Shown here piece by piece: positions 1 to 64,000 of a DNA stretch of 64,000 nt; position 1 is the stretch's first letter, and every line of letters starts with the position of its first letter. The notes beneath the pieces were generated by a model. The model ran no database searches. It was given only the letters and a program-made list of their open reading frames with translations, and was not told the DNA's origin. The stretch is taken from assembly GCA_019357535.2 (NCBI GenBank), contig CP079955.1, forward strand, positions 868,001 through 932,000. Direction: 5' to 3'. The translations under genes were made by a program, and so were the position numbers. Source of the DNA: Macrococcus sp. 19Msa1099 (lineage in GTDB: Bacteria; Bacillota; Bacilli; Staphylococcales; Staphylococcaceae).

Positions 1-699
1 TTTAAAGTAAAGTTAAACAAGGTGCTCACACACCTGGATATTATACCAAATGATGTTGAACTGTATGTACAGGCATTCTCACACTCGAGTTTCATTAATG
101 ATTTCAAGCTTGATAAAAATAAGGACAATGAACGCCTGGAATTTCTAGGAGATGCGGTGTTAGAATTGATGGTTTCACAATATTTATACCAGCAGCATAG
201 TGATCTGCCAGAAGGTAGGCTGACAAAGTTGCGCGCTGCAATTGTATGTGAACCTTCACTTGTGACATTTGCGAAGATGTTGAAGTTTGATCAGTTGATT
301 TTGCTGGGCAAAGGCGAGGAAAAGACAGGTGGCAGAACACGTCCTTCTTTAATTGCAGATGTATTTGAGGCCTTCGTCGGGGCGTTATATCTTGACCAAG
401 GACATGATGTAACAAAAAGATTCTTTAACAGCTATATTTTTCCTGCTATAACTGAAGATCTGCTGCATGGCCTTATTGACTATAAGACTTATTTACAGGA
501 ATATATTCATAAAACTAAAAACTTACAAGTTACCTATCGCCTCGTTAAAGAGGAAGGACCGGCACATTTCAAAGCGTTTACGTCTGAAGTTTATGTTGAA
601 GATAAAGTGATTGGTACAGGCACAGGAAGAACGAAGAAAGAATCAGAGCAACAGGCAGCCCAAACTGCTCTATTGCTTCTGACAGCAGGAGAGTCATAA
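1..699 (+). CDS. rnc: Ribonuclease III, 5' end outside window
   Basis: Double-strand-specific endoribonuclease that processes rRNA precursors and structured mRNAs in the cytoplasm. The RNase III signature NERLEFLGDAVLEL is present, and a C-terminal dsRNA-binding domain covers about the last 70 residues (KEEGPAHFKAFTSEV, then TKKESEQQAA). A GTG at 22 could open the frame, but the frame is open back to base 1 and the residues before the GTG (FKVKLNK) align with the region just inside the N-terminus of staphylococcal RNase III. I therefore treat the gene as truncated by the window edge, missing roughly 10-15 codons. The stop overlaps the smc start (TAATG), so the two are translationally coupled. 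Confidence 0.93.
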   Translation, partial: FKVKLNKVLTHLDIIPNDVELYVQAFSHSSFINDFKLDKNKDNERLEFLGDAVLELMVSQYLYQQHSDLPEGRLTKLRAAIVCEPSLVTFAKMLKFDQLILLGKGEEKTGGRTRPSLIADVFEAFVGALYLDQGHDVTKRFFNSYIFPAITEDLLHGLIDYKTYLQEYIHKTKNLQVTYRLVKEEGPAHFKAFTSEVYVEDKVIGTGTGRTKKESEQQAAQTALLLLTAGES

Positions 700-3600
700 T
701 GATTTATTTACAGTCGGTAGAAGCAACTGGTTTCAAGTCGTTTGCAGATAAGACAACCGTGCTGTTTGATGAAGGTGTTACAGCGATTGTTGGACCAAAC
801 GGTTCGGGGAAAAGTAATATTACAGATGCTATCAAGTGGGTGCTTGGCGAACAATCAGCAAAATCCCTTCGCGGTGCAAAGATGGAAGATATCATCTTCT
901 CAGGTGCACAGGATAGGAATGCAACTAACTTTGCACAAGTAACACTTACGATCAATAATATTGAGCGCAGCCTTGCTGTTGATTCTGATAAAGTACTGAT
1001 TACTCGTAAACTCTTTCGCTCTGGTGAAAGTGAATATTTCTTGAATCATCAGAAAGTAAGACTTAAAGATATCACGGAGTTATTTCTAGATAGTGGTCTT
1101 GGTCGTGATGCTTTCAGTATTATTTCTCAGGGAAAGGTCGATCAGGTACTGAATGCTAAGCCGAGCGAACGTCGACAATTGATTGAAGAAGCGGCCGGTG
1201 TATTGAAGTATAAGAAACGTAAAGTGGAAACTGAACAGAAGCTTGAAGACACGATGAATAACCTCAGTCGTGTGCATGATATTATTTTTGATCTAAAGGA
1301 TCGCGTAGAGCCCCTTAAAATTGAAGCGAGTATTGCTGAAGAATATATCGCATTATCTGAAGAAATGAAGGATGCAGATATTCAAGTGACGGTACATGAT
1401 ATCAAGGAGAGTAGTGCAGAATATGAACGTCTGCAGCAGGAGATTCAAAGTTTTGACGAACAGCTTAAATATAGGAAGGATAAGAGTGCACGTATTTCTA
1501 ATAAGCTGGATGCACATAAATCGGAAAGAAATGAACAGCAGAAGCTTCTTGAAACGTATAAGTCTGATTTGTTACACATTACTGAGCGTATTGAACGTAA
1601 TATCGGTCTGCTGAATGTGAATAAAGAGCGTCTCATTCACCAGGATGCGAACTTTGAGGAGAAACATCAGCTGCAAAAAACATTTGCCCAGACGCTGGAA
1701 CATACAAAAAAAGAGTTATCAGCAACAGAAGCGAAAATACAAACTTTAAAACAGGAAAAATTATCAAAAAAACAAAAACTATCCCAGACAGAGCACGACC
1801 AATCTGCATTAGTCGATGATATCGAAGCGTTGATTGAAGAGACAAGAAGTGAATACTATGAACAGTTTACGATGAAGACGAAACTTGAAAATGATATACA
1901 GCATATGAATTCAAGGATCGAACAGTTTAATCGTAAGGAAGAAGCGCAAGTTGATGAATCGACAATGACACAGTATGAAGATTTGCTCTCAGAGCAGCAG
2001 TCGTTGAACGAACAGATTAATAGTATGGAACAGATGGTTGATAACAAACGACTATCCTATACAGAGCGTCAGCAACATATCACTAAGCAAAAACAGCTTT
2101 ACTTTAGGGAAAGTGAAAACTTAAAACAAGCTGACCGTTTTATCTCCACACTAGAATCTAAAGTGAACCGATTAAAAATAATGCAGGAAGAATATCAAGG
2201 GTATTATCAAGGTGTCAGGTTACTGCTAAAAAATAAAGAGAAGCTCCATGGTATTCATCATACGGTACTTGATACCATAGCAGTAGAACCTCGCTATAAT
2301 GATGCGCTGGATAGTGCTTTAGGTGGGGTCTTACAGCATATTATCGTAGAAGATGCACAAGTTGCACGTAAAGCGATAGAATTCTTGAAGTCAAAGCAAG
2401 CAGGACGTGCTACATTTCTACCGTTAAATGTCATCAAACCTAGAAACATCACGAGTGATATCTTAACTGGATTGACCCAATTCGAAGGGTATATCGGCAC
2501 TTTAAATACGCTTATTACAGCAGATCATAAATACAAAAATATTATAGATAATATTGCAGGACATATTATCATCGCAACGACACTTGCTGAAGCCAACAAG
2601 ATTGCAAAGTTTGTATCATACAGACATAAAGTTGTAACACTGGATGGACAAGTCGTTAATCCAGGAGGTTCAATGACAGGTGGAAGTAAACAAAAACCGA
2701 CGCAAGCCTTGTCATCTCGAAATGAATTACAGCAATTGTCTCAGCAATTAAACGACTATGAATCACAAACTTTACAGCTAAGAGAAAAGGTAAGTCAGTT
2801 GAATGAATCAATTTCAGAGGCTGAATTCCAGCTTGAACAGGATAAACAGAGTGGAATTCAGCTGCGTGATGAATTACATCAGCTAAAGTTAACGCGTGAA
2901 GAAATTCATATAAAGCTAGAGCGTCTGCAGTCAAAGCTTGAGACTAGAACACAATATGATAAAGAGCGACAAGAAATCAATCAGCTGGAGAAAGATAAAG
3001 CGCTTATCTATGACAACATTCAGACAATCGAATCACGACTATCGGAACTAACAGACAAAATAAAGTTATATCAGAATAATGCACAGAATAAAAAATCTTT
3101 ACTTGAAAATATGCAGCATGAAATGCACAGTATTAATAAATCGATAAATAAGCTAGAAGCAGATATTCATTATCATCAAAAGGTAAAAAGAGATCTGTTA
3201 GACAAAATAGAGACAACAGAAGGCGAACTTAAACATTTAAGTCAACTTGAGCATGCGATTGACCGAGAAAAGCTTCAAAAAGAAATCATTCAACTTGAAA
3301 AATATATTGGTGAAGACAAAGAAAAGAAAAGTTTCCTGCATCGACAAATTGAAAATATACAGCAGACTCTCGGTGAATATATCGAACAAGAAGCCGAACT
3401 TGAAATGCAGAACAAAGAACTTGTGCGTCAAATAAGTGGCATTGAAAATGGCATCGGTGAACTCAAAGTACAGCATTCGAGATTAGATGTAAAGCTTGAA
3501 AACTATCTCGAACATCTAAACTTTACTTATGAAATGACCTATGAGGCTGCAGAGGACTATATATTTGAACATCGCTTGACGGTCGATGATGCAAAGCAGT

Positions 3601-4277
3601 TAAACGAACTAAGAAGTCGTGTCAAACTGACAAAGATTGCCGTCGATGAACTAGGACCTGTGAATATGAATGCGATTGAACAATATGCAGCAGTGAGTGA
3701 GCGTTATGAATTCTTAATATCACAAGAAGCAGATCTACTTGAAGCCAAAGATAATCTAGAAATGATCATAAGAGATATGGATCATACAGTTGCTGAGCGC
3801 TTTAAGACTACATTTGAAGTGATATCAAATGCTTTTGAGCACATCTTCAAACAATTGTTCGGTGGTGGAGAAGGACGATTGATTCTGACTGAAGAAGATT
3901 ATTTAACAAGCGGAATAGATATCTATGTTCAGCCACCAGGAAAGAAAAGACAGCACTTGTCATTGTTATCGGGCGGTGAACGTGCGATGACTGCGATAGT
4001 TCTGCTCTTTGCAATTTTAAATAGAAAGAAAGCACCATTTGTGATCCTGGATGAAGTGGAAGCAGCGCTTGATGAAGCAAATGTCAGTCGATTTGCGCAC
4101 TATTTAACAACTTTAAAGGAAGATACCCAGTTTATTGTGATTACTCATCGTAAAGGGACGATGGAAGAAAGTGATAGACTTTATGGTGTTACGATGCAGA
4201 ACTCAGGGATATCCAAACTAGTAAGTGTTAATCTTAAAGAAATTGACGATAAAAAATTTAAGGAGTTGACGAAATGA
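699..4277 (+). CDS. smc: Chromosome partition protein SMC
   Basis: SMC ATPase that, with ScpAB, condenses and segregates the chromosome. It is 1192 residues, the usual family length. Walker A (GPNGSGKS) is at residues 32-39, followed by a long coiled coil, a hinge at about 500-670 (GGVLQHIIVEDA and following), and a second coiled coil. The C-terminal head carries the ABC signature LSGGERA near residue 1089 and Walker B (VILDEVEAALDEA) near 1115. The start overlaps the rnc stop and the end overlaps the ftsY start (ATGA), giving a tight rnc-smc-ftsY operon as in Bacillus and Staphylococcus. No anomaly seen. Confidence 0.98.
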   Translation: MIYLQSVEATGFKSFADKTTVLFDEGVTAIVGPNGSGKSNITDAIKWVLGEQSAKSLRGAKMEDIIFSGAQDRNATNFAQVTLTINNIERSLAVDSDKVLITRKLFRSGESEYFLNHQKVRLKDITELFLDSGLGRDAFSIISQGKVDQVLNAKPSERRQLIEEAAGVLKYKKRKVETEQKLEDTMNNLSRVHDIIFDLKDRVEPLKIEASIAEEYIALSEEMKDADIQVTVHDIKESSAEYERLQQEIQSFDEQLKYRKDKSARISNKLDAHKSERNEQQKLLETYKSDLLHITERIERNIGLLNVNKERLIHQDANFEEKHQLQKTFAQTLEHTKKELSATEAKIQTLKQEKLSKKQKLSQTEHDQSALVDDIEALIEETRSEYYEQFTMKTKLENDIQHMNSRIEQFNRKEEAQVDESTMTQYEDLLSEQQSLNEQINSMEQMVDNKRLSYTERQQHITKQKQLYFRESENLKQADRFISTLESKVNRLKIMQEEYQGYYQGVRLLLKNKEKLHGIHHTVLDTIAVEPRYNDALDSALGGVLQHIIVEDAQVARKAIEFLKSKQAGRATFLPLNVIKPRNITSDILTGLTQFEGYIGTLNTLITADHKYKNIIDNIAGHIIIATTLAEANKIAKFVSYRHKVVTLDGQVVNPGGSMTGGSKQKPTQALSSRNELQQLSQQLNDYESQTLQLREKVSQLNESISEAEFQLEQDKQSGIQLRDELHQLKLTREEIHIKLERLQSKLETRTQYDKERQEINQLEKDKALIYDNIQTIESRLSELTDKIKLYQNNAQNKKSLLENMQHEMHSINKSINKLEADIHYHQKVKRDLLDKIETTEGELKHLSQLEHAIDREKLQKEIIQLEKYIGEDKEKKSFLHRQIENIQQTLGEYIEQEAELEMQNKELVRQISGIENGIGELKVQHSRLDVKLENYLEHLNFTYEMTYEAAEDYIFEHRLTVDDAKQLNELRSRVKLTKIAVDELGPVNMNAIEQYAAVSERYEFLISQEADLLEAKDNLEMIIRDMDHTVAERFKTTFEVISNAFEHIFKQLFGGGEGRLILTEEDYLTSGIDIYVQPPGKKRQHLSLLSGGERAMTAIVLLFAILNRKKAPFVILDEVEAALDEANVSRFAHYLTTLKEDTQFIVITHRKGTMEESDRLYGVTMQNSGISKLVSVNLKEIDDKKFKELTK

Positions 4278-5524
4278 GTTTCTTTAAAAAATTAAAAAAT
4301 AAATTTGTCGGAAATAACGAAGAAACAACGGATCCATTGAAAACATTAGCACCAGACGATACACTAGATCCGCAGCAGGAGGATCCAACTCATGATGTGC
4401 AGACAAGCGAAAGTGTAAGTCGCGCTGAAGTTATTGAACAGCCGAAGAAAACGGAAAAGAAATCTGACTGGGACTTCGACTTTGATGATGATGATTTAAT
4501 TTCCATCGAAGAGTTTGAGGAGCTTGAAGCACAGCAGATTGGTGCGAAATTCCGTGAAGGTCTAGAGAAATCTCGTGAAAACTTCCAGAATAAACTTAAC
4601 GATTTACTTGCGATGTACCGTACTGTTGATGAAGATTTCTTCGAAGCTTTAGAAGAAATGCTGATACAGGCAGATGTTGGATTTAATACGGTCATGGATT
4701 TAGTGGAATCTCTTCGTATGGAGGCGAAACGCCGCAATATTACAGAGACCGCTGACTTAAGAGAAGTTATCGTAGAGAAGATTGTAGAGATCTATGAACA
4801 AGAAGACGATAAACTACAGGAAATGAACATCCAGGAAGATGGACTGACTGTAATACTTATGGTTGGTGTTAACGGCGTCGGAAAAACAACGACAATAGGT
4901 AAACTTGCGCATCGCTACAAAGGACAAGGAAAAAAAGTGATGCTTGCTGCAGGAGATACCTTCCGTGCTGGCGCCATAGAACAGCTTCAAGTATGGGGTG
5001 ACCGTGTCGGTGTTGAAGTAATTAAGCAAAGTGAGGGCTCAGACCCTGCAGCTGTTATGTACGATGCAATCGGGGCTGCGAAAAATCGTGGCGCGGATAT
5101 TTTAATCTGTGACACAGCAGGGCGTCTTCAAAATAAAGCAAATTTAATGACAGAATTAGAGAAAGTTAAAAAAGTATTATCTCGTGCTGTACCAGGTGCT
5201 CCGCATGAAGTGCTGCTTGCATTGGATGCGACAACAGGACAAAATGCGCTCGTACAGGCAAAAGCATTTAAAGAAGTGACAGATGTATCGGGAATTGTTC
5301 TGACGAAGCTAGATGGTACCGCAAAAGGTGGTATCGTACTTGCAATTCGAAACGAACTGCACATCCCTGTTAAATTTGTCGGACTCGGTGAAAAGCTAGA
5401 TGACTTACAGCCGTTCGATGCAGAAAGTTATGTATACGGATTATTTGCTGATATGATTGAAGCTTCTACTGAAGAAGAGAATAAGGCGGCAGAAGTAATG
5501 AAGGATAATTCAGACGATGAATGA
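4274..5524 (+). CDS. ftsY: Signal recognition particle receptor FtsY
   Basis: SRP receptor GTPase that docks Ffh-ribosome complexes at the membrane for co-translational insertion. The 416 residues have an acidic N-terminal region (about 15-85, rich in D and E) and an NG domain: G1 GVNGVGKTT near residue 197, the DTFRAGA motif, G3 DTAGR, and [10 protein letters not shown]. It overlaps smc by 4 nt and ylxM by 8 nt, consistent with translational coupling. Clustering with ylxM and ffh keeps the protein parts of the SRP pathway together; the SRP RNA gene is not in this window. Confidence 0.98.
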
Positions 5525-5861
5525 TCTGCTAAAGACGATGCGCATGAACTATCTGTTTGACTTTTATCAGTCATTATTAACAGATAAACAGAGAAACTAT
5601 CTCGAAAAGTATTATATGGATGATGAATCACTGTCTGAGATTGCTGAAACGTTTGATGTATCAAGACAAGCAGTTTATGATAATATTAGACGGACTGGTG
5701 ATTTATTAGAAGAATATGAAAGTAAGCTTGGTCTATATCATAAATTTGAACAGCGTCAGGCTATATACGAAGAGATGCTTCAATTAACTAAATTACAGAA
5801 TAATGCACAACGTAATCAGCAGTTAGAAGCATATATAGAACAATTACAAAGAATAGAATAG
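5517..5861 (+). CDS. ylxM: SRP-associated DNA-binding-like protein YlxM
   Basis: Small (114 aa) sigma-region-4-like helix-turn-helix protein of the UPF0122/YlxM family, encoded beside ffh in Firmicutes. In streptococci YlxM modulates SRP assembly and GTPase activity; that role here is inference. The HTH is clear at about residues 30-60 ([21 protein letters not shown]) and the C-terminal half is predicted coiled coil rich in Q and E. The start lies 8 nt inside ftsY and ffh follows 11 nt after the stop. Confidence 0.93.
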
Positions 5862-5872
5862 GGGGTCATTGT

Positions 5873-7225
5873 ATGGCTTTTGAAGGATTATCAGATCGAC
5901 TCCAGGCTACAATGCAGAAGATTAAAGGTAAGGGTAAAGTTACAGAAGCGGATATAAAAGTGATGATGCGCGAAGTACGCTTAGCATTACTTGAAGCCGA
6001 TGTTAACTTTAAAGTGGTAAAAGAATTTGTTAAGACAGTATCCGATCGTGCGATTGGTTCAGAAGTGATGCAGTCATTAACGCCTGGACAGCAGATTATT
6101 AAAATTGTACAGGAAGAACTAACGACTTTAATGGGTTCTGAGAATACTCAGATTAATATGAGCAAGAAACCACCGACTGTTGTGATGATGGTAGGTTTAC
6201 AAGGGGCAGGTAAAACGACGACTGCAGGTAAGCTTGCACTTTTAATGCGCAAGAAATATAACAAGAAACCACTGCTTGTCGCATGTGATATCTATAGACC
6301 AGCTGCAATACAGCAGCTACAAACAGTAGGGAAGCAGATTGATGTACCGGTATTTACTTTAGGGGATCAAGTATCACCTAAAGAAATTACAGAACGTGCA
6401 CTGCAACACGCAAAAGAAGAACATCTGGACTTTGTGATTATCGATACAGCAGGACGCCTGCATATTGATGAAGCATTGATGAATGAGCTTGTTGAAGTTA
6501 AAGAAATCAGTCAACCTGACGAAATTATGCTTGTCGTAGATTCTATGACAGGTCAAGATGCAGTGAATGTCGCTGAGAGTTTCGATAATCAGCTGGATGT
6601 TACGGGTGTTACTTTAACGAAACTTGATGGAGATACTCGTGGTGGGGCAGCGCTCTCGATTCGAAGTGTCACACAAAAACCAATTAAGTTTGTCGGTATG
6701 AGTGAGAAACTTGATGGACTAGAACCTTTTCATCCAGAACGCATGGCATCTCGTATTCTAGGTATGGGTGATGTGTTAAGTTTAATCGAAAAAGCACAGT
6801 CTCAAGTAGATGAATCTAAAGCGAAAGAACTTGAACAGAAGATGAAGACCTCATCATTCACTTTTGATGATTTTCTGGAGCAGCTCGAACAGGTTAAAGC
6901 TCTAGGGCCTCTTGATGAACTGCTTAAGATGATTCCTGGTGCGAACAAGATGAAAGGTCTGAATAATGTTAATATGAACGCTAAGCAAATCGATCATGTG
7001 CAGGCAATTATACGTTCAATGACGAAAGAAGAACGTAACAATCCGGCGATTATCAATGTATCACGTAAGAAGAGAATCGCAAAAGGGTCAGGCAGAAGTT
7101 TATCTGAAGTGAATAAACTGATTAAGCAGTTTGACGAGATGAAGAAGATGATGAAGCAGTTTACAGGAATGAAAAAAGGTAAAAAAGGGCGTAATCCATT
7201 CCAGGGCATGAATTTACCGTTTTAA
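5873..7225 (+). CDS. ffh: Signal recognition particle protein Ffh (SRP54)
   Basis: GTPase subunit of SRP that binds signal sequences as they leave the ribosome. The 450 residues hold an N domain, a G domain (GLQGAGKTT near residue 107, DTAGRL, TKLDGDTRGG) and a methionine-rich M domain from about 300 with the RNA-binding RIAKGSGRS segment and a K/M-rich tail. A GGGGG ribosome site precedes the ATG. An intrinsic terminator follows immediately, closing the rnc-ffh unit. Confidence 0.98.
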   Translation: MAFEGLSDRLQATMQKIKGKGKVTEADIKVMMREVRLALLEADVNFKVVKEFVKTVSDRAIGSEVMQSLTPGQQIIKIVQEELTTLMGSENTQINMSKKPPTVVMMVGLQGAGKTTTAGKLALLMRKKYNKKPLLVACDIYRPAAIQQLQTVGKQIDVPVFTLGDQVSPKEITERALQHAKEEHLDFVIIDTAGRLHIDEALMNELVEVKEISQPDEIMLVVDSMTGQDAVNVAESFDNQLDVTGVTLTKLDGDTRGGAALSIRSVTQKPIKFVGMSEKLDGLEPFHPERMASRILGMGDVLSLIEKAQSQVDESKAKELEQKMKTSSFTFDDFLEQLEQVKALGPLDELLKMIPGANKMKGLNNVNMNAKQIDHVQAIIRSMTKEERNNPAIINVSRKKRIAKGSGRSLSEVNKLIKQFDEMKKMMKQFTGMKKGKKGRNPFQGMNLPF

Positions 7226-7233
7226 TATTTACT

Positions 7234-7268
7234 AAAAGACAGAAAAAACTTGATTTTTTCTGTCTTTT
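7234..7268 (+). terminator. Intrinsic terminator after ffh
   Basis: AAAAGACAGAAAAA pairs with TTTTTTCTGTCTTTT around a short CTTGA loop. It sits 9 nt after the ffh stop and ahead of the rpsP promoter. Because the arms are A-rich and T-rich it may also act on the other strand. Confidence 0.8.
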
Positions 7269-7300
7269 ATATTAAATTTATTTTTGTAAAGAAAAAACAC

Positions 7301-7329
7301 TTTACAGGAAGTAAGTTTCCTGTTAATAT
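7301..7329 (+). promoter_or_regulatory. rpsP operon promoter with dyad in the spacer
   Basis: TTTACA (7301-7306) and TAATAT (7324-7329) are separated by 17 nt. An inverted repeat, ACAGGAA-N6-TTCCTGT (7304-7323), overlaps the -35 box and fills the spacer, which is operator-like. The promoter is supported by position between the ffh terminator and rpsP; operator function is inference. Confidence 0.6.
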
Positions 7330-7367
7330 TAGTACTTGAGAAAAGATTAGAAATGGAGAGATTTATA

Positions 7368-7643
7368 ATGGCAGTAAAAATTCGTTTAACTCGTATGGGT
7401 TCTAAAAGAAACCCATTCTACCGTATTGTAGTAGCAGATGCACGCGCACCACGTGATGGTCGTATCATCGAAGCAATTGGAACTTATAATCCAGTTGCTA
7501 AACCTGAAGCAGAAATCAAAGTTGATGAAGCTTTAGCTTTAAAATGGTTAGCTGATGGCGCAAAACCAACTGATACAGTTCGTAATATCTTATCAACGCA
7601 AGGTATTATGGAGAAATTCCATAACCAAAAAATCGCGAAGTAA
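7368..7643 (+). CDS. rpsP: 30S ribosomal protein S16
   Basis: S16 is a small-subunit protein needed for 30S assembly. Starting at ATG 7368 gives 91 residues beginning [22 protein letters not shown], the family N-terminus; an in-frame ATG at 7353 would add five residues (MERFI) and overlap the likely GGAGAG ribosome site, so it is rejected. First gene of rpsP-khpA-rimM-trmD. Confidence 0.97.
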
Positions 7644-7648
7644 TCGCT

Positions 7649-7876
7649 ATGGAAAAATTAATACAAACCATTGTTACACCGCTTGTGAGTCATCCTGAAG
7701 ATATTAAGATCACGAAGGAAGAACATGCATCCAGCATTACGTATCATCTATCAGTCAATCAGGACGATAAAGGTAAAGTAATCGGTAAACAAGGTCGTAT
7801 TGCTAAAGCAATGCGAACAGTTACGAGTGGTGCAGCGCTTGCGTCTGTTAAGAAAGTGTTTGTAGAGATTGATTAA
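7649..7876 (+). CDS. khpA: KH-domain RNA-binding protein KhpA
   Basis: A single KH domain of 75 residues with the GKQG loop at 46-49. KhpA (YlqC) partners with KhpB/Jag in Firmicutes to bind RNA and influence cell elongation; that role is taken from other species. It starts 5 nt after rpsP, the conserved place for this gene. A short intrinsic terminator follows directly, so distal genes may be transcribed less. Confidence 0.95.
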   Translation: MEKLIQTIVTPLVSHPEDIKITKEEHASSITYHLSVNQDDKGKVIGKQGRIAKAMRTVTSGAALASVKKVFVEID

Positions 7877-7903
7877 GGGTACCTTTTTTGGTACTCTTTT
7901 TTT
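7877..7903 (+). terminator. Terminator or attenuator between khpA and rimM
   Basis: GGGTACC and GGTACTC pair (one G-U) around a T6 loop, followed by seven T. It starts directly after the khpA stop and ends before the rimM ribosome site. No promoter is evident before rimM, so it probably lowers, not abolishes, read-through. Confidence 0.7.
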
Positions 7904-7924
7904 ATGAGATGGAGGTTTTGTGAA

Positions 7925-8422
7925 ATGGAAATGAATGTAGGGAAAATCGTCAATACACACGGTGTGAAAGGCGAAGTAAAGATTTTAACGGCATCTGATT
8001 TTGCATCAGAACGTTTTAAGCCGGGTAAAGTGCTAATGATTCCATTTAAAGATGAGCGAGTTACGCTCACAATCAAATCGTATCGCACCCATAAAAACTT
8101 CCATATGGTAGCATTTGAAGGTTTAAACAATATAAATGATGTAGAGAAGTATAAGGGTCTGGATGTCTATCAGGATATTGAGAATGAAGATATTATATTG
8201 GACGAAAATGAATACTTCTATTCAGATATTATTGGGTGCACTGTGTTTGATGGCGAACGCGAAATCGGTATTGTGAATGATATCTTTGAAACAGGAGCAA
8301 ACGACGTATGGGTTGTTCAAGGCGATAAAGAATATTTAATTCCATACATTGAAGATGTTGTTAAGTCAATCGATATTGATAATAAAACAATCATCATTGA
8401 AGCGATTGAAGGGTTATTATAA
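7925..8422 (+). CDS. rimM: 16S rRNA processing protein RimM
   Basis: Assembly factor that helps mature the 30S head and binds S19. Start ATG 7925 is 9 nt after GGAGG (7911-7915) and gives 165 residues starting [19 protein letters not shown]; the upstream ATG 7904 would run through the ribosome site. The N-terminal RimM domain (to about 85) is followed by a PRC-barrel domain ([19 protein letters not shown]). Its stop overlaps the trmD start (TAATG). Confidence 0.96.
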
Positions 8423-9144
8423 TGAAGATTGATTATTTAACATTATTTCCTGAAATGTTTGACGTGCTGAATCACTCTATTATGAAACGTGCTCAGGAAA
8501 AAGGAATTGTGGAGCTGAACACGGTTAATTTCAGAGATTATTCAGGTAATAAACATAACCAAGTGGATGATTATCCATATGGTGGGGGGCAAGGCATGGT
8601 TCTAAAGCCAGAACCGATATTCAATGCAATGAATGCCATTGATAAAACGAGCAAGACACGTGTTATCCTTATGTGTCCGCAAGGAAAACCTTTCACGCAG
8701 CAAGTGGCTGAATCGTTAGCACAAGAAGAACATCTTGTATTTATTTGTGGTCATTATGAAGGATATGATGAACGTATACGCGAGCATCTTGTAACTGATG
8801 AACTCTCTATCGGTGATTATGTATTAACCGGCGGAGAACTTGCAGCAATTACAATGACAGATGCAATCGTGAGACTGATTCCTGAATCAATAAAAGAAGA
8901 GAGTCATAGGGATGATTCATTCTCAACAGGATTACTTGAACATCCACAATATACGAGACCAGCTGACTATAATGGAATGAAAGTACCGGATGTACTGCTT
9001 AGTGGTAACCATAAGCATATCGACTCATGGCGCCATGAAATGCGCTTGAAGCGTACTTTTGAACGCCGACCAGATTTATTAGAACACTACCCACTGACTC
9101 AGTCAGATAAAGAATATTTAGAACACCTTAAACATGATAATTAG
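8422..9144 (+). CDS. trmD: tRNA (guanine-N1-)-methyltransferase TrmD
   Basis: Essential SPOUT-family enzyme that methylates G37 of tRNAs using S-adenosylmethionine, preventing +1 frameshifting. The 240 residues include the N-terminal [13 protein letters not shown], the YGGGQGMV motif and the knotted cofactor site [12 protein letters not shown]. Coupled to rimM by a TAATG overlap. rplS follows after a 122-nt gap that carries its own promoter and leader. Confidence 0.98.
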
Positions 9145-9157
9145 GTGTCAATATATA

Positions 9158-9186
9158 TTGCTTTACACAGTGAAGTATGATATTAT
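9158..9186 (+). promoter_or_regulatory. Candidate rplS promoter
   Basis: TTGCTT (9158-9163), a 17-nt spacer, then TATTAT (9181-9186). The -35 is imperfect but the spacing and the -10 are good, and the position just ahead of the structured leader fits. Confidence 0.5.
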
Positions 9187-9193
9187 TTTAAAA

Positions 9194-9266
9194 GTGTGAA
9201 TCACACATAAATCACTATGATCCGCTGAGCGAAGACTTAAGAACATAGGCAGAAGGAGAAGGTAAA
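9194..9266 (+). ncRNA. Structured rplS leader, probable L19 autoregulatory leader
   Basis: The 5' UTR contains a small hairpin (GTGTG-AAT-CACAC, 9194-9206) and a second stem in which CTATG (9215-9219) pairs with CATAG (9244-9248) enclosing a CGCTGAGCG hairpin. Low-GC Gram-positives are known to carry an L19 leader family at this spot. Membership is inferred from position and stems, not from a covariance search. Confidence 0.5.
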
Positions 9267-9614
9267 ATGAATAACAAATTAATCGAAGCAGTAACAAAAG
9301 AACAATTACGTACAGACATTCCTGCATTCCGTCCTGGTGACACTTTAAAAGTTCACGTACGTATCGTTGAGGGAACTCGCGAACGTATCCAGGTATTCGA
9401 AGGTGTAGTAATCAAACGTCGTGGTGGTGGAATTTCTGAAACTTTCACAGTTCGTAAAATTTCATACGGTGTTGGTGTTGAGCGTACATTCCCTGTACAT
9501 ACACCTAAAATCGAGAAAATTGAAGTATTACGTCGTGGTAAAGTACGTCGTGCTAAATTGTACTACTTACGTAGCTTACGTGGTAAAGCTGCACGTATTA
9601 AAGAAATTCGCTAA
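9267..9614 (+). CDS. rplS: 50S ribosomal protein L19
   Basis: L19 lies at the 30S-50S interface. The 115 residues contain the family motifs [27 protein letters not shown] and [11 protein letters not shown], with a basic C-terminal tail. A GAAGGAGAAGG ribosome site precedes the ATG. It ends in a strong bidirectional terminator shared with the convergent yfhO gene. Confidence 0.98.
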
Positions 9615-9622
9615 TATTAGAC

Positions 9623-9658
9623 AAACAGAGCTAGAGACTTATGTCTCTAGCTCTGTTT
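9623..9658. terminator. Bidirectional terminator between rplS and yfhO
   Basis: A perfect 16-bp stem (AAACAGAGCTAGAGAC pairs with GTCTCTAGCTCTGTTT) with a four-base loop and T-runs on both strands. It serves the convergent rplS and glycosylation operons. The last codons and stop of the yfhO gene on the minus strand lie inside this stem. Confidence 0.9.
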
Positions 9659-12231
9659 TTTAAATAACGAATATATAAGAAGGTAAGAAGCATGCCTATA
9701 ACAGAAATTACCTGCATTAAATGGAAATATGGTGGTGTATATTTAATCGTTATATGTTTTGCGTCAGCATCAACCTTAACGGCTGTCATCAAGTAGTTCC
9801 CTTCAGAAATCTGAGCTTTTTTACCATCAACTTTAGCACTCATACCTTCTAAAAATGGAACGGGTATAACCACATAGCCTGCTTTATGCTTTGCAAGTGT
9901 AATTTCCATCTTGTCTTTATTCTTCTTAAACAAATGTGTATTTGTATTCTTTGATGCTTCTTTTAGTTGTTGGTAATCCTCACCATATATTCCAAGAAGT
10001 TTATAGTGATAAGTACCTGTCTTTAATTTTAGATCGATAACATCTGTTGCTTTGACTTTTAACGTGATTACAGGATTAAATCGGCGATAATCATCATTCA
10101 AAGGTTTTCTTGACTGATAAATTTCGTTGATCCAGACATAATGATAATCTGTAGCTGTCTTTGATTCAATGCTCAAAGTTACATAAAGATCCTTATACTT
10201 ATTGATTTTCTTGCTACCGAGTTTATAAGTGATGCCGCCGTTTTCCTGATTCACAATAAGTTTATTGCCCTGAAGTGTCGCATTACGCAATTGCGGCTCG
10301 GCATCTTGCATTAAGTTCTTCTGTGGTTTAATCTTGCTGTCGCCCTTGCCTTCAAGTACAACACCATTTAGCATCGCGTGTTCTCTATCTATAGGCTGTT
10401 TCAGTTCGTTTGCATTATATACTTTATCGGTCACACGAACGAATGGAAGTCTATGAGTATTATTATAGACATAGTACTTTTGCGACAAGTCATTCTCAGC
10501 ATAGAGGTTACCACGCTCATACCCATAGGGGATAGTCATCAATTCATTGATTCTGATAATCTGATTGACATTAAATAAACTATTTAAGTTTGCGCGTTCA
10601 CCAAGACGATAGTAAATAGAGTTACTATCCGTATCCATCGTAATATTTAGATCCTTATCATAAAACTGATAGATATCTTTGTTGAAGATACTTGAATATA
10701 ATTTTATCCCATTGAACTGCAGTAACATCGGTGTATTATGTGTGATTGATGTCTGCCAGTCTATACGGTCACCAGGCTTTAGCACCGCCTTGATTTCATC
10801 GATAATTCTGTTTTGAATCGGCGATTGATAAGTTTTACTTGTAATATATTCGATATTTCGCTCCTTTTCAGGATGCAACGTATCAATCTGTTCGGTCATA
10901 TATTCATATACAAAGAAATTGGTCATGATAAAGATAACGGCATGTATGAGTATATACAGGTATCTTTTTTTATTATAGATATAATATCCGATTAGAACAC
11001 AGATTATCGGAATATAAATCAGCCAGATCAGAAACTTCTCGTGACCAATTACAGAAACAGGATAGATGAATAGTGCAGGTATTAAAGAAATTAGAAATGA
11101 CTTCATTTTAAGTTCGCTTAATTTATCAAGATAGATCGCAGCTAGAATGGAAGTCGTAAATACAAGTAGATAGACCCATCTCCTCTGATCAATTGAGAAT
11201 CCGTTAAAGAAACTATCAAAATATGGGCTTAAAGAACCGATCATAAAGATAATAGAAAGTATCGCATAAAGTCTATAATCATAATGCTTATACAATACAA
11301 ACGTCGCTAAAGCGATAACAGCCACTGCTGAAATAACGACATAATAGCCATCATAAAATAAATTATAGAAACCGACCATATCAATGATAGGATTGAGCTT
11401 AATTGGGGGTAGTGTTCTGTCATTCATTAAATAGCTTGTAGCACCAGTGAAAAATCCGACACTGCTGATCATCAGTGCAAGGATGCCGCTTATGCTACCT
11501 GTAATCAGCTTTTCCTTTAAGTTCAGTAGATCATCATCTTTACTAAAAATCGATCTATATAAAAAATATACAGATACGAAAATAAATTCATAGTAGCTAA
11601 AATAAAAGTTAGCATGCAGTGTCAGCGCAACTGCAATTATAAAAAGAAGCGGCTTTCTTTCTCTGAACAGTCGTTCGAGACCAAAGATTGTCATTGGGAG
11701 CCACAACATTACATCACTAAAGAAGCTCCATGTAAATGTAAAGAAGTAGTACACTGTTGACCAGCCATAAATAAAGCTGCCGGTAAATGCGGCATAGCGG
11801 TTTATATTCATATATCTTAAAAATTTATAAGTCACAAAAAATATAAGTGATAGTTTGATGATTGAGATGAAGATTTGATTTTTTGCCCAGAATACTGGGT
11901 CAGTCACATCATAGGATAAAAAAATATCTCCAATATAGATACAGATAAAATTTAAATATGTTATCGGCGATGTAGAATAATAATAAGAAAGACTTTTAAG
12001 AAAGTCTCCACCGATGCCAAAGTCCATATCATAGAAGAAATGAAGATGAGAAAACTTATTATACAGATACATCTGAAATGGCAGCATCTGTGCAATACCA
12101 TCACCCTTGCCGGTGAACAATGTCCCGCGGTCAAACATACGATAAAGGACAACACTATGTGCGATACATGCACATAGTATTGAAGCAAGCAATAGAGATA
12201 TATTGGGATAACGCTTAAATCTTTGTCTCAT
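9631..12231 (-). CDS. yfhO: YfhO-family membrane glycosyltransferase, second copy
   Basis: Polytopic membrane protein of 866 residues in the YfhO family (GT-C-like fold). In Bacillus subtilis and Listeria, YfhO-type proteins act outside the membrane and move a sugar from an undecaprenyl-phosphate carrier to lipoteichoic acid; the acceptor here is unknown. About a dozen membrane segments fill the first 440 residues, then a large extracytoplasmic domain and a final membrane helix near the C-terminus. The first external loop has GDGIAQMLPFQMYLY and MDFGIGGD, shared with the neighbouring paralogue and a likely place for the catalytic acid. It overlaps the upstream yfhO by 17 nt. The final nine codons form one arm of the terminator. 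Confidence 0.9.
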   Translation of the reverse strand: MRQRFKRYPNISLLLASILCACIAHSVVLYRMFDRGTLFTGKGDGIAQMLPFQMYLYNKFSHLHFFYDMDFGIGGDFLKSLSYYYSTSPITYLNFICIYIGDIFLSYDVTDPVFWAKNQIFISIIKLSLIFFVTYKFLRYMNINRYAAFTGSFIYGWSTVYYFFTFTWSFFSDVMLWLPMTIFGLERLFRERKPLLFIIAVALTLHANFYFSYYEFIFVSVYFLYRSIFSKDDDLLNLKEKLITGSISGILALMISSVGFFTGATSYLMNDRTLPPIKLNPIIDMVGFYNLFYDGYYVVISAVAVIALATFVLYKHYDYRLYAILSIIFMIGSLSPYFDSFFNGFSIDQRRWVYLLVFTTSILAAIYLDKLSELKMKSFLISLIPALFIYPVSVIGHEKFLIWLIYIPIICVLIGYYIYNKKRYLYILIHAVIFIMTNFFVYEYMTEQIDTLHPEKERNIEYITSKTYQSPIQNRIIDEIKAVLKPGDRIDWQTSITHNTPMLLQFNGIKLYSSIFNKDIYQFYDKDLNITMDTDSNSIYYRLGERANLNSLFNVNQIIRINELMTIPYGYERGNLYAENDLSQKYYVYNNTHRLPFVRVTDKVYNANELKQPIDREHAMLNGVVLEGKGDSKIKPQKNLMQDAEPQLRNATLQGNKLIVNQENGGITYKLGSKKINKYKDLYVTLSIESKTATDYHYVWINEIYQSRKPLNDDYRRFNPVITLKVKATDVIDLKLKTGTYHYKLLGIYGEDYQQLKEASKNTNTHLFKKNKDKMEITLAKHKAGYVVIPVPFLEGMSAKVDGKKAQISEGNYLMTAVKVDADAKHITIKYTPPYFHLMQVISVIGMLLTFLYIRYLKNRARDISL

Positions 12232-14812
12232 CTTTAGTTAACCTCGTAAATTTAATGTAGAATACAGCCAGGATGATACCCATCAATGACAATAGTATCA
12301 TGAGATAAAAGTATGGAGGTGTGTAATTTAGAACAACTTCCTTTGTGTCTTTGGTTACTGGGATTGTAGTCATAATATAATTGCCGCGCTTTACCTCTGC
12401 TTTCTTTCCATCCACGTGAGCTTTCATGCCATCACGATAAACGATAGGAACAACCATCGTGCCATCTTTAGAAGATTTTAGGTTGATGGTCATTTTATTA
12501 CCTTCATCTTTGAAATTATAGTCAATTTCTTTCTTCATGCTCTTCAACTGTTTATAATCTTCACCATAAATACCATTGATTTTCAGTTTATAAGTACCAG
12601 GTGTCAGACCGATTAGAATCTTTCCGTTCTCAGGTGATTTTACACGATACAGCAAATCATCATAATGTGTACGATACTTACTTGTCTGGAAAAGACGGTT
12701 GTTGGCATATTTGTTCACATTAATCTGATGATTTGTGATAGGTGAAATGATTTCAACGTGCATATCGACATAGAAATCCTTGTATTGTTGTTGTAGGTTT
12801 TGAGGGATTTCGATGATTAATCCACCACTTGGAGGATTGACTTTAAGCTTCTCATTTTGGGTAAGCCAATTTGATCCGCTTGTATTGATGTGTACCTTAT
12901 CGATTAAATTTTTATTTTTCTTGAAAGGATAGCTTGTAGGTTCGTCTTCTGAAATGATACCTTCCATCATCGCATGTTCTCGGTCGATAATTTCAGTGAG
13001 ATCCCTAGTATTGACAAATTTATTTGTAATCCTGACAAAAGGAATGGTCTGTGTGTTCTCATAAACTTTATATTTTCCGTCATTCTGAACGAGTTTAAAG
13101 TTTTCGGGTACGTCAGTCTGATATGCTTTACGAACGAGATACTTGACGTTGAACAATGACTCAAGGTTGCTTCTTGACTGGAAGGTGGAGTATCGACTGA
13201 CTGACTCCTCCTTCAGATTAATCTTCATGTCTTTAAAATAGAAATCGACTAAAGCACCATCGAATATACTTGAATACAGACTTACACCTTTAAACCCTTG
13301 ATACATCGGTGTGTTATCTTGTTCAAGCACCCTCCAGTCGATACGTTCGTCAGCTTTCGTCTTTTGTTTTAGCTGATCGATAATATGCTGTTGCAAAGGT
13401 GAATCATAAACACTTGATACAATATAGCTCATCTTCGCACGATCATTGATACCCGGATTATAATTATCCAGTTTATTATGCACTCGAATGACGTCCCAGT
13501 TGAAGATAAGAATTAAGATAATCATAGAAATATAGAGCGCACGCTGCTGTTTTTTATCCTTTACGATTAATACTAATAGTCCGACGATAATGATGATCGG
13601 AACAATATATACCCAGCTCACCGCTTTATGAATCACAAGATGACTCGCAAAGACCATCGATATCCCGGGAATAACGGAGATGAGATAGTGTTTAACCGTG
13701 ATTGTTCTAAAGTGCATAATATACATTCCGATCAGACCACTTGTGAAGAAGGATATTAAATAATGCCAGCGTTTTTGTGGAGCACTGAATCCATTGAATA
13801 CAGCATCTATAAAGGGTGTAAGACTGAAACACATAAAGATAATCGACATGATACTAAAGAATCTGTAAAAATAATTGTCATATAATTTAAAAGTAAAGAT
13901 GGCCTGAACCGCTAAGAATAATACAATGACTAAGTAATTGTCATAGAAGATATTTGCATTTTGATCGAAAGAATCAAATAAAGAAATACCCGCTTTATAT
14001 GGTGCACGTTCATTTTGTAGAAAGCTCTTAACACCATAGAAGAAGAACACACTGCTGATCAGTAATCCGATGATCGACATGATAACAAAATGAGGCCACT
14101 GTGTTTTACGAGGCACAACATCATATTTTGATCTGAATATATTTCTTGCAATAAAATAGATAAGTCCTGCAAGCAGGTGATAATATGCGAAATAGAAATT
14201 ATTAATAAATATAAGTGCTGCTGCAATGATAAATATAGAATGTTTCTTATTCTGAATGAAATATTCAATTCCAAGCAACATAAGTGGTAAAAAAATAAAG
14301 ACATCGCTAAAAAACGACCAGTACAATGTAAATCTGAAATATATAGCGGACATGACAAATAAAAAAGCAGCAAGCATTGCTGATGATCCTGCTAAACGAA
14401 TCTTTCTAAAGTATAAGTAACTGAAAATAATAGCGATAGCAGATTTAACGATAGAAACATAAAAAGCGTTTTTGGCCCAAAATGAAATACTGTCTGTTTT
14501 AAAGTTGAAAAATACATCTAGAAACCAGACGCATATGATGTTTATAAAGTAAATAATATTTGTTGAATAGTAATATGATAAATCCGTAAAATAATCGCCA
14601 CCAAGACCGAAATCCATACTGTAGAAGAACTCACCATTAATAAATTTCTTATAAAGGTAAAGCTGCATTGGCAGCATTTGTTCTAATCCATCATTTGGAC
14701 CTGTAAAAATTGTACCATCCTGCAAAAAACGGTAAATATAATAACTATGCCCAAAGATAGCAAGCATCAAGGCAATTACCGGAATAAATATTTTTCTGTT
14801 GTTTTTCATCAT
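12215..14812 (-). CDS. yfhO: YfhO-family membrane glycosyltransferase, first copy
   Basis: YfhO-family protein of 865 residues, paralogous to the next gene downstream and of near-identical length and layout: many N-terminal membrane helices, an extracytoplasmic C-terminal region and a terminal helix (YFYLMILLSLMGIILAVFYI). Shared motifs include NDGLEQMLPMQLYLY, MDFGLGGD, LSYYYST and GIYGEDYKQLK near the C-terminus. It directly abuts gtrA and overlaps the second yfhO, so all four genes form one operon. Probable role: transfer of a lipid-linked sugar to a surface polymer or protein. Why two copies are kept is not evident; different acceptors are one possibility. Confidence 0.9.
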   Translation of the reverse strand: MMKNNRKIFIPVIALMLAIFGHSYYIYRFLQDGTIFTGPNDGLEQMLPMQLYLYKKFINGEFFYSMDFGLGGDYFTDLSYYYSTNIIYFINIICVWFLDVFFNFKTDSISFWAKNAFYVSIVKSAIAIIFSYLYFRKIRLAGSSAMLAAFLFVMSAIYFRFTLYWSFFSDVFIFLPLMLLGIEYFIQNKKHSIFIIAAALIFINNFYFAYYHLLAGLIYFIARNIFRSKYDVVPRKTQWPHFVIMSIIGLLISSVFFFYGVKSFLQNERAPYKAGISLFDSFDQNANIFYDNYLVIVLFLAVQAIFTFKLYDNYFYRFFSIMSIIFMCFSLTPFIDAVFNGFSAPQKRWHYLISFFTSGLIGMYIMHFRTITVKHYLISVIPGISMVFASHLVIHKAVSWVYIVPIIIIVGLLVLIVKDKKQQRALYISMIILILIFNWDVIRVHNKLDNYNPGINDRAKMSYIVSSVYDSPLQQHIIDQLKQKTKADERIDWRVLEQDNTPMYQGFKGVSLYSSIFDGALVDFYFKDMKINLKEESVSRYSTFQSRSNLESLFNVKYLVRKAYQTDVPENFKLVQNDGKYKVYENTQTIPFVRITNKFVNTRDLTEIIDREHAMMEGIISEDEPTSYPFKKNKNLIDKVHINTSGSNWLTQNEKLKVNPPSGGLIIEIPQNLQQQYKDFYVDMHVEIISPITNHQINVNKYANNRLFQTSKYRTHYDDLLYRVKSPENGKILIGLTPGTYKLKINGIYGEDYKQLKSMKKEIDYNFKDEGNKMTINLKSSKDGTMVVPIVYRDGMKAHVDGKKAEVKRGNYIMTTIPVTKDTKEVVLNYTPPYFYLMILLSLMGIILAVFYIKFTRLTKDETKI

Positions 14813-15190
14813 TTACTCCTTTGTTAAGATATAAGTTGTAACGAAATAAGTAATAGGTATCGTAAAGACTAGTGCAGGGAAAGGGGCATAAACTTTATCG
14901 ATATGCAGTGATTCCACGAATATATATAGTAGCAGCGTCTGTACACCCATATTCACAACCTGCGTCAGTGGAAATTGAATAAATTTTTTAAAGGTGGGTT
15001 TCACTTTATACACAAAATAACAGTTTAAAAAATAAGAAATAATAAATGACACGAGAAATCCCGTTAGATGACTCGTTAAATAACCTAAATGTAAAACCTT
15101 TAATAATAGCAAATAGACAAGGTAATAATTGAATGTATTAATGAAACCTACAACAATAAACTTGATCAGTCGACTGTAACGTTTTATCAT
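14813..15190 (-). CDS. GtrA-family membrane protein (GtcA-like)
   Basis: A 125-residue protein with four predicted membrane helices and the GtrA fold (RYSRLIKFIVVGFINTFNYY at the start). GtrA/GtcA proteins are proposed to help flip undecaprenyl-phosphate-linked sugars across the membrane for extracytoplasmic glycosylation, and GtcA is needed for lipoteichoic-acid glycosylation in Listeria and Bacillus. It overlaps the glycosyltransferase by 4 nt and abuts the first yfhO, matching the known three-component arrangement. Confidence 0.92.
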   Translation of the reverse strand: MIKRYSRLIKFIVVGFINTFNYYLVYLLLLKVLHLGYLTSHLTGFLVSFIISYFLNCYFVYKVKPTFKKFIQFPLTQVVNMGVQTLLLYIFVESLHIDKVYAPFPALVFTIPITYFVTTYILTKE

Positions 15191-16143
15191 ATGCGTGTTC
15201 TCACGTTCTCCTGCAGCTCGTTTTTACTAATATTAGTTTCGCTAATAATGTAGTGGGGTCGACCCTTTGTCTCATAATAAATCCGACCGATATATTCGCC
15301 GATAATGCCAAGGCCAAACAGTTGAACGGAACCGAGAAACAATACCGATGCAATGATTGTGAAATATCCAGGTGACTCTACGCCGTGGCGCATAATTTGT
15401 ATGAAAGTGATCAATATATAGAGTAAGCATAACGTCATAGTGAGTGCGCCAAAATGGAAACAAAGACGTAATGGTTTATTGTTATAGCTAATAATACCGT
15501 CAATTGCATAGTCAATCAGTCTTTTTGGAGAGAATGAAGACTGTCCTTCAAAACGTTCAATATTTTTAAAGTTTAATGTCTTTTTGCTGAAACCTACCCA
15601 TTCAAATATCCCTTTAGAAAATCGGTTATATTCTTTTAAGGAAAGGATGCTATCAATCACACGTCTTGAGATCAGACGAAAATCACCTTCACCATCTGTT
15701 AGCTGAATATCAACTGCATTGTTGATAAGCTTGTAAAATAACTGAGTTGGGAATTTCCTGATGACATGCTCTCCTGAACGGTCTCTGCGCATGACCACTT
15801 GGTCATATCCTTCTTCATAATAATGAATCATCTCCGGTATGCGTTCAGGAGGGTGCTGGAAATCAGCATCTAAAATAACAGCACAGTCTCCACGAGCTGC
15901 ATTGAGTCCGGCGATCATAGCAGACTCTTTACCGAAATTGCGAGAAAAGGAAATGTACCTTATTTGTGGAAAAAGGGTTGCCTGCTCTTTTATGATTGAT
16001 AAAGAATGGTCTTTACTTCCATCATTGACGAGTATGAGTTCATAGTTGTAGTTGTTATTATGCATCACAGCATCAATCTGTTCAGTAAGTAGCTGAATAT
16101 TCTTCTCTTCATTATAAATTGGTGCGATGAGTGAAATTAGCAT
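15187..16143 (-). CDS. csbB: CsbB-like polyprenyl-phosphate glycosyltransferase
   Basis: Family 2 glycosyltransferase of 318 residues, the likely enzyme that loads a sugar onto undecaprenyl phosphate on the cytoplasmic face. Visible are the N-terminal PIYNEEKNI, LVNDGSKDHS, the metal-binding DADFQHPPE and a C-terminal pair of membrane helices (about 225-250 and 260-290). B. subtilis CsbB uses a GlcNAc donor; the sugar here is not deducible. First gene of the minus-strand operon, with AAGGAG 6-7 nt before the ATG and divergent from rbgA. Confidence 0.92.
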   Translation of the reverse strand: MLISLIAPIYNEEKNIQLLTEQIDAVMHNNNYNYELILVNDGSKDHSLSIIKEQATLFPQIRYISFSRNFGKESAMIAGLNAARGDCAVILDADFQHPPERIPEMIHYYEEGYDQVVMRRDRSGEHVIRKFPTQLFYKLINNAVDIQLTDGEGDFRLISRRVIDSILSLKEYNRFSKGIFEWVGFSKKTLNFKNIERFEGQSSFSPKRLIDYAIDGIISYNNKPLRLCFHFGALTMTLCLLYILITFIQIMRHGVESPGYFTIIASVLFLGSVQLFGLGIIGEYIGRIYYETKGRPHYIISETNISKNELQENVRTRI

Positions 16144-16162
16144 AAAGACTCCTTAAGTAATG

Positions 16163-16202
16163 TGTTAAAATATTAATTATAAATCATAAAGATATTTTAA
16201 CA
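16163..16202. promoter_or_regulatory. 11-bp inverted repeat in the csbB/rbgA divergent intergenic region
   Basis: TGTTAAAATAT (16163-16173) is exactly complementary to ATATTTTAACA (16192-16202) across 18 nt. The region must contain the divergent promoters for the glycosylation operon and rbgA, and each arm contains a TAAAAT that could serve as a -10 box. It may be an operator or paired promoter elements; in AT-rich DNA chance is also possible. Confidence 0.4.
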
Positions 16203-16265
16203 TACAATGAAGTAAATCGTATTTTGTATGATGATTAAATTAAATAACTGGAAAGAAGTGAAATT

Positions 16266-17138
16266 ATGGCAATACAATGGTTCCCAGGACATATGGCAAA
16301 GGCAAGGAGAGAAGTTACAGAGCAGCTTAAGCTCGTCGATGTAGTATTTGAGCTTGTTGATGCACGCATCCCTTACTCTTCACGAAACCCTATGATTGAT
16401 GAAGTAATCAAGGATAAACCGCGCGTCGTATTATTAAACAAGATGGATATGGCAAATTTAAATGAAACAAAAAAGTGGATGTCCTATTTTGAGGAACAGG
16501 GCTTTTATCCTGTGCTCATTGATAGCAAAAATGGTAAAAATCTATCCCAAGTAACGAAAGCGGCAGAAATCGTTACTAAAGAAAAGTTTGACCGCATGAA
16601 GCAAAAAGGGTTACGTCCACGTGCAATTCGTGCAATGATTGTCGGCATTCCAAATGTGGGTAAATCAACTTTAATTAATCGCCTTGCAAAGAAGTCAATC
16701 GCAAAGACGGGGAATATGCCAGGGGTTACAAAGAAACAGCAGTGGATTAAGGTTGGAAAGACATTGGAACTATTAGATACACCCGGGATTTTATGGCCGA
16801 AGTTTGAGGATCAGACTGTCGGCAAAAAATTAAGTTTAACAGGTGCAATTAAAGATAGCATTGTTCATTTAGATGAAGTCGCTATATATGGGATTTCGTT
16901 TTTGCAGGAAAGAGACCTGAACACATTTAACAAGCACTATAATATTGATGTCACAGCAGATACGCCGTATATTGAAGTATTTGATGCGATCGGCAGAAGC
17001 CGTGGCCTAAAGTTAAAGGGTAATGAAATAGATTATGAATCGGTTGTAGAATTAATTATAAGAGATATACGTAACGAAAAAATAGGAAAATATACATTCG
17101 ATCATATTTCAATGTCAGAGGTTGATGATGAAGAGTAA
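16266..17138 (+). CDS. rbgA: Ribosome biogenesis GTPase RbgA (YlqF)
   Basis: Circularly permuted GTPase that drives late 50S assembly. In the 290 residues the G4 motif NKMD (about residue 58) comes before G1 GIPNVGKST (about 126) and G3 DTPG (about 175), the expected permuted order, followed by a C-terminal RNA-binding domain. The N-terminus [16 protein letters not shown] is diagnostic. The rnhB start lies within its last codons. Confidence 0.97.
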
Positions 17139-17913
17139 TGACTATACCATCGCTTTACTTAAAGAAAAAGTAAGAGAGATGAATCAAACAGAACTTATTG
17201 ATTTTTTTGAAGAAGAGTCGAGAAGTGGTGCGTTAAAAGTAAAGCAGGCGAGAGCAAAACAAATCGCGCAGGAAACTCAAGCAATAGATGAATATGAACA
17301 AATGCTCGAATATGAACGTCGCTATAACGGAAAAGTCGTTTGTGGTATTGATGAAGTCGGGCGTGGTCCATTAGCGGGCCCAGTTATCGCATGTGCTGTC
17401 ATCTTAAACGATGGCCATCACTATATTGGTCTAAACGATTCGAAGCAGTTATCAAAGCATAAGAGGGCATCGCTTTATGACGCATTAACACAGTCGGTTG
17501 CATATGCGATAGGAGAAGCAAGTGTGGAGGAAATTGATAAATTCAATATATACGAAGCAACGAAAATTGCGATGCACAGAGCGATAGATAAGTTACCTGT
17601 AAAGCCTGACGTACTACTGATAGATGCGATGAAACTGAATACAGGTTTAATTGAGGAATCAATCATTAAAGGAGACGCTAAAAGTATTTCTATCGCTGCA
17701 GCAAGTGTTATTGCGAAAGTTTATCGCGATCACCTGATGGAAGAGATTCATAAAGATATTCCTTACTATGATTTTAATCATAATGCTGGATATGGCACTA
17801 AAAGACATTTAGAAGGTTTGATGCAGTATGGGATAACAGAGCATCATCGCAAATCATTTGAGCCGATTAAATCAATGATAAAAACAGAAGAAAACGCAAA
17901 GACAATTACGTAA
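17128..17913 (+). CDS. rnhB: Ribonuclease HII
   Basis: Removes ribonucleotides from DNA by cutting RNA in RNA/DNA hybrids. The catalytic segment [14 protein letters not shown], then NDSKQLS and LLIDAM, carry the acidic active-site residues. TTG 17122, ATG 17125 and ATG 17128 are all in frame; I choose 17128 because AGAGG at 17117-17121 is correctly spaced, giving 261 residues. It overlaps rbgA. The stop codon sits in the loop of the terminator. Confidence 0.95.
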
Positions 17914-17937
17914 CTATCGTAATTGTCTGTTTTTTTT
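17900..17937 (+). terminator. Intrinsic terminator at rnhB stop
   Basis: AGACAATTACG pairs with CGTAATTGTCT around TAACTAT, followed by G and eight T. The rnhB stop TAA lies in the loop, so the left arm is coding sequence. Confidence 0.88.
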
Positions 17938-17948
17938 AAGCGTTTGCG
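17935..17948. promoter_or_regulatory. cre-like site upstream of the sucC -35 box
   Basis: TTTAAGCGTTTGCG matches 12 of 14 positions of the CcpA operator consensus (TGWAARCGYTWNCW). It ends 1 nt before the -35 hexamer. Weak alone, but a second cre-like site lies 5 nt downstream. Confidence 0.45.
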
Positions 17949-17949
17949 G

Positions 17950-17978
17950 TTTACAATAGCGCTTTCATTTTTTATAAT
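17950..17978 (+). promoter_or_regulatory. sucCD promoter
   Basis: TTTACA (17950-17955), a 17-nt spacer and a perfect TATAAT (17973-17978). It lies just after the rnhB terminator and 43 nt before the sucC ATG. Confidence 0.8.
17954..17967 (-). promoter_or_regulatory. cre-like site in the sucC promoter spacer
   Basis: Read on the minus strand, TGAAAGCGCTATTG matches 12 of 14 positions of the CcpA cre consensus, with an intact TGAAAGCGCT half. Occupancy here would block RNA polymerase, fitting carbon catabolite repression of the TCA cycle. Function is inferred. Confidence 0.5.
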
Positions 17979-18021
17979 TGGAACGTAAGCTAAATTAATG
18001 TGCACTATAGGAGGATGGACA

Positions 18022-19191
18022 ATGAATATCCATGAGTATCAAGGGAAAGAGATTTTTCGCTCTATGGGTGTAGCAGTTCCGAACGGTTCTGTTGCTTATA
18101 CACCTGAAGAAGCAGTTGAAGTAGCTAAAGGTCTAAAAGAAGGGGTCTACGTCGTTAAAGCTCAAATTCACGCTGGTGGCCGTGGTAAAGCTGGCGGTGT
18201 TAAGATTGCAAAATCTTTAGAAGAAGTTGAAAGCTACGCGAAAGAATTACTTGGAAAAGTATTAGTTACGCATCAAACTGGTCCTGAAGGTAAGGAAGTT
18301 AAACGTCTTCTAGTTGAAGAAGGATGCGATATAAAAAAGGAATATTATTTAGGTTTCGTACTAGACCGTGCTACAGACAGTGTAGTATTAATGGGTTCTG
18401 AAGAAGGTGGGACTGAAATTGAAGAGGTAGCTGAAGCGACACCTGAAAAAATCTTTAAAGAAGTTATCGATCCAGTTGTTGGATTAATGCCTTATCAAGC
18501 ACGTCGTCTAGCATTTAACATTAATATTCCGAAAGAATCTGTAAATAAAGCAGTAAAAATTATGCTAGGTCTATATGATGTATTTATGAAGAAAGATGCT
18601 TCAATCATTGAAATTAACCCACTTGTAACAACAGGTGAAGGGGAAGTTTTAGCGCTTGACGCTAAAATTAACTTTGATGCAAACGCATTATTCCGTCAAA
18701 AAGACGTTATGGAACTACGTGATTTAGATGAAGAGGATCCAAAGGAAATCGAAGCATCTAAATATGATTTATCATATATCGCTTTAGATGGGAATATCGG
18801 TTGTATGGTAAACGGTGCCGGTCTTGCGATGGCAACGATGGATACAATTAATCATTTCGGCGGAAATCCGGCGAACTTCCTTGATGTAGGGGGCGGCGCA
18901 ACGAAAGAGAAAGTTACTGAAGCATTCAAAATCATTTTAGGTGATGAGAAGGTTGAGGGGATTTTCGTTAATATCTTCGGTGGTATCATGAAGTGTGATG
19001 TAATCGCAGAAGGTGTTGTTGCAGCGGCTAAAGAATTAGAATTAACAATCCCATTAGTGGTACGTTTAGAAGGTACAAATGTGGATCAAGGTAAAGAAAT
19101 TCTAGGTAATTCAGGATTAGCAATTACACCAGCAAGCACGATGGCTGAAGGTGCACAAAAAATCGTTGAATTAGTAAAAGAAGCTAAATAG
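18022..19191 (+). CDS. sucC: Succinate-CoA ligase subunit beta
   Basis: ADP-forming beta subunit of the TCA-cycle enzyme that converts succinyl-CoA to succinate with ATP synthesis. ATG 18022 is 7 nt after AGGAGG (18009-18014) and gives 389 residues starting [13 protein letters not shown], the family N-terminus; ATG 17998 would add eight residues through the ribosome site. It has an ATP-grasp N-terminal domain ([17 protein letters not shown]) and a C-terminal CoA-ligase domain ([23 protein letters not shown]). sucD follows after 15 nt. Confidence 0.98.
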
Positions 19192-19206
19192 GAAGCGGGG
19201 ATAATC

Positions 19207-20115
19207 GTGGGAGTATTTATTGATAAAGATACAAAAGTAATCGTACAAGGAATTACAGGATCAACAGCATTATTTCATACGAAACAAATGATTGAATATG
19301 GTACAAAGATCGTTGCCGGTGTTACACCAGGTAAAGGTGGTATGGAAGTTGAAGGCGTACCGGTATTTAATACCGTTGAAGAAGCAGTAAAAGCAACAGG
19401 TGCTACGGTATCTGTTATATATGTACCAGCACCATTTGCTGCAGATGCAATTGTTGAATGTGTAGATGCTGAATTAGATTTAGCAATCTGTATTACAGAA
19501 CATATTCCAGTATTAGATATGGTTAAAGTGAAACGTTATATGCAAGGTAAGAAAACACGCTTAGTTGGACCGAACTGTCCTGGTGTTATTACTGCTGATG
19601 AGTGTAAAATCGGGATTATGCCAGGATACATTCATAAAAAAGGTCACGTTGGCGTTGTAAGCCGTTCTGGAACATTGACTTATGAAGCAGTGCATCAGCT
19701 AACACAAGCAGGTATTGGTCAAACAACAGCTGTAGGTATCGGTGGAGATCCTGTAAACGGTACGAACTTCATCGATGCACTAGAAGCGTTTAACAATGAT
19801 CCTGAAACTTTAGCTGTTGTGATGATCGGTGAAATCGGTGGGACAGCGGAAGAAGAAGCTGCTGAATGGGTAAAAGCGAACATGACGAAACCTGTTGTAG
19901 GCTTTATCGGTGGTCAGACTGCACCTCCAGGTAAACGTATGGGACATGCTGGTGCGATTATTTCTGGCGGTAAAGGTACGGCTGAAGAAAAGATTAAAAC
20001 AATGAATGCTTGCGGCATTAAAACTGCAGCGACACCTTCTGAAATTGGTTCTACATTAATCGAACGTATTAAAGAAGAAGCAGGCTTATACGAAAAATGT
20101 TTAACAGTTAAATAA
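19207..20115 (+). CDS. sucD: Succinate-CoA ligase subunit alpha
   Basis: Alpha subunit, binding CoA and carrying the phosphorylated histidine. GTG start with a GGAAGCGGGG ribosome site, 302 residues. Motifs: the Rossmann segment [24 protein letters not shown], and [18 protein letters not shown], whose His is the phospho-acceptor. Same operon as sucC; a very strong terminator follows. Confidence 0.98.
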
Positions 20116-20123
20116 AAAAGAAT

Positions 20124-20167
20124 CCGGACGACCTATATATGAGTTATAGGTCGTCCGGTATTTTTTT
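20124..20167 (+). terminator. Intrinsic terminator after sucD
   Basis: CCGGACGACCTATA pairs with TATAGGTCGTCCGG (14 bp), followed by TA and a T-run. One of the most stable terminators in the window. Confidence 0.93.
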
Positions 20168-20245
20168 ATTAATATTTACAAATATTAATACTTAAATGAA
20201 ATGAAATTAAAGAACACCTATTAGAATAGTAATGAGGTGACAGAT

Positions 20246-21133
20246 ATGAAACGACATCATAAACTTTTAAAACTCATTTATGCAGGTTTCACGACTCAGG
20301 AGTTACACAAGATATATAATGTTTACCATTCATTTGATTTAAATTTTCTTCAGCTCAAGCCTATATTACGACAAATTCTTAACTGCCATGAGCGCACGCT
20401 GGATAATAAGTTATCAAAATTTCAGAATCTCAAAATCAAAACGCTGTTAGAAGAGCTTGCAAACAAGGAGATCACCCCAATCTATTTTGATTCAGAAGCG
20501 TACCCACAACTACTGCTTGAAATTTATGATTATCCTTTTGTTTTATTCGCAAAAGGCAATATTAATCTTCTTAACTATACGAATGCCTTAGCGATTGTAG
20601 GGAGCAGAGATGCAACGAATTATACAGCAGATGCCCTGGACCAGATTGTACCGGTACTGATAAAAAATAATATATACATCGTCAGTGGTCTGGCAAAAGG
20701 CGCAGATAATTATGCGCATCTGGCATGTAACTTTTATGGAGGTCATACGATTGGAGTCCTCGCGTATGGTCATGATTTCATCTATCCTGCAGAGACTACT
20801 TTAATAAGAAGGCTGATGGAAAAACATCACATCGTGATAAGTGAATATCCACCGGCTACACCGATACAAAAGTTTAGATTTCCAGAACGTAATAGAATTA
20901 TTAGCGGTCTTGCTCAAGGCATCCTGATCACTGAAGCAAAAGAGAGGAGTGGGAGTTTAATAACGCTGGATCAAGGTTTAGAACAGAATAGGAACATCTA
21001 TTGTCTGCCAGGACCTATCATTCATGAACTTTCAGCAGGATGTAATAAAAGGATCAAAGAAGGTGCAAAGCTTGTTCAATGTGCACAGGATATTATAGAA
21101 GATTATTTTTTTCCTGATATTTCAAAAAATTAA
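20246..21133 (+). CDS. dprA: DNA processing protein DprA
   Basis: Loads RecA on incoming single-stranded DNA during natural transformation. The Rossmann-like core is complete: AIVGSRDATNYT, IVSGLAKGADNYAH, FPERNRIISGLAQG, KERSGSLITLDQGLE. GTG 20237 overlaps the GAGGTG ribosome site, so ATG 20246 is chosen, giving 295 residues. The N-terminal 80 residues are less conserved. Position between sucD and topA is as in other staphylococci. Presence alone does not prove competence. Confidence 0.95.
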   Translation: MKRHHKLLKLIYAGFTTQELHKIYNVYHSFDLNFLQLKPILRQILNCHERTLDNKLSKFQNLKIKTLLEELANKEITPIYFDSEAYPQLLLEIYDYPFVLFAKGNINLLNYTNALAIVGSRDATNYTADALDQIVPVLIKNNIYIVSGLAKGADNYAHLACNFYGGHTIGVLAYGHDFIYPAETTLIRRLMEKHHIVISEYPPATPIQKFRFPERNRIISGLAQGILITEAKERSGSLITLDQGLEQNRNIYCLPGPIIHELSAGCNKRIKEGAKLVQCAQDIIEDYFFPDISKN

Positions 21134-21154
21134 AACTATATTTATGAGTTTTAT

Positions 21155-21184
21155 TTGACAATCACTTACTTATACGTATATTAT
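21155..21184 (+). promoter_or_regulatory. topA promoter
   Basis: A perfect TTGACA (21155-21160) followed by TATATT at 21177 (16-nt spacer) or TATTAT at 21179 (18-nt spacer), about 40 nt before the topA start. Confidence 0.7.
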
Positions 21185-21224
21185 TTATCATTGAAAACAA
21201 ATTAAGTAAGAGGGGGATATACAA

Positions 21225-23288
21225 TTGGCAGAAAATCTCGTCATTGTTGAGTCGCCTGCAAAAGCTAAAACCATTGAAAAATATTTAGGGAAGAAATTTA
21301 AAGTGGTCGCATCTATGGGGCATGTACGTGATTTACCGCGTAGCCAGATGGGCGTTGATACTGAAAATGATTTTGAACCAAGATATATAACGATTAGAGG
21401 AAAAGGGCCTATCGTACAAGATTTAAAAAGACATGCAAAGCGCGCGAAACATGTTTATCTTGCGAGTGACCCGGACCGTGAAGGTGAAGCGATTGCCTGG
21501 CATTTGGCACATATACTGAATATAGATGAAAAAGCAGAATCCAGAGTTGTATTTAATGAAATTACAAAGGATGCTGTCAAAGAGAGTTTTAAGCATCCAA
21601 GACAAATTGAACAAAATCTTGTTGATGCTCAGCAAGCACGACGTATACTTGACCGTCTCGTAGGTTATAATATTTCTCCGGTATTATGGAAAAAAGTTAA
21701 AAAAGGACTTTCGGCTGGCCGTGTTCAATCTGTGGCACTTAAGCTTATTATTGATCGAGAAGAAGAAATCAATGCGTTTAAACCAGAGGAATACTGGACG
21801 ATTGACGGATTATTTGAATATGATAAAAAACAGTTCAAGGCAAAGTTCTTACATGAGAATAATAAACCTAAGAAATTAAAGCAGGAAGACGACGTTAAAG
21901 CAATTGTCAAACAACTGAAATCAGATACATTTAAAGTGACAGATGTCACAAAAAAAGAAAAACTCAGAAATCCTGCACAACCCTTTACTACAAGTTCGCT
22001 GCAACAAGAAGCTGCACGTAAGCTTAACTTCAAAGCACGTAAAACAATGATGCTTGCACAACAATTATATGAAGGGATCGACCTTAAGAAACAAGGTACA
22101 GTCGGGCTGATTACATATATGCGTACGGATTCTACTCGTATTTCAGATACTGCAAAGAATGAGGCTGCAAGCTATATTGAAGAACATTACGGTAAAGAAT
22201 TCTTGTCTAAACGCAGAAGTAAGAGTGGAGGTGCCCAAGATGCACATGAAGCAGTACGCCCAACATCGGTGATGCGTACGCCTTCTGAGATGAAAGCGTA
22301 TCTTTCTAGAGATCAGCTACGCCTATACAAATTGATCTGGGAGCGTTTTATGGCAAGTCAAATGGCTGCAGCAGTCATTGATACGGTCAGTGTAGACCTT
22401 GTTCAGGATAATATTAAATTTAGAGCAAATGGTCAGACAATTAAGTTTAAAGGATTTATGAGCGTGTACATCGAAGGTCAGGATGAAGAGACTGAAGACG
22501 GAGAGAATAAATTGCCGGTGCTGGAAGTGGGTAACACAGTTAAGGCTGTTAATATCGACGAAAATCAGCATTTCACACAACCACCTCCACGCTACACTGA
22601 AGCACGTCTTGTTAAAACGATGGAAGAAAAAGGTATTGGCAGACCTTCAACTTATGCACCAACCATAGATACGATTCAAAAGCGTAATTATGTAAAAGTT
22701 GACCAGAAGAAATTTTATCCGACGGAGCTTGGCATCATTGTCAACGAGTCTGTTAAAGAATACTTTCCTGAAATTATTGATATTGATTTCACGGTGAATA
22801 TGGAGACATTATTGGATAAAATTGCAAGTGGAGATATGGAATGGAAGAAAGTTGTTTCAACATTTTATGGTGATTTTAAAACGCATGTTGAACGTGCAGA
22901 AGCAGAAATGGAAAAGATTGAAATTAAAGACGAGCCAGCAGGAGAAGATTGTGAGAAATGCGGTTCTCCGATGGTATATAAAATGGGACGTTACGGTAAA
23001 TTTATGGCCTGTTCAAATTTCCCTGACTGCAGAAATACAAAAGCAATCGTCAAAACTATTGGTGTACCATGTCCAAAGTGTAAAGATGGCGAAGTTGTTG
23101 AACGTAAATCTAAGAAAAATAGAATTTTTTATGGCTGCAGTAATTTTCCAGAATGTGATTATATTTCTTGGGATAAACCTATTGCAAGAAATTGTCCGAA
23201 GTGTGACACGCAGCTTGTGGAACGCAAAAAAGGGAAGCAGACACAAGTTGTATGCACGAATTGTGATTATGATGAGAAGCCTCAATAA
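21225..23288 (+). CDS. topA: DNA topoisomerase I
   Basis: Type IA topoisomerase that relaxes negative supercoils. TTG start preceded by GAGGGGG; 687 residues. A TOPRIM domain opens the protein ([29 protein letters not shown]) and the catalytic tyrosine is Y298 in [14 protein letters not shown]. The C-terminus has three cysteine zinc ribbons from about residue 575 ([24 protein letters not shown]), the last ending VCTNC. Monocistronic: own promoter and terminator. Confidence 0.98.
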
Positions 23289-23315
23289 CACATCCATAAA
23301 TAATCATGTTAATCT

Positions 23316-23357
23316 GAGAACAGATTTGAAATATAATCTGTTCTCTATTATTTTTTC
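23316..23357 (+). terminator. Intrinsic terminator after topA
   Basis: GAGAACAGATT pairs with AATCTGTTCTC (11 bp), followed by TATTATTTTTT. Confidence 0.85.
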
Positions 23358-23452
23358 GATTTTTGTGAAAAATGAATCTGTTTTTAATAATAATAGTTTA
23401 TTTCATTACAAAATTGTAATACAATCATGAAGGATATTCAGGAGGAGATACT

Positions 23453-24754
23453 ATGACAACTGTAAATATAATTGGCGCTGGGCTTGCGGGTAGTGAAGCG
23501 GCATACCAATTAGCAAAACGAGGTATTAAAGTTAAACTATATGAAATGAGGCCGGTAAAGCAGACCCCAGCTCATCATACAGACAAATTTGCTGAACTTG
23601 TCTGCTCGAATTCATTACGAGGCAATGCATTGACGAATGCTGTCGGTGTTCTTAAAGAAGAGATGCGTAGACTCGATTCGTTAATCATCAAAGCTGCTGA
23701 TAACGCAAGCGTACCCGCAGGCGGAGCACTAGCTGTAGATAGACATGAATTCAGTGGATATGTGACAGATACATTAAAGCAACATGCAAATATTGAAGTT
23801 ATCAATGAAGAAATTACGGAGATACCAGATGGACCGACGATAATTGCGACTGGCCCATTAACTACTGAAAGCTTATCAAAACAAATTCAGACGCTAACAG
23901 GACAAGATCATCTCTACTTCTATGATGCGGCTGCACCTATCATTGAAAAGGATTCAATCGATATGGATAAAGTGTATTTGAAGTCGCGTTATGATAAAGG
24001 TGAGGCTGCATATTTGAACTGTCCGATGACAGAAGAAGAGTTCAATACATTCTATGATGCTTTACTTGAAGCAGAAGTAGTGCCATTAAAGGAATTCGAA
24101 AAAGAAATCTACTTTGAGGGCTGTATGCCGTTTGAAGAGATGGCGAAGCGAGGGCGTAAAACACTATTGTTTGGACCAATGAAGCCTGTTGGTCTAGAAG
24201 ATCCTAAGACTGGGGAACGTCCATATGCAGTTGTCCAGTTACGTCAGGATGATGCAGCAGGAACACTTTATAATATTGTAGGTTTTCAGACACATTTGAA
24301 GTGGGGCGCACAAAAAGAAATATTAAAGCTGATTCCTGGTCTTGAAAATGTGGAAGTTGTCAGATATGGTGTTATGCACCGCAACACGTTTATCAATTCG
24401 CCGACAAATCTACAGCAGACGTATCAATTTAAAGGCAATGACAGTCTGTTTCTGGCTGGACAGATGACAGGTGTAGAAGGTTATGTGGAAAGTGCAGCAA
24501 GTGGATTAGTTGCAGGAATCAATATGGCGAAGTATGTTGACAATAAGCCTGTGATTACATTCCCTGAAAATACAGTGATCGGTTCAATGGCATATTACAT
24601 CACGCATACAAGCAGCAAGAACTTTCAACCGATGAACGCCAATTTCGGACTCTTGCCAAGTTTAGATAAACGTATTAAAGATAAAAAAGAACGATATGAA
24701 GCGCTCGCAGCACGCGCATTAGCTTCTTTAGAACATTTTAAAGTTACTTTATAG
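23453..24754 (+). CDS. trmFO: tRNA uracil-54 C5-methyltransferase TrmFO
   Basis: Folate- and FAD-dependent enzyme that makes ribothymidine at position 54 of tRNA in most Firmicutes (formerly gid). The FAD-binding N-terminus [19 protein letters not shown] is followed by [25 protein letters not shown] and, near the C-terminus, [16 protein letters not shown]. 433 residues is normal. Strong AGGAGG ribosome site. Conserved position between topA and xerC. Confidence 0.97.
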
Positions 24755-24762
24755 TGTTTTAG

Positions 24763-24792
24763 TTGTGTGTCAATTTTAAATTGTGATAGAAT
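24763..24792 (+). promoter_or_regulatory. Candidate xerC-hslVU-codY promoter
   Basis: TTGTGT (24763-24768), an 18-nt spacer and TAGAAT (24787-24792), just after the trmFO stop and 22 nt before xerC. Confidence 0.45.
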
Positions 24793-24813
24793 TCAGATAA
24801 ATAGGAGGACTGT

Positions 24814-25686
24814 ATGGACACTAATGATTTGCAAAGATTCTTAACTTACTTGAAGAATGAGCGTAATTTTTCAGACCATACTGTTACTGCCTATAAAAAT
24901 GATGTACTGCAGTTTATTGCGTTTTTAGAACACGAACAGTTAGAGTTTAGAACTTTTGAATATCGTGATGCGAGAAATTACCTCGTGAGTCAATATAACA
25001 AAGGGCTTGAACGTACGACGGTGTCGAGAAGAATTTCTGCGTTACGCTCTTTTTATGGGTTTTTATATGATGGAGACGAAAGCAATCCCTTTGTACAACT
25101 TGTTCATCCGAAACAAAAGAAGTATCTGCCTGAATTCTTCTATGAAAAAGAGATGACTTTATTGTTTAATAGTATCGACATGTCAAAACCATTCGCAGTA
25201 AGGGATAAATTCATACTTGAGATGTTGTATGCTACAGGTATGCGTGTTTCAGAGTTTATTGAGCTGAAGAGTGATGCATTCGATCTAGGACTTATGACAG
25301 TAAAGGTGATGGGGAAAGGCCGTAAAGAAAGAATTATTCCTTATGGTGCCTATGCACATCGGTCATTACTGGATTATCTGGATTTTAGAAACAGCAAGGT
25401 GATAACGCATGACTATTTACTGGTTAATCAGCGGGGTGGTCCTCTCACCGCTAGGGGACTGACATATATTCTTGATATGCTGATTAAGAGGAGTAGTGCG
25501 GATGGACATATCCATCCCCATAAATTAAGACATACATTCGCAACACACTTATTGAATAATGGAGCAGATTTGCGTACTGTTCAGGAATTGCTTGGCCATG
25601 TCAATTTATCGACAACGAGCAAATATACGCATATAACGAAAGCGCACTTAAGAAATTCATATTTAAAAGCACATCCAAGAGCATAA
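24814..25686 (+). CDS. xerC: Tyrosine recombinase XerC
   Basis: Site-specific recombinase that resolves chromosome dimers at dif. 290 residues: SAM-like N-terminal DNA-binding domain and a catalytic domain with R144 (TGMRVSE), K168 (GKGRKER), H236 and R239 (HPHKLRH), H262 (LLGH) and nucleophile Y271 (TSKYTHI). All active-site residues are present. It heads the xerC-hslV-hslU-codY cluster (codVWXY in B. subtilis), a fixed chromosomal position, so it is a housekeeping recombinase and not a phage integrase. Confidence 0.95.
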
Positions 25687-25697
25687 GGAGTGAAAGA

Positions 25698-26240
25698 ATG
25701 AATAATCAATTACATGCTACGACAATTTTTGCAATCAGACATAATGGTCGGGCGGCGATGAGTGGTGATGGTCAAGTGACACTCGGCCAACAGGTCATTA
25801 TGAAACAGACTGCAAGAAAAGTGAGAAGACTTTTTAATGATGAAGTCATGGCAGGATTTGCCGGCAGTGTTGCAGATGCATTTACGTTATTTGAAATGTT
25901 TGAAGCAAAACTTCATGAATATAATGGTAATTTATCACGTGCAGCAGTTGAGCTTGCCAAAGAATGGCGTGGCGACAAAATGTTACGTCAACTTGAAGCG
26001 ATGCTGATTGTTATGAACAAAGATGAACTGCTTGTCGTGAGTGGTACAGGCGAAGTGATCCAGCCTGATGATGATATTATTGCGATTGGTTCAGGTGGGA
26101 ATTATGCGCTAAGTGCGGGGCGTGCATTAAAGCGTCATGCCAGTACATTGAGCGCCCGCGATATCGCACAGGCTTCTTTAGAAACAGCAGCTGATATATG
26201 TGTATTCACAAATCATAATATTATTATTGAAGAAATTTAG
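25698..26240 (+). CDS. hslV: ATP-dependent protease subunit HslV
   Basis: Proteolytic subunit of the HslUV two-part protease. 180 residues with [28 protein letters not shown] and [16 protein letters not shown]. The conserved TTI of the mature N-terminus, where the first Thr is the nucleophile, begins at residue 8, so seven residues (MNNQLHA) must be removed, unlike E. coli where only Met is lost. Lies 11 nt after xerC and 10 nt before hslU. Confidence 0.96.
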
Positions 26241-26250
26241 GAGGCAAATC

Positions 26251-27624
26251 ATGAAGTCAGCGAACTTAACGCCAAGACAAATCGTTAGTCATCTTGATGA
26301 ACATATTATCGGTCAGCAGGATGCAAAGAGGAAAGTGGCGGTAAGCTTAAGAAATCGTTACCGTCGTATGGCACTAGATGATGAGATTCAAAAGGAAGTT
26401 ATTCCTAAGAACATATTGATGATTGGGCCAACGGGTGTCGGTAAAACAGAGATAGCGAGACGAATGGCAAAGCTGGTTGGCGCGCCTTTTGTAAAAGTAG
26501 AAGCAACCAAATATACAGAAGTCGGTTATGTAGGTCGCGATGTTGAAAGTATGATAAGGGATCTTACAGAAAATGGTGTCAGGTTAATTAAAGAGAAGAA
26601 AAAACAGGAAGTTCTAGAAGAAGCTAAACGAAATGCAGAAGAACGCCTTGTTAAGTTGCTCGTTCCAGCGATGAAGAAAAAAGAAAATAAAGCTGGAAAT
26701 CCATTTGAAATGCTGTTCAATCAAACTATCCAAGAAGAAGAAGATGCACCAGATGAGCATGTAAAATTAAAACGTAAAGATATTCAAGTTCAGCTGAAAG
26801 CAGGAAAATTAGAAGATGAAACTGTCAAGATTAAAGTAGACCAAGAATTTAAAGGACTGAATATGTTCGGTATGGATATGCAGAACAATCAAATGCAGGA
26901 TATGTTCAGTCAGATGATGCCGAAGAAGAAGGTTGAACGTACGTTAAAGGTTTCAGATGCAAGGGACGTTCTGATTGATGAAGAAGCAACAAAGCTGATC
27001 GATGAAGAATCAATGCATAGTGAAGCTGTAGCCTTAACTGAGCAGTTAGGAATTGTATTTATCGATGAAATAGATAAGATAGCCGGAGGTAACCAAGGGC
27101 CGGATGTTTCAAGACAAGGTGTTCAGCGTGATATATTACCGATTGTTGAAGGTAGTGTAGTTCAGACGAAGTATGGAGCTGTTAATACTGAACACATCCT
27201 ATTCATAGGTGCTGGGGCTTTCCATGTGTCCAAACCAAGCGACCTGATTCCAGAGTTACAAGGGAGGTTCCCGATTCGGGTGGAGCTTGATAAGCTTTCG
27301 GTAGATGATTTCAAAAGAATACTAAAAGAACCGAAACTATCGTTGTTAAAACAGTATGAAAGTTTGCTGGCGACAGAAGATGTTACTATCCAGTTTACGG
27401 ATGAAGCGATTGACAGACTCGCGGAAATGTCCTATGAAGTGAATCAGGAAACAGATAACATTGGTGCAAGACGCCTACATACAATTTTAGAAAAGATGCT
27501 TGAGGATCTGCTGTTTGAGGCTTCGGAAATGCCGAACGCACATGTAGATATTACTGCGCAATATGTCGATGCTAAACTAGGAAACATTACAAAAAATAAA
27601 AATTTAAGTGAATTTATACTTTAA
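26251..27624 (+). CDS. hslU: ATP-dependent protease ATPase subunit HslU
   Basis: AAA+ unfoldase that feeds HslV. Starting at ATG 26251, just after TTAGGAGG, gives 457 residues; an upstream in-frame ATG at 26200 lies inside hslV and is rejected. Walker A GPTGVGKT is at residues 59-66, Walker B is [11 protein letters not shown] near 272, and the conserved [16 protein letters not shown] lies near the end. The intermediate I domain (about 110-240) is charged and variable. The C-terminal SEFIL probably inserts into HslV. Confidence 0.97.
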
Positions 27625-27640
27625 AGGAGTGCCTTTTAAT

Positions 27641-28414
27641 ATGGGATTATTACAAAAAACGAGAAAGATTAACAAACTTTTACAGGAGCATAAAGGGATT
27701 GCAGTTGATTTTAAAGAAATGGCAGATTATCTTGGTTCAACGATGCAATCTAATGTGTTCATCTTATCACGTCGCGGAAAGTTATTAGGTTTTGGTGTTA
27801 ATGAACTACTTAAGAACGAACGCATTATCAAGATGCTTGAGGAACGTCAGTTTCCAGAAACATATGTTGAGCTACTTTTAAATATTGATGAGACAAAGAG
27901 CAATATTCAAATAGAAAATGACCTTTCTGTGTTCCCATCTGAAAATGCAGACTTATTCGCTCAGTCTAATACGGTTATTATCCCGATAAAAGGGGGCGGT
28001 ACACGCCTTGGAACGCTTGTATTAGGCCGTGTAGATAGAGCGTTTGATGATGAGGATCTCGTACTAGGAGAATATGCAGCTACTGTAGTAGGTATGGAAA
28101 TTCTGCGTGAAAAGCACGCTGATGTTGAAAAGCTTGCGAGAGATAAAGCAGCAATCAATATGGCTATTAATTCACTATCGTATTCAGAGAAAGAAGCGAT
28201 TGAACATATCTTTGAAGAATTAGGGGCATCAGAAGGATTACTTGTTGCTTCTAAAGTAGCAGATAGAGTCGGAATCACGCGTTCGGTTATCGTTAATGCA
28301 CTCCGTAAGCTTGAAAGCGCAGGAGTTATTGAATCGCGATCGCTTGGTATGAAGGGTACATTTATCAAAATTAAAAAAGAACATTTCTTAGAGGAACTAT
28401 CTGCGTCACATTAA
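27641..28414 (+). CDS. codY: Global transcriptional regulator CodY
   Basis: GTP- and branched-chain-amino-acid-responsive repressor of nitrogen, amino-acid and virulence genes. ATG 27641 after AAAGGAG gives 257 residues ([15 protein letters not shown]), matching the family; an in-frame ATG at 27608 is inside hslU. An N-terminal GAF effector domain (to about 155) is followed by a winged helix ([21 protein letters not shown]) and GMKGTFIKI at the end. A near-perfect CodY box occurs upstream of the ilv operon in this window, so a likely target is nearby. The stop lies in a TCACATT-AATC-AATGTGA hairpin without a T-tract. Confidence 0.98.
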
Positions 28415-28474
28415 TCAATGTGATAAATATACAAACTTATAAGAGATAATTTATGTTTCTTTTAATTTTTATTA

Positions 28475-28503
28475 TTGAATGTAATATTGATTTATGTTAT
28501 ATT
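28475..28503 (+). promoter_or_regulatory. rpsB promoter
   Basis: TTGAAT (28475-28480), a 17-nt spacer and TATATT (28498-28503). Transcription would begin near 28510, at the base of the first leader hairpin. Confidence 0.7.
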
Positions 28504-28509
28504 AATCTA

Positions 28510-28622
28510 TGGCTAAAAAGCCAAATTCACACATTACAGATAAGTATTTCGGACGGTGCAACATCTGTTGTTTCTGAAATTGCCTGTAATGGCGGAATAA
28601 AACCAATTAGGAGGAAATTAAA
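28510..28622 (+). ncRNA. Structured rpsB leader RNA (candidate S2 autoregulatory element)
   Basis: The 5' UTR folds into a small hairpin (GGCT-AAAA-AGCC at 28511) and a long element closed by a perfect 8-bp stem, CATTACAG (28532-28539) with CTGTAATG (28584-28591). Inside, ATTTCGGA pairs with TTCTGAAAT and CAAC pairs with GTTG around ATCT. AGGAGG and the rpsB ATG follow. S2 autoregulation through its leader is known in other bacteria; applying it here is inference. Confidence 0.6.
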
Positions 28623-29390
28623 ATGGCAGTAATCTCAATGAAACAATTGCTAGAAGCTGGTGTTCACTTCGGTCACCAAACACGTCGCTGGAACCCAAAA
28701 ATGAAGAAATATATCTTCACTGAAAGAAATGGTATTTATATCATCGACCTTCAAAAAACAGTTAAGAAAGTTGAAGAAGCATACAACTTCGTAAAATCTA
28801 TTTCTGAAGAAGGCGGTACTGTATTATTCGTAGGTACTAAAAAACAAGCACAAGAAGCAATCAAAGAAGAAGCGGAACGTGCAGGTCAATTCTTCATCAA
28901 CGAACGTTGGTTAGGTGGAACATTAACAAACTACAAAACAATTTCTAAACGTGTAAAACGTATTTCAGAAATTGAAAAAATGGAAGAAGACGGTACTTTT
29001 GACGTACTTCCTAAAAAAGAAGTAGTTGAACTTAAAAAAGAATATGATCGTTTAATCAAATTCTTAGGTGGAATTCGTGAAATGAAATCTATGCCTTCAG
29101 CATTATTCGTAGTAGACCCTCGTAAAGAGCGTAACGCGATTGCAGAAGCTAAGAAATTACACATTCCAATCGTTGGTATCGTAGATACAAACTGTGATCC
29201 AGATGAAATCGATTACGTAATCCCTGCAAACGATGATGCGATTCGTGCCGTTAAATTATTAACTGGTAAAATGGCTGATGCAATCTTAGAAGGTCGTCAA
29301 GGCGTATCTAACGAAGAAGTTGCAGCTGAACAAAATATTGATTTATCTGAAGAAGCAGAAGTTAAAGCAGAAGAAACAACTGAAGCTTAA
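28623..29390 (+). CDS. rpsB: 30S ribosomal protein S2
   Basis: Late-assembling small-subunit protein that supports S1-type functions at the mRNA exit. 255 residues: [43 protein letters not shown], and an acidic C-terminal tail ([24 protein letters not shown] cut short here). Codon use is strongly biased to highly expressed codons, like tsf and rplS. Followed by a terminator before tsf. Confidence 0.98.
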
Positions 29391-29397
29391 TTGAAAT

Positions 29398-29433
29398 AAA
29401 AGTGATAAGTGTATAACATTTATCACTTTTTTT
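29398..29433 (+). terminator. Terminator between rpsB and tsf
   Basis: AAAAGTGATAA pairs with TTATCACTTTTTTT around GTGTATAACAT. A second hairpin (CTAAAGCA-TT-TGCTTTAG, 29439-29456, followed by TTTT) comes right after. Together they may attenuate read-through from rpsB to tsf. Confidence 0.8.
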
Positions 29434-29515
29434 AAAAGCTAAAGCATTTGCTTTAGTTTTAATTAAAATTTTAGTAAAATAAAACCGTAAACATAAATCT
29501 CTGGAGGTATTATAC

Positions 29516-30397
29516 ATGGCTATTACAGCACAATTAGTTAAACAATTACGTGAAAGAACAGGCGCAGGTATGATGGACTGCAAAAAAGCATTAACTGAAA
29601 CAAACGGAGATATCGACGCAGCAGTTGACTACTTACGTGAAAAAGGAATTGCGAAAGCTGCTAAAAAAGCTGACCGTATCGCTGCTGAAGGTACAACTTA
29701 TGTTGCTTCTAGTGGCAACACTGCAGTTTTATTAGAGTTAAACTCTGAAACAGACTTCGTTGCACGTAATGAAGGTTTCCAAGCATTAGTTAAAGAAATG
29801 GCAGATCATATTCTAGCAACTAAACCAGCTGATCTTGATGCATTAATGGCGTCTGAAATCGAAGCAGGTAAAAATGTTGAAACTAAATTGAACGAAGCAA
29901 TTTCTACAATCGGTGAGAAATTAACTTTACGTCGTTTCGTATTAGCTGAAAAAACAGATGCAGATGCATTTGGTGAATACTTACACATGGGTGGACGTAT
30001 TGGAGTATTAGCAGTAGTTGAAAATTCAACTGATGCTGAAGCTGCAAAAGACGTTGCAATGCACATCGCTGCATTAAATCCGAAGTTCGTTTCTCGTGAA
30101 CAAGTTTCTGCTGAAGAATTAGAACACGAAAAAGAAATTTTGAAACAACAAGCATTAAATGAAGGTAAACCAGAAAATATCGTTGAAAAAATGGTAGAAG
30201 GTCGTCTACGTAAATATTTAGAAGAAATTTGTGTGGTTGATCAGCCATTCGTTAAAAATCCAGATCAAACTGTTGCTGAATTCTTAAAATCAAAAGGTGG
30301 TTCATTAAAATCATTCGTACGTTATGAAGTTGGAGAAGGTATCGAGAAACGTCAAGATAACTTTGCTGATGAAGTAATGGGGCAAATGGGTAAATAA
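29516..30397 (+). CDS. tsf: Translation elongation factor Ts
   Basis: Nucleotide exchange factor for EF-Tu. 293 residues: N-terminal UBA-like domain ([22 protein letters not shown]), the [10 protein letters not shown] signature, [11 protein letters not shown] and [17 protein letters not shown] ribosome site. Strong codon bias. Partner gene of rpsB in the conserved rpsB-tsf-pyrH-frr order. Confidence 0.98.
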
Positions 30398-30406
30398 TGT
30401 TCTGAT

Positions 30407-30430
30407 AAAGACACTTCGGTGTCTTTTTTT
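30407..30430 (+). terminator. Intrinsic terminator after tsf
   Basis: AAAGACAC-TTCG-GTGTCTTTTTTT, a UUCG-tetraloop hairpin with a T-run. Confidence 0.88.
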
Positions 30431-30541
30431 ATACATAAAAGGTTAGAAAAACTACATATAATGATTTATTTAACAGAAGATTATTGATATAATGGCTATA
30501 GTTTTGTGTACAGTACACATATTTTGAGAGGACGGGTAATA

Positions 30542-31264
30542 ATGATTGAAACTTCTAAATATAAGCGTGTCGTATTAAAGTTGAGTGGAGAAGCGCTTGC
30601 TGGAGAAACAGGCTTTGGCATTAATCCGTTTGTGATTAAAAGTGTTGCGAAACAAGTGGCAGAAGTAGCGAAGATGGATTGTGAGATTGCTGTAATCGTA
30701 GGCGGTGGTAACATATGGCGCGGTAAAACGGGAAGTGACCTAGGTATGGACCGCGGTACTGCTGACTACATGGGGATGCTTGCTACGGTAATGAATTCAT
30801 TAGCATTACAGGACTCTTTAGAACAATTGGATTGTGACACGCGTGTGCTAACTTCTATTGAAATGAAGCAAGTTGCAGAACCTTACATTCGACGTCGAGC
30901 GATACGCCATCTTGAGAAAGGTCGTGTTGTCATCTTCGCTGCTGGTATTGGGAATCCTTATTTCTCAACAGATACAACAGCTGCATTACGTGCTGCCGAG
31001 ATGGAAGCAGATGTCATTCTTATGGGTAAGAATAACGTAGACGGTGTATATTCAGCTGATCCGAAACTAGATCCAAATGCGAAGAAATATGAAACCTTAA
31101 CATATATCGAAATGTTACAAGAAGGTCTACAAGTAATGGATTCAACAGCAAGCTCATTCTGTATGGACAACGATATTCCACTCATGGTATTCTCAATTAT
31201 GGAAGATGGTAATATTAAACGTGCAATTATGGGTGAAGAGATAGGGACTATCATCACAAAATAA
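30542..31264 (+). CDS. pyrH: Uridylate kinase
   Basis: Hexameric UMP kinase (UMP to UDP) of the amino-acid-kinase fold. ATG 30542 gives 240 residues starting [21 protein letters not shown]; the in-frame ATG 30506 would add 12 residues through the GAGAGGACGG ribosome site. Motifs [25 protein letters not shown] and [14 protein letters not shown] are present. An extended -10 (TGATATAAT) lies about 50 nt upstream. Confidence 0.97.
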
Positions 31265-31289
31265 AATATAGAATCAAAGGAGAAAAAGA

Positions 31290-31847
31290 ATGACAACTGA
31301 AATTATGAATGAATTAAAATCAAAGATGGAAAAGAGTATCGAGAGCTTACAGCGTGACTTTGCTGCGATTCGTGCGGGCCATGCAAATGCTAATCTGTTA
31401 GATCGTGTATCTGTAGTTTATTACGGTGCTGAAACGCCAGTTCAGCAATTAGCAAGTATATCAGTTCCTGAAGCAAGAATGCTTTTAGTTACGCCATATG
31501 ATAAAACATCAATTGATGATATTTTAAAGGCAATTAATATGGCAAACCTTGGTGTTAACCCGACTTCAGACGGGAATGTAATCCGTATTACAATACCAGC
31601 TTTAACAGAAGAACGCCGTAAAGAACTCGTTAAAGAAGCTAAGAAAGAAGCAGAGAATTCAAAAATTGCGATTCGTAACATCCGTCGTGATGCGAACGAT
31701 GCACTTAAAAAAGCTGAAAAAGCTGGAGACATTACTGAAGATGATTTAAAATCATTTTCTGATGATGTTCAAGCTGAAACTGATAAATTTATTAAAAAGA
31801 TTGACGAATTAACTGCGTCTAAAGAAAAAGATATTTTAGAAGTATAG
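31290..31847 (+). CDS. frr: Ribosome recycling factor
   Basis: With EF-G it splits post-termination ribosomes. 185 residues: [56 protein letters not shown] (here [16 protein letters not shown]), [17 protein letters not shown] ribosome site, 25 nt after pyrH, same operon. Terminator follows. Confidence 0.98.
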
Positions 31848-31886
31848 GGTACCTGTAATAAAATAAATTATAGTTTGAATAAATGG

Positions 31887-31919
31887 CGAGCCAAATCATT
31901 TTTGGCTCGACCTTTTTTT
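31887..31919 (+). terminator. Intrinsic terminator after frr
   Basis: CGAGCCAAA-TCATT-TTTGGCTCG, then ACC and seven T. Confidence 0.9.
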
Positions 31920-31987
31920 GTGATTTTCATGAATATACATATATCTTATGTTAAAATATATGAATAAGTTGAATTACGGAGGCGGCT

Positions 31988-32737
31988 ATGTTCCCATTTA
32001 AGAAAAGGAAAGTGACAGAAAGTATTCAAATGAGTAAAGCGCATATTCCGAAACACATTGCTATTATAATGGATGGTAATGGGAGATGGGCGAAAGCTAA
32101 GAAGATGCCGCGCATTAAAGGGCACTACGAAGGCATGCAGACAGTAAAGAAGATAACAGGACATGCAAGTGATCTCGGAGTAGAATATTTAACATTGTAT
32201 GCATTTTCTACCGAAAACTGGTCACGACCTAAAGATGAAGTAAATTATTTAATGAAGTTACCAGGAGATTTCTTAAATACCTTTCTTCCGGAATTGATTG
32301 CAAAGAACGTAAAGGTGGAAACGATTGGATTTATTGATGATCTGCCAGAACACACAAAGAAGGCTGTACTAGAGGCGAAAGAAAGAACAAAGGATAATAC
32401 AGGGTTAAAGTTAGTATTTGCATTAAATTATGGTGGCAGAAAAGAAATCATCTCTGCGGTACAGTTAATTGCAGAACAATATAAATCTGGAGAGCTTTCA
32501 TTAGATGAAATCAATGAGTCTCAGTTTAATGAATTTTTATTTACTAAAAATATGCCGGATCCAGAACTTCTCATCCGTACATCTGGTGAAGAGCGCTTAA
32601 GTAACTTTCTAATCTGGCAATGTTCATATAGTGAGTTTGTGTTTGTAGATGAATACTGGCCGGACTTCACAGAACAAAGTTTAGATAAATGTATTTCAAT
32701 ATACCAGAATCGACATAGACGATTTGGTGGATTATAA
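31988..32737 (+). CDS. uppS: Undecaprenyl pyrophosphate synthase
   Basis: cis-prenyltransferase that makes the C55 carrier lipid for peptidoglycan, teichoic acids and the lipid-linked sugars used by the csbB-yfhO system in this window. 249 residues; catalytic D29 in AIIMDGNGRWAK, then YLTLYAFSTENWSRP and LIRTSGEERLSNFLIWQ...YSEF near the C-terminus. GGAGG ribosome site. Start of the uppS-cdsA unit. Confidence 0.97.
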   Translation: MFPFKKRKVTESIQMSKAHIPKHIAIIMDGNGRWAKAKKMPRIKGHYEGMQTVKKITGHASDLGVEYLTLYAFSTENWSRPKDEVNYLMKLPGDFLNTFLPELIAKNVKVETIGFIDDLPEHTKKAVLEAKERTKDNTGLKLVFALNYGGRKEIISAVQLIAEQYKSGELSLDEINESQFNEFLFTKNMPDPELLIRTSGEERLSNFLIWQCSYSEFVFVDEYWPDFTEQSLDKCISIYQNRHRRFGGL

Positions 32738-32747
32738 GGAGTAAATC

Positions 32748-33533
32748 ATGAAAACAAGAACGATTACTGCGATAATCGCAATGGCAATCTTTTTGCCCGT
32801 GGTTGTATATGGTAAGCTGCCACTATTAATTATGGCATACTTACTTGCGATTGTAGCGCTAAAAGAAGTGTTGAATATGAAGAATATTAAGCTTTATTCA
32901 TTACCCGGTATTATTAGTGTAGTCGCAATATGTTTAATTATGTTACCAGAAAAAAGTAAGCTTGTTGCGCTCGATTATCAGGTTCCTTTTTTAATATTAA
33001 TGAGTTTAATTATGCTGAGCTATACAGTGATGAGTAAGAATAGATTCAATTTCGTGGATGCTGCATTTTGTATGCTTGCAGTTGCATATATTGGGATTGG
33101 GTTTATGTATTTCTATGAAACGCGTAACAACGGTCTGATTTATATTTTATTCGCTTTACTTATCGTATGGGTAACAGATACAGGTGCATACATATTTGGA
33201 CGTTTATTTGGCAAGAATAAGCTGTGGCCAGAAATCAGTCCCAATAAAACGATAGAAGGCTTTGTAGGAGGTATTCTAAGTTCTACTATAATAGCAATTA
33301 TATTCAGTATCAATTATGATATGCCGCTATCGATCCTGCCACTGATTCTTTTAACTTGGTTATTCAGTATGTTCGGGCAGCTCGGTGATTTAGTGGAAAG
33401 TGCGCTAAAACGTCACTTTGATGTTAAAGATTCAGGTAATCTGTTGCCTGGACATGGCGGAATACTCGATCGCTTTGATTCTTTTATCTTTGTACTGCCT
33501 TTGATGAATATATTATTGATTAGTTTCAAATAA
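32748..33533 (+). CDS. cdsA: Phosphatidate cytidylyltransferase
   Basis: Integral membrane enzyme converting phosphatidic acid and CTP to CDP-diacylglycerol for phospholipid synthesis. 261 residues, about eight membrane helices; the family signature [33 protein letters not shown] is near the C-terminus and [12 protein letters not shown] precedes it. Ten nt after uppS. Confidence 0.97.
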
Positions 33534-33559
33534 ACAATCACAGCATTATTTTATACATA

Positions 33560-33605
33560 ATAACCCAGTTCATGTTTTGCTAAATCGTGAACAGGGTTAT
33601 TTTTT
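33560..33605 (+). terminator. Intrinsic terminator after cdsA
   Basis: AATAACCCAGTTCA pairs with TGAACAGGGTTATT (one mismatch) around a 16-nt loop, followed by T-run. Confidence 0.8.
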
Positions 33606-33689
33606 CATGTGATAAATGTATTTGAATGCTTATTATGATTGCAAGATTTATGATAGAATAAAGCTATTAAACGTAAAAAAGGTGAAACA

Positions 33690-34820
33690 ATGAAAAACAT
33701 AGGAATATTAGGTGCCAGCGGATCAGTTGGTACACAAGGATTAGATATAATTAGACAATATCCGCATGCTTACAAGCTTGTGAGTTTTTCGGTTGGTAAA
33801 AATATTGATCTGGCAAATGAAATTATTGAAGAATTTAGACCGGACATCTGCTGTGTACAAAATAAAGAAGATGTAGATAAGATTAGATCAACGGCTATTA
33901 AAGTCGTATATGGTAATGATGGATTGATGGAAATAGCTGCATATCACAAAAATGATATGCTCTTAAATTCAATTATGGGGAGTGTCGGATTAAAGCCTAC
34001 TGTTCATGCGATTAAACACGGCATCGATATTGCGCTTGCCAATAAAGAGACGCTTGTTGTTGCAGGTGAAATTATTATGCAGCTCGCCCGTGAAAATAAT
34101 GTGAATATAATACCTGTAGACTCAGAGCATTCTGCAATCTTTCAGTGTTTAAATGGTGAAGATCATAAACATATTGAGAAACTGATTATTACAGCGAGTG
34201 GAGGTTCATTTAGAGATTTATCTCGCGCGGCACTGAAAGATGTTACTGTACAGGATGCACTGAAACACCCGAACTGGTCGATGGGTCAGAAGATTACAAT
34301 TGATTCTGCGACAATGATGAATAAAGGACTTGAAGTCATTGAAGCAAGATGGCTGTTTGATATGCCAATCGATAAAATTGAAACTCTGTTACATAAGCAA
34401 AGTATCATACACTCAATGGTAGAGTTCAATGATACAAGTGTGATTGCCCAGCTTGGGACACCGGATATGCGTATGCCGATTCTTTATGCATTTAGTTATC
34501 CGGATCGTCTCGCACGTAAAGCAGAACGACTAAATCTTGCTGAAGTTGGTCAGCTGGACTTTAAGGCGATGGATTTTGATAGATATCGATGTCTGAAACT
34601 TGCATATGATGCAATCAGGATTGGTGGCACGATGCCAGTCGTAATGAATGCAGTCAACGAAGTTGTCGTGCAGCAGTTTTTAGATGAAGAGATTGACTTT
34701 TTAGATATTGAGACAATTATTGAACGTGAAATGAATGCACATGATGTGATACAAAGTCCAGATCTTGAAACCATTCTTGAAATTGATGCACAGTATAAGT
34801 CAAGAAAGTATGAGGTGTAG
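33690..34820 (+). CDS. dxr: 1-deoxy-D-xylulose 5-phosphate reductoisomerase
   Basis: Second enzyme of the MEP isoprenoid pathway (NADPH-dependent, makes MEP). 376 residues: NADPH-binding [73 protein letters not shown]. aureus uses the mevalonate pathway and lacks MEP genes, so intact dxr here is notable for a staphylococcal relative. Lies 2 nt before rseP, the usual bacterial dxr-rseP arrangement. Confidence 0.97.
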
Positions 34821-34822
34821 CG

Positions 34823-36103
34823 ATGTTAGGATTATTAGCCTTTATATTAGTCTTCGGATTAATCGTTACCGTGCATGAACTTGGACATTTAATCTTCGCA
34901 AAACGTGCAGGTATTATGTGTCCGGAGTTTGCAATTGGTATGGGACCGAAGCTCTTCTCTTACAAGAAGAATGAAACGCTGTACACGATTCGTATGCTGC
35001 CAGTTGGTGGGTATGTGATGATGGCTGGAAGCGGCATGGAAGAAAATCCGCTAAAAGCAGGGATGAATGTTAATATTAAGAGGAATCCTAATGGCGAAGT
35101 GACGCATATTCTGCTTGATGAGCAGCATCAATTCCAGCAAATTGAACAAATTGAAGTCGTTGATAGTGATATGGATGATGCAATGTTTATTGAAGGTATC
35201 AATCAATATACGCAGCAGCAAGAGCATCTTCGTATTGCAGAACAGTCATATTTTGTCCGTGAAGGAGACTTGATTCAGATTGCTCCTCCGAGCAGACAGT
35301 TCAGAACGAAGAAACCATTGCCAAAGTTCTTAACATTATTTGCAGGACCATTCTTTAATTTTCTGTTGACACTTGTACTATGTATTATCATTGCATTTAT
35401 GATAGGTTCTCCTACAAATGCTGTGAAAGAAGTAGCTGAAGATTCTCCTGCAATGAGTGCAGGACTGAAGGCTGGTGATAGAATAGTACAGCTCAATGAC
35501 GAGAAGGTAAGTACATTTGGCGAAATAAAATCTTACCTTGCGAATAATGAGGGTAATCCGTTAAGCGTAACCGTTGAACGTGGAGACCGTGCTGAAAAGA
35601 TAGAACTGAAACCTAAAAAGATTGTCACTCAGATTTCTAAAACAAAGAAAGAAACGACTTATCAGATCGGTTTCTTACCAGAAAGACAGTTTTCACTCAC
35701 AGACCCATTTATAAATGGCTTTAATGAAACGATGCGCTATGCAACGCTGATTTTTACATTACTTATCGAACTGTTTACTTCTATATTTACAGGGAGTTTT
35801 TCATTTAATATGTTAAATGGACCTGTAGGTATCTATAAATTTACAGATACTGTTGCGCAGCAAGGACTTATCCCACTGCTTAATTTAGCAGCAATGCTTT
35901 CTATAAACATCGGGATTATGAATTTGATACCTGTTCCTGCTTTAGACGGCGGACGTATATTGTTTGTTCTGTATGAGGCTATATTCAGACGTCCTGTGAA
36001 TAAACGTGTAGAGATGATTATCGTCGGAGCAGGGGTAATATTTATGTTCTTTGTGATGATAATGGTGACGTGGAACGATATTTCAAGATATTTCTTAAAA
36101 TAA
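34823..36103 (+). CDS. rseP: Site-2 membrane metalloprotease RseP
   Basis: Intramembrane zinc protease (RasP/YluC family) that cleaves anti-sigma factors and remnant signal peptides. 426 residues: active-site H18-E19-L-G-H22 in the first membrane helix, a PDZ domain at about 200-260 (AMSAGLKAGDRIVQLN), and NLIPVPALDGGRI in a C-terminal helix with the third zinc ligand. Follows dxr in the same transcript. Confidence 0.96.
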   Translation: MLGLLAFILVFGLIVTVHELGHLIFAKRAGIMCPEFAIGMGPKLFSYKKNETLYTIRMLPVGGYVMMAGSGMEENPLKAGMNVNIKRNPNGEVTHILLDEQHQFQQIEQIEVVDSDMDDAMFIEGINQYTQQQEHLRIAEQSYFVREGDLIQIAPPSRQFRTKKPLPKFLTLFAGPFFNFLLTLVLCIIIAFMIGSPTNAVKEVAEDSPAMSAGLKAGDRIVQLNDEKVSTFGEIKSYLANNEGNPLSVTVERGDRAEKIELKPKKIVTQISKTKKETTYQIGFLPERQFSLTDPFINGFNETMRYATLIFTLLIELFTSIFTGSFSFNMLNGPVGIYKFTDTVAQQGLIPLLNLAAMLSINIGIMNLIPVPALDGGRILFVLYEAIFRRPVNKRVEMIIVGAGVIFMFFVMIMVTWNDISRYFLK

Positions 36104-36127
36104 ACAGCACTGTGCTGTTTATTTTTT
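36098..36127 (+). terminator. Intrinsic terminator after rseP
   Basis: AAATAAACAGCAC-T-GTGCTGTTTATTT, with TTTT following; the left arm includes the rseP stop. Confidence 0.8.
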
Positions 36128-36186
36128 GTTTGATTAATGATTATTTTATTATATGATATATGTATTATAGATTTTAGGAGGCAGCT

Positions 36187-37893
36187 ATGAAACAGAGTAA
36201 GATGTTTATTCCAACATTAAGAGAAGTTCCAAGCGATGCAGATAGCAAAAGTCACCAGCTACTGCTTAAAGCAGGGATGATCAAACAAGTCGCAAGTGGT
36301 GTATACAGCTACTTACCGATTGCGAAACGTGTATTGAACAAGATTGAGGCTATCGTACGTGAAGAGATGGAAGCGATTGATGGTGTCGAAATACTAATGC
36401 CTGCCTTACAGCCTTCAGAGCTTTGGAGCGAATCTGGTCGCTGGCAAAGTTACGGCGCAGAGCTTATGCGTATGACAGACCGTCATGGTCGTGAATTTGC
36501 GCTTGGACCGACGCATGAAGAAATTATTACATCACTAGTGCGTGATGAATTAAAGTCTTATAAGAAGTTACCGGTAACGTTATTCCAGATTCAAAACAAG
36601 TTCCGTGATGAAAAGCGTCCTAGATTCGGATTGTTACGTGGCCGTGAATTTATTATGAAGGATGCATATAGCTTCCATGCGACAGAAGCATCACTTGATG
36701 AGACATATCAAGACATGTATGATGCATATTCCAAGATCTTTACACGACTTAATCTGCAGTTCCGTCCAGTTATCGCAGATAGTGGTGCAATTGGTGGCAG
36801 CCACACGCATGAATTTATGGCGTTAGCGGAAATTGGTGAAGATACGATTTGTTATACAGATGGCAGTGATTATGCAGCAAATATCGAAAAAGCAGAAGTC
36901 GTATACCATCCAAATAAGAAACATACAGAAGAGAAAGCATTAGAAAAAGTACATACGCCTGGTGTAAAAACAGCGCAGCAGTTAGCAGATTTCTTAAAGC
37001 GTGACTTAGATGAAATTGTGAAATCAATGATTGTTAAAGTCGATGACCAGTTTGTAATGTTCTTAATTCGTGGACATCATGAATTAAATGATATTAAGGT
37101 AAAATCATTCTTTGGAACTGAACATGTAGAGATGGCAACAGATGATGATATTCGTTCAATCTTAAATGCGAGTCCAGGTTCATTAGGCCCAGTAGGAGTT
37201 AATAAGATTGATATCTATGCAGATAACAGTGTACAGGATCTAAATAATTTAGCAGTCGGTGCAAATGAAGATGACTATCATTATGTGAATGCGAATGCCG
37301 ATCGTGACTTTAACGTGAAAGCATATGGTGATTTCCGATTTATTTTAGAAGGTGAACCAGCTGCAGATGGTAGTGGTCCAGTTAAATTTGCTGAAGGTAT
37401 TGAAATCGGACAAGTATTTAAACTCGGTACAAAATATAGTGAGAGCATGAATGCGACTTTCTTAAACGATCAAGGCCGAGCAGAGCCTATGATAATGGGA
37501 TGTTACGGAATAGGCGTTTCACGTACATTATCAGCAGTAATCGAGCAGCATAATGATGACAAAGGTATTATATGGCCAACTGCTATTACCCCATATGAAG
37601 TGCATATCATCAGTGTGAATCCTAAGCAGGAAGCCCAAAAAAACCTTGCAGACCAGCTCTATGCTGCATATCGCACGCAGTATGAAGTACTGTATGATGA
37701 CCGAGCAGAACGTGCGGGTGTGAAATTTAATGATGCAGATTTAATCGGAATACCGGTTCGTGTGGTGGTTGGGAAACAAGCAGCCGACGGTATTGTCGAG
37801 GTTAAGAACCGTCGTACTGGGGACGCTGTTGAAGTCCATATAGATGACTTACAAGAAACGATTCAATCAATTTATGCATCTTTTGAATCATAA
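36187..37893 (+). CDS. proS: Prolyl-tRNA synthetase, bacterial type
   Basis: Class II synthetase that charges tRNA-Pro. 568 residues with class II motifs ([31 protein letters not shown] cut: motif 2 region near 140-160; [16 protein letters not shown] for motif 3), an editing insertion domain at about 225-390, and a C-terminal anticodon-binding domain. AGGAGG ribosome site. No T-box leader: the 83-nt upstream gap is filled by the rseP terminator and a promoter-like TTGATT-N16-TATGAT. Confidence 0.97.
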
Positions 37894-37898
37894 TTTGA

Positions 37899-37904
37899 TA
37901 TAAT
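37899..37904 (+). promoter_or_regulatory. Extended -10 element ahead of polC
   Basis: TGATATAAT (37896-37904) is a perfect extended -10. No good -35 is seen. It lies between the proS stop and the proS terminator hairpin, so a transcript from it would begin close to the hairpin. Confidence 0.4.
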
Positions 37905-37912
37905 GAATAATA

Positions 37913-37944
37913 AAAGTAATACGCACCTGCGTGTTACTTTTTCA
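37913..37944 (+). terminator. Hairpin terminator after proS
   Basis: AAAGTAATACGC pairs with GCGTGTTACTTT (one G-U type mismatch) around ACCT, then TTCATTTT. It probably ends proS; it could also be the 5' hairpin of a polC transcript. Confidence 0.7.
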
Positions 37945-37964
37945 TTTTGAAGGTGGTAAAAAAC

Positions 37965-40900
37965 GTGACAATAAATAATAACGAAAAATTTAAAGTATTG
38001 TTAAAGCAGCTGCAGATTGAAGATTTATTTACAATACCTGATCTCGATGAAGCAGAACTCACTAAGATTGATGTTTATAAGAATGACCGTAGATGGCATA
38101 TGTACTTTAAATTTCAAACGCACCTGCCATATGAATTATTTGCTCTGCTTAAATCTAAGATTAAAGAACATTTTGAACATATTGCAACAGTGACATTTGA
38201 AATAGCAGTATTGGATGCTCTTGATACAGAGAAACTCTGCGCATATATTCCTTATGCGATTAGCCAGACGAATATGAGTCCAAGTTTAAAGCATCAGTTA
38301 AATAGTAAAGCGTTTACATTCAGCGGTGATATATTAAAATTCAATGTGACGAATGATATCGAGAAAGTTCACTTTGAAAAGAACTGTAATGGCGCGCTTC
38401 TTAAAGCCTTTAAAGACGTAGGTTTTAATGTCTCACGTTGTGTATTTGAAGTGTCAGACAATGCTGAACAAGAAGAGCTGGCATCTTTAGAAGCGTATAT
38501 ACAGGAAGAAGAAGAAAATCATAGTAAAATATTAAGAGAAAAGATGATCGAACGAGAAAAACAGCGTAAAGAAGATGATGGCCCTGAAGTGACACGTTGT
38601 CAGATTGGGAAGCCGATACAAATTGAAAATGTTAAACGTATCGAATCCATTATCGAAGAAGAATATAAAGTTGCACTTGAAGGTGTAGTCTTCGATATCG
38701 ATATTAAAGCACTAAAAAGCGGACGACATATCGTGCAGCTTAAAATAACAGATTACACAGATTCTTTAATCGTTAAGATGTTCACACGCAAAGGTAAAAA
38801 CGACTTAGAGCATTTTGAGTCATTGAAAATTGGTGACTGGGTGCGTGTACAAGGTCGTATTGAAATGGACACCTTTGTACGAGATTTGGTCATGATGATG
38901 GATGATATCGAGGCCATCAAAAAACCTGAAAAGCAAGATAAAGCACAGGACAAACGTGTTGAATTCCATCTGCATAGTGCGATGAGCCAGATGGATGGTA
39001 TTACGCATATCGGAAAATATGTTGCTCAAGCTGCAAAATGGGGCCACAAAGCAATCGCGGTAACTGATCATAACGGCTGTCAGGCATTTCCGGATGCACA
39101 TGCTGCAGCAAGTGCAGCGGGCATTAAGATGATCTATGGTATAGAAGGGATGCTTGTCGATGAGGGTGTGAACATCAGTTACAAACCACAAGATATACCA
39201 CTGAAAGATGCGACCTACGTTGTCTTTGACGTAGAGACAACAGGTTTAAGCTCACAATATGATAAAATTATTGAACTTGCGGCAGTTAAAGTGAAAGACG
39301 GAGAAATCATCGATAAGTTTGAGCGCTTTAGCAATCCCGGAGAACGTCTGAATGAAACGATTAAGAACTTGACTGGAATTACTGATGATATGCTTATAGA
39401 TGCACCGCCAATCGAATCTGTATTGAAGGATTTTAAAGATTTTGTAGGGGATGCAATCTACGTGGCGCATAATGCAAGCTTTGATATGGGATTTATCGAT
39501 ACTGGTTTCGACCGTTTAGGATATGGAACAACGGAAAATGGTGTCATCGATACGTTAGAACTTTCAAGAACGATCAATACTGAAATGGGCAAACATGGCC
39601 TTAACTTTCTTGCCAAGAAGTATGGTGTAGAATTAACACAGCACCATAGAGCCATCTATGATGCTGAAACGACTGCGCATATCTTTGTGAAGATGTTAAA
39701 ACAGATGGAAGCGCTTGGTGTTACGAATCACAAGGAGATTGACCTGAAGCTCTCAAATAAGGATGCTTATAAACGTGCGCGACCGATGCACGTAACATTA
39801 ATCGTCCAGAATCAAAAAGGATTAAAGAATCTTTTCAAAATCGTAAGTGATTCTATGGTGGAATACTTCTATAGAACACCAAGAATCCCGCGCTCACTTT
39901 TAAATAAATATCGTGAAGGTATACTGGTCGGAAGTGCGTGTGATAACGGTGAAGTGTTTACGGCGGTGATGCAGAAGGATCAAGAAGAAGTTGAGAAAAT
40001 TGCGCGCTACTATGATTATCTTGAAGTACAGCCAAAAGCACTATATCAGCATCTTTTAGATAAAGACTTAATCCGTGATAATGAAACGATGGAAGAAATC
40101 TATAAGCGTATCCTCGATGTTGGTGAAAAACTAGATATTCCAGTTCTAGCCACAGGTAATGTCCACTACTTAAATGAACACGATAAGATTGCACGTGAAA
40201 TCTTGATTGCATCAAATCCGGGTAATCCGTTGAATAGGCAGACATTACCAGATGCACATTTTAGAACGACCGATGAAATGTTAGATGCCTTCCATTTCCT
40301 AGGAGAAGAGAAAGCTTATGAAATCGTCATTAAAAACACAAATGAACTTGCTGATCGTATAGAGACGGTTATTCCTATTCAGGATAAACTGTTTACACCG
40401 AATATCGACGGTGCAAATGAAGAAATTCGAGAGATGAGCTATGCACGTGCACGTAGTATATACGGGGAAGAACTTCCTGAAATTGTTGTTGCCAGATTAG
40501 AGAAGGAACTGGATAGTATAATAGGTAATGGATTTGCCGTTATATATTTAATTTCTCAGAAGCTCGTGAAGAAAAGTCTGGACGATGGCTACCTGGTAGG
40601 GAGTCGTGGTTCGGTTGGATCAAGTTTTGTAGCGACAATGACTGAAATCACTGAAGTCAATCCATTACCTCCGCATTATATTTGTCCGAAATGTAAATCA
40701 AGTCACTTCTTTGAAGATGGAAGCGTTGCGAGTGGTTTTGACTTACCCGATAAATCATGTCCATCATGTAATGTGCCATACATTAAAGAAGGGCAGGATA
40801 TTCCATTTGAAACGTTCTTAGGATTTAAAGGCGATAAAGTTCCAGATATTGACTTAAACTTTAGCGGAGAATATCAGCCAATTGCGCATAACTATACAAA

Positions 40901-42269
40901 AGTACTATTTGGAGAAGATAAAGTGTTCCGGGCAGGTACGATTGGTACGGTTGCAGAGAAGACGGCATTTGGTTATGTGAAAGGCTATATGAATGATTCA
41001 GGTGCGCATAAACGTGGTGCTGAAATTGATAGGCTTGTAAAGTCATGTACGGGTGTCAAACGTACGACAGGACAGCATCCTGGCGGTATTATCGTTGTGC
41101 CAGACTATATGGACATCTATGATTTTACACCGATTCAATATCCTGCAGATGATCAGTCCAGTGCATGGAAAACGACTCATTTTGATTTCCATTCTATACA
41201 TGATAATTTATTGAAGTTAGATATACTCGGACACGATGATCCTACGATGATTCGTATGCTACAGGATTTATCAGGTATGGATCCTAAGACAATTCCTGTC
41301 GATGATAAAGAAACGATGAAAATATTCTCGAGCCCTGAATCCTTAGGTGTCACTGAAGAGGATATATTATGTAAGACTGGAACCCTAGGTGTGCCAGAGT
41401 TTGGTACTGGCTTCGTGCGTCAAATGCTTGAAGATACAAAGCCTTCATCATTCAGTGAGCTCGTGCAGATTTCTGGATTATCTCATGGGACAGATGTATG
41501 GCTTGGCAATGCTCAAGAACTTATAAAGAGCGGGACATGTGATTTAAGTTCTGTTATCGGATGTCGTGATGATATTATGGTGTATTTAATGTATGCCGGC
41601 TTAGAACCATCACTTGCATTTAAGATTATGGAATCTGTGCGTAAGGGTAAGGGACTATCTGAAGAATTTGAAGCTGCAATGCGCGAGAATAAGGTGCCTG
41701 AATGGTATTTAGATTCATGCAAAAAGATTAAATATATGTTCCCGAAAGCCCATGCAGCGGCATATGTACTCATGGCAGTACGTATCGCATACTTTAAAGT
41801 GCATCATCCGTTATATTATTATGCAAGTTACTTTACTGTTCGTGCGAGTGACTTTGATTTATTGACGATGACGAAAGACAAGCATACGATTAAAGCAACA
41901 GTGAAAGATTACTATAGTCGTTTTCATGACCTCGGTAAGAAAGAGAAAGATGTACTCACAGTGCTTGAAATTACTAATGAAATGGCGCAGCGTGGCTTTA
42001 AGGTTCAGCCGATTTCACTGGAAAAAAGTACAGCCTTTGAATTCATCATTGAAGATGACACATTAATTCCGCCCTTTATCTCTGTTCCGGGTCTAGGTGA
42101 GAACGTTGCGAAACGCATTGTAGTAGCGAGAGACGAAGGACCATTCTTGTCAAAAGAAGAGCTGAATAAAAAAGCAGGCGTTTCTCAAAAGATCATTGAT
42201 TATCTAGATGAACTCGGAAGTCTTTCTGGTATGCCTGATAAGGCACAGCTCTCAATTTTTGACTTGTAA
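37965..42269 (+). CDS. polC: DNA polymerase III PolC-type alpha subunit
   Basis: Essential Gram-positive replicative polymerase with built-in 3'-5' proofreading. I choose GTG 37965, 8 nt after AGGTGG (37951-37956), giving 1434 residues; TTG 37947 lies on top of that ribosome site. Domain order: N-terminal domain, OB fold (about 230-325), PHP domain (VEFHLHSAMSQMDG) interrupted by the DnaQ-like exonuclease (VVFDVETTGLSSQYDKIIELA and HHRAIYDAETTAHI), the polymerase core with a four-cysteine zinc motif (CPKCKSSHFF...CPSC), and a C-terminal helix-hairpin-helix and clamp-binding QLSIFDL end. Complete; no frameshift. Confidence 0.97.
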   Translation: MTINNNEKFKVLLKQLQIEDLFTIPDLDEAELTKIDVYKNDRRWHMYFKFQTHLPYELFALLKSKIKEHFEHIATVTFEIAVLDALDTEKLCAYIPYAISQTNMSPSLKHQLNSKAFTFSGDILKFNVTNDIEKVHFEKNCNGALLKAFKDVGFNVSRCVFEVSDNAEQEELASLEAYIQEEEENHSKILREKMIEREKQRKEDDGPEVTRCQIGKPIQIENVKRIESIIEEEYKVALEGVVFDIDIKALKSGRHIVQLKITDYTDSLIVKMFTRKGKNDLEHFESLKIGDWVRVQGRIEMDTFVRDLVMMMDDIEAIKKPEKQDKAQDKRVEFHLHSAMSQMDGITHIGKYVAQAAKWGHKAIAVTDHNGCQAFPDAHAAASAAGIKMIYGIEGMLVDEGVNISYKPQDIPLKDATYVVFDVETTGLSSQYDKIIELAAVKVKDGEIIDKFERFSNPGERLNETIKNLTGITDDMLIDAPPIESVLKDFKDFVGDAIYVAHNASFDMGFIDTGFDRLGYGTTENGVIDTLELSRTINTEMGKHGLNFLAKKYGVELTQHHRAIYDAETTAHIFVKMLKQMEALGVTNHKEIDLKLSNKDAYKRARPMHVTLIVQNQKGLKNLFKIVSDSMVEYFYRTPRIPRSLLNKYREGILVGSACDNGEVFTAVMQKDQEEVEKIARYYDYLEVQPKALYQHLLDKDLIRDNETMEEIYKRILDVGEKLDIPVLATGNVHYLNEHDKIAREILIASNPGNPLNRQTLPDAHFRTTDEMLDAFHFLGEEKAYEIVIKNTNELADRIETVIPIQDKLFTPNIDGANEEIREMSYARARSIYGEELPEIVVARLEKELDSIIGNGFAVIYLISQKLVKKSLDDGYLVGSRGSVGSSFVATMTEITEVNPLPPHYICPKCKSSHFFEDGSVASGFDLPDKSCPSCNVPYIKEGQDIPFETFLGFKGDKVPDIDLNFSGEYQPIAHNYTKVLFGEDKVFRAGTIGTVAEKTAFGYVKGYMNDSGAHKRGAEIDRLVKSCTGVKRTTGQHPGGIIVVPDYMDIYDFTPIQYPADDQSSAWKTTHFDFHSIHDNLLKLDILGHDDPTMIRMLQDLSGMDPKTIPVDDKETMKIFSSPESLGVTEEDILCKTGTLGVPEFGTGFVRQMLEDTKPSSFSELVQISGLSHGTDVWLGNAQELIKSGTCDLSSVIGCRDDIMVYLMYAGLEPSLAFKIMESVRKGKGLSEEFEAAMRENKVPEWYLDSCKKIKYMFPKAHAAAYVLMAVRIAYFKVHHPLYYYASYFTVRASDFDLLTMTKDKHTIKATVKDYYSRFHDLGKKEKDVLTVLEITNEMAQRGFKVQPISLEKSTAFEFIIEDDTLIPPFISVPGLGENVAKRIVVARDEGPFLSKEELNKKAGVSQKIIDYLDELGSLSGMPDKAQLSIFDL

Positions 42270-42273
42270 TTGT

Positions 42274-42302
42274 TTGATGAATGCACAACTTTATGTTATG
42301 AT
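42274..42302 (+). promoter_or_regulatory. rimP-nusA-infB operon promoter
   Basis: TTGATG (42274-42279), 17-nt spacer, TATGAT (42297-42302), just after the polC stop. Confidence 0.65.
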
Positions 42303-42331
42303 TTAATTGTTAAAGAAAATACTCTACTAGC

Positions 42332-42359
42332 GAAAAGAGTGGGAATCCCCGCTCTTTTC
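42332..42359 (+). promoter_or_regulatory. Leader hairpin of the nusA operon
   Basis: GAAAAGAGTGGG pairs over 12 bp with CCCGCTCTTTTC around AATC, 23 nt before the rimP ribosome site. The following bases (TTACGTTTATG) are a poor T-tract, so it is a weak attenuator or an mRNA-stability hairpin, not a clear terminator. NusA autoregulation would be a natural hypothesis. Confidence 0.5.
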
Positions 42360-42383
42360 TTACGTTTATGTTAGGAGGATTAT

Positions 42384-42851
42384 ATGAGTAAAGTTACAGA
42401 ACGCGTTGAAGCGATATGTCAGCCGGTAGTTGAATCTTTAGGGTTTGAACTTGTAGATGTGGAATATGTGAAAGAAGGTCCGGATTACTATCTACGTATC
42501 GCCATAGACAAACTAGGTGGTATCGATATTAGTGACTGTGCACTGGCAAGTGAAAAAATCAGTGAAGTGATGGATAAAGAAGACCCGATTACAGAAGCTT
42601 ATTTCCTAGATGTTTCATCTCCAGGTGCAGAACGTCCGCTCAAAAAGGAAAAGGATTACGAGAACGCAATTGGTAAGCATGTCTATGTAAAACTTTATGA
42701 ACCTGTTGAAGGGGATAAAGAATGGATCGGTGAATTAAAAGAAGTCTCAAAAGATACGATAACATTGTCAGCAAAGATTAAAACGAGAACAAAAGTGATT
42801 GAAATTGACCGTAAGCGTATTGCTAAGATTCGTCTTGCAGTCATTCTATAG
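42384..42851 (+). CDS. rimP: Ribosome maturation factor RimP
   Basis: Needed for 30S maturation. 155 residues: VTERVEAICQPVVESLGFELVDVEY, LRIAIDKLGGIDISDCALASEKISEVMD, FLDVSSPGAERPLKK. AGGAGG ribosome site. First gene of rimP-nusA-ylxR-ylxQ-infB. Confidence 0.97.
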   Translation: MSKVTERVEAICQPVVESLGFELVDVEYVKEGPDYYLRIAIDKLGGIDISDCALASEKISEVMDKEDPITEAYFLDVSSPGAERPLKKEKDYENAIGKHVYVKLYEPVEGDKEWIGELKEVSKDTITLSAKIKTRTKVIEIDRKRIAKIRLAVIL

Positions 42852-42860
42852 GAGGCAGTT

Positions 42861-43922
42861 ATGAAAAACAATGAATTATTAAATGCGATTGATTTTCTTG
42901 AGAAAGAAAAATCGATTCCAAGAGACGTATTAATAGAAACGATTGAAGCAGCTTTGATCACTGCTTATAAGAAAAACTATAATTCGGCCAACAATGTACG
43001 CGTTGAACTGAATATGGACAATGGAGCATACCGAGTATATTCACGTAAAGACGTAGTTGAAGAAGTAATGAATCCAAGAGATGAAGTAAGTCTTGAAACA
43101 GCATTATTGTCGAACCCCGCATATGAAATCGGCGATATATATGAAGAAGATGTTACACCAAAAGATTTTGGACGTGTTTCAGCACAAGCTGCAAAGCAAG
43201 CTGTACTACAAAGATTAAGAGATGCAGAACGTGGTATATTATATAATGAGTTTATCGATAAGGAAGATGATATTATGACTGGTATCATCGACCGTGTGGA
43301 TCACCGTTATGTCTATGTGACTTTAGGTAAGACAGAGGCTGTTTTATCTGAAGCAGAAAGAAGTCCGAATGAAGTTTATCGTCCGACAGAACGTATTAAA
43401 GTCTATGTCAACAAAGTTGAGCAGACGACTAAAGGACCTCAAATCTTTGTGTCACGTAGTCATCCAGGATTATTAAAACGTTTATTCGAACAAGAAGTTC
43501 CTGAAATTTTTGATGGCACGGTAGTGGTGAAATCTGTAGCCCGTGAAGCAGGAGATCGCTCAAAGATCAGCGTCTATTCCGATAATCCTGATATCGATGC
43601 TGTGGGAGCATGTGTCGGTGCGAAAGGTGCTCGTGTTGAAGCGGTTGTGGAAGAACTCGGTGGAGAAAAAATTGACATTGTTGAATGGAGTGCAGATACA
43701 AAGACTTTCGTTAAGAACGCATTAAGTCCATCTCAAGTTGTCGATGTATTGGTAGATGAAGCGAATCAGTCAACAACAGTAATTGTTCCGGATTATCAGT
43801 TGTCGCTCGCTATTGGTAAGAAAGGTCAGAATGCACGTCTTGCTGCCAAGCTAACGGGTTGGAAGATTGATATTAAATCTGAGACAGATGCTAAAGAAGC
43901 GGGCATTTACCCGGCAGAATAG
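42861..43922 (+). CDS. nusA: Transcription termination/antitermination factor NusA
   Basis: RNA polymerase elongation factor controlling pausing, termination and antitermination. 353 residues: N-terminal RNAP-binding domain (to about 125), S1 domain (about 135-200), KH1 (about 230-275, DPVGACVGAKG here as DAVGACVGAKGARV) and KH2 (LAIGKKGQNARLAAKLTGWKIDI). It lacks the acidic C-terminal repeats of E. coli, as expected for Firmicutes. Confidence 0.97.
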   Translation: MKNNELLNAIDFLEKEKSIPRDVLIETIEAALITAYKKNYNSANNVRVELNMDNGAYRVYSRKDVVEEVMNPRDEVSLETALLSNPAYEIGDIYEEDVTPKDFGRVSAQAAKQAVLQRLRDAERGILYNEFIDKEDDIMTGIIDRVDHRYVYVTLGKTEAVLSEAERSPNEVYRPTERIKVYVNKVEQTTKGPQIFVSRSHPGLLKRLFEQEVPEIFDGTVVVKSVAREAGDRSKISVYSDNPDIDAVGACVGAKGARVEAVVEELGGEKIDIVEWSADTKTFVKNALSPSQVVDVLVDEANQSTTVIVPDYQLSLAIGKKGQNARLAAKLTGWKIDIKSETDAKEAGIYPAE

Positions 43923-43932
43923 GGGGGGTTTA

Positions 43933-44220
43933 ATGAAGCAGCGTAAAATACCCATGAGAAAATGTATTCTTTCTAATGAAATGAAACCTAAGAAAGAACT
44001 GATTCGTGTCGTTAAAAATAAAGAAGGCGAAATATTTGCAGATGCGACCGGTAAGCAAAATGGGCGTGGTGCATATGTTTCGATGGATTTAGATATCGTA
44101 AATAAAGCACGTGAAAAAAAGAAATTAGAACATTATTTCGAGACCGATGAAACGGTGATGAATCCAGTATATGATGAAATTATTCGACTCATCTATAGAG
44201 AGATGATTCCAAAACGATGA
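43933..44220 (+). CDS. ylxR: YlxR-family RNA-binding protein (RnpM)
   Basis: Small basic protein of 95 residues starting MKQRKIPMRKCILSNEMKPKKEL; the C-I-L-S and GRGAYV motifs are family hallmarks. In B. subtilis the orthologue binds RNase P RNA and modulates it. Start 43933 follows TAGGGGGGG; an ORF extending back to 43867 overlaps nusA and is rejected. Overlaps ylxQ by 4 nt (ATGA). Confidence 0.93.
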   Translation: MKQRKIPMRKCILSNEMKPKKELIRVVKNKEGEIFADATGKQNGRGAYVSMDLDIVNKAREKKKLEHYFETDETVMNPVYDEIIRLIYREMIPKR

Positions 44221-44549
44221 CATCTAAAGATAAGTTATTAAACCTGCTAGGTCTTGCGATGCGTGCAAGAAAATTATCTACTGGAGAAGAGCTTGTATTA
44301 AATGATGTACGAAGTAAACGTGCTAAGCTCGTCATCATTTCTACAGACGCATCAAACAATACTATGAAAAATGTTTCGAACAAATGCCAGTCCTATCAAG
44401 TCGCTCTAGAACAAGTATGTACAAGGTATGAACTAGGCTATGCACTTGGTAAAGATGAACGTGTAACAATTGGCGTTCTGGATGCTGGATTTGCGAAGTC
44501 AATGAAAGCTTTGATTCGAGACATCAATGAGGAGAGAAGCTATGAGTAA
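44217..44549 (+). CDS. ylxQ: L7Ae-family ribosomal-like protein YlxQ
   Basis: 110 residues of the L7Ae/L30e/S12e/Gadd45 fold ([20 protein letters not shown], then [14 protein letters not shown]). Related proteins bind K-turns in RNA. Sits between ylxR and infB as in all Bacilli and overlaps infB by 8 nt. Confidence 0.94.
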
Positions 44550-46722
44550 AAAGAGAATATATGAATACGCAAAAGAAGTCAGCTTAAAAAGTAAAGATAT
44601 TATCGATGCATTAAAGAAAATGAATATTGAAGCATCGAGTCATATGCAGGTAATCGAAGCAAAAGAAATCAGTGCATTAGATAAAATCTTCAAGAAATCT
44701 GATGCTAAAGCAGAAGTGAAACCTGAGCAAAAAGCTGAATCAAAAAAAGAAGAACCTAAAAAAGAACAGCCTAAAAAAGAAGAACAGAAAAAGCAAAGCG
44801 ATCAGAAGAAGCCTCAAAATAATAATCAAAAACGTAATCCAAACCATCGTCCTGGAAGTCATAATAAACCAGGTACGGGCGGTCCATCTAAAAACAAAAA
44901 AGGTAAAGGCAAAGGTAAACAAAAACCTGAACCAAAACAAGAAGTACCTGTTGTAAAAGAAACACCATCTAAAATTACGTATGAAGAAGGCATTACAGTA
45001 GGAGAGCTGGCTGAAAAACTAGGTAAAGATGCTTCTGAAATCGTTAAAAATTTATTTATGGTTGGTATTATGGCTAATATCAACCAATCTTTAAATCAAG
45101 AAGCAATCGAGCTTATTTGTGATGAGTATGGCGTAGAAGCTGAACTAGAAGTTGTTGTGGATGCAACAGACCTAGAAACATATTTTGAAGATGTAGATGC
45201 TAATGAAGAGGATATTATGGAACGTCCGCCTGTTGTTACAATTATGGGACACGTTGACCATGGTAAAACAACATTACTTGATTCCATCCGTAATACACGT
45301 GTTACTGCAGGAGAAGCAGGAGGAATCACACAGCATATCGGTGCATATCAAATTGAATATAATGATAAGCCTATTACATTCCTTGATACACCAGGACATG
45401 CTGCGTTTACGACTATGCGTGCACGTGGGGCGCAAGTAACAGATATCACAATATTAGTAGTAGCAGCTGATGATGGCGTAATGCCACAAACGGTTGAAGC
45501 CATTAACCATGCGAAAGCAGCAGAAGTACCAATCATCGTTGCTGTAAACAAAATTGATAAGCCAACTGCTAATCCAGACCGTGTAATGCAGGAACTTGGT
45601 GAGCACGGATTATATCCTGAAGATTGGGGCGGCGATACTATCTTCGTTCAAATCTCCGCAATTAAAGGTGACGGAATCGATGATTTACTAGAAATGATTC
45701 AGCTTGTAACTGAAGTTGAAGAATTAAAGGCAAATCCGAAACGTACAGCGATCGGAACTGTAATTGAAGCGGAATTAGACAAATCTCGTGGACCAGCTGC
45801 ATCTTTACTTGTTCAAGATGGTACGCTTGAAATCGGAGACTCTATTGTTGTTGGTAATACGTTCGGTCGTGTCCGTGCAATGGTCAACGATCTTGGCAAA
45901 CGTATCAAGACAGCTGGACCATCTTTACCAGTAGAAATTACTGGACTTCAAGATGTACCTTTAGCTGGAGATCGTTTTGTTGTATTTAAAGATGAGAAGA
46001 AAGCGCGTCGTATTGGTGAAGCACGTCAGCAGCAGAATATTTTAGCGCAGCGTCAGGAATCTCAAAAAGTTTCTCTTGATAACTTATTTGAACAGATGAA
46101 ACAAGGTGAGATGAAAGACTTAAACGTTATCATCAAAGGTGATGTACAAGGTTCAGTTGAAGCGCTGGCAGCATCACTTATGAAAATTGATGTTGAAGGT
46201 GTTAACGTACGTATTATCCATACAGCAGTGGGTGCAATTAATGAATCTGATGTTACTTTAGCGTCTGCATCTAACGGTATTATCATTGGTTTCAACGTCC
46301 GCCCTGATGTTAATGCGAAACGTGCGGCAGAAGCTGAAGGTGTAGACATGCGTTTACACCGCATCATCTATAAAGTAATCGAAGAAATCGAAAGCGCGAT
46401 GAAAGGGATGTTAGACCCTGAGTTTGAAGAAAAAGTGATCGGTCAGGCGGAAGTTCGTCAAACAATCAGTATTTCTAAAGTCGGTACAGTAGCCGGAAGT
46501 TATGTGACTGACGGTAAGATTACGCGTGATTCACAAGTACGTATCATTCGTGATGGTATCGTCGTTTACGAAGGTCAGGTTGATGCATTAAAACGTTTTA
46601 AAGACGATGTACGTGAAGTGGCACAAGGATATGAGTGCGGTATCACGATTGAAAACTTCAATGACATCAAAGAAGGCGACATCTTTGAGGCCTTTGTCAT
46701 GGAAGAGATTAAACGCGTCTAA
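44542..46722 (+). CDS. infB: Translation initiation factor IF-2
   Basis: GTPase that brings initiator tRNA to the 30S and drives subunit joining. Start ATG 44542 ([13 protein letters not shown]) follows GAGGAGAG, giving 726 residues; ATG 44527 lies on the ribosome site. A lysine/glutamate-rich low-complexity linker spans about 60-140 ([17 protein letters not shown]). The G domain has [12 protein letters not shown] near 237, DTPGH and NKID, followed by domains II-IV. Unusually, rbfA does not follow: a bidirectional terminator and a reversed ilv operon do. Confidence 0.97.
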
Positions 46723-46771
46723 TAAAGCTATTTCTGAGAGTTGAAAGAAGAGAAGACTAAACTACAATATT

Positions 46772-46806
46772 AAAACACTTCACGAAAATTCGTGAAGTGT
46801 TTTTTT
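46772..46806. terminator. Bidirectional terminator between infB and ilvA
   Basis: AACACTTCACGAA-AA-TTCGTGAAGTGTT with A-run and T-run on either side. It closes both converging units and touches the ilvA stop codon. Confidence 0.92.
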
Positions 46807-48067
46807 AGATTAATAGGGAATAGAGCATTTCATTATTGTTAACGGCGATATACTTAGGATCGAACTGCTGCACACGTTGGTAGAGACTATTTTTATCGCT
46901 CTTATCTTTCAGTTGTACGCCAATGATGACAGCACCTTTACTTCTTGCAGTTTTCTTGAGGTATTCAAACTTTGTGATATCATCTTCAGGACCCAGTACA
47001 TCGTTAACAAATGTTTTCAGTGCACCTGGTCGCTGTGGAAAGTTAACGATAAAGTAATGTTTTAAAGATTCATACAGGAGTGCACGTTCTTCAATTTCAT
47101 TCATACGATTGATATCATTATTGCTACCGCTGATGATACATACAACATTCTTGCCGATGATATGATCCTTAAAATGTTCCAGAGCACTTACACTCAGTGC
47201 ACCTGCAGGTTCAGCGACAATCGCTTGTTTTGTATACATGTCGATGATTGTGCTGCAGACCTGTCCTTCATCGATAGCGATACAATCATCGATCACCTGT
47301 CGTGCGATATCAAATGTCAGTGCGCCCACAGTTGCTACAGCAGCACCGTCTACGAACTTATCGATAGCATCTAATGTGAGTCTCGTCCCTTTTTCAAGAG
47401 ATTGTTTCATGCTGCTTGCACCACGAGGTTCTACTGCAATGATCTGCGTTTCTTTGCTGACATCCTTAAGATATGTACCAACACCTGATATTAATCCACC
47501 ACCACCGACCGCCTGAAAACAGTAGTCGATTACAGGTTGATCCATAAAGATTTCCTTTGCGACAGTTCCTTGGCCAGCCACTGTATGATTGTTATCGAAA
47601 GGATCGATAAAACTAAGGTTATGATCTTCTGTATATTGTAGCGCGGCAGCAAGACACTCATCAAATGTATCTCCATACAGTTTAATCTCCACGTTATCTT
47701 GCCCAAAGAACTTGACCTGTTCTATCTTCTGGTTCGGTGTAGTTACCGGCATAAAGATGACTGCGTGCAGGTCGAGTTTATTTGCAGTGTAGGCGACACC
47801 TTGTGCATGGTTGCCGGCACTGGCACAGCTGATACCTTGCTGTCGAACCGCGGGCGTCAGCTGGCTGACGGCATAATAGGCCCCTCTTAGCTTGAACGAG
47901 CGTACCCATTGCAGATCTTCGCGTTTCAGGTAAACATTGCACTGATATTTTTGAGATAGATATAGATCCTTTTCAAGTGGTGTATGCTTGACTACATGTT
48001 TCAGTACTTCATATGCCGCTTCTATATCATCTTTTGTAACAGGCATCTTTGTATGCGTATGGTTCAT
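46805..48067 (-). CDS. ilvA: Threonine dehydratase, biosynthetic
   Basis: PLP enzyme making 2-oxobutanoate from threonine, the first committed step to isoleucine. 420 residues: PLP lysine in [12 protein letters not shown], glycine loop [20 protein letters not shown], and a C-terminal ACT-like regulatory domain (about 325-420, [14 protein letters not shown]). The regulatory domain marks the biosynthetic form. It follows ilvC by 12 nt with GAGGAGG; in S. aureus leuABCD stand between these two genes. Confidence 0.97.
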
Positions 48068-48079
48068 ACTATTCCTCCT

Positions 48080-49313
<1,234 letters not shown>

Positions 49314-49317
<4 letters not shown>

Positions 49318-50981
49318 TCGTATCCCTCCACTTCATGATTAGGTTTCCCAGATGGAACCATTGGAACCACCATCTCATCAGGGGAGATTCTGATCTCGAT
49401 GAACGCAGGACCTTGATAAGCAAGTGCTTCATAAAGTGTCGCTTCCAGAGCCTGTTGCTGCGTGATAAGGTAGGGTTTGACGCCATATGCGTTGCTCAGC
49501 ATCTGAAAGTCAGGCTGTCCACTGAAGACTGACTCGCTATAACGCTGACCATGGAATTTATGCTGCCATTGTTTCACCATGCCGAGCGTACCATTGTTCA
49601 GCATGATGATTTTGACCGGGAGCTGATATTCGTTTAATATCGCCATTTCCTGGTTGGTCATCTGAAAGCCGCCATCACCGACAATAGCAACTACCATCTG
49701 ATTAGGTGCGCCAAGCTGTGCACCGATTGCAGCAGGAATACCGTAGCCCATCGTGCCGAGACCACCACTTGTGATCAGCTGTGCCTTCTTGAATGGATAG
49801 TATTGGGCGGTCCACATCTGATGCTGACCTACATCCGTTGCAACAACGGCTTCATCTGTAAACCTACCGATAAGTTCAACCACATGTTGTGGTCTGATGA
49901 AAGTTTCGGCCTGTCTATACTTGAAGGGGTACTGCTGATGTCTTTCGATACATATCTCTGTCCAGCTGCTGTCGACAGAGCAAGGTAGATCCAGCAGCTG
50001 TGTAAGAACCGACCTGACATCTCCGTGGATTGCGAGGTCAGCTTGTATAACCTTATTAAGTTCACTTTGATCTATATCGATATGAACGATCTGTTTGTTC
50101 TGCTGAAAGGCTGCAACATCTCCGATGAGCCTGTCATCGAACCGACTCCCGAAGTTGATCACGCAGTCACTTTCAGAAAGTGCCATGTTCGCAGCATAGC
50201 TCCCATGCATGCCCCCCATACCTAAAAAGAGGGGATTATCGTATGGAACTGCGCCAAGTCCGAGCAATGTTGTCACTACTGGGAGATGGTATTTTTCTGC
50301 AAAACGTGTCAGCATATCGTTTGACTGAGAATGATTGATACCTGCCCCTGCCAATAGAAGCGGACGCTGTGCTTGAGCAAGTAAATTTGCCAGCTCGTGG
50401 ACTGTTTCAATGTCAACATTTGGTGCAAGTGTGTAACCCGGCAGGTTCATCTCAGTCTGTAGCGGGCCTCTAGCCTTACTGATACCGATATCTTTAGGAA
50501 AATCTATAACTACTGGTCCTTTACGTCCTGTACTGGCTACGTGAAAGGCTTCGTTGATAACTCGAGGTATCTCTTCGACTGAGCGAATCTGATAGTTATG
50601 TTTCGTGATTGGTGCTGTCAGCGAAATCAGATCTGCTTCCTGGAATGCATCTAGTCCGATACCTTGCTGATGCACTTGTCCTGTGATGACGACAAGGGGC
50701 AATGAGTCACAGTAAGCATCTGTTATACCGGTTACTGCATTCGTCGCTCCAGGACCACTTGTCAGCACGACAACCCCAGCTTTGCCACTTGAACGTGCGT
50801 AGCCTTCTGCGGCGTGTATCGCACCTTGTTCATGACGTGTCAGGATATGTTTGAAAGGTGCATCGTAGAATGCATCATAAAGTGGAAGTACCGCACCTCC
50901 TGGATATCCAAAGACGTATTCTACATCGTTGTCAACGAAAGATTGCACAAGCAGTTGTGCGCCTGTTTGTTCATGGTTCAT
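49314..50981 (-). CDS. ilvB: Acetolactate synthase large subunit
   Basis: ThDP- and FAD-dependent enzyme making acetolactate (valine) or acetohydroxybutyrate (isoleucine). 555 residues: catalytic glutamate in RHEQGAIHAAEGYAR, ThDP/Mg site GDGGFQMTNQEMAIL...NNGTLGMVKQWQ. AGGAGG before the ATG. Second gene of the operon, 11 nt after ilvD. Confidence 0.97.
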
Positions 50982-50992
50982 GGTATTCCTCC

Positions 50993-52681
50993 TTATAATA
51001 GATGTTCTGGTATCTGCATGACACCGCCTGTATTAGCACTTGTGACAAGTGCTGTATAACGTGCGAGGTATCCAGATCTAACTTTTGCCTTAAAAGGTTG
51101 TAGGTGTGCCTTACGTTGCTTTAGTTCATCATCTGTTACATCGACGTTCAGCGTACGATGCACAAGGTCGATGGTGACCATATCTCCATCTTCAATGAGT
51201 GCGATAGGTCCCAAAGCCGCTGCTTCAGGTGAGATATGTCCGACTGCAATACCACGGGTTGCACCTGAGAACCTTCCATCAGTGATCAAGGCGACCTCCT
51301 TACCGAGGCCACGTCCGACGATGGATGAAGTAGGGGCAAGCATCTCAGGCATCCCTGGACCACCTTTTGGACCTTCGTATCTTATAACGACGACATGGCC
51401 CGGACGTACTGTATGGTTATCGATTGCCGCGACCGCTTCGTCATGGCTATCAAAACAAATGGCTGCACCGGTGAACGTCTGTATAGAAGGATCGACACCG
51501 CCTACTTTGATAACCCCTCCAAGTGGAGCGATATTACCATGAAGCATCGAAAGACCGCCGTGTTCACTGTAAGGGCTATCCAGTGTATGGATGACTTCCT
51601 CATTTTGTATTGTGTGAGCAGCATTATTGTCGCGTAGAGTAGCACCAGTAACTGTCATGCGGTCAGGATGAAGAATTCCTTCACGCTTCATCAGTTCATT
51701 GATGATTGCAGGTACACCCCCTGCGTTATGTACATCATGCATGGAGTAAGAAGAACTTGGTGCAATCTTCGATAAGTAGGGTGTTTTTTCAGCTATTTCG
51801 TTGATACGCTCTAAGTCATAGTCGATACCCGCTTCGTTTGCAAGTGCGAGTGTGTGAAGAACAGTATTTGTGGAACCACCCATCGCCATATCCAGCGCAA
51901 ATGCATCGTCGATTGCCTCTTTTGTTACGATATCCTTCGGTTTGATATCACGTTTGACAAGATCCATCAGCTTAAACGCACTCTCTCTGATCAGTGCTCT
52001 ACGTTCTTTACTGACGGCAAGTGCAGTACCATTGAAGGGGAGTGCAAGTCCGAGCACTTCCATCAGACAGTTCATGGAGTTTGCAGTAAACATACCAGCA
52101 CAAGAACCACATGTCGGACATGCATTTTGTTCCATATCAAGAAAGTCCTCTTTTGTGAGTGTACCTTCCTTGAACGCACCGACCGCTTCAAACATGCTAG
52201 ATAATGTCAGTGCCTTGCCGGTAGCGGATAATCCTGCCTTCATCGGACCTCCTGAGCAGAAGATAGCAGGAACGTTCGTTCTTACAGCAGCGAGCAGCAT
52301 GCCAGGTGTTATCTTATCGCAGTTCGGAATATAGAAGACACCATCAAACCAGTGGGCATTGATAACTGTCTCTGCTGCGTCAGCTATGATTTCACGGCTC
52401 GGCAGAGAATACCTCATGCCGATATGACCCATAGCGATTCCGTCATCAACACCGATCGTATTAAATTCAAACGGTATGCCACCTGCTTCTCTAATCGCTT
52501 CTTTTGCGATGTCTGCAAGTTCTCTTAGATGAACATGTCCAGGGACGATATCGATATATGAGTTGCAGATTGCAATAAATGGTTTATTCATATCTTCTGG
52601 TGACTTAATTTGTCCCGTTGCGTGCAGTAGGCTGCGGGCCGGTGCTTGTTCAGGTCCTTTTTTGATCATATTACTTCTCAT
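50993..52681 (-). CDS. ilvD: Dihydroxy-acid dehydratase
   Basis: Fe-S enzyme that makes the 2-oxo acids of isoleucine and valine. 562 residues starting [23 protein letters not shown]; cluster cysteines in NCDKITPGM and [31 protein letters not shown] region ([15 protein letters not shown] here). First structural gene; GGGAGG at 52686-52691 lies just after the attenuator T-run. Confidence 0.97.
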
Positions 52682-52707
52682 ATAAATCCTCCCTTAATTT
52701 TACAAAC

Positions 52708-52739
52708 AAAAAAAACGATGCCCTGAATAGGACATCGTT
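52708..52739 (-). terminator. ilv attenuator terminator
   Basis: On the minus strand AACGATGTCC pairs with GGGCATCGTT (10 bp, one G-U) around TATTCA, followed by a T-run. It lies between the leader peptide and ilvD, so it controls entry into the operon. Confidence 0.9.
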
Positions 52740-52742
52740 CCC

Positions 52743-52767
52743 AGTCCTATTCATGTGAAATAGGACT
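52743..52767 (-). promoter_or_regulatory. ilv attenuator upstream hairpin (segments 1 and 2)
   Basis: AGTCCTATT and AATAGGACT form a 9-bp stem around a 7-nt loop. The AATAGGAC arm can instead pair with GTCCTATT in the terminator's left arm, giving an antiterminator. These are the alternative pairings of a classical amino-acid attenuator. Confidence 0.8.
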
Positions 52768-52788
52768 TAAACTTATAAGTAGTGTAAT

Positions 52789-52863
52789 CTACCTACAGTT
52801 CCAGTCCGGACCGATAATAATAATAATGTTGTTAAGTTGTAAATGTCTGTTATTCATCATCAT
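52789..52863 (-). CDS. ilv operon leader peptide (isoleucine-rich)
   Basis: A 24-codon ORF on the minus strand: MMMNNRHLQLNN, then five Ile codons in a row (ATT x4, ATC), then GPDWNCR and TAG. AGGAAGG at 52868-52874 gives best spacing to the second or third ATG. It begins about 20 nt after the predicted transcription start and ends just before the paired hairpins. A ribosome stalled at the Ile codons would favour the antiterminator. It has two Leu and no Val codons. Function is inferred from layout. Confidence 0.88.
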   Translation of the reverse strand: MMMNNRHLQLNNIIIIIGPDWNCR

Positions 52864-52892
52864 CTGTCCTTCCTGTTTTTTTGTATGTTACA

Positions 52893-52921
52893 AATTTAAA
52901 GTAAAATGACATAGATGTCAA
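52893..52921 (-). promoter_or_regulatory. ilv operon promoter
   Basis: On the minus strand: TTGACA (52921-52916), 17-nt spacer, TAAATT (52898-52893). Confidence 0.75.
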
Positions 52922-52933
52922 CACAATATTTAA

Positions 52934-52948
52934 AATTTTCTAAAAATT
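52934..52948. promoter_or_regulatory. CodY-binding box upstream of the ilv promoter
   Basis: AATTTTCTAAAAATT matches 14 of 15 positions of the CodY consensus AATTTTCWGAAAATT. It lies 12 nt upstream of the ilv -35 box and 24 nt upstream of the rbfA -35 box. CodY repression of ilv genes is established in staphylococci and bacilli. Confidence 0.8.
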
Positions 52949-52972
52949 AAGCAAAATACAAAAACGCAAAAA

Positions 52973-53002
52973 TTGACAATCAGCAGTTTGAATCCTTATA
53001 AT
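52973..53002 (+). promoter_or_regulatory. rbfA promoter
   Basis: Perfect TTGACA (52973-52978), an 18-nt spacer and perfect TATAAT (52997-53002), 31 nt before the rbfA ATG. It replaces the read-through from infB that is lost because of the ilv insertion. Confidence 0.8.
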
Positions 53003-53033
53003 AAAAGTAATCGAAAGTATAGAGGTGAAGTAT

Positions 53034-53378
53034 ATGAGTTTAAGAAGTGAACGAGTTGGTGAACAGCTGAAGAAAGAAATCAGTGAAATTATCAATCAGA
53101 AGCTAAAGAATCCGAATGTCGGCTTTGTAACAGTGACAGAAGTTGAGGTTACGGGTGATTTAAGTCTAGCATCGGTTTATGTAACGGTGCTTGGAGAAGA
53201 GAAGGAGCGTAAGAAATCTTTAGAAGGTCTGGAGAAATCTAAAGGATTCATTAAATCAGAAATCGCACATCGTATGGATTTACGTATTGTACCTGACTTA
53301 AAATTTAAATATGATGAGTCCATTGACTATGGTAATAAAATCGAGCGTATGATTGCGGAATTAAATAGAGATAAATAG
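53034..53378 (+). CDS. rbfA: Ribosome-binding factor A
   Basis: Cold-adaptation factor for 16S 5'-end maturation. ATG 53034 follows AGAGGTG at 53021; GTG 53025 overlaps that site and is rejected. 114 residues ([55 protein letters not shown]). Normally next to infB; here it starts a new unit with its own promoter. Confidence 0.96.
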
Positions 53379-53435
53379 ACCAATCACACTTTTTCATGTA
53401 AACTATTTTAGAGTTTACTGAAGGAGTGTTTTTTT

Positions 53436-54332
53436 ATGGATGGCATTATCGGTATTAATAAGGCGCGGGGGATGACGAGTCATGATGTGGTGTTTAAGCT
53501 ACGTAAAATTTTAAGGACGAAGAAAGTCGGTCACACGGGGACACTTGATCCTGAAGTGGATGGCGTATTGCCGATTTGTGTCGGTAAGGCGACGCGTATC
53601 AGTGATTATGTGATGCAGAGTGGTAAACGTTATATTGCAGAGGTGACCCTCGGCGTTCAGACGGCGACTGAAGATGCTCATGGTGAGGTTGTGAATACGG
53701 CATCGATTGAAGAGGGAATGTATACAGAGGCGCAGGTCGATGAGGTGTTACTTCAACTAACGGGTTCAATTAGACAAGTTCCTCCGATGTATTCCGCGGT
53801 TAAGGTAAAAGGACGTAAATTGTATGAATATGCACGTGAAGGAATTGAGGTTGAGCGTCCAGAACGTACAGTGGAGATTTATGAATTAATACGTACAAGT
53901 GCTGTTCGTTTTATTGATGGTAAATGTATATTCAATATTGAAGTCGCATGTGGTAAAGGGACATATATTAGAACGCTTGCCACTCAAGTAGCAGATAGTC
54001 TAGGTACTATTGGTCATATGTCAGATTTGACACGAACGGAGAGTGGTGGATTTAAGCTTGAAGACTGTATTACAATAGATGAATTACGTGAAGTACCCTA
54101 TGATGCGATAGCTGAGCTTCTCAAACCGATAGAGGCGGGTCTTGCCCATATGCGGCATGTCGCTGTCGATGAGCCGACATCCGTCAAGATTATGTATGGC
54201 CAAAAGTTACGTCAGATGAGCCCGCCGATTGAAGATGAGACGGTGATGACGTACAATGATAAGGTAATAGCAATTTTCATACCGGATGAGAAGCATCCAG
54301 GTTTGATCAAAGCTAAAAAAGTATTTAATTAG
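53436..54332 (+). CDS. truB: tRNA pseudouridine-55 synthase
   Basis: Makes pseudouridine 55 in the T loop of tRNA. 298 residues: INKARGMTSHDVVFKLRK, HTGTLDPEVDGVLPICVGKAT with the catalytic Asp, KRYIAEVTLG, VACGKGTYIRTLA and a C-terminal domain. GAAGGAG ribosome site. Confidence 0.97.
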   Translation: MDGIIGINKARGMTSHDVVFKLRKILRTKKVGHTGTLDPEVDGVLPICVGKATRISDYVMQSGKRYIAEVTLGVQTATEDAHGEVVNTASIEEGMYTEAQVDEVLLQLTGSIRQVPPMYSAVKVKGRKLYEYAREGIEVERPERTVEIYELIRTSAVRFIDGKCIFNIEVACGKGTYIRTLATQVADSLGTIGHMSDLTRTESGGFKLEDCITIDELREVPYDAIAELLKPIEAGLAHMRHVAVDEPTSVKIMYGQKLRQMSPPIEDETVMTYNDKVIAIFIPDEKHPGLIKAKKVFN

Positions 54333-54341
54333 GGGATAGCT

Positions 54342-55295
54342 ATGAAAACAATTGAAATGATACATCCAATAGAGCAATGTTATGATCACGAACCATGTGC
54401 CCTTGCAATTGGTTTCTTTGATGGGATTCATACTGGACATCAGAAGGTCATTGAAACCATGATATGTATTGCTGAGAATAAAGGACTGAAAAAAGCGGTG
54501 ATGACGTTTGACCCTCACCCTTCTGTCGTCTTAAATCCTGAAAAACAACGCACAGATTATTTGACGCCGATGCAGGAGAAGAAGCATATATTAGAAGCGA
54601 TGGGTATTGATTATTTATTTATCGTGCCGTTTACTTCTTCGCTCGCTCAAATGGAGGAGCATGACTTTATCTCGAATTATTTCACTAAAAATCATGTAAA
54701 AGAAGTTGTAGCTGGTTTTGATTTTACTTATGGTAAATATGGAAAAGGAAATATGCTTAAACTTGAAGCGGATAAAGATGGTTTCAATGTAACGACTGTA
54801 GAAAGACATGCGCTAGCTGACGAGAAAGTTTCTACTACTTTAATTCGTAAAGATCTGATTCATGGCGATATTGAATCAGTGAATGCACAACTTGGAAGAC
54901 CTTATAAAATTACTGGTCTTGTTGTTCAAGGTGAAAAGCGTGGACGTACAATTGGATTTCCGACGGCAAATGTTGAGCCGAATGAAAACTTTGTATTGCC
55001 ACGTTTAGGTGTGTATGCCGTTACGCTGAAGCTCGATCAGACTGGTAAAATATATAAAGGCGTCTGTAATGTGGGGGTAAAACCAACCTTCCATGACCCT
55101 GAAAAACAGCAAGTTTCGATAGAAGTGAATATCTTTGATTTCAAAGACTCAATATATGGAGAACGTGTTGAAATTGAATGGTATGAATTTTTACGTGCTG
55201 AAAAGAAGTTTGATGGTATTGATAGTCTGATTACACAAATAAATGCAGATAAAGCACAGGCAATTGAAATATTGAATGACATTCATCTTGATTAA
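54342..55295 (+). CDS. ribF: Bifunctional riboflavin kinase / FAD synthetase
   Basis: Converts riboflavin to FMN and FAD. 317 residues: N-terminal nucleotidyltransferase (AIGFFDGIHTGHQKVI, TFDPHPS, FTSSLAQM), C-terminal kinase domain from about 185 (GRTIGFPTANV, GVYAVTL, GVCNVGVKPTF). Nine nt after truB. Confidence 0.97.
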   Translation: MKTIEMIHPIEQCYDHEPCALAIGFFDGIHTGHQKVIETMICIAENKGLKKAVMTFDPHPSVVLNPEKQRTDYLTPMQEKKHILEAMGIDYLFIVPFTSSLAQMEEHDFISNYFTKNHVKEVVAGFDFTYGKYGKGNMLKLEADKDGFNVTTVERHALADEKVSTTLIRKDLIHGDIESVNAQLGRPYKITGLVVQGEKRGRTIGFPTANVEPNENFVLPRLGVYAVTLKLDQTGKIYKGVCNVGVKPTFHDPEKQQVSIEVNIFDFKDSIYGERVEIEWYEFLRAEKKFDGIDSLITQINADKAQAIEILNDIHLD

Positions 55296-55315
55296 TTATT
55301 GATTCATGATATAAT
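55288..55315 (+). promoter_or_regulatory. rpsO promoter
   Basis: TTGATT (55288-55293, overlapping the ribF end), 16-nt spacer, perfect extended -10 TGATATAAT ending 55315. Confidence 0.7.
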
Positions 55316-55318
55316 AAC

Positions 55319-55402
55319 GAGGAACCTTTCCTTGGCTTATAGATCACTCCGACTTTATGCTCAGGTTACGGTGTCAATTAAATTTATAGGAGGCTATTAA
55401 CA
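55319..55402 (+). ncRNA. rpsO leader, candidate S15 autoregulatory element
   Basis: An 80-nt 5' UTR with GGAA-CCT-TTCC and a CACTCCG/CGGTG pairing. S15 leaders are common in Bacilli; assignment rests on position and partial pairings, so it is tentative. Confidence 0.4.
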
Positions 55403-55672
55403 ATGGCAATTTCACAAGAACGCAAAAATGAAATCATTGCACAATACCGTGTACATGAAACTGACACAGGATCACCAGAAGTACAAATCGCAGTTTTAAC
55501 AGCAGAAATCAATGCGTTAAACGAGCATTTACGTACACACAAAAAAGACCACCATTCACGTCGTGGTTTATTAAAAATGGTAGGTCGTCGTAAAAACTTA
55601 TTAACTTACTTACGTGAGAACGATGTTCAACGTTACCGTGAATTAATTAAATCATTAGGATTACGTCGTTAA
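55403..55672 (+). CDS. rpsO: 30S ribosomal protein S15
   Basis: Early 16S-binding protein, 89 residues: [52 protein letters not shown] cut at the limit here, [18 protein letters not shown] ribosome site. Terminator between it and pnp. Confidence 0.98.
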
Positions 55673-55684
55673 TTCTAATTTTAT

Positions 55685-55717
55685 CGAAAGAAACCTATGT
55701 TTCTTTCGTTTTTTTTT
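55685..55717 (+). terminator. Intrinsic terminator after rpsO
   Basis: CGAAAGAAA-CCTATG-TTTCTTTCG followed by a T8 run. Confidence 0.88.
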
Positions 55718-55787
55718 ATGCGATTTATGACATAATATGAATTGTCATGTTATGATTAAGGATATATGTGAGAGAGGAGATACATAC

Positions 55788-57899
55788 ATGTCTCAAGAAA
55801 AGAAAGTTTTTAAAACAGAATGGGCAGGTCGTCCATTAATTATTGAAACTGGCCAGTTAGCAAAGCAAGCAAATGGTGCAGTACTCGTACGCTACGGGGA
55901 TACGGTAGTATTATCAACGGCGACAGCAAGTAAAGAACCTAGAGATGTGGACTTCTTCCCATTAATGGTCAATTATGAAGAGAAATTATATGCGGCAGGT
56001 AAGATACCTGGAGGATTCAACAAACGTGAAGGCCGTCCAGGTGAGGATGCTACTTTGACCTCACGATTGATTGACCGCCCGATTCGTCCATTATTCCCAA
56101 AAGGTTACCGTCATGATATTCAGGTCATTTCTATGGTTATGAGTGTAGACCCAGATAATTCACCTGAAATGGCAGCGATGATCGGTTCATCTATGGCACT
56201 TTCGGTTTCAGATATTCCATTTGAAGGACCAATCGCAGGTGTGAACGTAGGTTTAGTTGATGGAGAACTCATCATAAATCCTAATGTTCAGCAGCGTGAA
56301 GTTTCTGTTCTGGACTTACAAGTTGCAGGTCACTTTGATGCGGTCAACATGGTTGAAGCGGGTGCGAAAGAAGTAGCGGAAGATAAGATGCTTGAAGCAA
56401 TCATGTTCGGTCATGCTGAAATTAAGAAACTTGTTGAATTCCAGCAATCGATCATTGATGAGATACAACCTGTAAAGTCTAGGTTTGTACCTGTTGAAAC
56501 GGATACAGCCTTAGAATCGAAGGTAGAGCAATTATCAGAAAGCTTTGGACTATCTCAGGCGATTCAAACTCAGGAGAAGCTTGCACGTGAAGAAAATATT
56601 ACAGCAATCAAATTAAAGGTCATCGAAGCTTTTGAAGGTGAAGGTGAAGCTGTTATCACTGCAGTGAACAAGAAGTTCGATGCACTGATCAAAGAAGAAG
56701 TGCGTCGTCTTATCACAGAAGAAAAAGTGCGTCCGGATGGACGTCGCCCAGACGAAATTCGCCCGCTTGATTCAGAAGTCGGCATTTTACCTCGTGTACA
56801 TGGATCTGGTCTATTTACACGTGGACAGACTCAAGCCCTATCTGTAGCAACATTAGGTGCATTAGGTGAACATCAGATTATCGATGGTCTTGGCGTAGAA
56901 GAAGAGAAACGTTACATGCATCACTATAACTTCCCGAATTTCTCTGTAGGTGAGACAGGGCCAATTCGTGCACCAGGTCGTCGTGAAATTGGTCATGGTG
57001 CACTAGGTGAACGTGCGCTATTGCAAGTCATTCCAGATGAAAAAGAATTCCCATATACAATTCGTGTTGTATCTGAAGTTTTAGAATCAAATGGTTCGAG
57101 TTCACAAGCATCAATCTGTGGTTCTACGCTCGCCTTGATGGATGCTGGTGTACCAATTAAAGCACCAGTTGCGGGTATTGCAATGGGTCTTGTAACAAAA
57201 GATGATAATTATACGATTCTATCTGATATTCAAGGTATGGAAGACGCACTTGGTGATATGGACTTTAAAGTTGCAGGGACAAAAGAAGGTATCACAGCAA
57301 TACAGATGGACATTAAGATTAACGGGTTAACAGAAGATATCTTACGTGAAGCATTAGAGCAGGCGCGAGTAGGTCGTCTGCATATTATGGAACATATGTT
57401 ATCTACAATTTCTGAACCAAGAGCAGAACTTAGCCAATACGCACCTAAAATTGAAATTATTCATATTAATCCTGATAAGATTCGTGATGTTATCGGACCA
57501 GGTGGTAAGAAAATTAACGAAATTATCGATGCAACAGGAGTTAAACTTGATATTGAACAAGATGGTACAGTCTTCATCGGTTCAAGTGATGCATCAATGA
57601 TAGAAGAGGCGAAGAAGTTGATCGAAAATATTGTACGTGAAGCTGAGGTTGGCCAAATTTATATGGCAACAGTAAAACGTATCGAGAAGTTCGGTGCATT
57701 TGTTGAAATCTTCCCAGGTAAAGATGCGCTCGTACATATCTCGCAAATTGCTTTAGAACGTATAAACAAAGTAGAAGATGTTGTGAAGCTTGGTGATCAG
57801 TTCTTGGTGAAAGTCACTGAGATTGATAAACAAGGTCGCGTAAATGCATCACGTAAAGTGCTGTTAGAAGAAGAGAAGAAAGCATCAGAAGAAAAGTAG
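55788..57899 (+). CDS. pnp: Polynucleotide phosphorylase
   Basis: 3'-5' phosphorolytic exoribonuclease of the degradosome. ATG 55788 ([17 protein letters not shown]) after AGAGAGGAG gives 703 residues; the upstream ATG 55737 lacks a ribosome site. Two RNase PH domains (first to about 230, second about 325-550), KH ([19 protein letters not shown]) and S1 ([21 protein letters not shown]). Works with RNase J2, encoded downstream. Confidence 0.98.
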
Positions 57900-57905
57900 A
57901 TTATT

Positions 57906-57935
57906 AAGGTGAGGCGATATGTCTCACCTTTTTAT
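57906..57935 (+). terminator. Intrinsic terminator after pnp
   Basis: AAGGTGAG pairs with CTCACCTT, then TTTATTT. Confidence 0.8.
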
Positions 57936-57959
57936 TTGATTTGTCAGTGAGGAGATTAT

Positions 57960-59150
57960 TTGGAGCATATTAAACTTAAGAATGATATGACATTTGCATA
58001 TCACGAAACAAAATTAGAGGTCGTTCATATTGGACTTTACATTAAAGTGGGCACATCGGATGAGGCAGGGTATCCAGCAGGTATCGCACATTTTATTGAA
58101 CATATGGTGTTTAAAGGAACAGAGCAGTTTCCATTTCAAGCATTATCAGATAAAATTGATGCAATTGGTGGAGAAGTCAATGCCTATACGACTAAGACAT
58201 ATACATGTTATTCGATTAAGACGTTAAAGCGATTTGAACGTGTTGCCATTGAATTGCTGAAAGAAATGGTGTTCTGTGCTACATTCCCGAATGATGAACT
58301 TGAAAAAGAACGTCAGGTCATTCTAGAAGAGATAAAGATGATCGAAGATGATGATGAAGAACGTGCATTTGAGCAGTTCGAAAGCGCGTTACTTGAAGGC
58401 ACTGCATTTAACACACCGATTCTTGGTACGGCTGACAGTGTTAATAATATTACTCAGACAATGCTTCAAGCGTTTTATCATAAATTTTATCAGCCAGATA
58501 ATATGATCTTGTCGTACGTTGGAACTGATTATCATTTTATTAAGGATTACTTTGAGCAATTTAACTCTGTTCACAAAGTGATACGCCCACTGAAAAGATT
58601 TAAAATGAACACGATTCATCTTACGCATCATAAAGAAAGTATGGAACAAGCACATGTTATACTGGCGCATAGAGGGATCAGCTATCTGGATGAAAAAAGT
58701 ACATGCTATGAGATTATAAATAATATCTATGGTGGCAGTATGACGAGTTTGCTATTCAGAAGGTTAAGGGAAGCACTAGGGTTATGCTATGCATTATATT
58801 CATCGGTCGATGCTTATGAAGAAGGTGGGATTCTTTATACATACTTCGCTACTGACGCAAAAAACATAGAACGATGTATGGCAGAGATTCATCTTATACA
58901 CAAGCAGCTTGCAGCAGGTATTGAAGAATCGTTGCTTTTAAAAACGAAACATTATCTTGTAACAAATTTATATATGAATCTAGATTATGATGGGTCCATT
59001 ATGGAGCATATGGGTAAGAGCATACTGCTTTACAATAAGATATATGATATACATGAACTGGAAGAAAAAATAATGGCTGTTACATTAGAAGAGGTAAATG
59101 AAGCGCTGCAGGTTTTTAAGAAAGCGTATGCAAGTTACCGAATATACTAG
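57960..59150 (+). CDS. mlpA: M16-family zinc peptidase (MlpA/YmxG-like)
   Basis: Inverted-motif zinc protease. TTG start 57960, 7 nt after TGAGGAG. 396 residues: HxxEH at H44-E47-H48 (AHFIEHMVFKGT), third ligand glutamate near 124 (VILEEIKM), and the C-terminal RxxxY-type region (FRRLREALGLCYALYSS). All zinc ligands are intact. In B. subtilis the pnp-proximal M16 gene (mlpA) affects expression of extracellular proteases. Its own terminator context suggests separate transcription from pnp. Confidence 0.88.
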   Translation: MEHIKLKNDMTFAYHETKLEVVHIGLYIKVGTSDEAGYPAGIAHFIEHMVFKGTEQFPFQALSDKIDAIGGEVNAYTTKTYTCYSIKTLKRFERVAIELLKEMVFCATFPNDELEKERQVILEEIKMIEDDDEERAFEQFESALLEGTAFNTPILGTADSVNNITQTMLQAFYHKFYQPDNMILSYVGTDYHFIKDYFEQFNSVHKVIRPLKRFKMNTIHLTHHKESMEQAHVILAHRGISYLDEKSTCYEIINNIYGGSMTSLLFRRLREALGLCYALYSSVDAYEEGGILYTYFATDAKNIERCMAEIHLIHKQLAAGIEESLLLKTKHYLVTNLYMNLDYDGSIMEHMGKSILLYNKIYDIHELEEKIMAVTLEEVNEALQVFKKAYASYRIY

Positions 59151-59217
59151 GTTTCTATAGATTAATCCTTGCTAAAAATGTATAATATGAATGACTATAT
59201 AACAAGGAGATGTAACT

Positions 59218-59472
59218 ATGGTATTTGATAAAATTCAGGTGAATGGTTCAGAAATTGAAGCAGAAGGACGTTTTAGAATTGAAGATGAAACTGTACATGT
59301 GTCAACGACAAGCGAAGATGTGGGATTAGCGTTCAAACAAGTTGAGACAACAAATGCACCTGTGCAGCTTGTACTTTATAAAGGGGATACAGATCGCTAT
59401 GCATCTGAAGGGCTAACATTAAAGCACTATACAGTAGCTGGTGGCGAATTTAAGATGGAATTAGAAAAATAA
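59218..59472 (+). CDS. Uncharacterised 84-residue protein
   Basis: I do not recognise this gene. The ATG has AAGGAG 7-8 nt upstream. The protein is acidic, has no membrane segment, signal peptide or cysteine, and alternates short hydrophobic and polar stretches typical of beta strands. No motif stands out. It lies between the M16 peptidase and rnjB, with a terminator directly after it, so it may be monocistronic. Good ribosome site and codon use like its neighbours support it being real. Confidence 0.75.
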   Translation: MVFDKIQVNGSEIEAEGRFRIEDETVHVSTTSEDVGLAFKQVETTNAPVQLVLYKGDTDRYASEGLTLKHYTVAGGEFKMELEK

Positions 59473-59481
59473 TAGCAGATG

Positions 59482-59517
59482 TGCGTAAGCCTTATTATAG
59501 AGGCTTACGCATTTTTT
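59482..59517 (+). terminator. Intrinsic terminator after the 84-residue gene
   Basis: TGCGTAAGCC-TTATTATAGA-GGCTTACGCA followed by TTTTTT. Confidence 0.9.
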
Positions 59518-59592
59518 ATTGTTAAATTGTCTATATTTAGCTTATAATATAAGAAGTATGAATTGAACGGGTAGAATTTAGGAGGAACTATT

Positions 59593-61266
59593 TTGAATCT
59601 AGTAAAAAAAGATAATGAACATATAAAGATGACACCCCTTGGTGGTGTAGGTGAAATAGCAAAGAACATGTACATCGTTGAAGTAGACGATGAAATGTTT
59701 ATGCTTGATGCAGGACTTATGTTTCCTGAAGATGAGATGCTTGGAATAGACGTAGTTATACCAGATATCAACTATGTCATTGAAAATAAGGCGAAATTAA
59801 AAGGAATATTCCTTTCGCATGGACATGTTGATGCAATTGGAGCTTTAAAGTACATTATGAATCAGATTGATGCACCTATCTATGGATCACGTCTGACGAT
59901 TGCACTTGTTAAAGACCGAATGAAAGAAGCAAATATAAATAAGAAGATTAAGTACTATACTGTAAATAATGACTCGATTATGCGTTTTAAAAATGTGAAC
60001 GTATCATTTTTCAGTACGTCACACAGTATTCCAGATAGCCTTGGTATCGTGATTCATACATCACATGGTGCAATTGTTTATACTGGTGAATTTAAGTTTG
60101 ATCAAAGTTTATCCGGAAGTTATAGACCAGATATTACAAAGATGGGTCAAATTGGTGATAACGGTGTACTTATGCTGATCAGTGATTCCACAGAAGCTGA
60201 GAAACCGGGTTACAATACACCTGAAAATGTCATTGAAAGTCATATCAATGATGAATTTGCAAAAGCAAATGGACGTATCATTGTTTCCTGCTACGCATCG
60301 AACTTCATTAGAATACAGCAAGTATTAAACAGTGCAGCTAGAAATAACCGAAAAGTATCATTTCTAGGTAAATCATTAGAAAGTTCGTTTAATACGGCAC
60401 GTAAGCTGGGATACTTTGATATAAAAGAACAATTGCTGATACCAATCAAAGATGTGGAGAAGTATCCTAAGAATGAAGTCATCATTATTTCGACTGGTAC
60501 TCAAGGTGAACCGATAGAGGCACTTGCACAGATGGCGCTCAATAGACATAATATACTGAATATAGAAGAAGGGGATACAGTATTTATTACGACGACACCT
60601 TCATCTAATATGGAAGTCATATTAGGCTCTACAATTAATCATCTTGTTAAAGCAGGTGCGAAAGTCATACCTACTAATAAGAAGATTCATGCTTCTGGAC
60701 ATGGATGTATGGAAGAGCTTAAACTGATGCTCAACTTAATGAAACCTACTTACTTTGTTCCAGTTCAAGGTGAATTTAAGATGCAGATTGCTCATGCGAA
60801 GCTTGCTGCTGAAGCAGGTGTACTGCCTGAACATATCTTCTTATTAGAAAAGGGGGACTGTCTGAACTTTGACGGTGAGTATATGCTTGCGAACGAAAAG
60901 GTAACAGCAGGTAATGTCTTGATTGATGGTATTGGTGTTGGAGATGTCGGCAATATCGTATTAAGAGACCGACGCCTTCTGAGTGAAGATGGTATATTTA
61001 TTGCTGTCGTAACGATCGATCCAAAAAATCGTACCATCGCTGCAGGACCTCAAATTCAGTCAAGAGGATTTGTTTATGTACGTGAGAGTGAGGATCTTCT
61101 CAAAGAAGCTGAAGAAAAGGTTAGAGCTATTGTAGAGGATGGTTTGACTAAAAATAAAATTGAATGGGCTGAAATTAAGCAGGAAATGCGTGATAAGCTG
61201 AGCAAGCTGCTCTATGAACATACGAAACGCCGTCCGATGATCATTCCTGTAATTTCAGAAATTTAA
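59593..61266 (+). CDS. rnjB: Ribonuclease J2
   Basis: Metallo-beta-lactamase-fold RNase that pairs with RNase J1 in mRNA decay and rRNA maturation. TTG start 59593, 7 nt after GGAGG; 557 residues, equal to S. aureus J2. The metal motif HxHxDH reads H76-G-H78-V-D80-A81, so the last histidine is alanine, and HTGDF is [17 protein letters not shown] is intact. Such degeneration is typical of J2, which has weak catalysis and acts mainly in complex with J1. Here D80 is kept, whereas S. aureus J2, as I recall, has histidine there. Confidence 0.95.
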
Positions 61267-61271
61267 ATTAT

Positions 61272-61303
61272 AAATAAACAAGCTATTAATAGCTTGTTTA
61301 TTT
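61272..61303. terminator. Palindromic terminator after rnjB
   Basis: AAATAAACAAGCTATT and AATAGCTTGTTTATTT form a perfect palindromic stem 5 nt after the rnjB stop, followed by ATTTAG. Confidence 0.7.
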
Positions 61304-61325
61304 ATTTAGTAAGGTAGGTGTCAGT

Positions 61326-63566
61326 ATGGCTATTAAGAAGAAAACACGTAAGAAAAAACGTAATACAAAGAAGAAGGATAATATACCCTATCGTTATTTG
61401 ATTGCTCTTTTGATTATTGGACTTATCTTTGCCGCCATATTTCAATTTGGAATCATTGGCGTAGGCATTGACAGTCTATTTACATACTTTACGGGTAGTG
61501 CACGGTTTTATGCGTACATACTGATTCTTTTAGTGACGATATACTACACCGTCAATCAAAAGATGATACCACTGAATCGTCGCGTTAATGGCTGGTTATT
61601 GATGCTTGTAGCGCTACCTTCATTTTTACAGGTTATAGAGCATATGTTAAATGGTAAGCCCATCGTGCCGTTATTTAATTCAATTTATGAGCTTCAATCT
61701 CATTCAGGTATTCATTTTTTTGGTGGCGGTATCATAGGTTATCTGTATGATATGGTGTTCAGTACATTAATCAGTACATTTGGCTCACTTTTATTATCGC
61801 TACTGATGATAACCATCAGTACATTGCTGATTCTTGGAAGATCTATTCGTCTTGCTGCCGAAAAAACATTCCTGTGGCTCATGAAATATCTACGCCTGTT
61901 AATGGCTAAAGTTACAGACTATGCAAAAAAGGACAGGAACACACAACAAAATGAGGTCATCGATGTGTCTGACCTCCCTGTGCTTACTCAAGATGCTGAG
62001 GATATCCCAATTTATGACAGTGTAGAGCAATTTGATAACAATGAAGATCTTGTGGAAGCTGAAGCGTTTATAAGTACAAGTAAAGATGTACCATCTAAGA
62101 TGGGTAATATGGATCTTGAAACAGTGGAACATACAAGTGCAACAACAGAAGATGAGAATCCGAATTATAAGCTCCCACCGATTACTTTATTACATCCTGC
62201 TGCTGAAAAAGCAAAGAACAATATGCAGAACGTAAAAAAACGTGGACAACTTTTAGAAACGACTTTAAAGAATTTTGGGGTCAATGCAAAGGTGAGTCAA
62301 ATTAGGATTGGACCAGCTGTTACCCAATATGAAGTACAGCCTGCTATGGGAGTTAAAGTCAGTCGAATCGTCAATTTACATAACGATATCGCGCTCGCAC
62401 TTGCTGCAAAAGATATCCGTATAGAAGCGCCGATACCTGGCAAATCGGCAGTTGGTATAGAAGTCCCGAATCAGTCGGTCTCTATGGTCACCTTACGAGA
62501 AGTGCTGGAAGCATCTCCTGTAAACGATAATAAGCTGAAGGTTGTGCTTGGAAGAGATATCTCAGGAGAAGCGATCACTGCAGAACTTGACAAGATGCCA
62601 CACTTACTTGTGGCTGGTGCAACCGGAAGCGGTAAGTCGGTGTGTATTAATGGTATAATTACAAGTATACTTATGAATGCGAAGCCTCACGAAGTGAAGC
62701 TGATGATGATCGATCCTAAGATGGTCGAATTAAACGTCTATAATGGTATACCGCATCTACTGACGCCAGTGGTCACGAATCCTCAGAAAGCTGCTCAGGC
62801 GCTGCAGAAGATTGTTGGTGAGATGGAACGTCGTTACGATTTATTCAGCCATACTGGTACACGAAATATAAAAGGATATAATGCGTATCTTGAAAGACAG
62901 AATCAGGAGATGAACGAAAAGAATGCGAAGCTTCCATATATAGTAGTCATTGTTGACGAACTAGCTGATTTGATGATGGTGGCAAGTAAAGATGTAGAAG
63001 CAGCCATTATGCGACTAGCACAGATGGCGCGTGCGGCGGGGATTCATCTGATCATCGCTACTCAGCGCCCATCTGTAGATGTAATCACAGGTTTAATTAA
63101 AGCAAATATTCCTTCGCGAATTGCGTTTAGTGTAAGTAGTGCTGTTGATTCAAGGACGATTCTGGACAGTCAAGGTGCAGAGAAACTGCTCGGTAAAGGA
63201 GATATGTTATATTTACCTTATGGGCAATCTAAACCGACGCGTATACAAGGGGCTTTCTTATCTGATGCTGAAGTAGAAGCTATCGTTCAGTTTGTTACAA
63301 GACAGCAGTCTGCAAATTACGTTGAAGAGATGACGCCTACAGACGTAAAAGAAAGCGAAGCTAATTCAGAAGATGAACTTTATCAGGAAGTATATGCATT
63401 TGTAATCGAAAAACAGAAAGCTTCAGCCAGTTTACTGCAGAGACAGTTTAGAATTGGATACAATAGAGCGGCACGTTTAATTGATGAACTGGAAGCAAAC
63501 GGAGTAATTGGTCCCGCTACGGGAAGTAAACCAAGAAATGTTTTAATAGAACAAAATGAAGAATAG
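61326..63566 (+). CDS. spoIIIE: DNA translocase FtsK/SpoIIIE
   Basis: Membrane-anchored motor that moves chromosomal DNA at division and activates Xer recombination. 746 residues: very basic N-terminus ([14 protein letters not shown]), four membrane helices within about 25-180, an acidic linker (about 205-285), the RecA-like motor with Walker A GATGSGKS near 434 and Walker [12 protein letters not shown] near 545, and the C-terminal gamma winged helix ([23 protein letters not shown]). Works with XerC, also in this window. Confidence 0.96.
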
Positions 63567-63577
63567 GAGCGGTAATA

Positions 63578-64000
63578 TTGTCTGTAAATCATGAAGTTGT
63601 CTATACGAAGGACTGGATTCTATCAAAGATATATTCTGGAGATTTCAATAGTCATAAACCGATACCCTCTCAATATGAGATTTCAAGACAGTTAAATATA
63701 TCACGTGATGCTATTGAACTCGCATTTCATGAACTTATAACTGAGCAAATTATAACTGAACACTTTCAGGAAGGTTATTTTGTCAAAGAGAAGCCCCCAT
63801 TCAACTATCCGGTTGATGAACTAAAGAGTATTACTTCTATGATTGAAGAAGCAGGTTACGTAGCCGGCACCCTCATTATCAGCCAAGACATTGAACAACC
63901 GTCGCTAGATGATAAAAGTGTGCTGCGTATAGATGATGATCGAAAAGTGACGGTTATCGAGCGTATTCGTACTGCCGATGAAACCCCGGTTGTTTATTGT
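63578..64000 (+). CDS. GntR/HutC-family regulator, 3' end outside window
   Basis: Not closed by the window edge: 141 codons are visible. TTG start 63578, 7-8 nt after AGGAGCGG and 11 nt after the spoIIIE stop, so probably co-transcribed. N-terminal winged helix (about 7-67; PSQYEISRQLNISRDAIELA, then EGYFVKEK) and the beginning of a UTRA ligand-binding domain (SMIEEAGYVAGTLII, VTVIERIRTADETPVVY). A GntR gene after the SpoIIIE/FtsK gene is also found in staphylococci and B. subtilis. Ligand unknown. Confidence 0.88.
   Translation, partial: MSVNHEVVYTKDWILSKIYSGDFNSHKPIPSQYEISRQLNISRDAIELAFHELITEQIITEHFQEGYFVKEKPPFNYPVDELKSITSMIEEAGYVAGTLIISQDIEQPSLDDKSVLRIDDDRKVTVIERIRTADETPVVYC

Follow-up and report, generated by a model that had tools for sequence, protein, structure and literature searches.

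The enteric trp, his and ilvGMEDA attenuators combine codons cognate to the product of the operon with alternative hairpins and a terminator. A ribosome-mediated attenuator of an ilv-leu operon, Rli60 of Listeria monocytogenes, is the subject of a study by Brenner et al. (2018; PMC5864092). The corresponding Staphylococcus aureus attenuator, upstream of ilvD, was described in the same year (Kaiser et al., 2018; PMC5794164), and PMC12333996 equates it with Rli60. The S. aureus leader ORF is listed among the data of a ribosome profiling study as a previously reported sORF of the operon (PMC13009471). The S. aureus and Listeria studies propose different antiterminators, and no single simple model explains the mutants of both.

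We examined the leader of the ilvD operon of Macrococcus sp. 19Msa1099 within a 64,000-nucleotide stretch of its genome (the window). We judge, with a probability of roughly 0.75, that this leader is a ribosome-mediated attenuator, diverged from but related to the staphylococcal ilvD attenuator and Rli60, with an Ile-dominant sensor after loss of leuABCD.

The ilvD operon and its leader

All elements of the original prediction, made from the sequence of this locus (a CodY box, a promoter, a leader ORF, RNA arms and a terminator), are present where it placed them, and its interpretation of the element is partly supported. Behind the leader, the genes lie in the order ilvD-ilvB-(ilvN)-ilvC-ilvA on the minus strand; ilvD, ilvB, ilvC and ilvA are full-length and score over their family cut-offs. 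The operon, its presumed regulator and the elements of the promoter and leader ORF are:

50993..52681, minus strand: ilvD, dihydroxy-acid dehydratase (NCBIfam TIGR00110, over cut-off)
49314..50981, minus strand: ilvB, acetolactate synthase large subunit (NCBIfam TIGR00118, over cut-off)
49072..49317, minus strand: putative ilvN, 81 aa, named by position only (no NCBIfam match at 1e-8)
48080..49072, minus strand: ilvC, ketol-acid reductoisomerase (NCBIfam TIGR00465, over cut-off)
46805..48067, minus strand: ilvA, threonine ammonia-lyase (NCBIfam NF006390, over cut-off)
27608..28414, plus strand: codY, presumed trans-acting repressor (TIGR02787, over cut-off; PF06018)
52934..52948, minus strand: CodY-like palindrome AATTTTTAGAAAATT directly upstream of the −35 element, 14/15 with 1 mismatch to consensus
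52893..52921, minus strand: promoter TTGACA-17-TAAATT, 10/12 match, with a predicted transcription start near 52886
52867..52874, minus strand: Shine-Dalgarno (SD) sequence AGGAAGGA of the leader ORF, from the sequence
52789..52863, minus strand: leader ORF MMMNNRHLQLNNIIIIIGPDWNCR, 24 codons and TAG; the same in genome G005 except for six Ile codons
52813..52827, minus strand: sensor run of five Ile codons, ATT ATT ATT ATT ATC, from the sequence

The CodY-box consensus is AATTTTCWGAAAATT, and mismatches were counted against this form. The predicted 14/15 box upstream of a good promoter was found, and the box (52948-52934) is the only site in the window with fewer than three mismatches. Sites with up to three mismatches number 10, against 9.64 expected; because this count is close to chance expectation, the single better site stands out. 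The best match to this consensus was 12–14/15 in 94/94 promoter regions of the family and mostly 10–11/15 in mononucleotide shuffles of 60 of these regions. With codY in the genome and a box at the promoter, the operon is a predicted member of the CodY regulon. The CodY layer of the prediction thus finds both its gene and a good CodY-like box, at which binding is putative; at high Ile, CodY would probably repress initiation. The CodY-like box lies upstream of the −35 element here and in G005; in six other leaders inspected, the best CodY match lies downstream of the promoter in four and upstream in two.

A 24-codon leader peptide with five consecutive Ile codons had been predicted, and this short ORF, rich in codons for a product amino acid, is present on the minus strand behind a Shine-Dalgarno sequence. 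Dinucleotide shuffling of a 170-nt stretch 20,000 times never produced an ORF with both an upstream SD sequence and five successive Ile codons; with the SD requirement dropped, two of the shuffles did so.

The operon (46723-53024) lies in inverted orientation between infB and rbfA. G003 (L194), a near relative, has nothing in the ~110 nt that separate infB from rbfA, and its rbfA promoter region resembles the one here; judged from these sequences, either the operon moved or was inserted here, or it was cleanly lost in G003. Three further genomes of the genus have a short piece of the infB 3′ end near rbfA, beside long inserts: L195 (13418-13492), L198 (3885-3962) and L200 (4312-4473). These pieces resemble traces left by integrating elements. 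A full infB was also seen only in L195, and is outside the fetched stretch in L198 and L200. An ORF of 298–299 aa lies between infB sequence and rbfA in L196, L197, L198 and L199. The infB-rbfA site looks like an insertion hot spot.

Leucine codons and leucine genes

Our family sample comprised 108 genomes, 94 of which carry ilvD. All 94 carriers have, upstream of ilvD, a leader ORF containing a BCAA run, a count that shows presence and not rarity by chance, because the rule by which leaders were picked demanded an ATG, an SD sequence and a BCAA run. Between ilvC and ilvA, 91 of the 94 carry leuABCD; it is missing in this genome, in G005 and in G034 (by gene content probably Staphylococcus canis). 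The sensor run holds two or three Leu codons in 91/91 genomes with leuABCD and 0, 0 and 1 in the three genomes without, whose runs read IIIII (here), IIIIII (G005) and IIVIIL (S. canis). A genome-wide search of the 94 carriers found leuA absent in exactly these three; for leuC, the three gave just aconitase-like matches with 27–32% identity and no proper gene. The predicted loss of leuABCD from the operon therefore holds, and extends to leuA and leuC anywhere in the genome.

On an IlvD tree (95 rows, built by a quick method with SH-aLRT support only), a deep branch of the family unites this genome with G005, without resolution against the Mammaliicoccus-like and Staphylococcus-like rows. S. 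canis (L155) falls among staphylococci with leu genes, in a clade of 21 (SH-aLRT 97), and its sister there is L117, with the leader run VIILL (SH-aLRT 93). Because it is nested in this way, Leu was lost in S. canis and not ancestrally absent. In the Listeria outgroup the genes are ordered alike, leuABCD included (L035; eight loci). As to INDEPENDENCE and direction, the tree and the Listeria gene order indicate at least two losses of leu genes and of Leu codons. A change of the sensor accompanying leu loss, as the original prediction had it, is thus supported in sequence comparisons by two independent events, here and again in S. canis.

The nature of the change differs from what had been proposed. 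The S. aureus leader, called leucine-rich in the original prediction, does carry Leu codons, but three Ile codons precede them (PMC5794164). The change is therefore a loss of Leu and an extension of Ile; the codons did not switch to a new Ile sense. The presence of ilvA, offered to account for Ile sensing, explains nothing, because ilvA lies downstream in all 94 carriers.

A set of 35 genomes included 31 outside the family without a leu gene beside ilvD. Of these, 29 have a proper leuA elsewhere in the genome (E 1e-120 or better), and a leader was found in 29 of the 31. Leu is kept in the run of 26 of the 27 outside-family leaders with a proper leuA (the exception is L071), and a rule tied solely to leu genes adjoining ilvD was rejected on this ground. 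Two Sporolactobacillus genomes lack a proper leuC: L064 has no leuA and the run VVIII; L066 has a weak LeuA-like match and the run VLIII, like its kin with leu genes. In the order of G424, 118 of 395 genomes carry ilvD (E 1e-180 or better) and none of these lacks leuA, all 118 being in the leuA list, so the state with ilvD and without leuA is rare. The rule linking Leu codons to leu genes is clean within Staphylococcaceae, where it rests on two events, and has exceptions beyond.

Pairing in the leader RNA and predicted ribosome positions

The leader folds with a stability z of −8.1, and 0 of 200 shuffles were as stable. Mutually exclusive hairpins and an intrinsic terminator precede the first gene:

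52789..52807, minus strand: arm A, overlapping the ORF end and stop codon; pairs with arm B (swap tests, pair counts)
52758..52782, minus strand: arm B, the AGTCCTATTT region; 52782-52763 pairs with A and 52767-52758 with C
52743..52752, minus strand: arm C, GAATAGGACT; pairs with B or D
52725..52733, minus strand: arm D, GTCCTATTC; pairs with C (9/9) or E
52711..52742, minus strand: terminator hairpin D:E, 14 pairs
52708..52715, minus strand: terminator U-tract, 8 T, from the sequence

The alternative arms and the terminator with a T-run had both been predicted and are found, the latter with 14 pairs and 8 T. The switch had been drawn with three arms (AGTCCTATTT / GAATAGGACT / GTCCTATTC), whose exclusive pairing stands; the scheme was incomplete, in that the upstream arm A (52807-52789) was missed. 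All three named arms lie outside the ORF; a ribosome could act on them only via arm A. Two layouts of the stop codon occur: it lies 12–18 nt downstream of where arm A begins in 52/93 leaders and 2–4 nt upstream of A in 41/93.

In an alignment of 84 leaders with most duplicates dropped (A1), 98.8% of cells are paired in the outer part of A:B (two pairs changed on both sides), 98.0% in D:E (four pairs changed on both sides), 97.5% in B:C (none) and 86.8% in C:D (one). Own partners beat swapped partners for A:B, inner A:B and D:E (0/2000), also among 21 diverged representatives with <93% IlvD identity (0/5000). The swap test is weak for C:D (34/2000; 212/5000 with the 21 representatives), and for B:C, which hardly varies, it gave 1059/2000. 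In the present lineage arms C, D and E have each changed at one site, and B:C, C:D and D:E all stay paired.

Ribosome positions were modelled as masks of 11, 13 or 15 nt on 93 leaders (the 94 less G079, with its decayed ilvD). G079 (L175) has nine stops in ilvD, and has kept the leader ORF and lost terminator arms D and E. On a transcript cut off behind arm D, stalling at the first run codon is predicted to give A:B and C:D in 93/93 leaders, and with the ribosome on the stop codon B:C is predicted in 91/93. With all three masks, the first run codon falls in the predicted read-through zone and the second codon past the run in the predicted termination zone in 92/93; in the model, the sensor run sits at the end of the zone where stalling matters. 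The read-through part of the run has no Leu in the three genomes without leu genes, and at least one Leu in 90/90 genomes with them at masks 11 and 13 (89/90 at mask 15). Sequence comparison establishes the ORF, conservation of the alternative pairings A:B, B:C and D:E, the placement of the run across the family and the link between Leu codons and leu genes.

For the present genome, the stop-codon state predicts termination at masks 13 and 15 and read-through at mask 11. Once the terminator is complete, equilibrium folding makes D:E most stable in 92–93 of 93 leaders in every state; because the finished leader favours D:E whatever the state, read-through must be kinetic. Folding in the absence of translation gives C:D, that is, predicted read-through, in 92/93. 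This prediction of the simplest model is contradicted by Listeria start-codon and RBS mutants, in which ilvD transcription is lowered (PMC5864092). S. aureus suppressor mutants selected for growth without Val represent relief of repression (PMC5794164). We mapped their mutations on three S. aureus-like leaders. One places a stop at Leu19 (of the three TTA codons, no other agrees with positions +203 and +205), others hit two bases in arm B, and a deletion removes D together with most of E. These sites are as the model predicts: an early stop would free A, and a damaged B could not hold C.

We propose the following sequence of events. When Ile-tRNA is short, a ribosome would stall at the first Ile codons, leaving arm A free to take B; with B held by A, C would pair with D, the terminator D:E would be delayed and the operon would be read. 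With ample Ile, the ribosome would reach the stop codon and cover A, and B would take C; with C held by B, D would be free, D:E would form and transcription would end.

The antiterminator may alternatively be something other than C:D, with arm C (GAAUGG) pairing with the U-tract and leaving the terminator stem intact, as was proposed for S. aureus (PMC5794164). Indeed, the most stable fold here from arm A to past the U-tract, with A:B formed, has C on the U-tract and the terminator intact. When an intrinsic terminator acts, however, the U-tract is still inside the polymerase, so pairing of C with it would come too late, and C, D and E have changed together in this lineage to leave C:D paired at 9/9. 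We regard pairing of C with the U-tract as unlikely and retain C:D as the probable antiterminator.

The whole-leader fold contains a further pairing, overlooked in the original prediction, in which the SD sequence and an AUG triplet pair with the Ile codons (P0):

52854..52869, minus strand: P0 5′ strand, the SD end and AUG triplet; pairs with 52808-52823 at −17.6 kcal/mol
52808..52823, minus strand: P0 3′ strand, Ile codons and GTCC; pairs with 52854-52869

P0 has z < −2 in 90/93 family leaders. Over 73 distinct pairs, native partners average −17.5 and swapped ones −13.4 (0/2000); with the 21 representatives the means are −17.2 and −11.9 (0/5000). Compensating sets are GAGCAUAA/UUAUGCUC, GAGUAUAA/UUAUACUC and GCGUAA/UUACGC. 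P0 as a general feature of such leaders was rejected, as 0/39 outside-family leaders have z < −2. At eight Listeria loci a strong helix between RBS and sensor was not seen (z −1.2 to +0.2); the Rfam rli60 consensus has a helix at the place of P0. The accessible text of the published sources holds no statement that sensor codons pair with the RBS.

In the model, P0 may block re-initiation at the leader after the first ribosome has passed: a stalled ribosome would keep the RBS open, one that has passed would let P0 close, and vacated sensor codons paired with the RBS may limit a transcript to one reading ribosome. Tentatively, and with the odds somewhat against it, we suggest that the sensor codons of Staphylococcaceae are doubly used, being read and serving as complement of the RBS and start. 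There would then be one reading per transcript, specificity would shift only together with the RBS, and the sensed set would follow pathway content. Such a constraint between RBS and codons may be why the leader begins AUG-AUG-AUG opposite (AUU)n. If this is true, loss of leu genes would entail loss of Leu codons, with the RBS changing alongside.

Sensor specificity and relation to known attenuators

Two of nine genomes of the genus, this one and G005, carry ilvD, and conservation of the leader could be checked in this one close relative. The Ile run and the pairing arms are conserved in G005, whose leader is identical save for six Ile codons. From the predicted transcription start to ilvD there are no substitutions over ~205 nt; the sole change in the leader is a 3-nt insertion (an extra ATT) that adds one sensor codon. 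Over the same comparison 72 of 562 third positions of ilvD differ, as do 15 of 215 columns upstream of the predicted transcription start. Because the leader is unsubstituted while ilvD third positions have diverged, it is under strong constraint. The Ile run is an ATT microsatellite, (ATT)4ATC here (52813-52827) and (ATT)5ATC in G005 (L083), and slippage may tune the sensor. In theory, sensitivity rises with the fraction of regulatory codons (PMC1183508), which makes the difference between five and six ATT codons of interest.

The sensor had been called isoleucine-specific. The run of five Ile codons points that way, but exclusivity is doubtful: ahead of the run the ORF keeps Leu8 and Leu10, at positions for which stalling likewise predicts read-through. 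The sensor could still be a general BCAA sensor of unchanged specificity, its Ile run a drifted microsatellite. The remaining Leu codons fit such a sensor, the length difference from G005 resembles slippage, and the family offers just two independent losses. Against drift stand the unsubstituted leader, the two lineages without Leu in a read-through part that keeps Leu in all 90 genomes with leu genes at masks 11 and 13, and RBS pairing (P0) retained through the sensor change. We think an unchanged general sensor improbable and favour the Ile-dominant one.

Decay can be given much less weight. Patchy presence, with seven of the nine genomes of the genus lacking ilvD, would suit an operon and leader that are a dying relic without leu genes; the full-length ilvD, ilvB, ilvC and ilvA, all over cut-offs, and the strong purifying selection on the leader make this very unlikely. 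Translation-independent control by a T-box, as used for B. subtilis ilv-leu (PMC5794164), or by another riboswitch can be practically dismissed and was rejected on absent Rfam matches at the leader: none of the 13 T-box (RF00230) matches in the genome is at ilvD, nothing in the window reaches an Rfam gathering cut-off, and at a relaxed cut-off the leader matches only rli60.

That match of the Rfam rli60 model in the window reaches 40.8 bits (E 2e-4, 331 nt), below the cut-off of 60; as expected for Rli60, the leader precedes an ilvD operon and contains a BCAA ORF. Among other leaders scanned, rli60 scored over cut-off for an S. aureus-like one (L101, 136.6 bits) and a Mammaliicoccus-like one (L087, 82.1 bits), and not for L083, S. 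canis (L155) or the Listeria locus L035.

Among the matches listed in the open-access literature, we found nothing on BCAA leaders of Macrococcus or S. canis or on leu loss in relation to leader codons, and the main text of PMC5794164 does not mention Macrococcus. The leaders described here amount to a natural experiment on sensor specificity, in which Leu codons disappear along with leu genes, on two occasions within one family, and the RNA switch persists; P0 and arm A offer direct and cheap tests of Gram-positive BCAA attenuators.

With the S. aureus ilvD attenuator, this locus shares its position upstream of ilvD, CodY and a leader peptide, alignable arms A–E and the place of the terminator. 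It differs in that the S. aureus leader has IIILL and further Leu codons with leuABCD in the operon, versus IIIII and no leu genes here, and in that the antiterminator proposed there is C with the U-tract (PMC5794164), here C:D. Rli60 of L. monocytogenes (RF02414; PMC5864092) is likewise a ribosome-mediated ilv-leu attenuator with a short BCAA ORF; its peptide has 13 aa, against 24 codons here, and the Listeria operon contains leuABCD at eight loci, whereas the operon here does not. Like the enteric trp, his and ilvGMEDA attenuators (the trp scheme is given in PMC1183508), the present leader has cognate regulatory codons, alternative hairpins and a terminator; unlike them, it has an extra arm, A, that links the ribosome to arms outside the ORF. 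The class of attenuator is already known, and this Ile-dominant form is a new variation on it.
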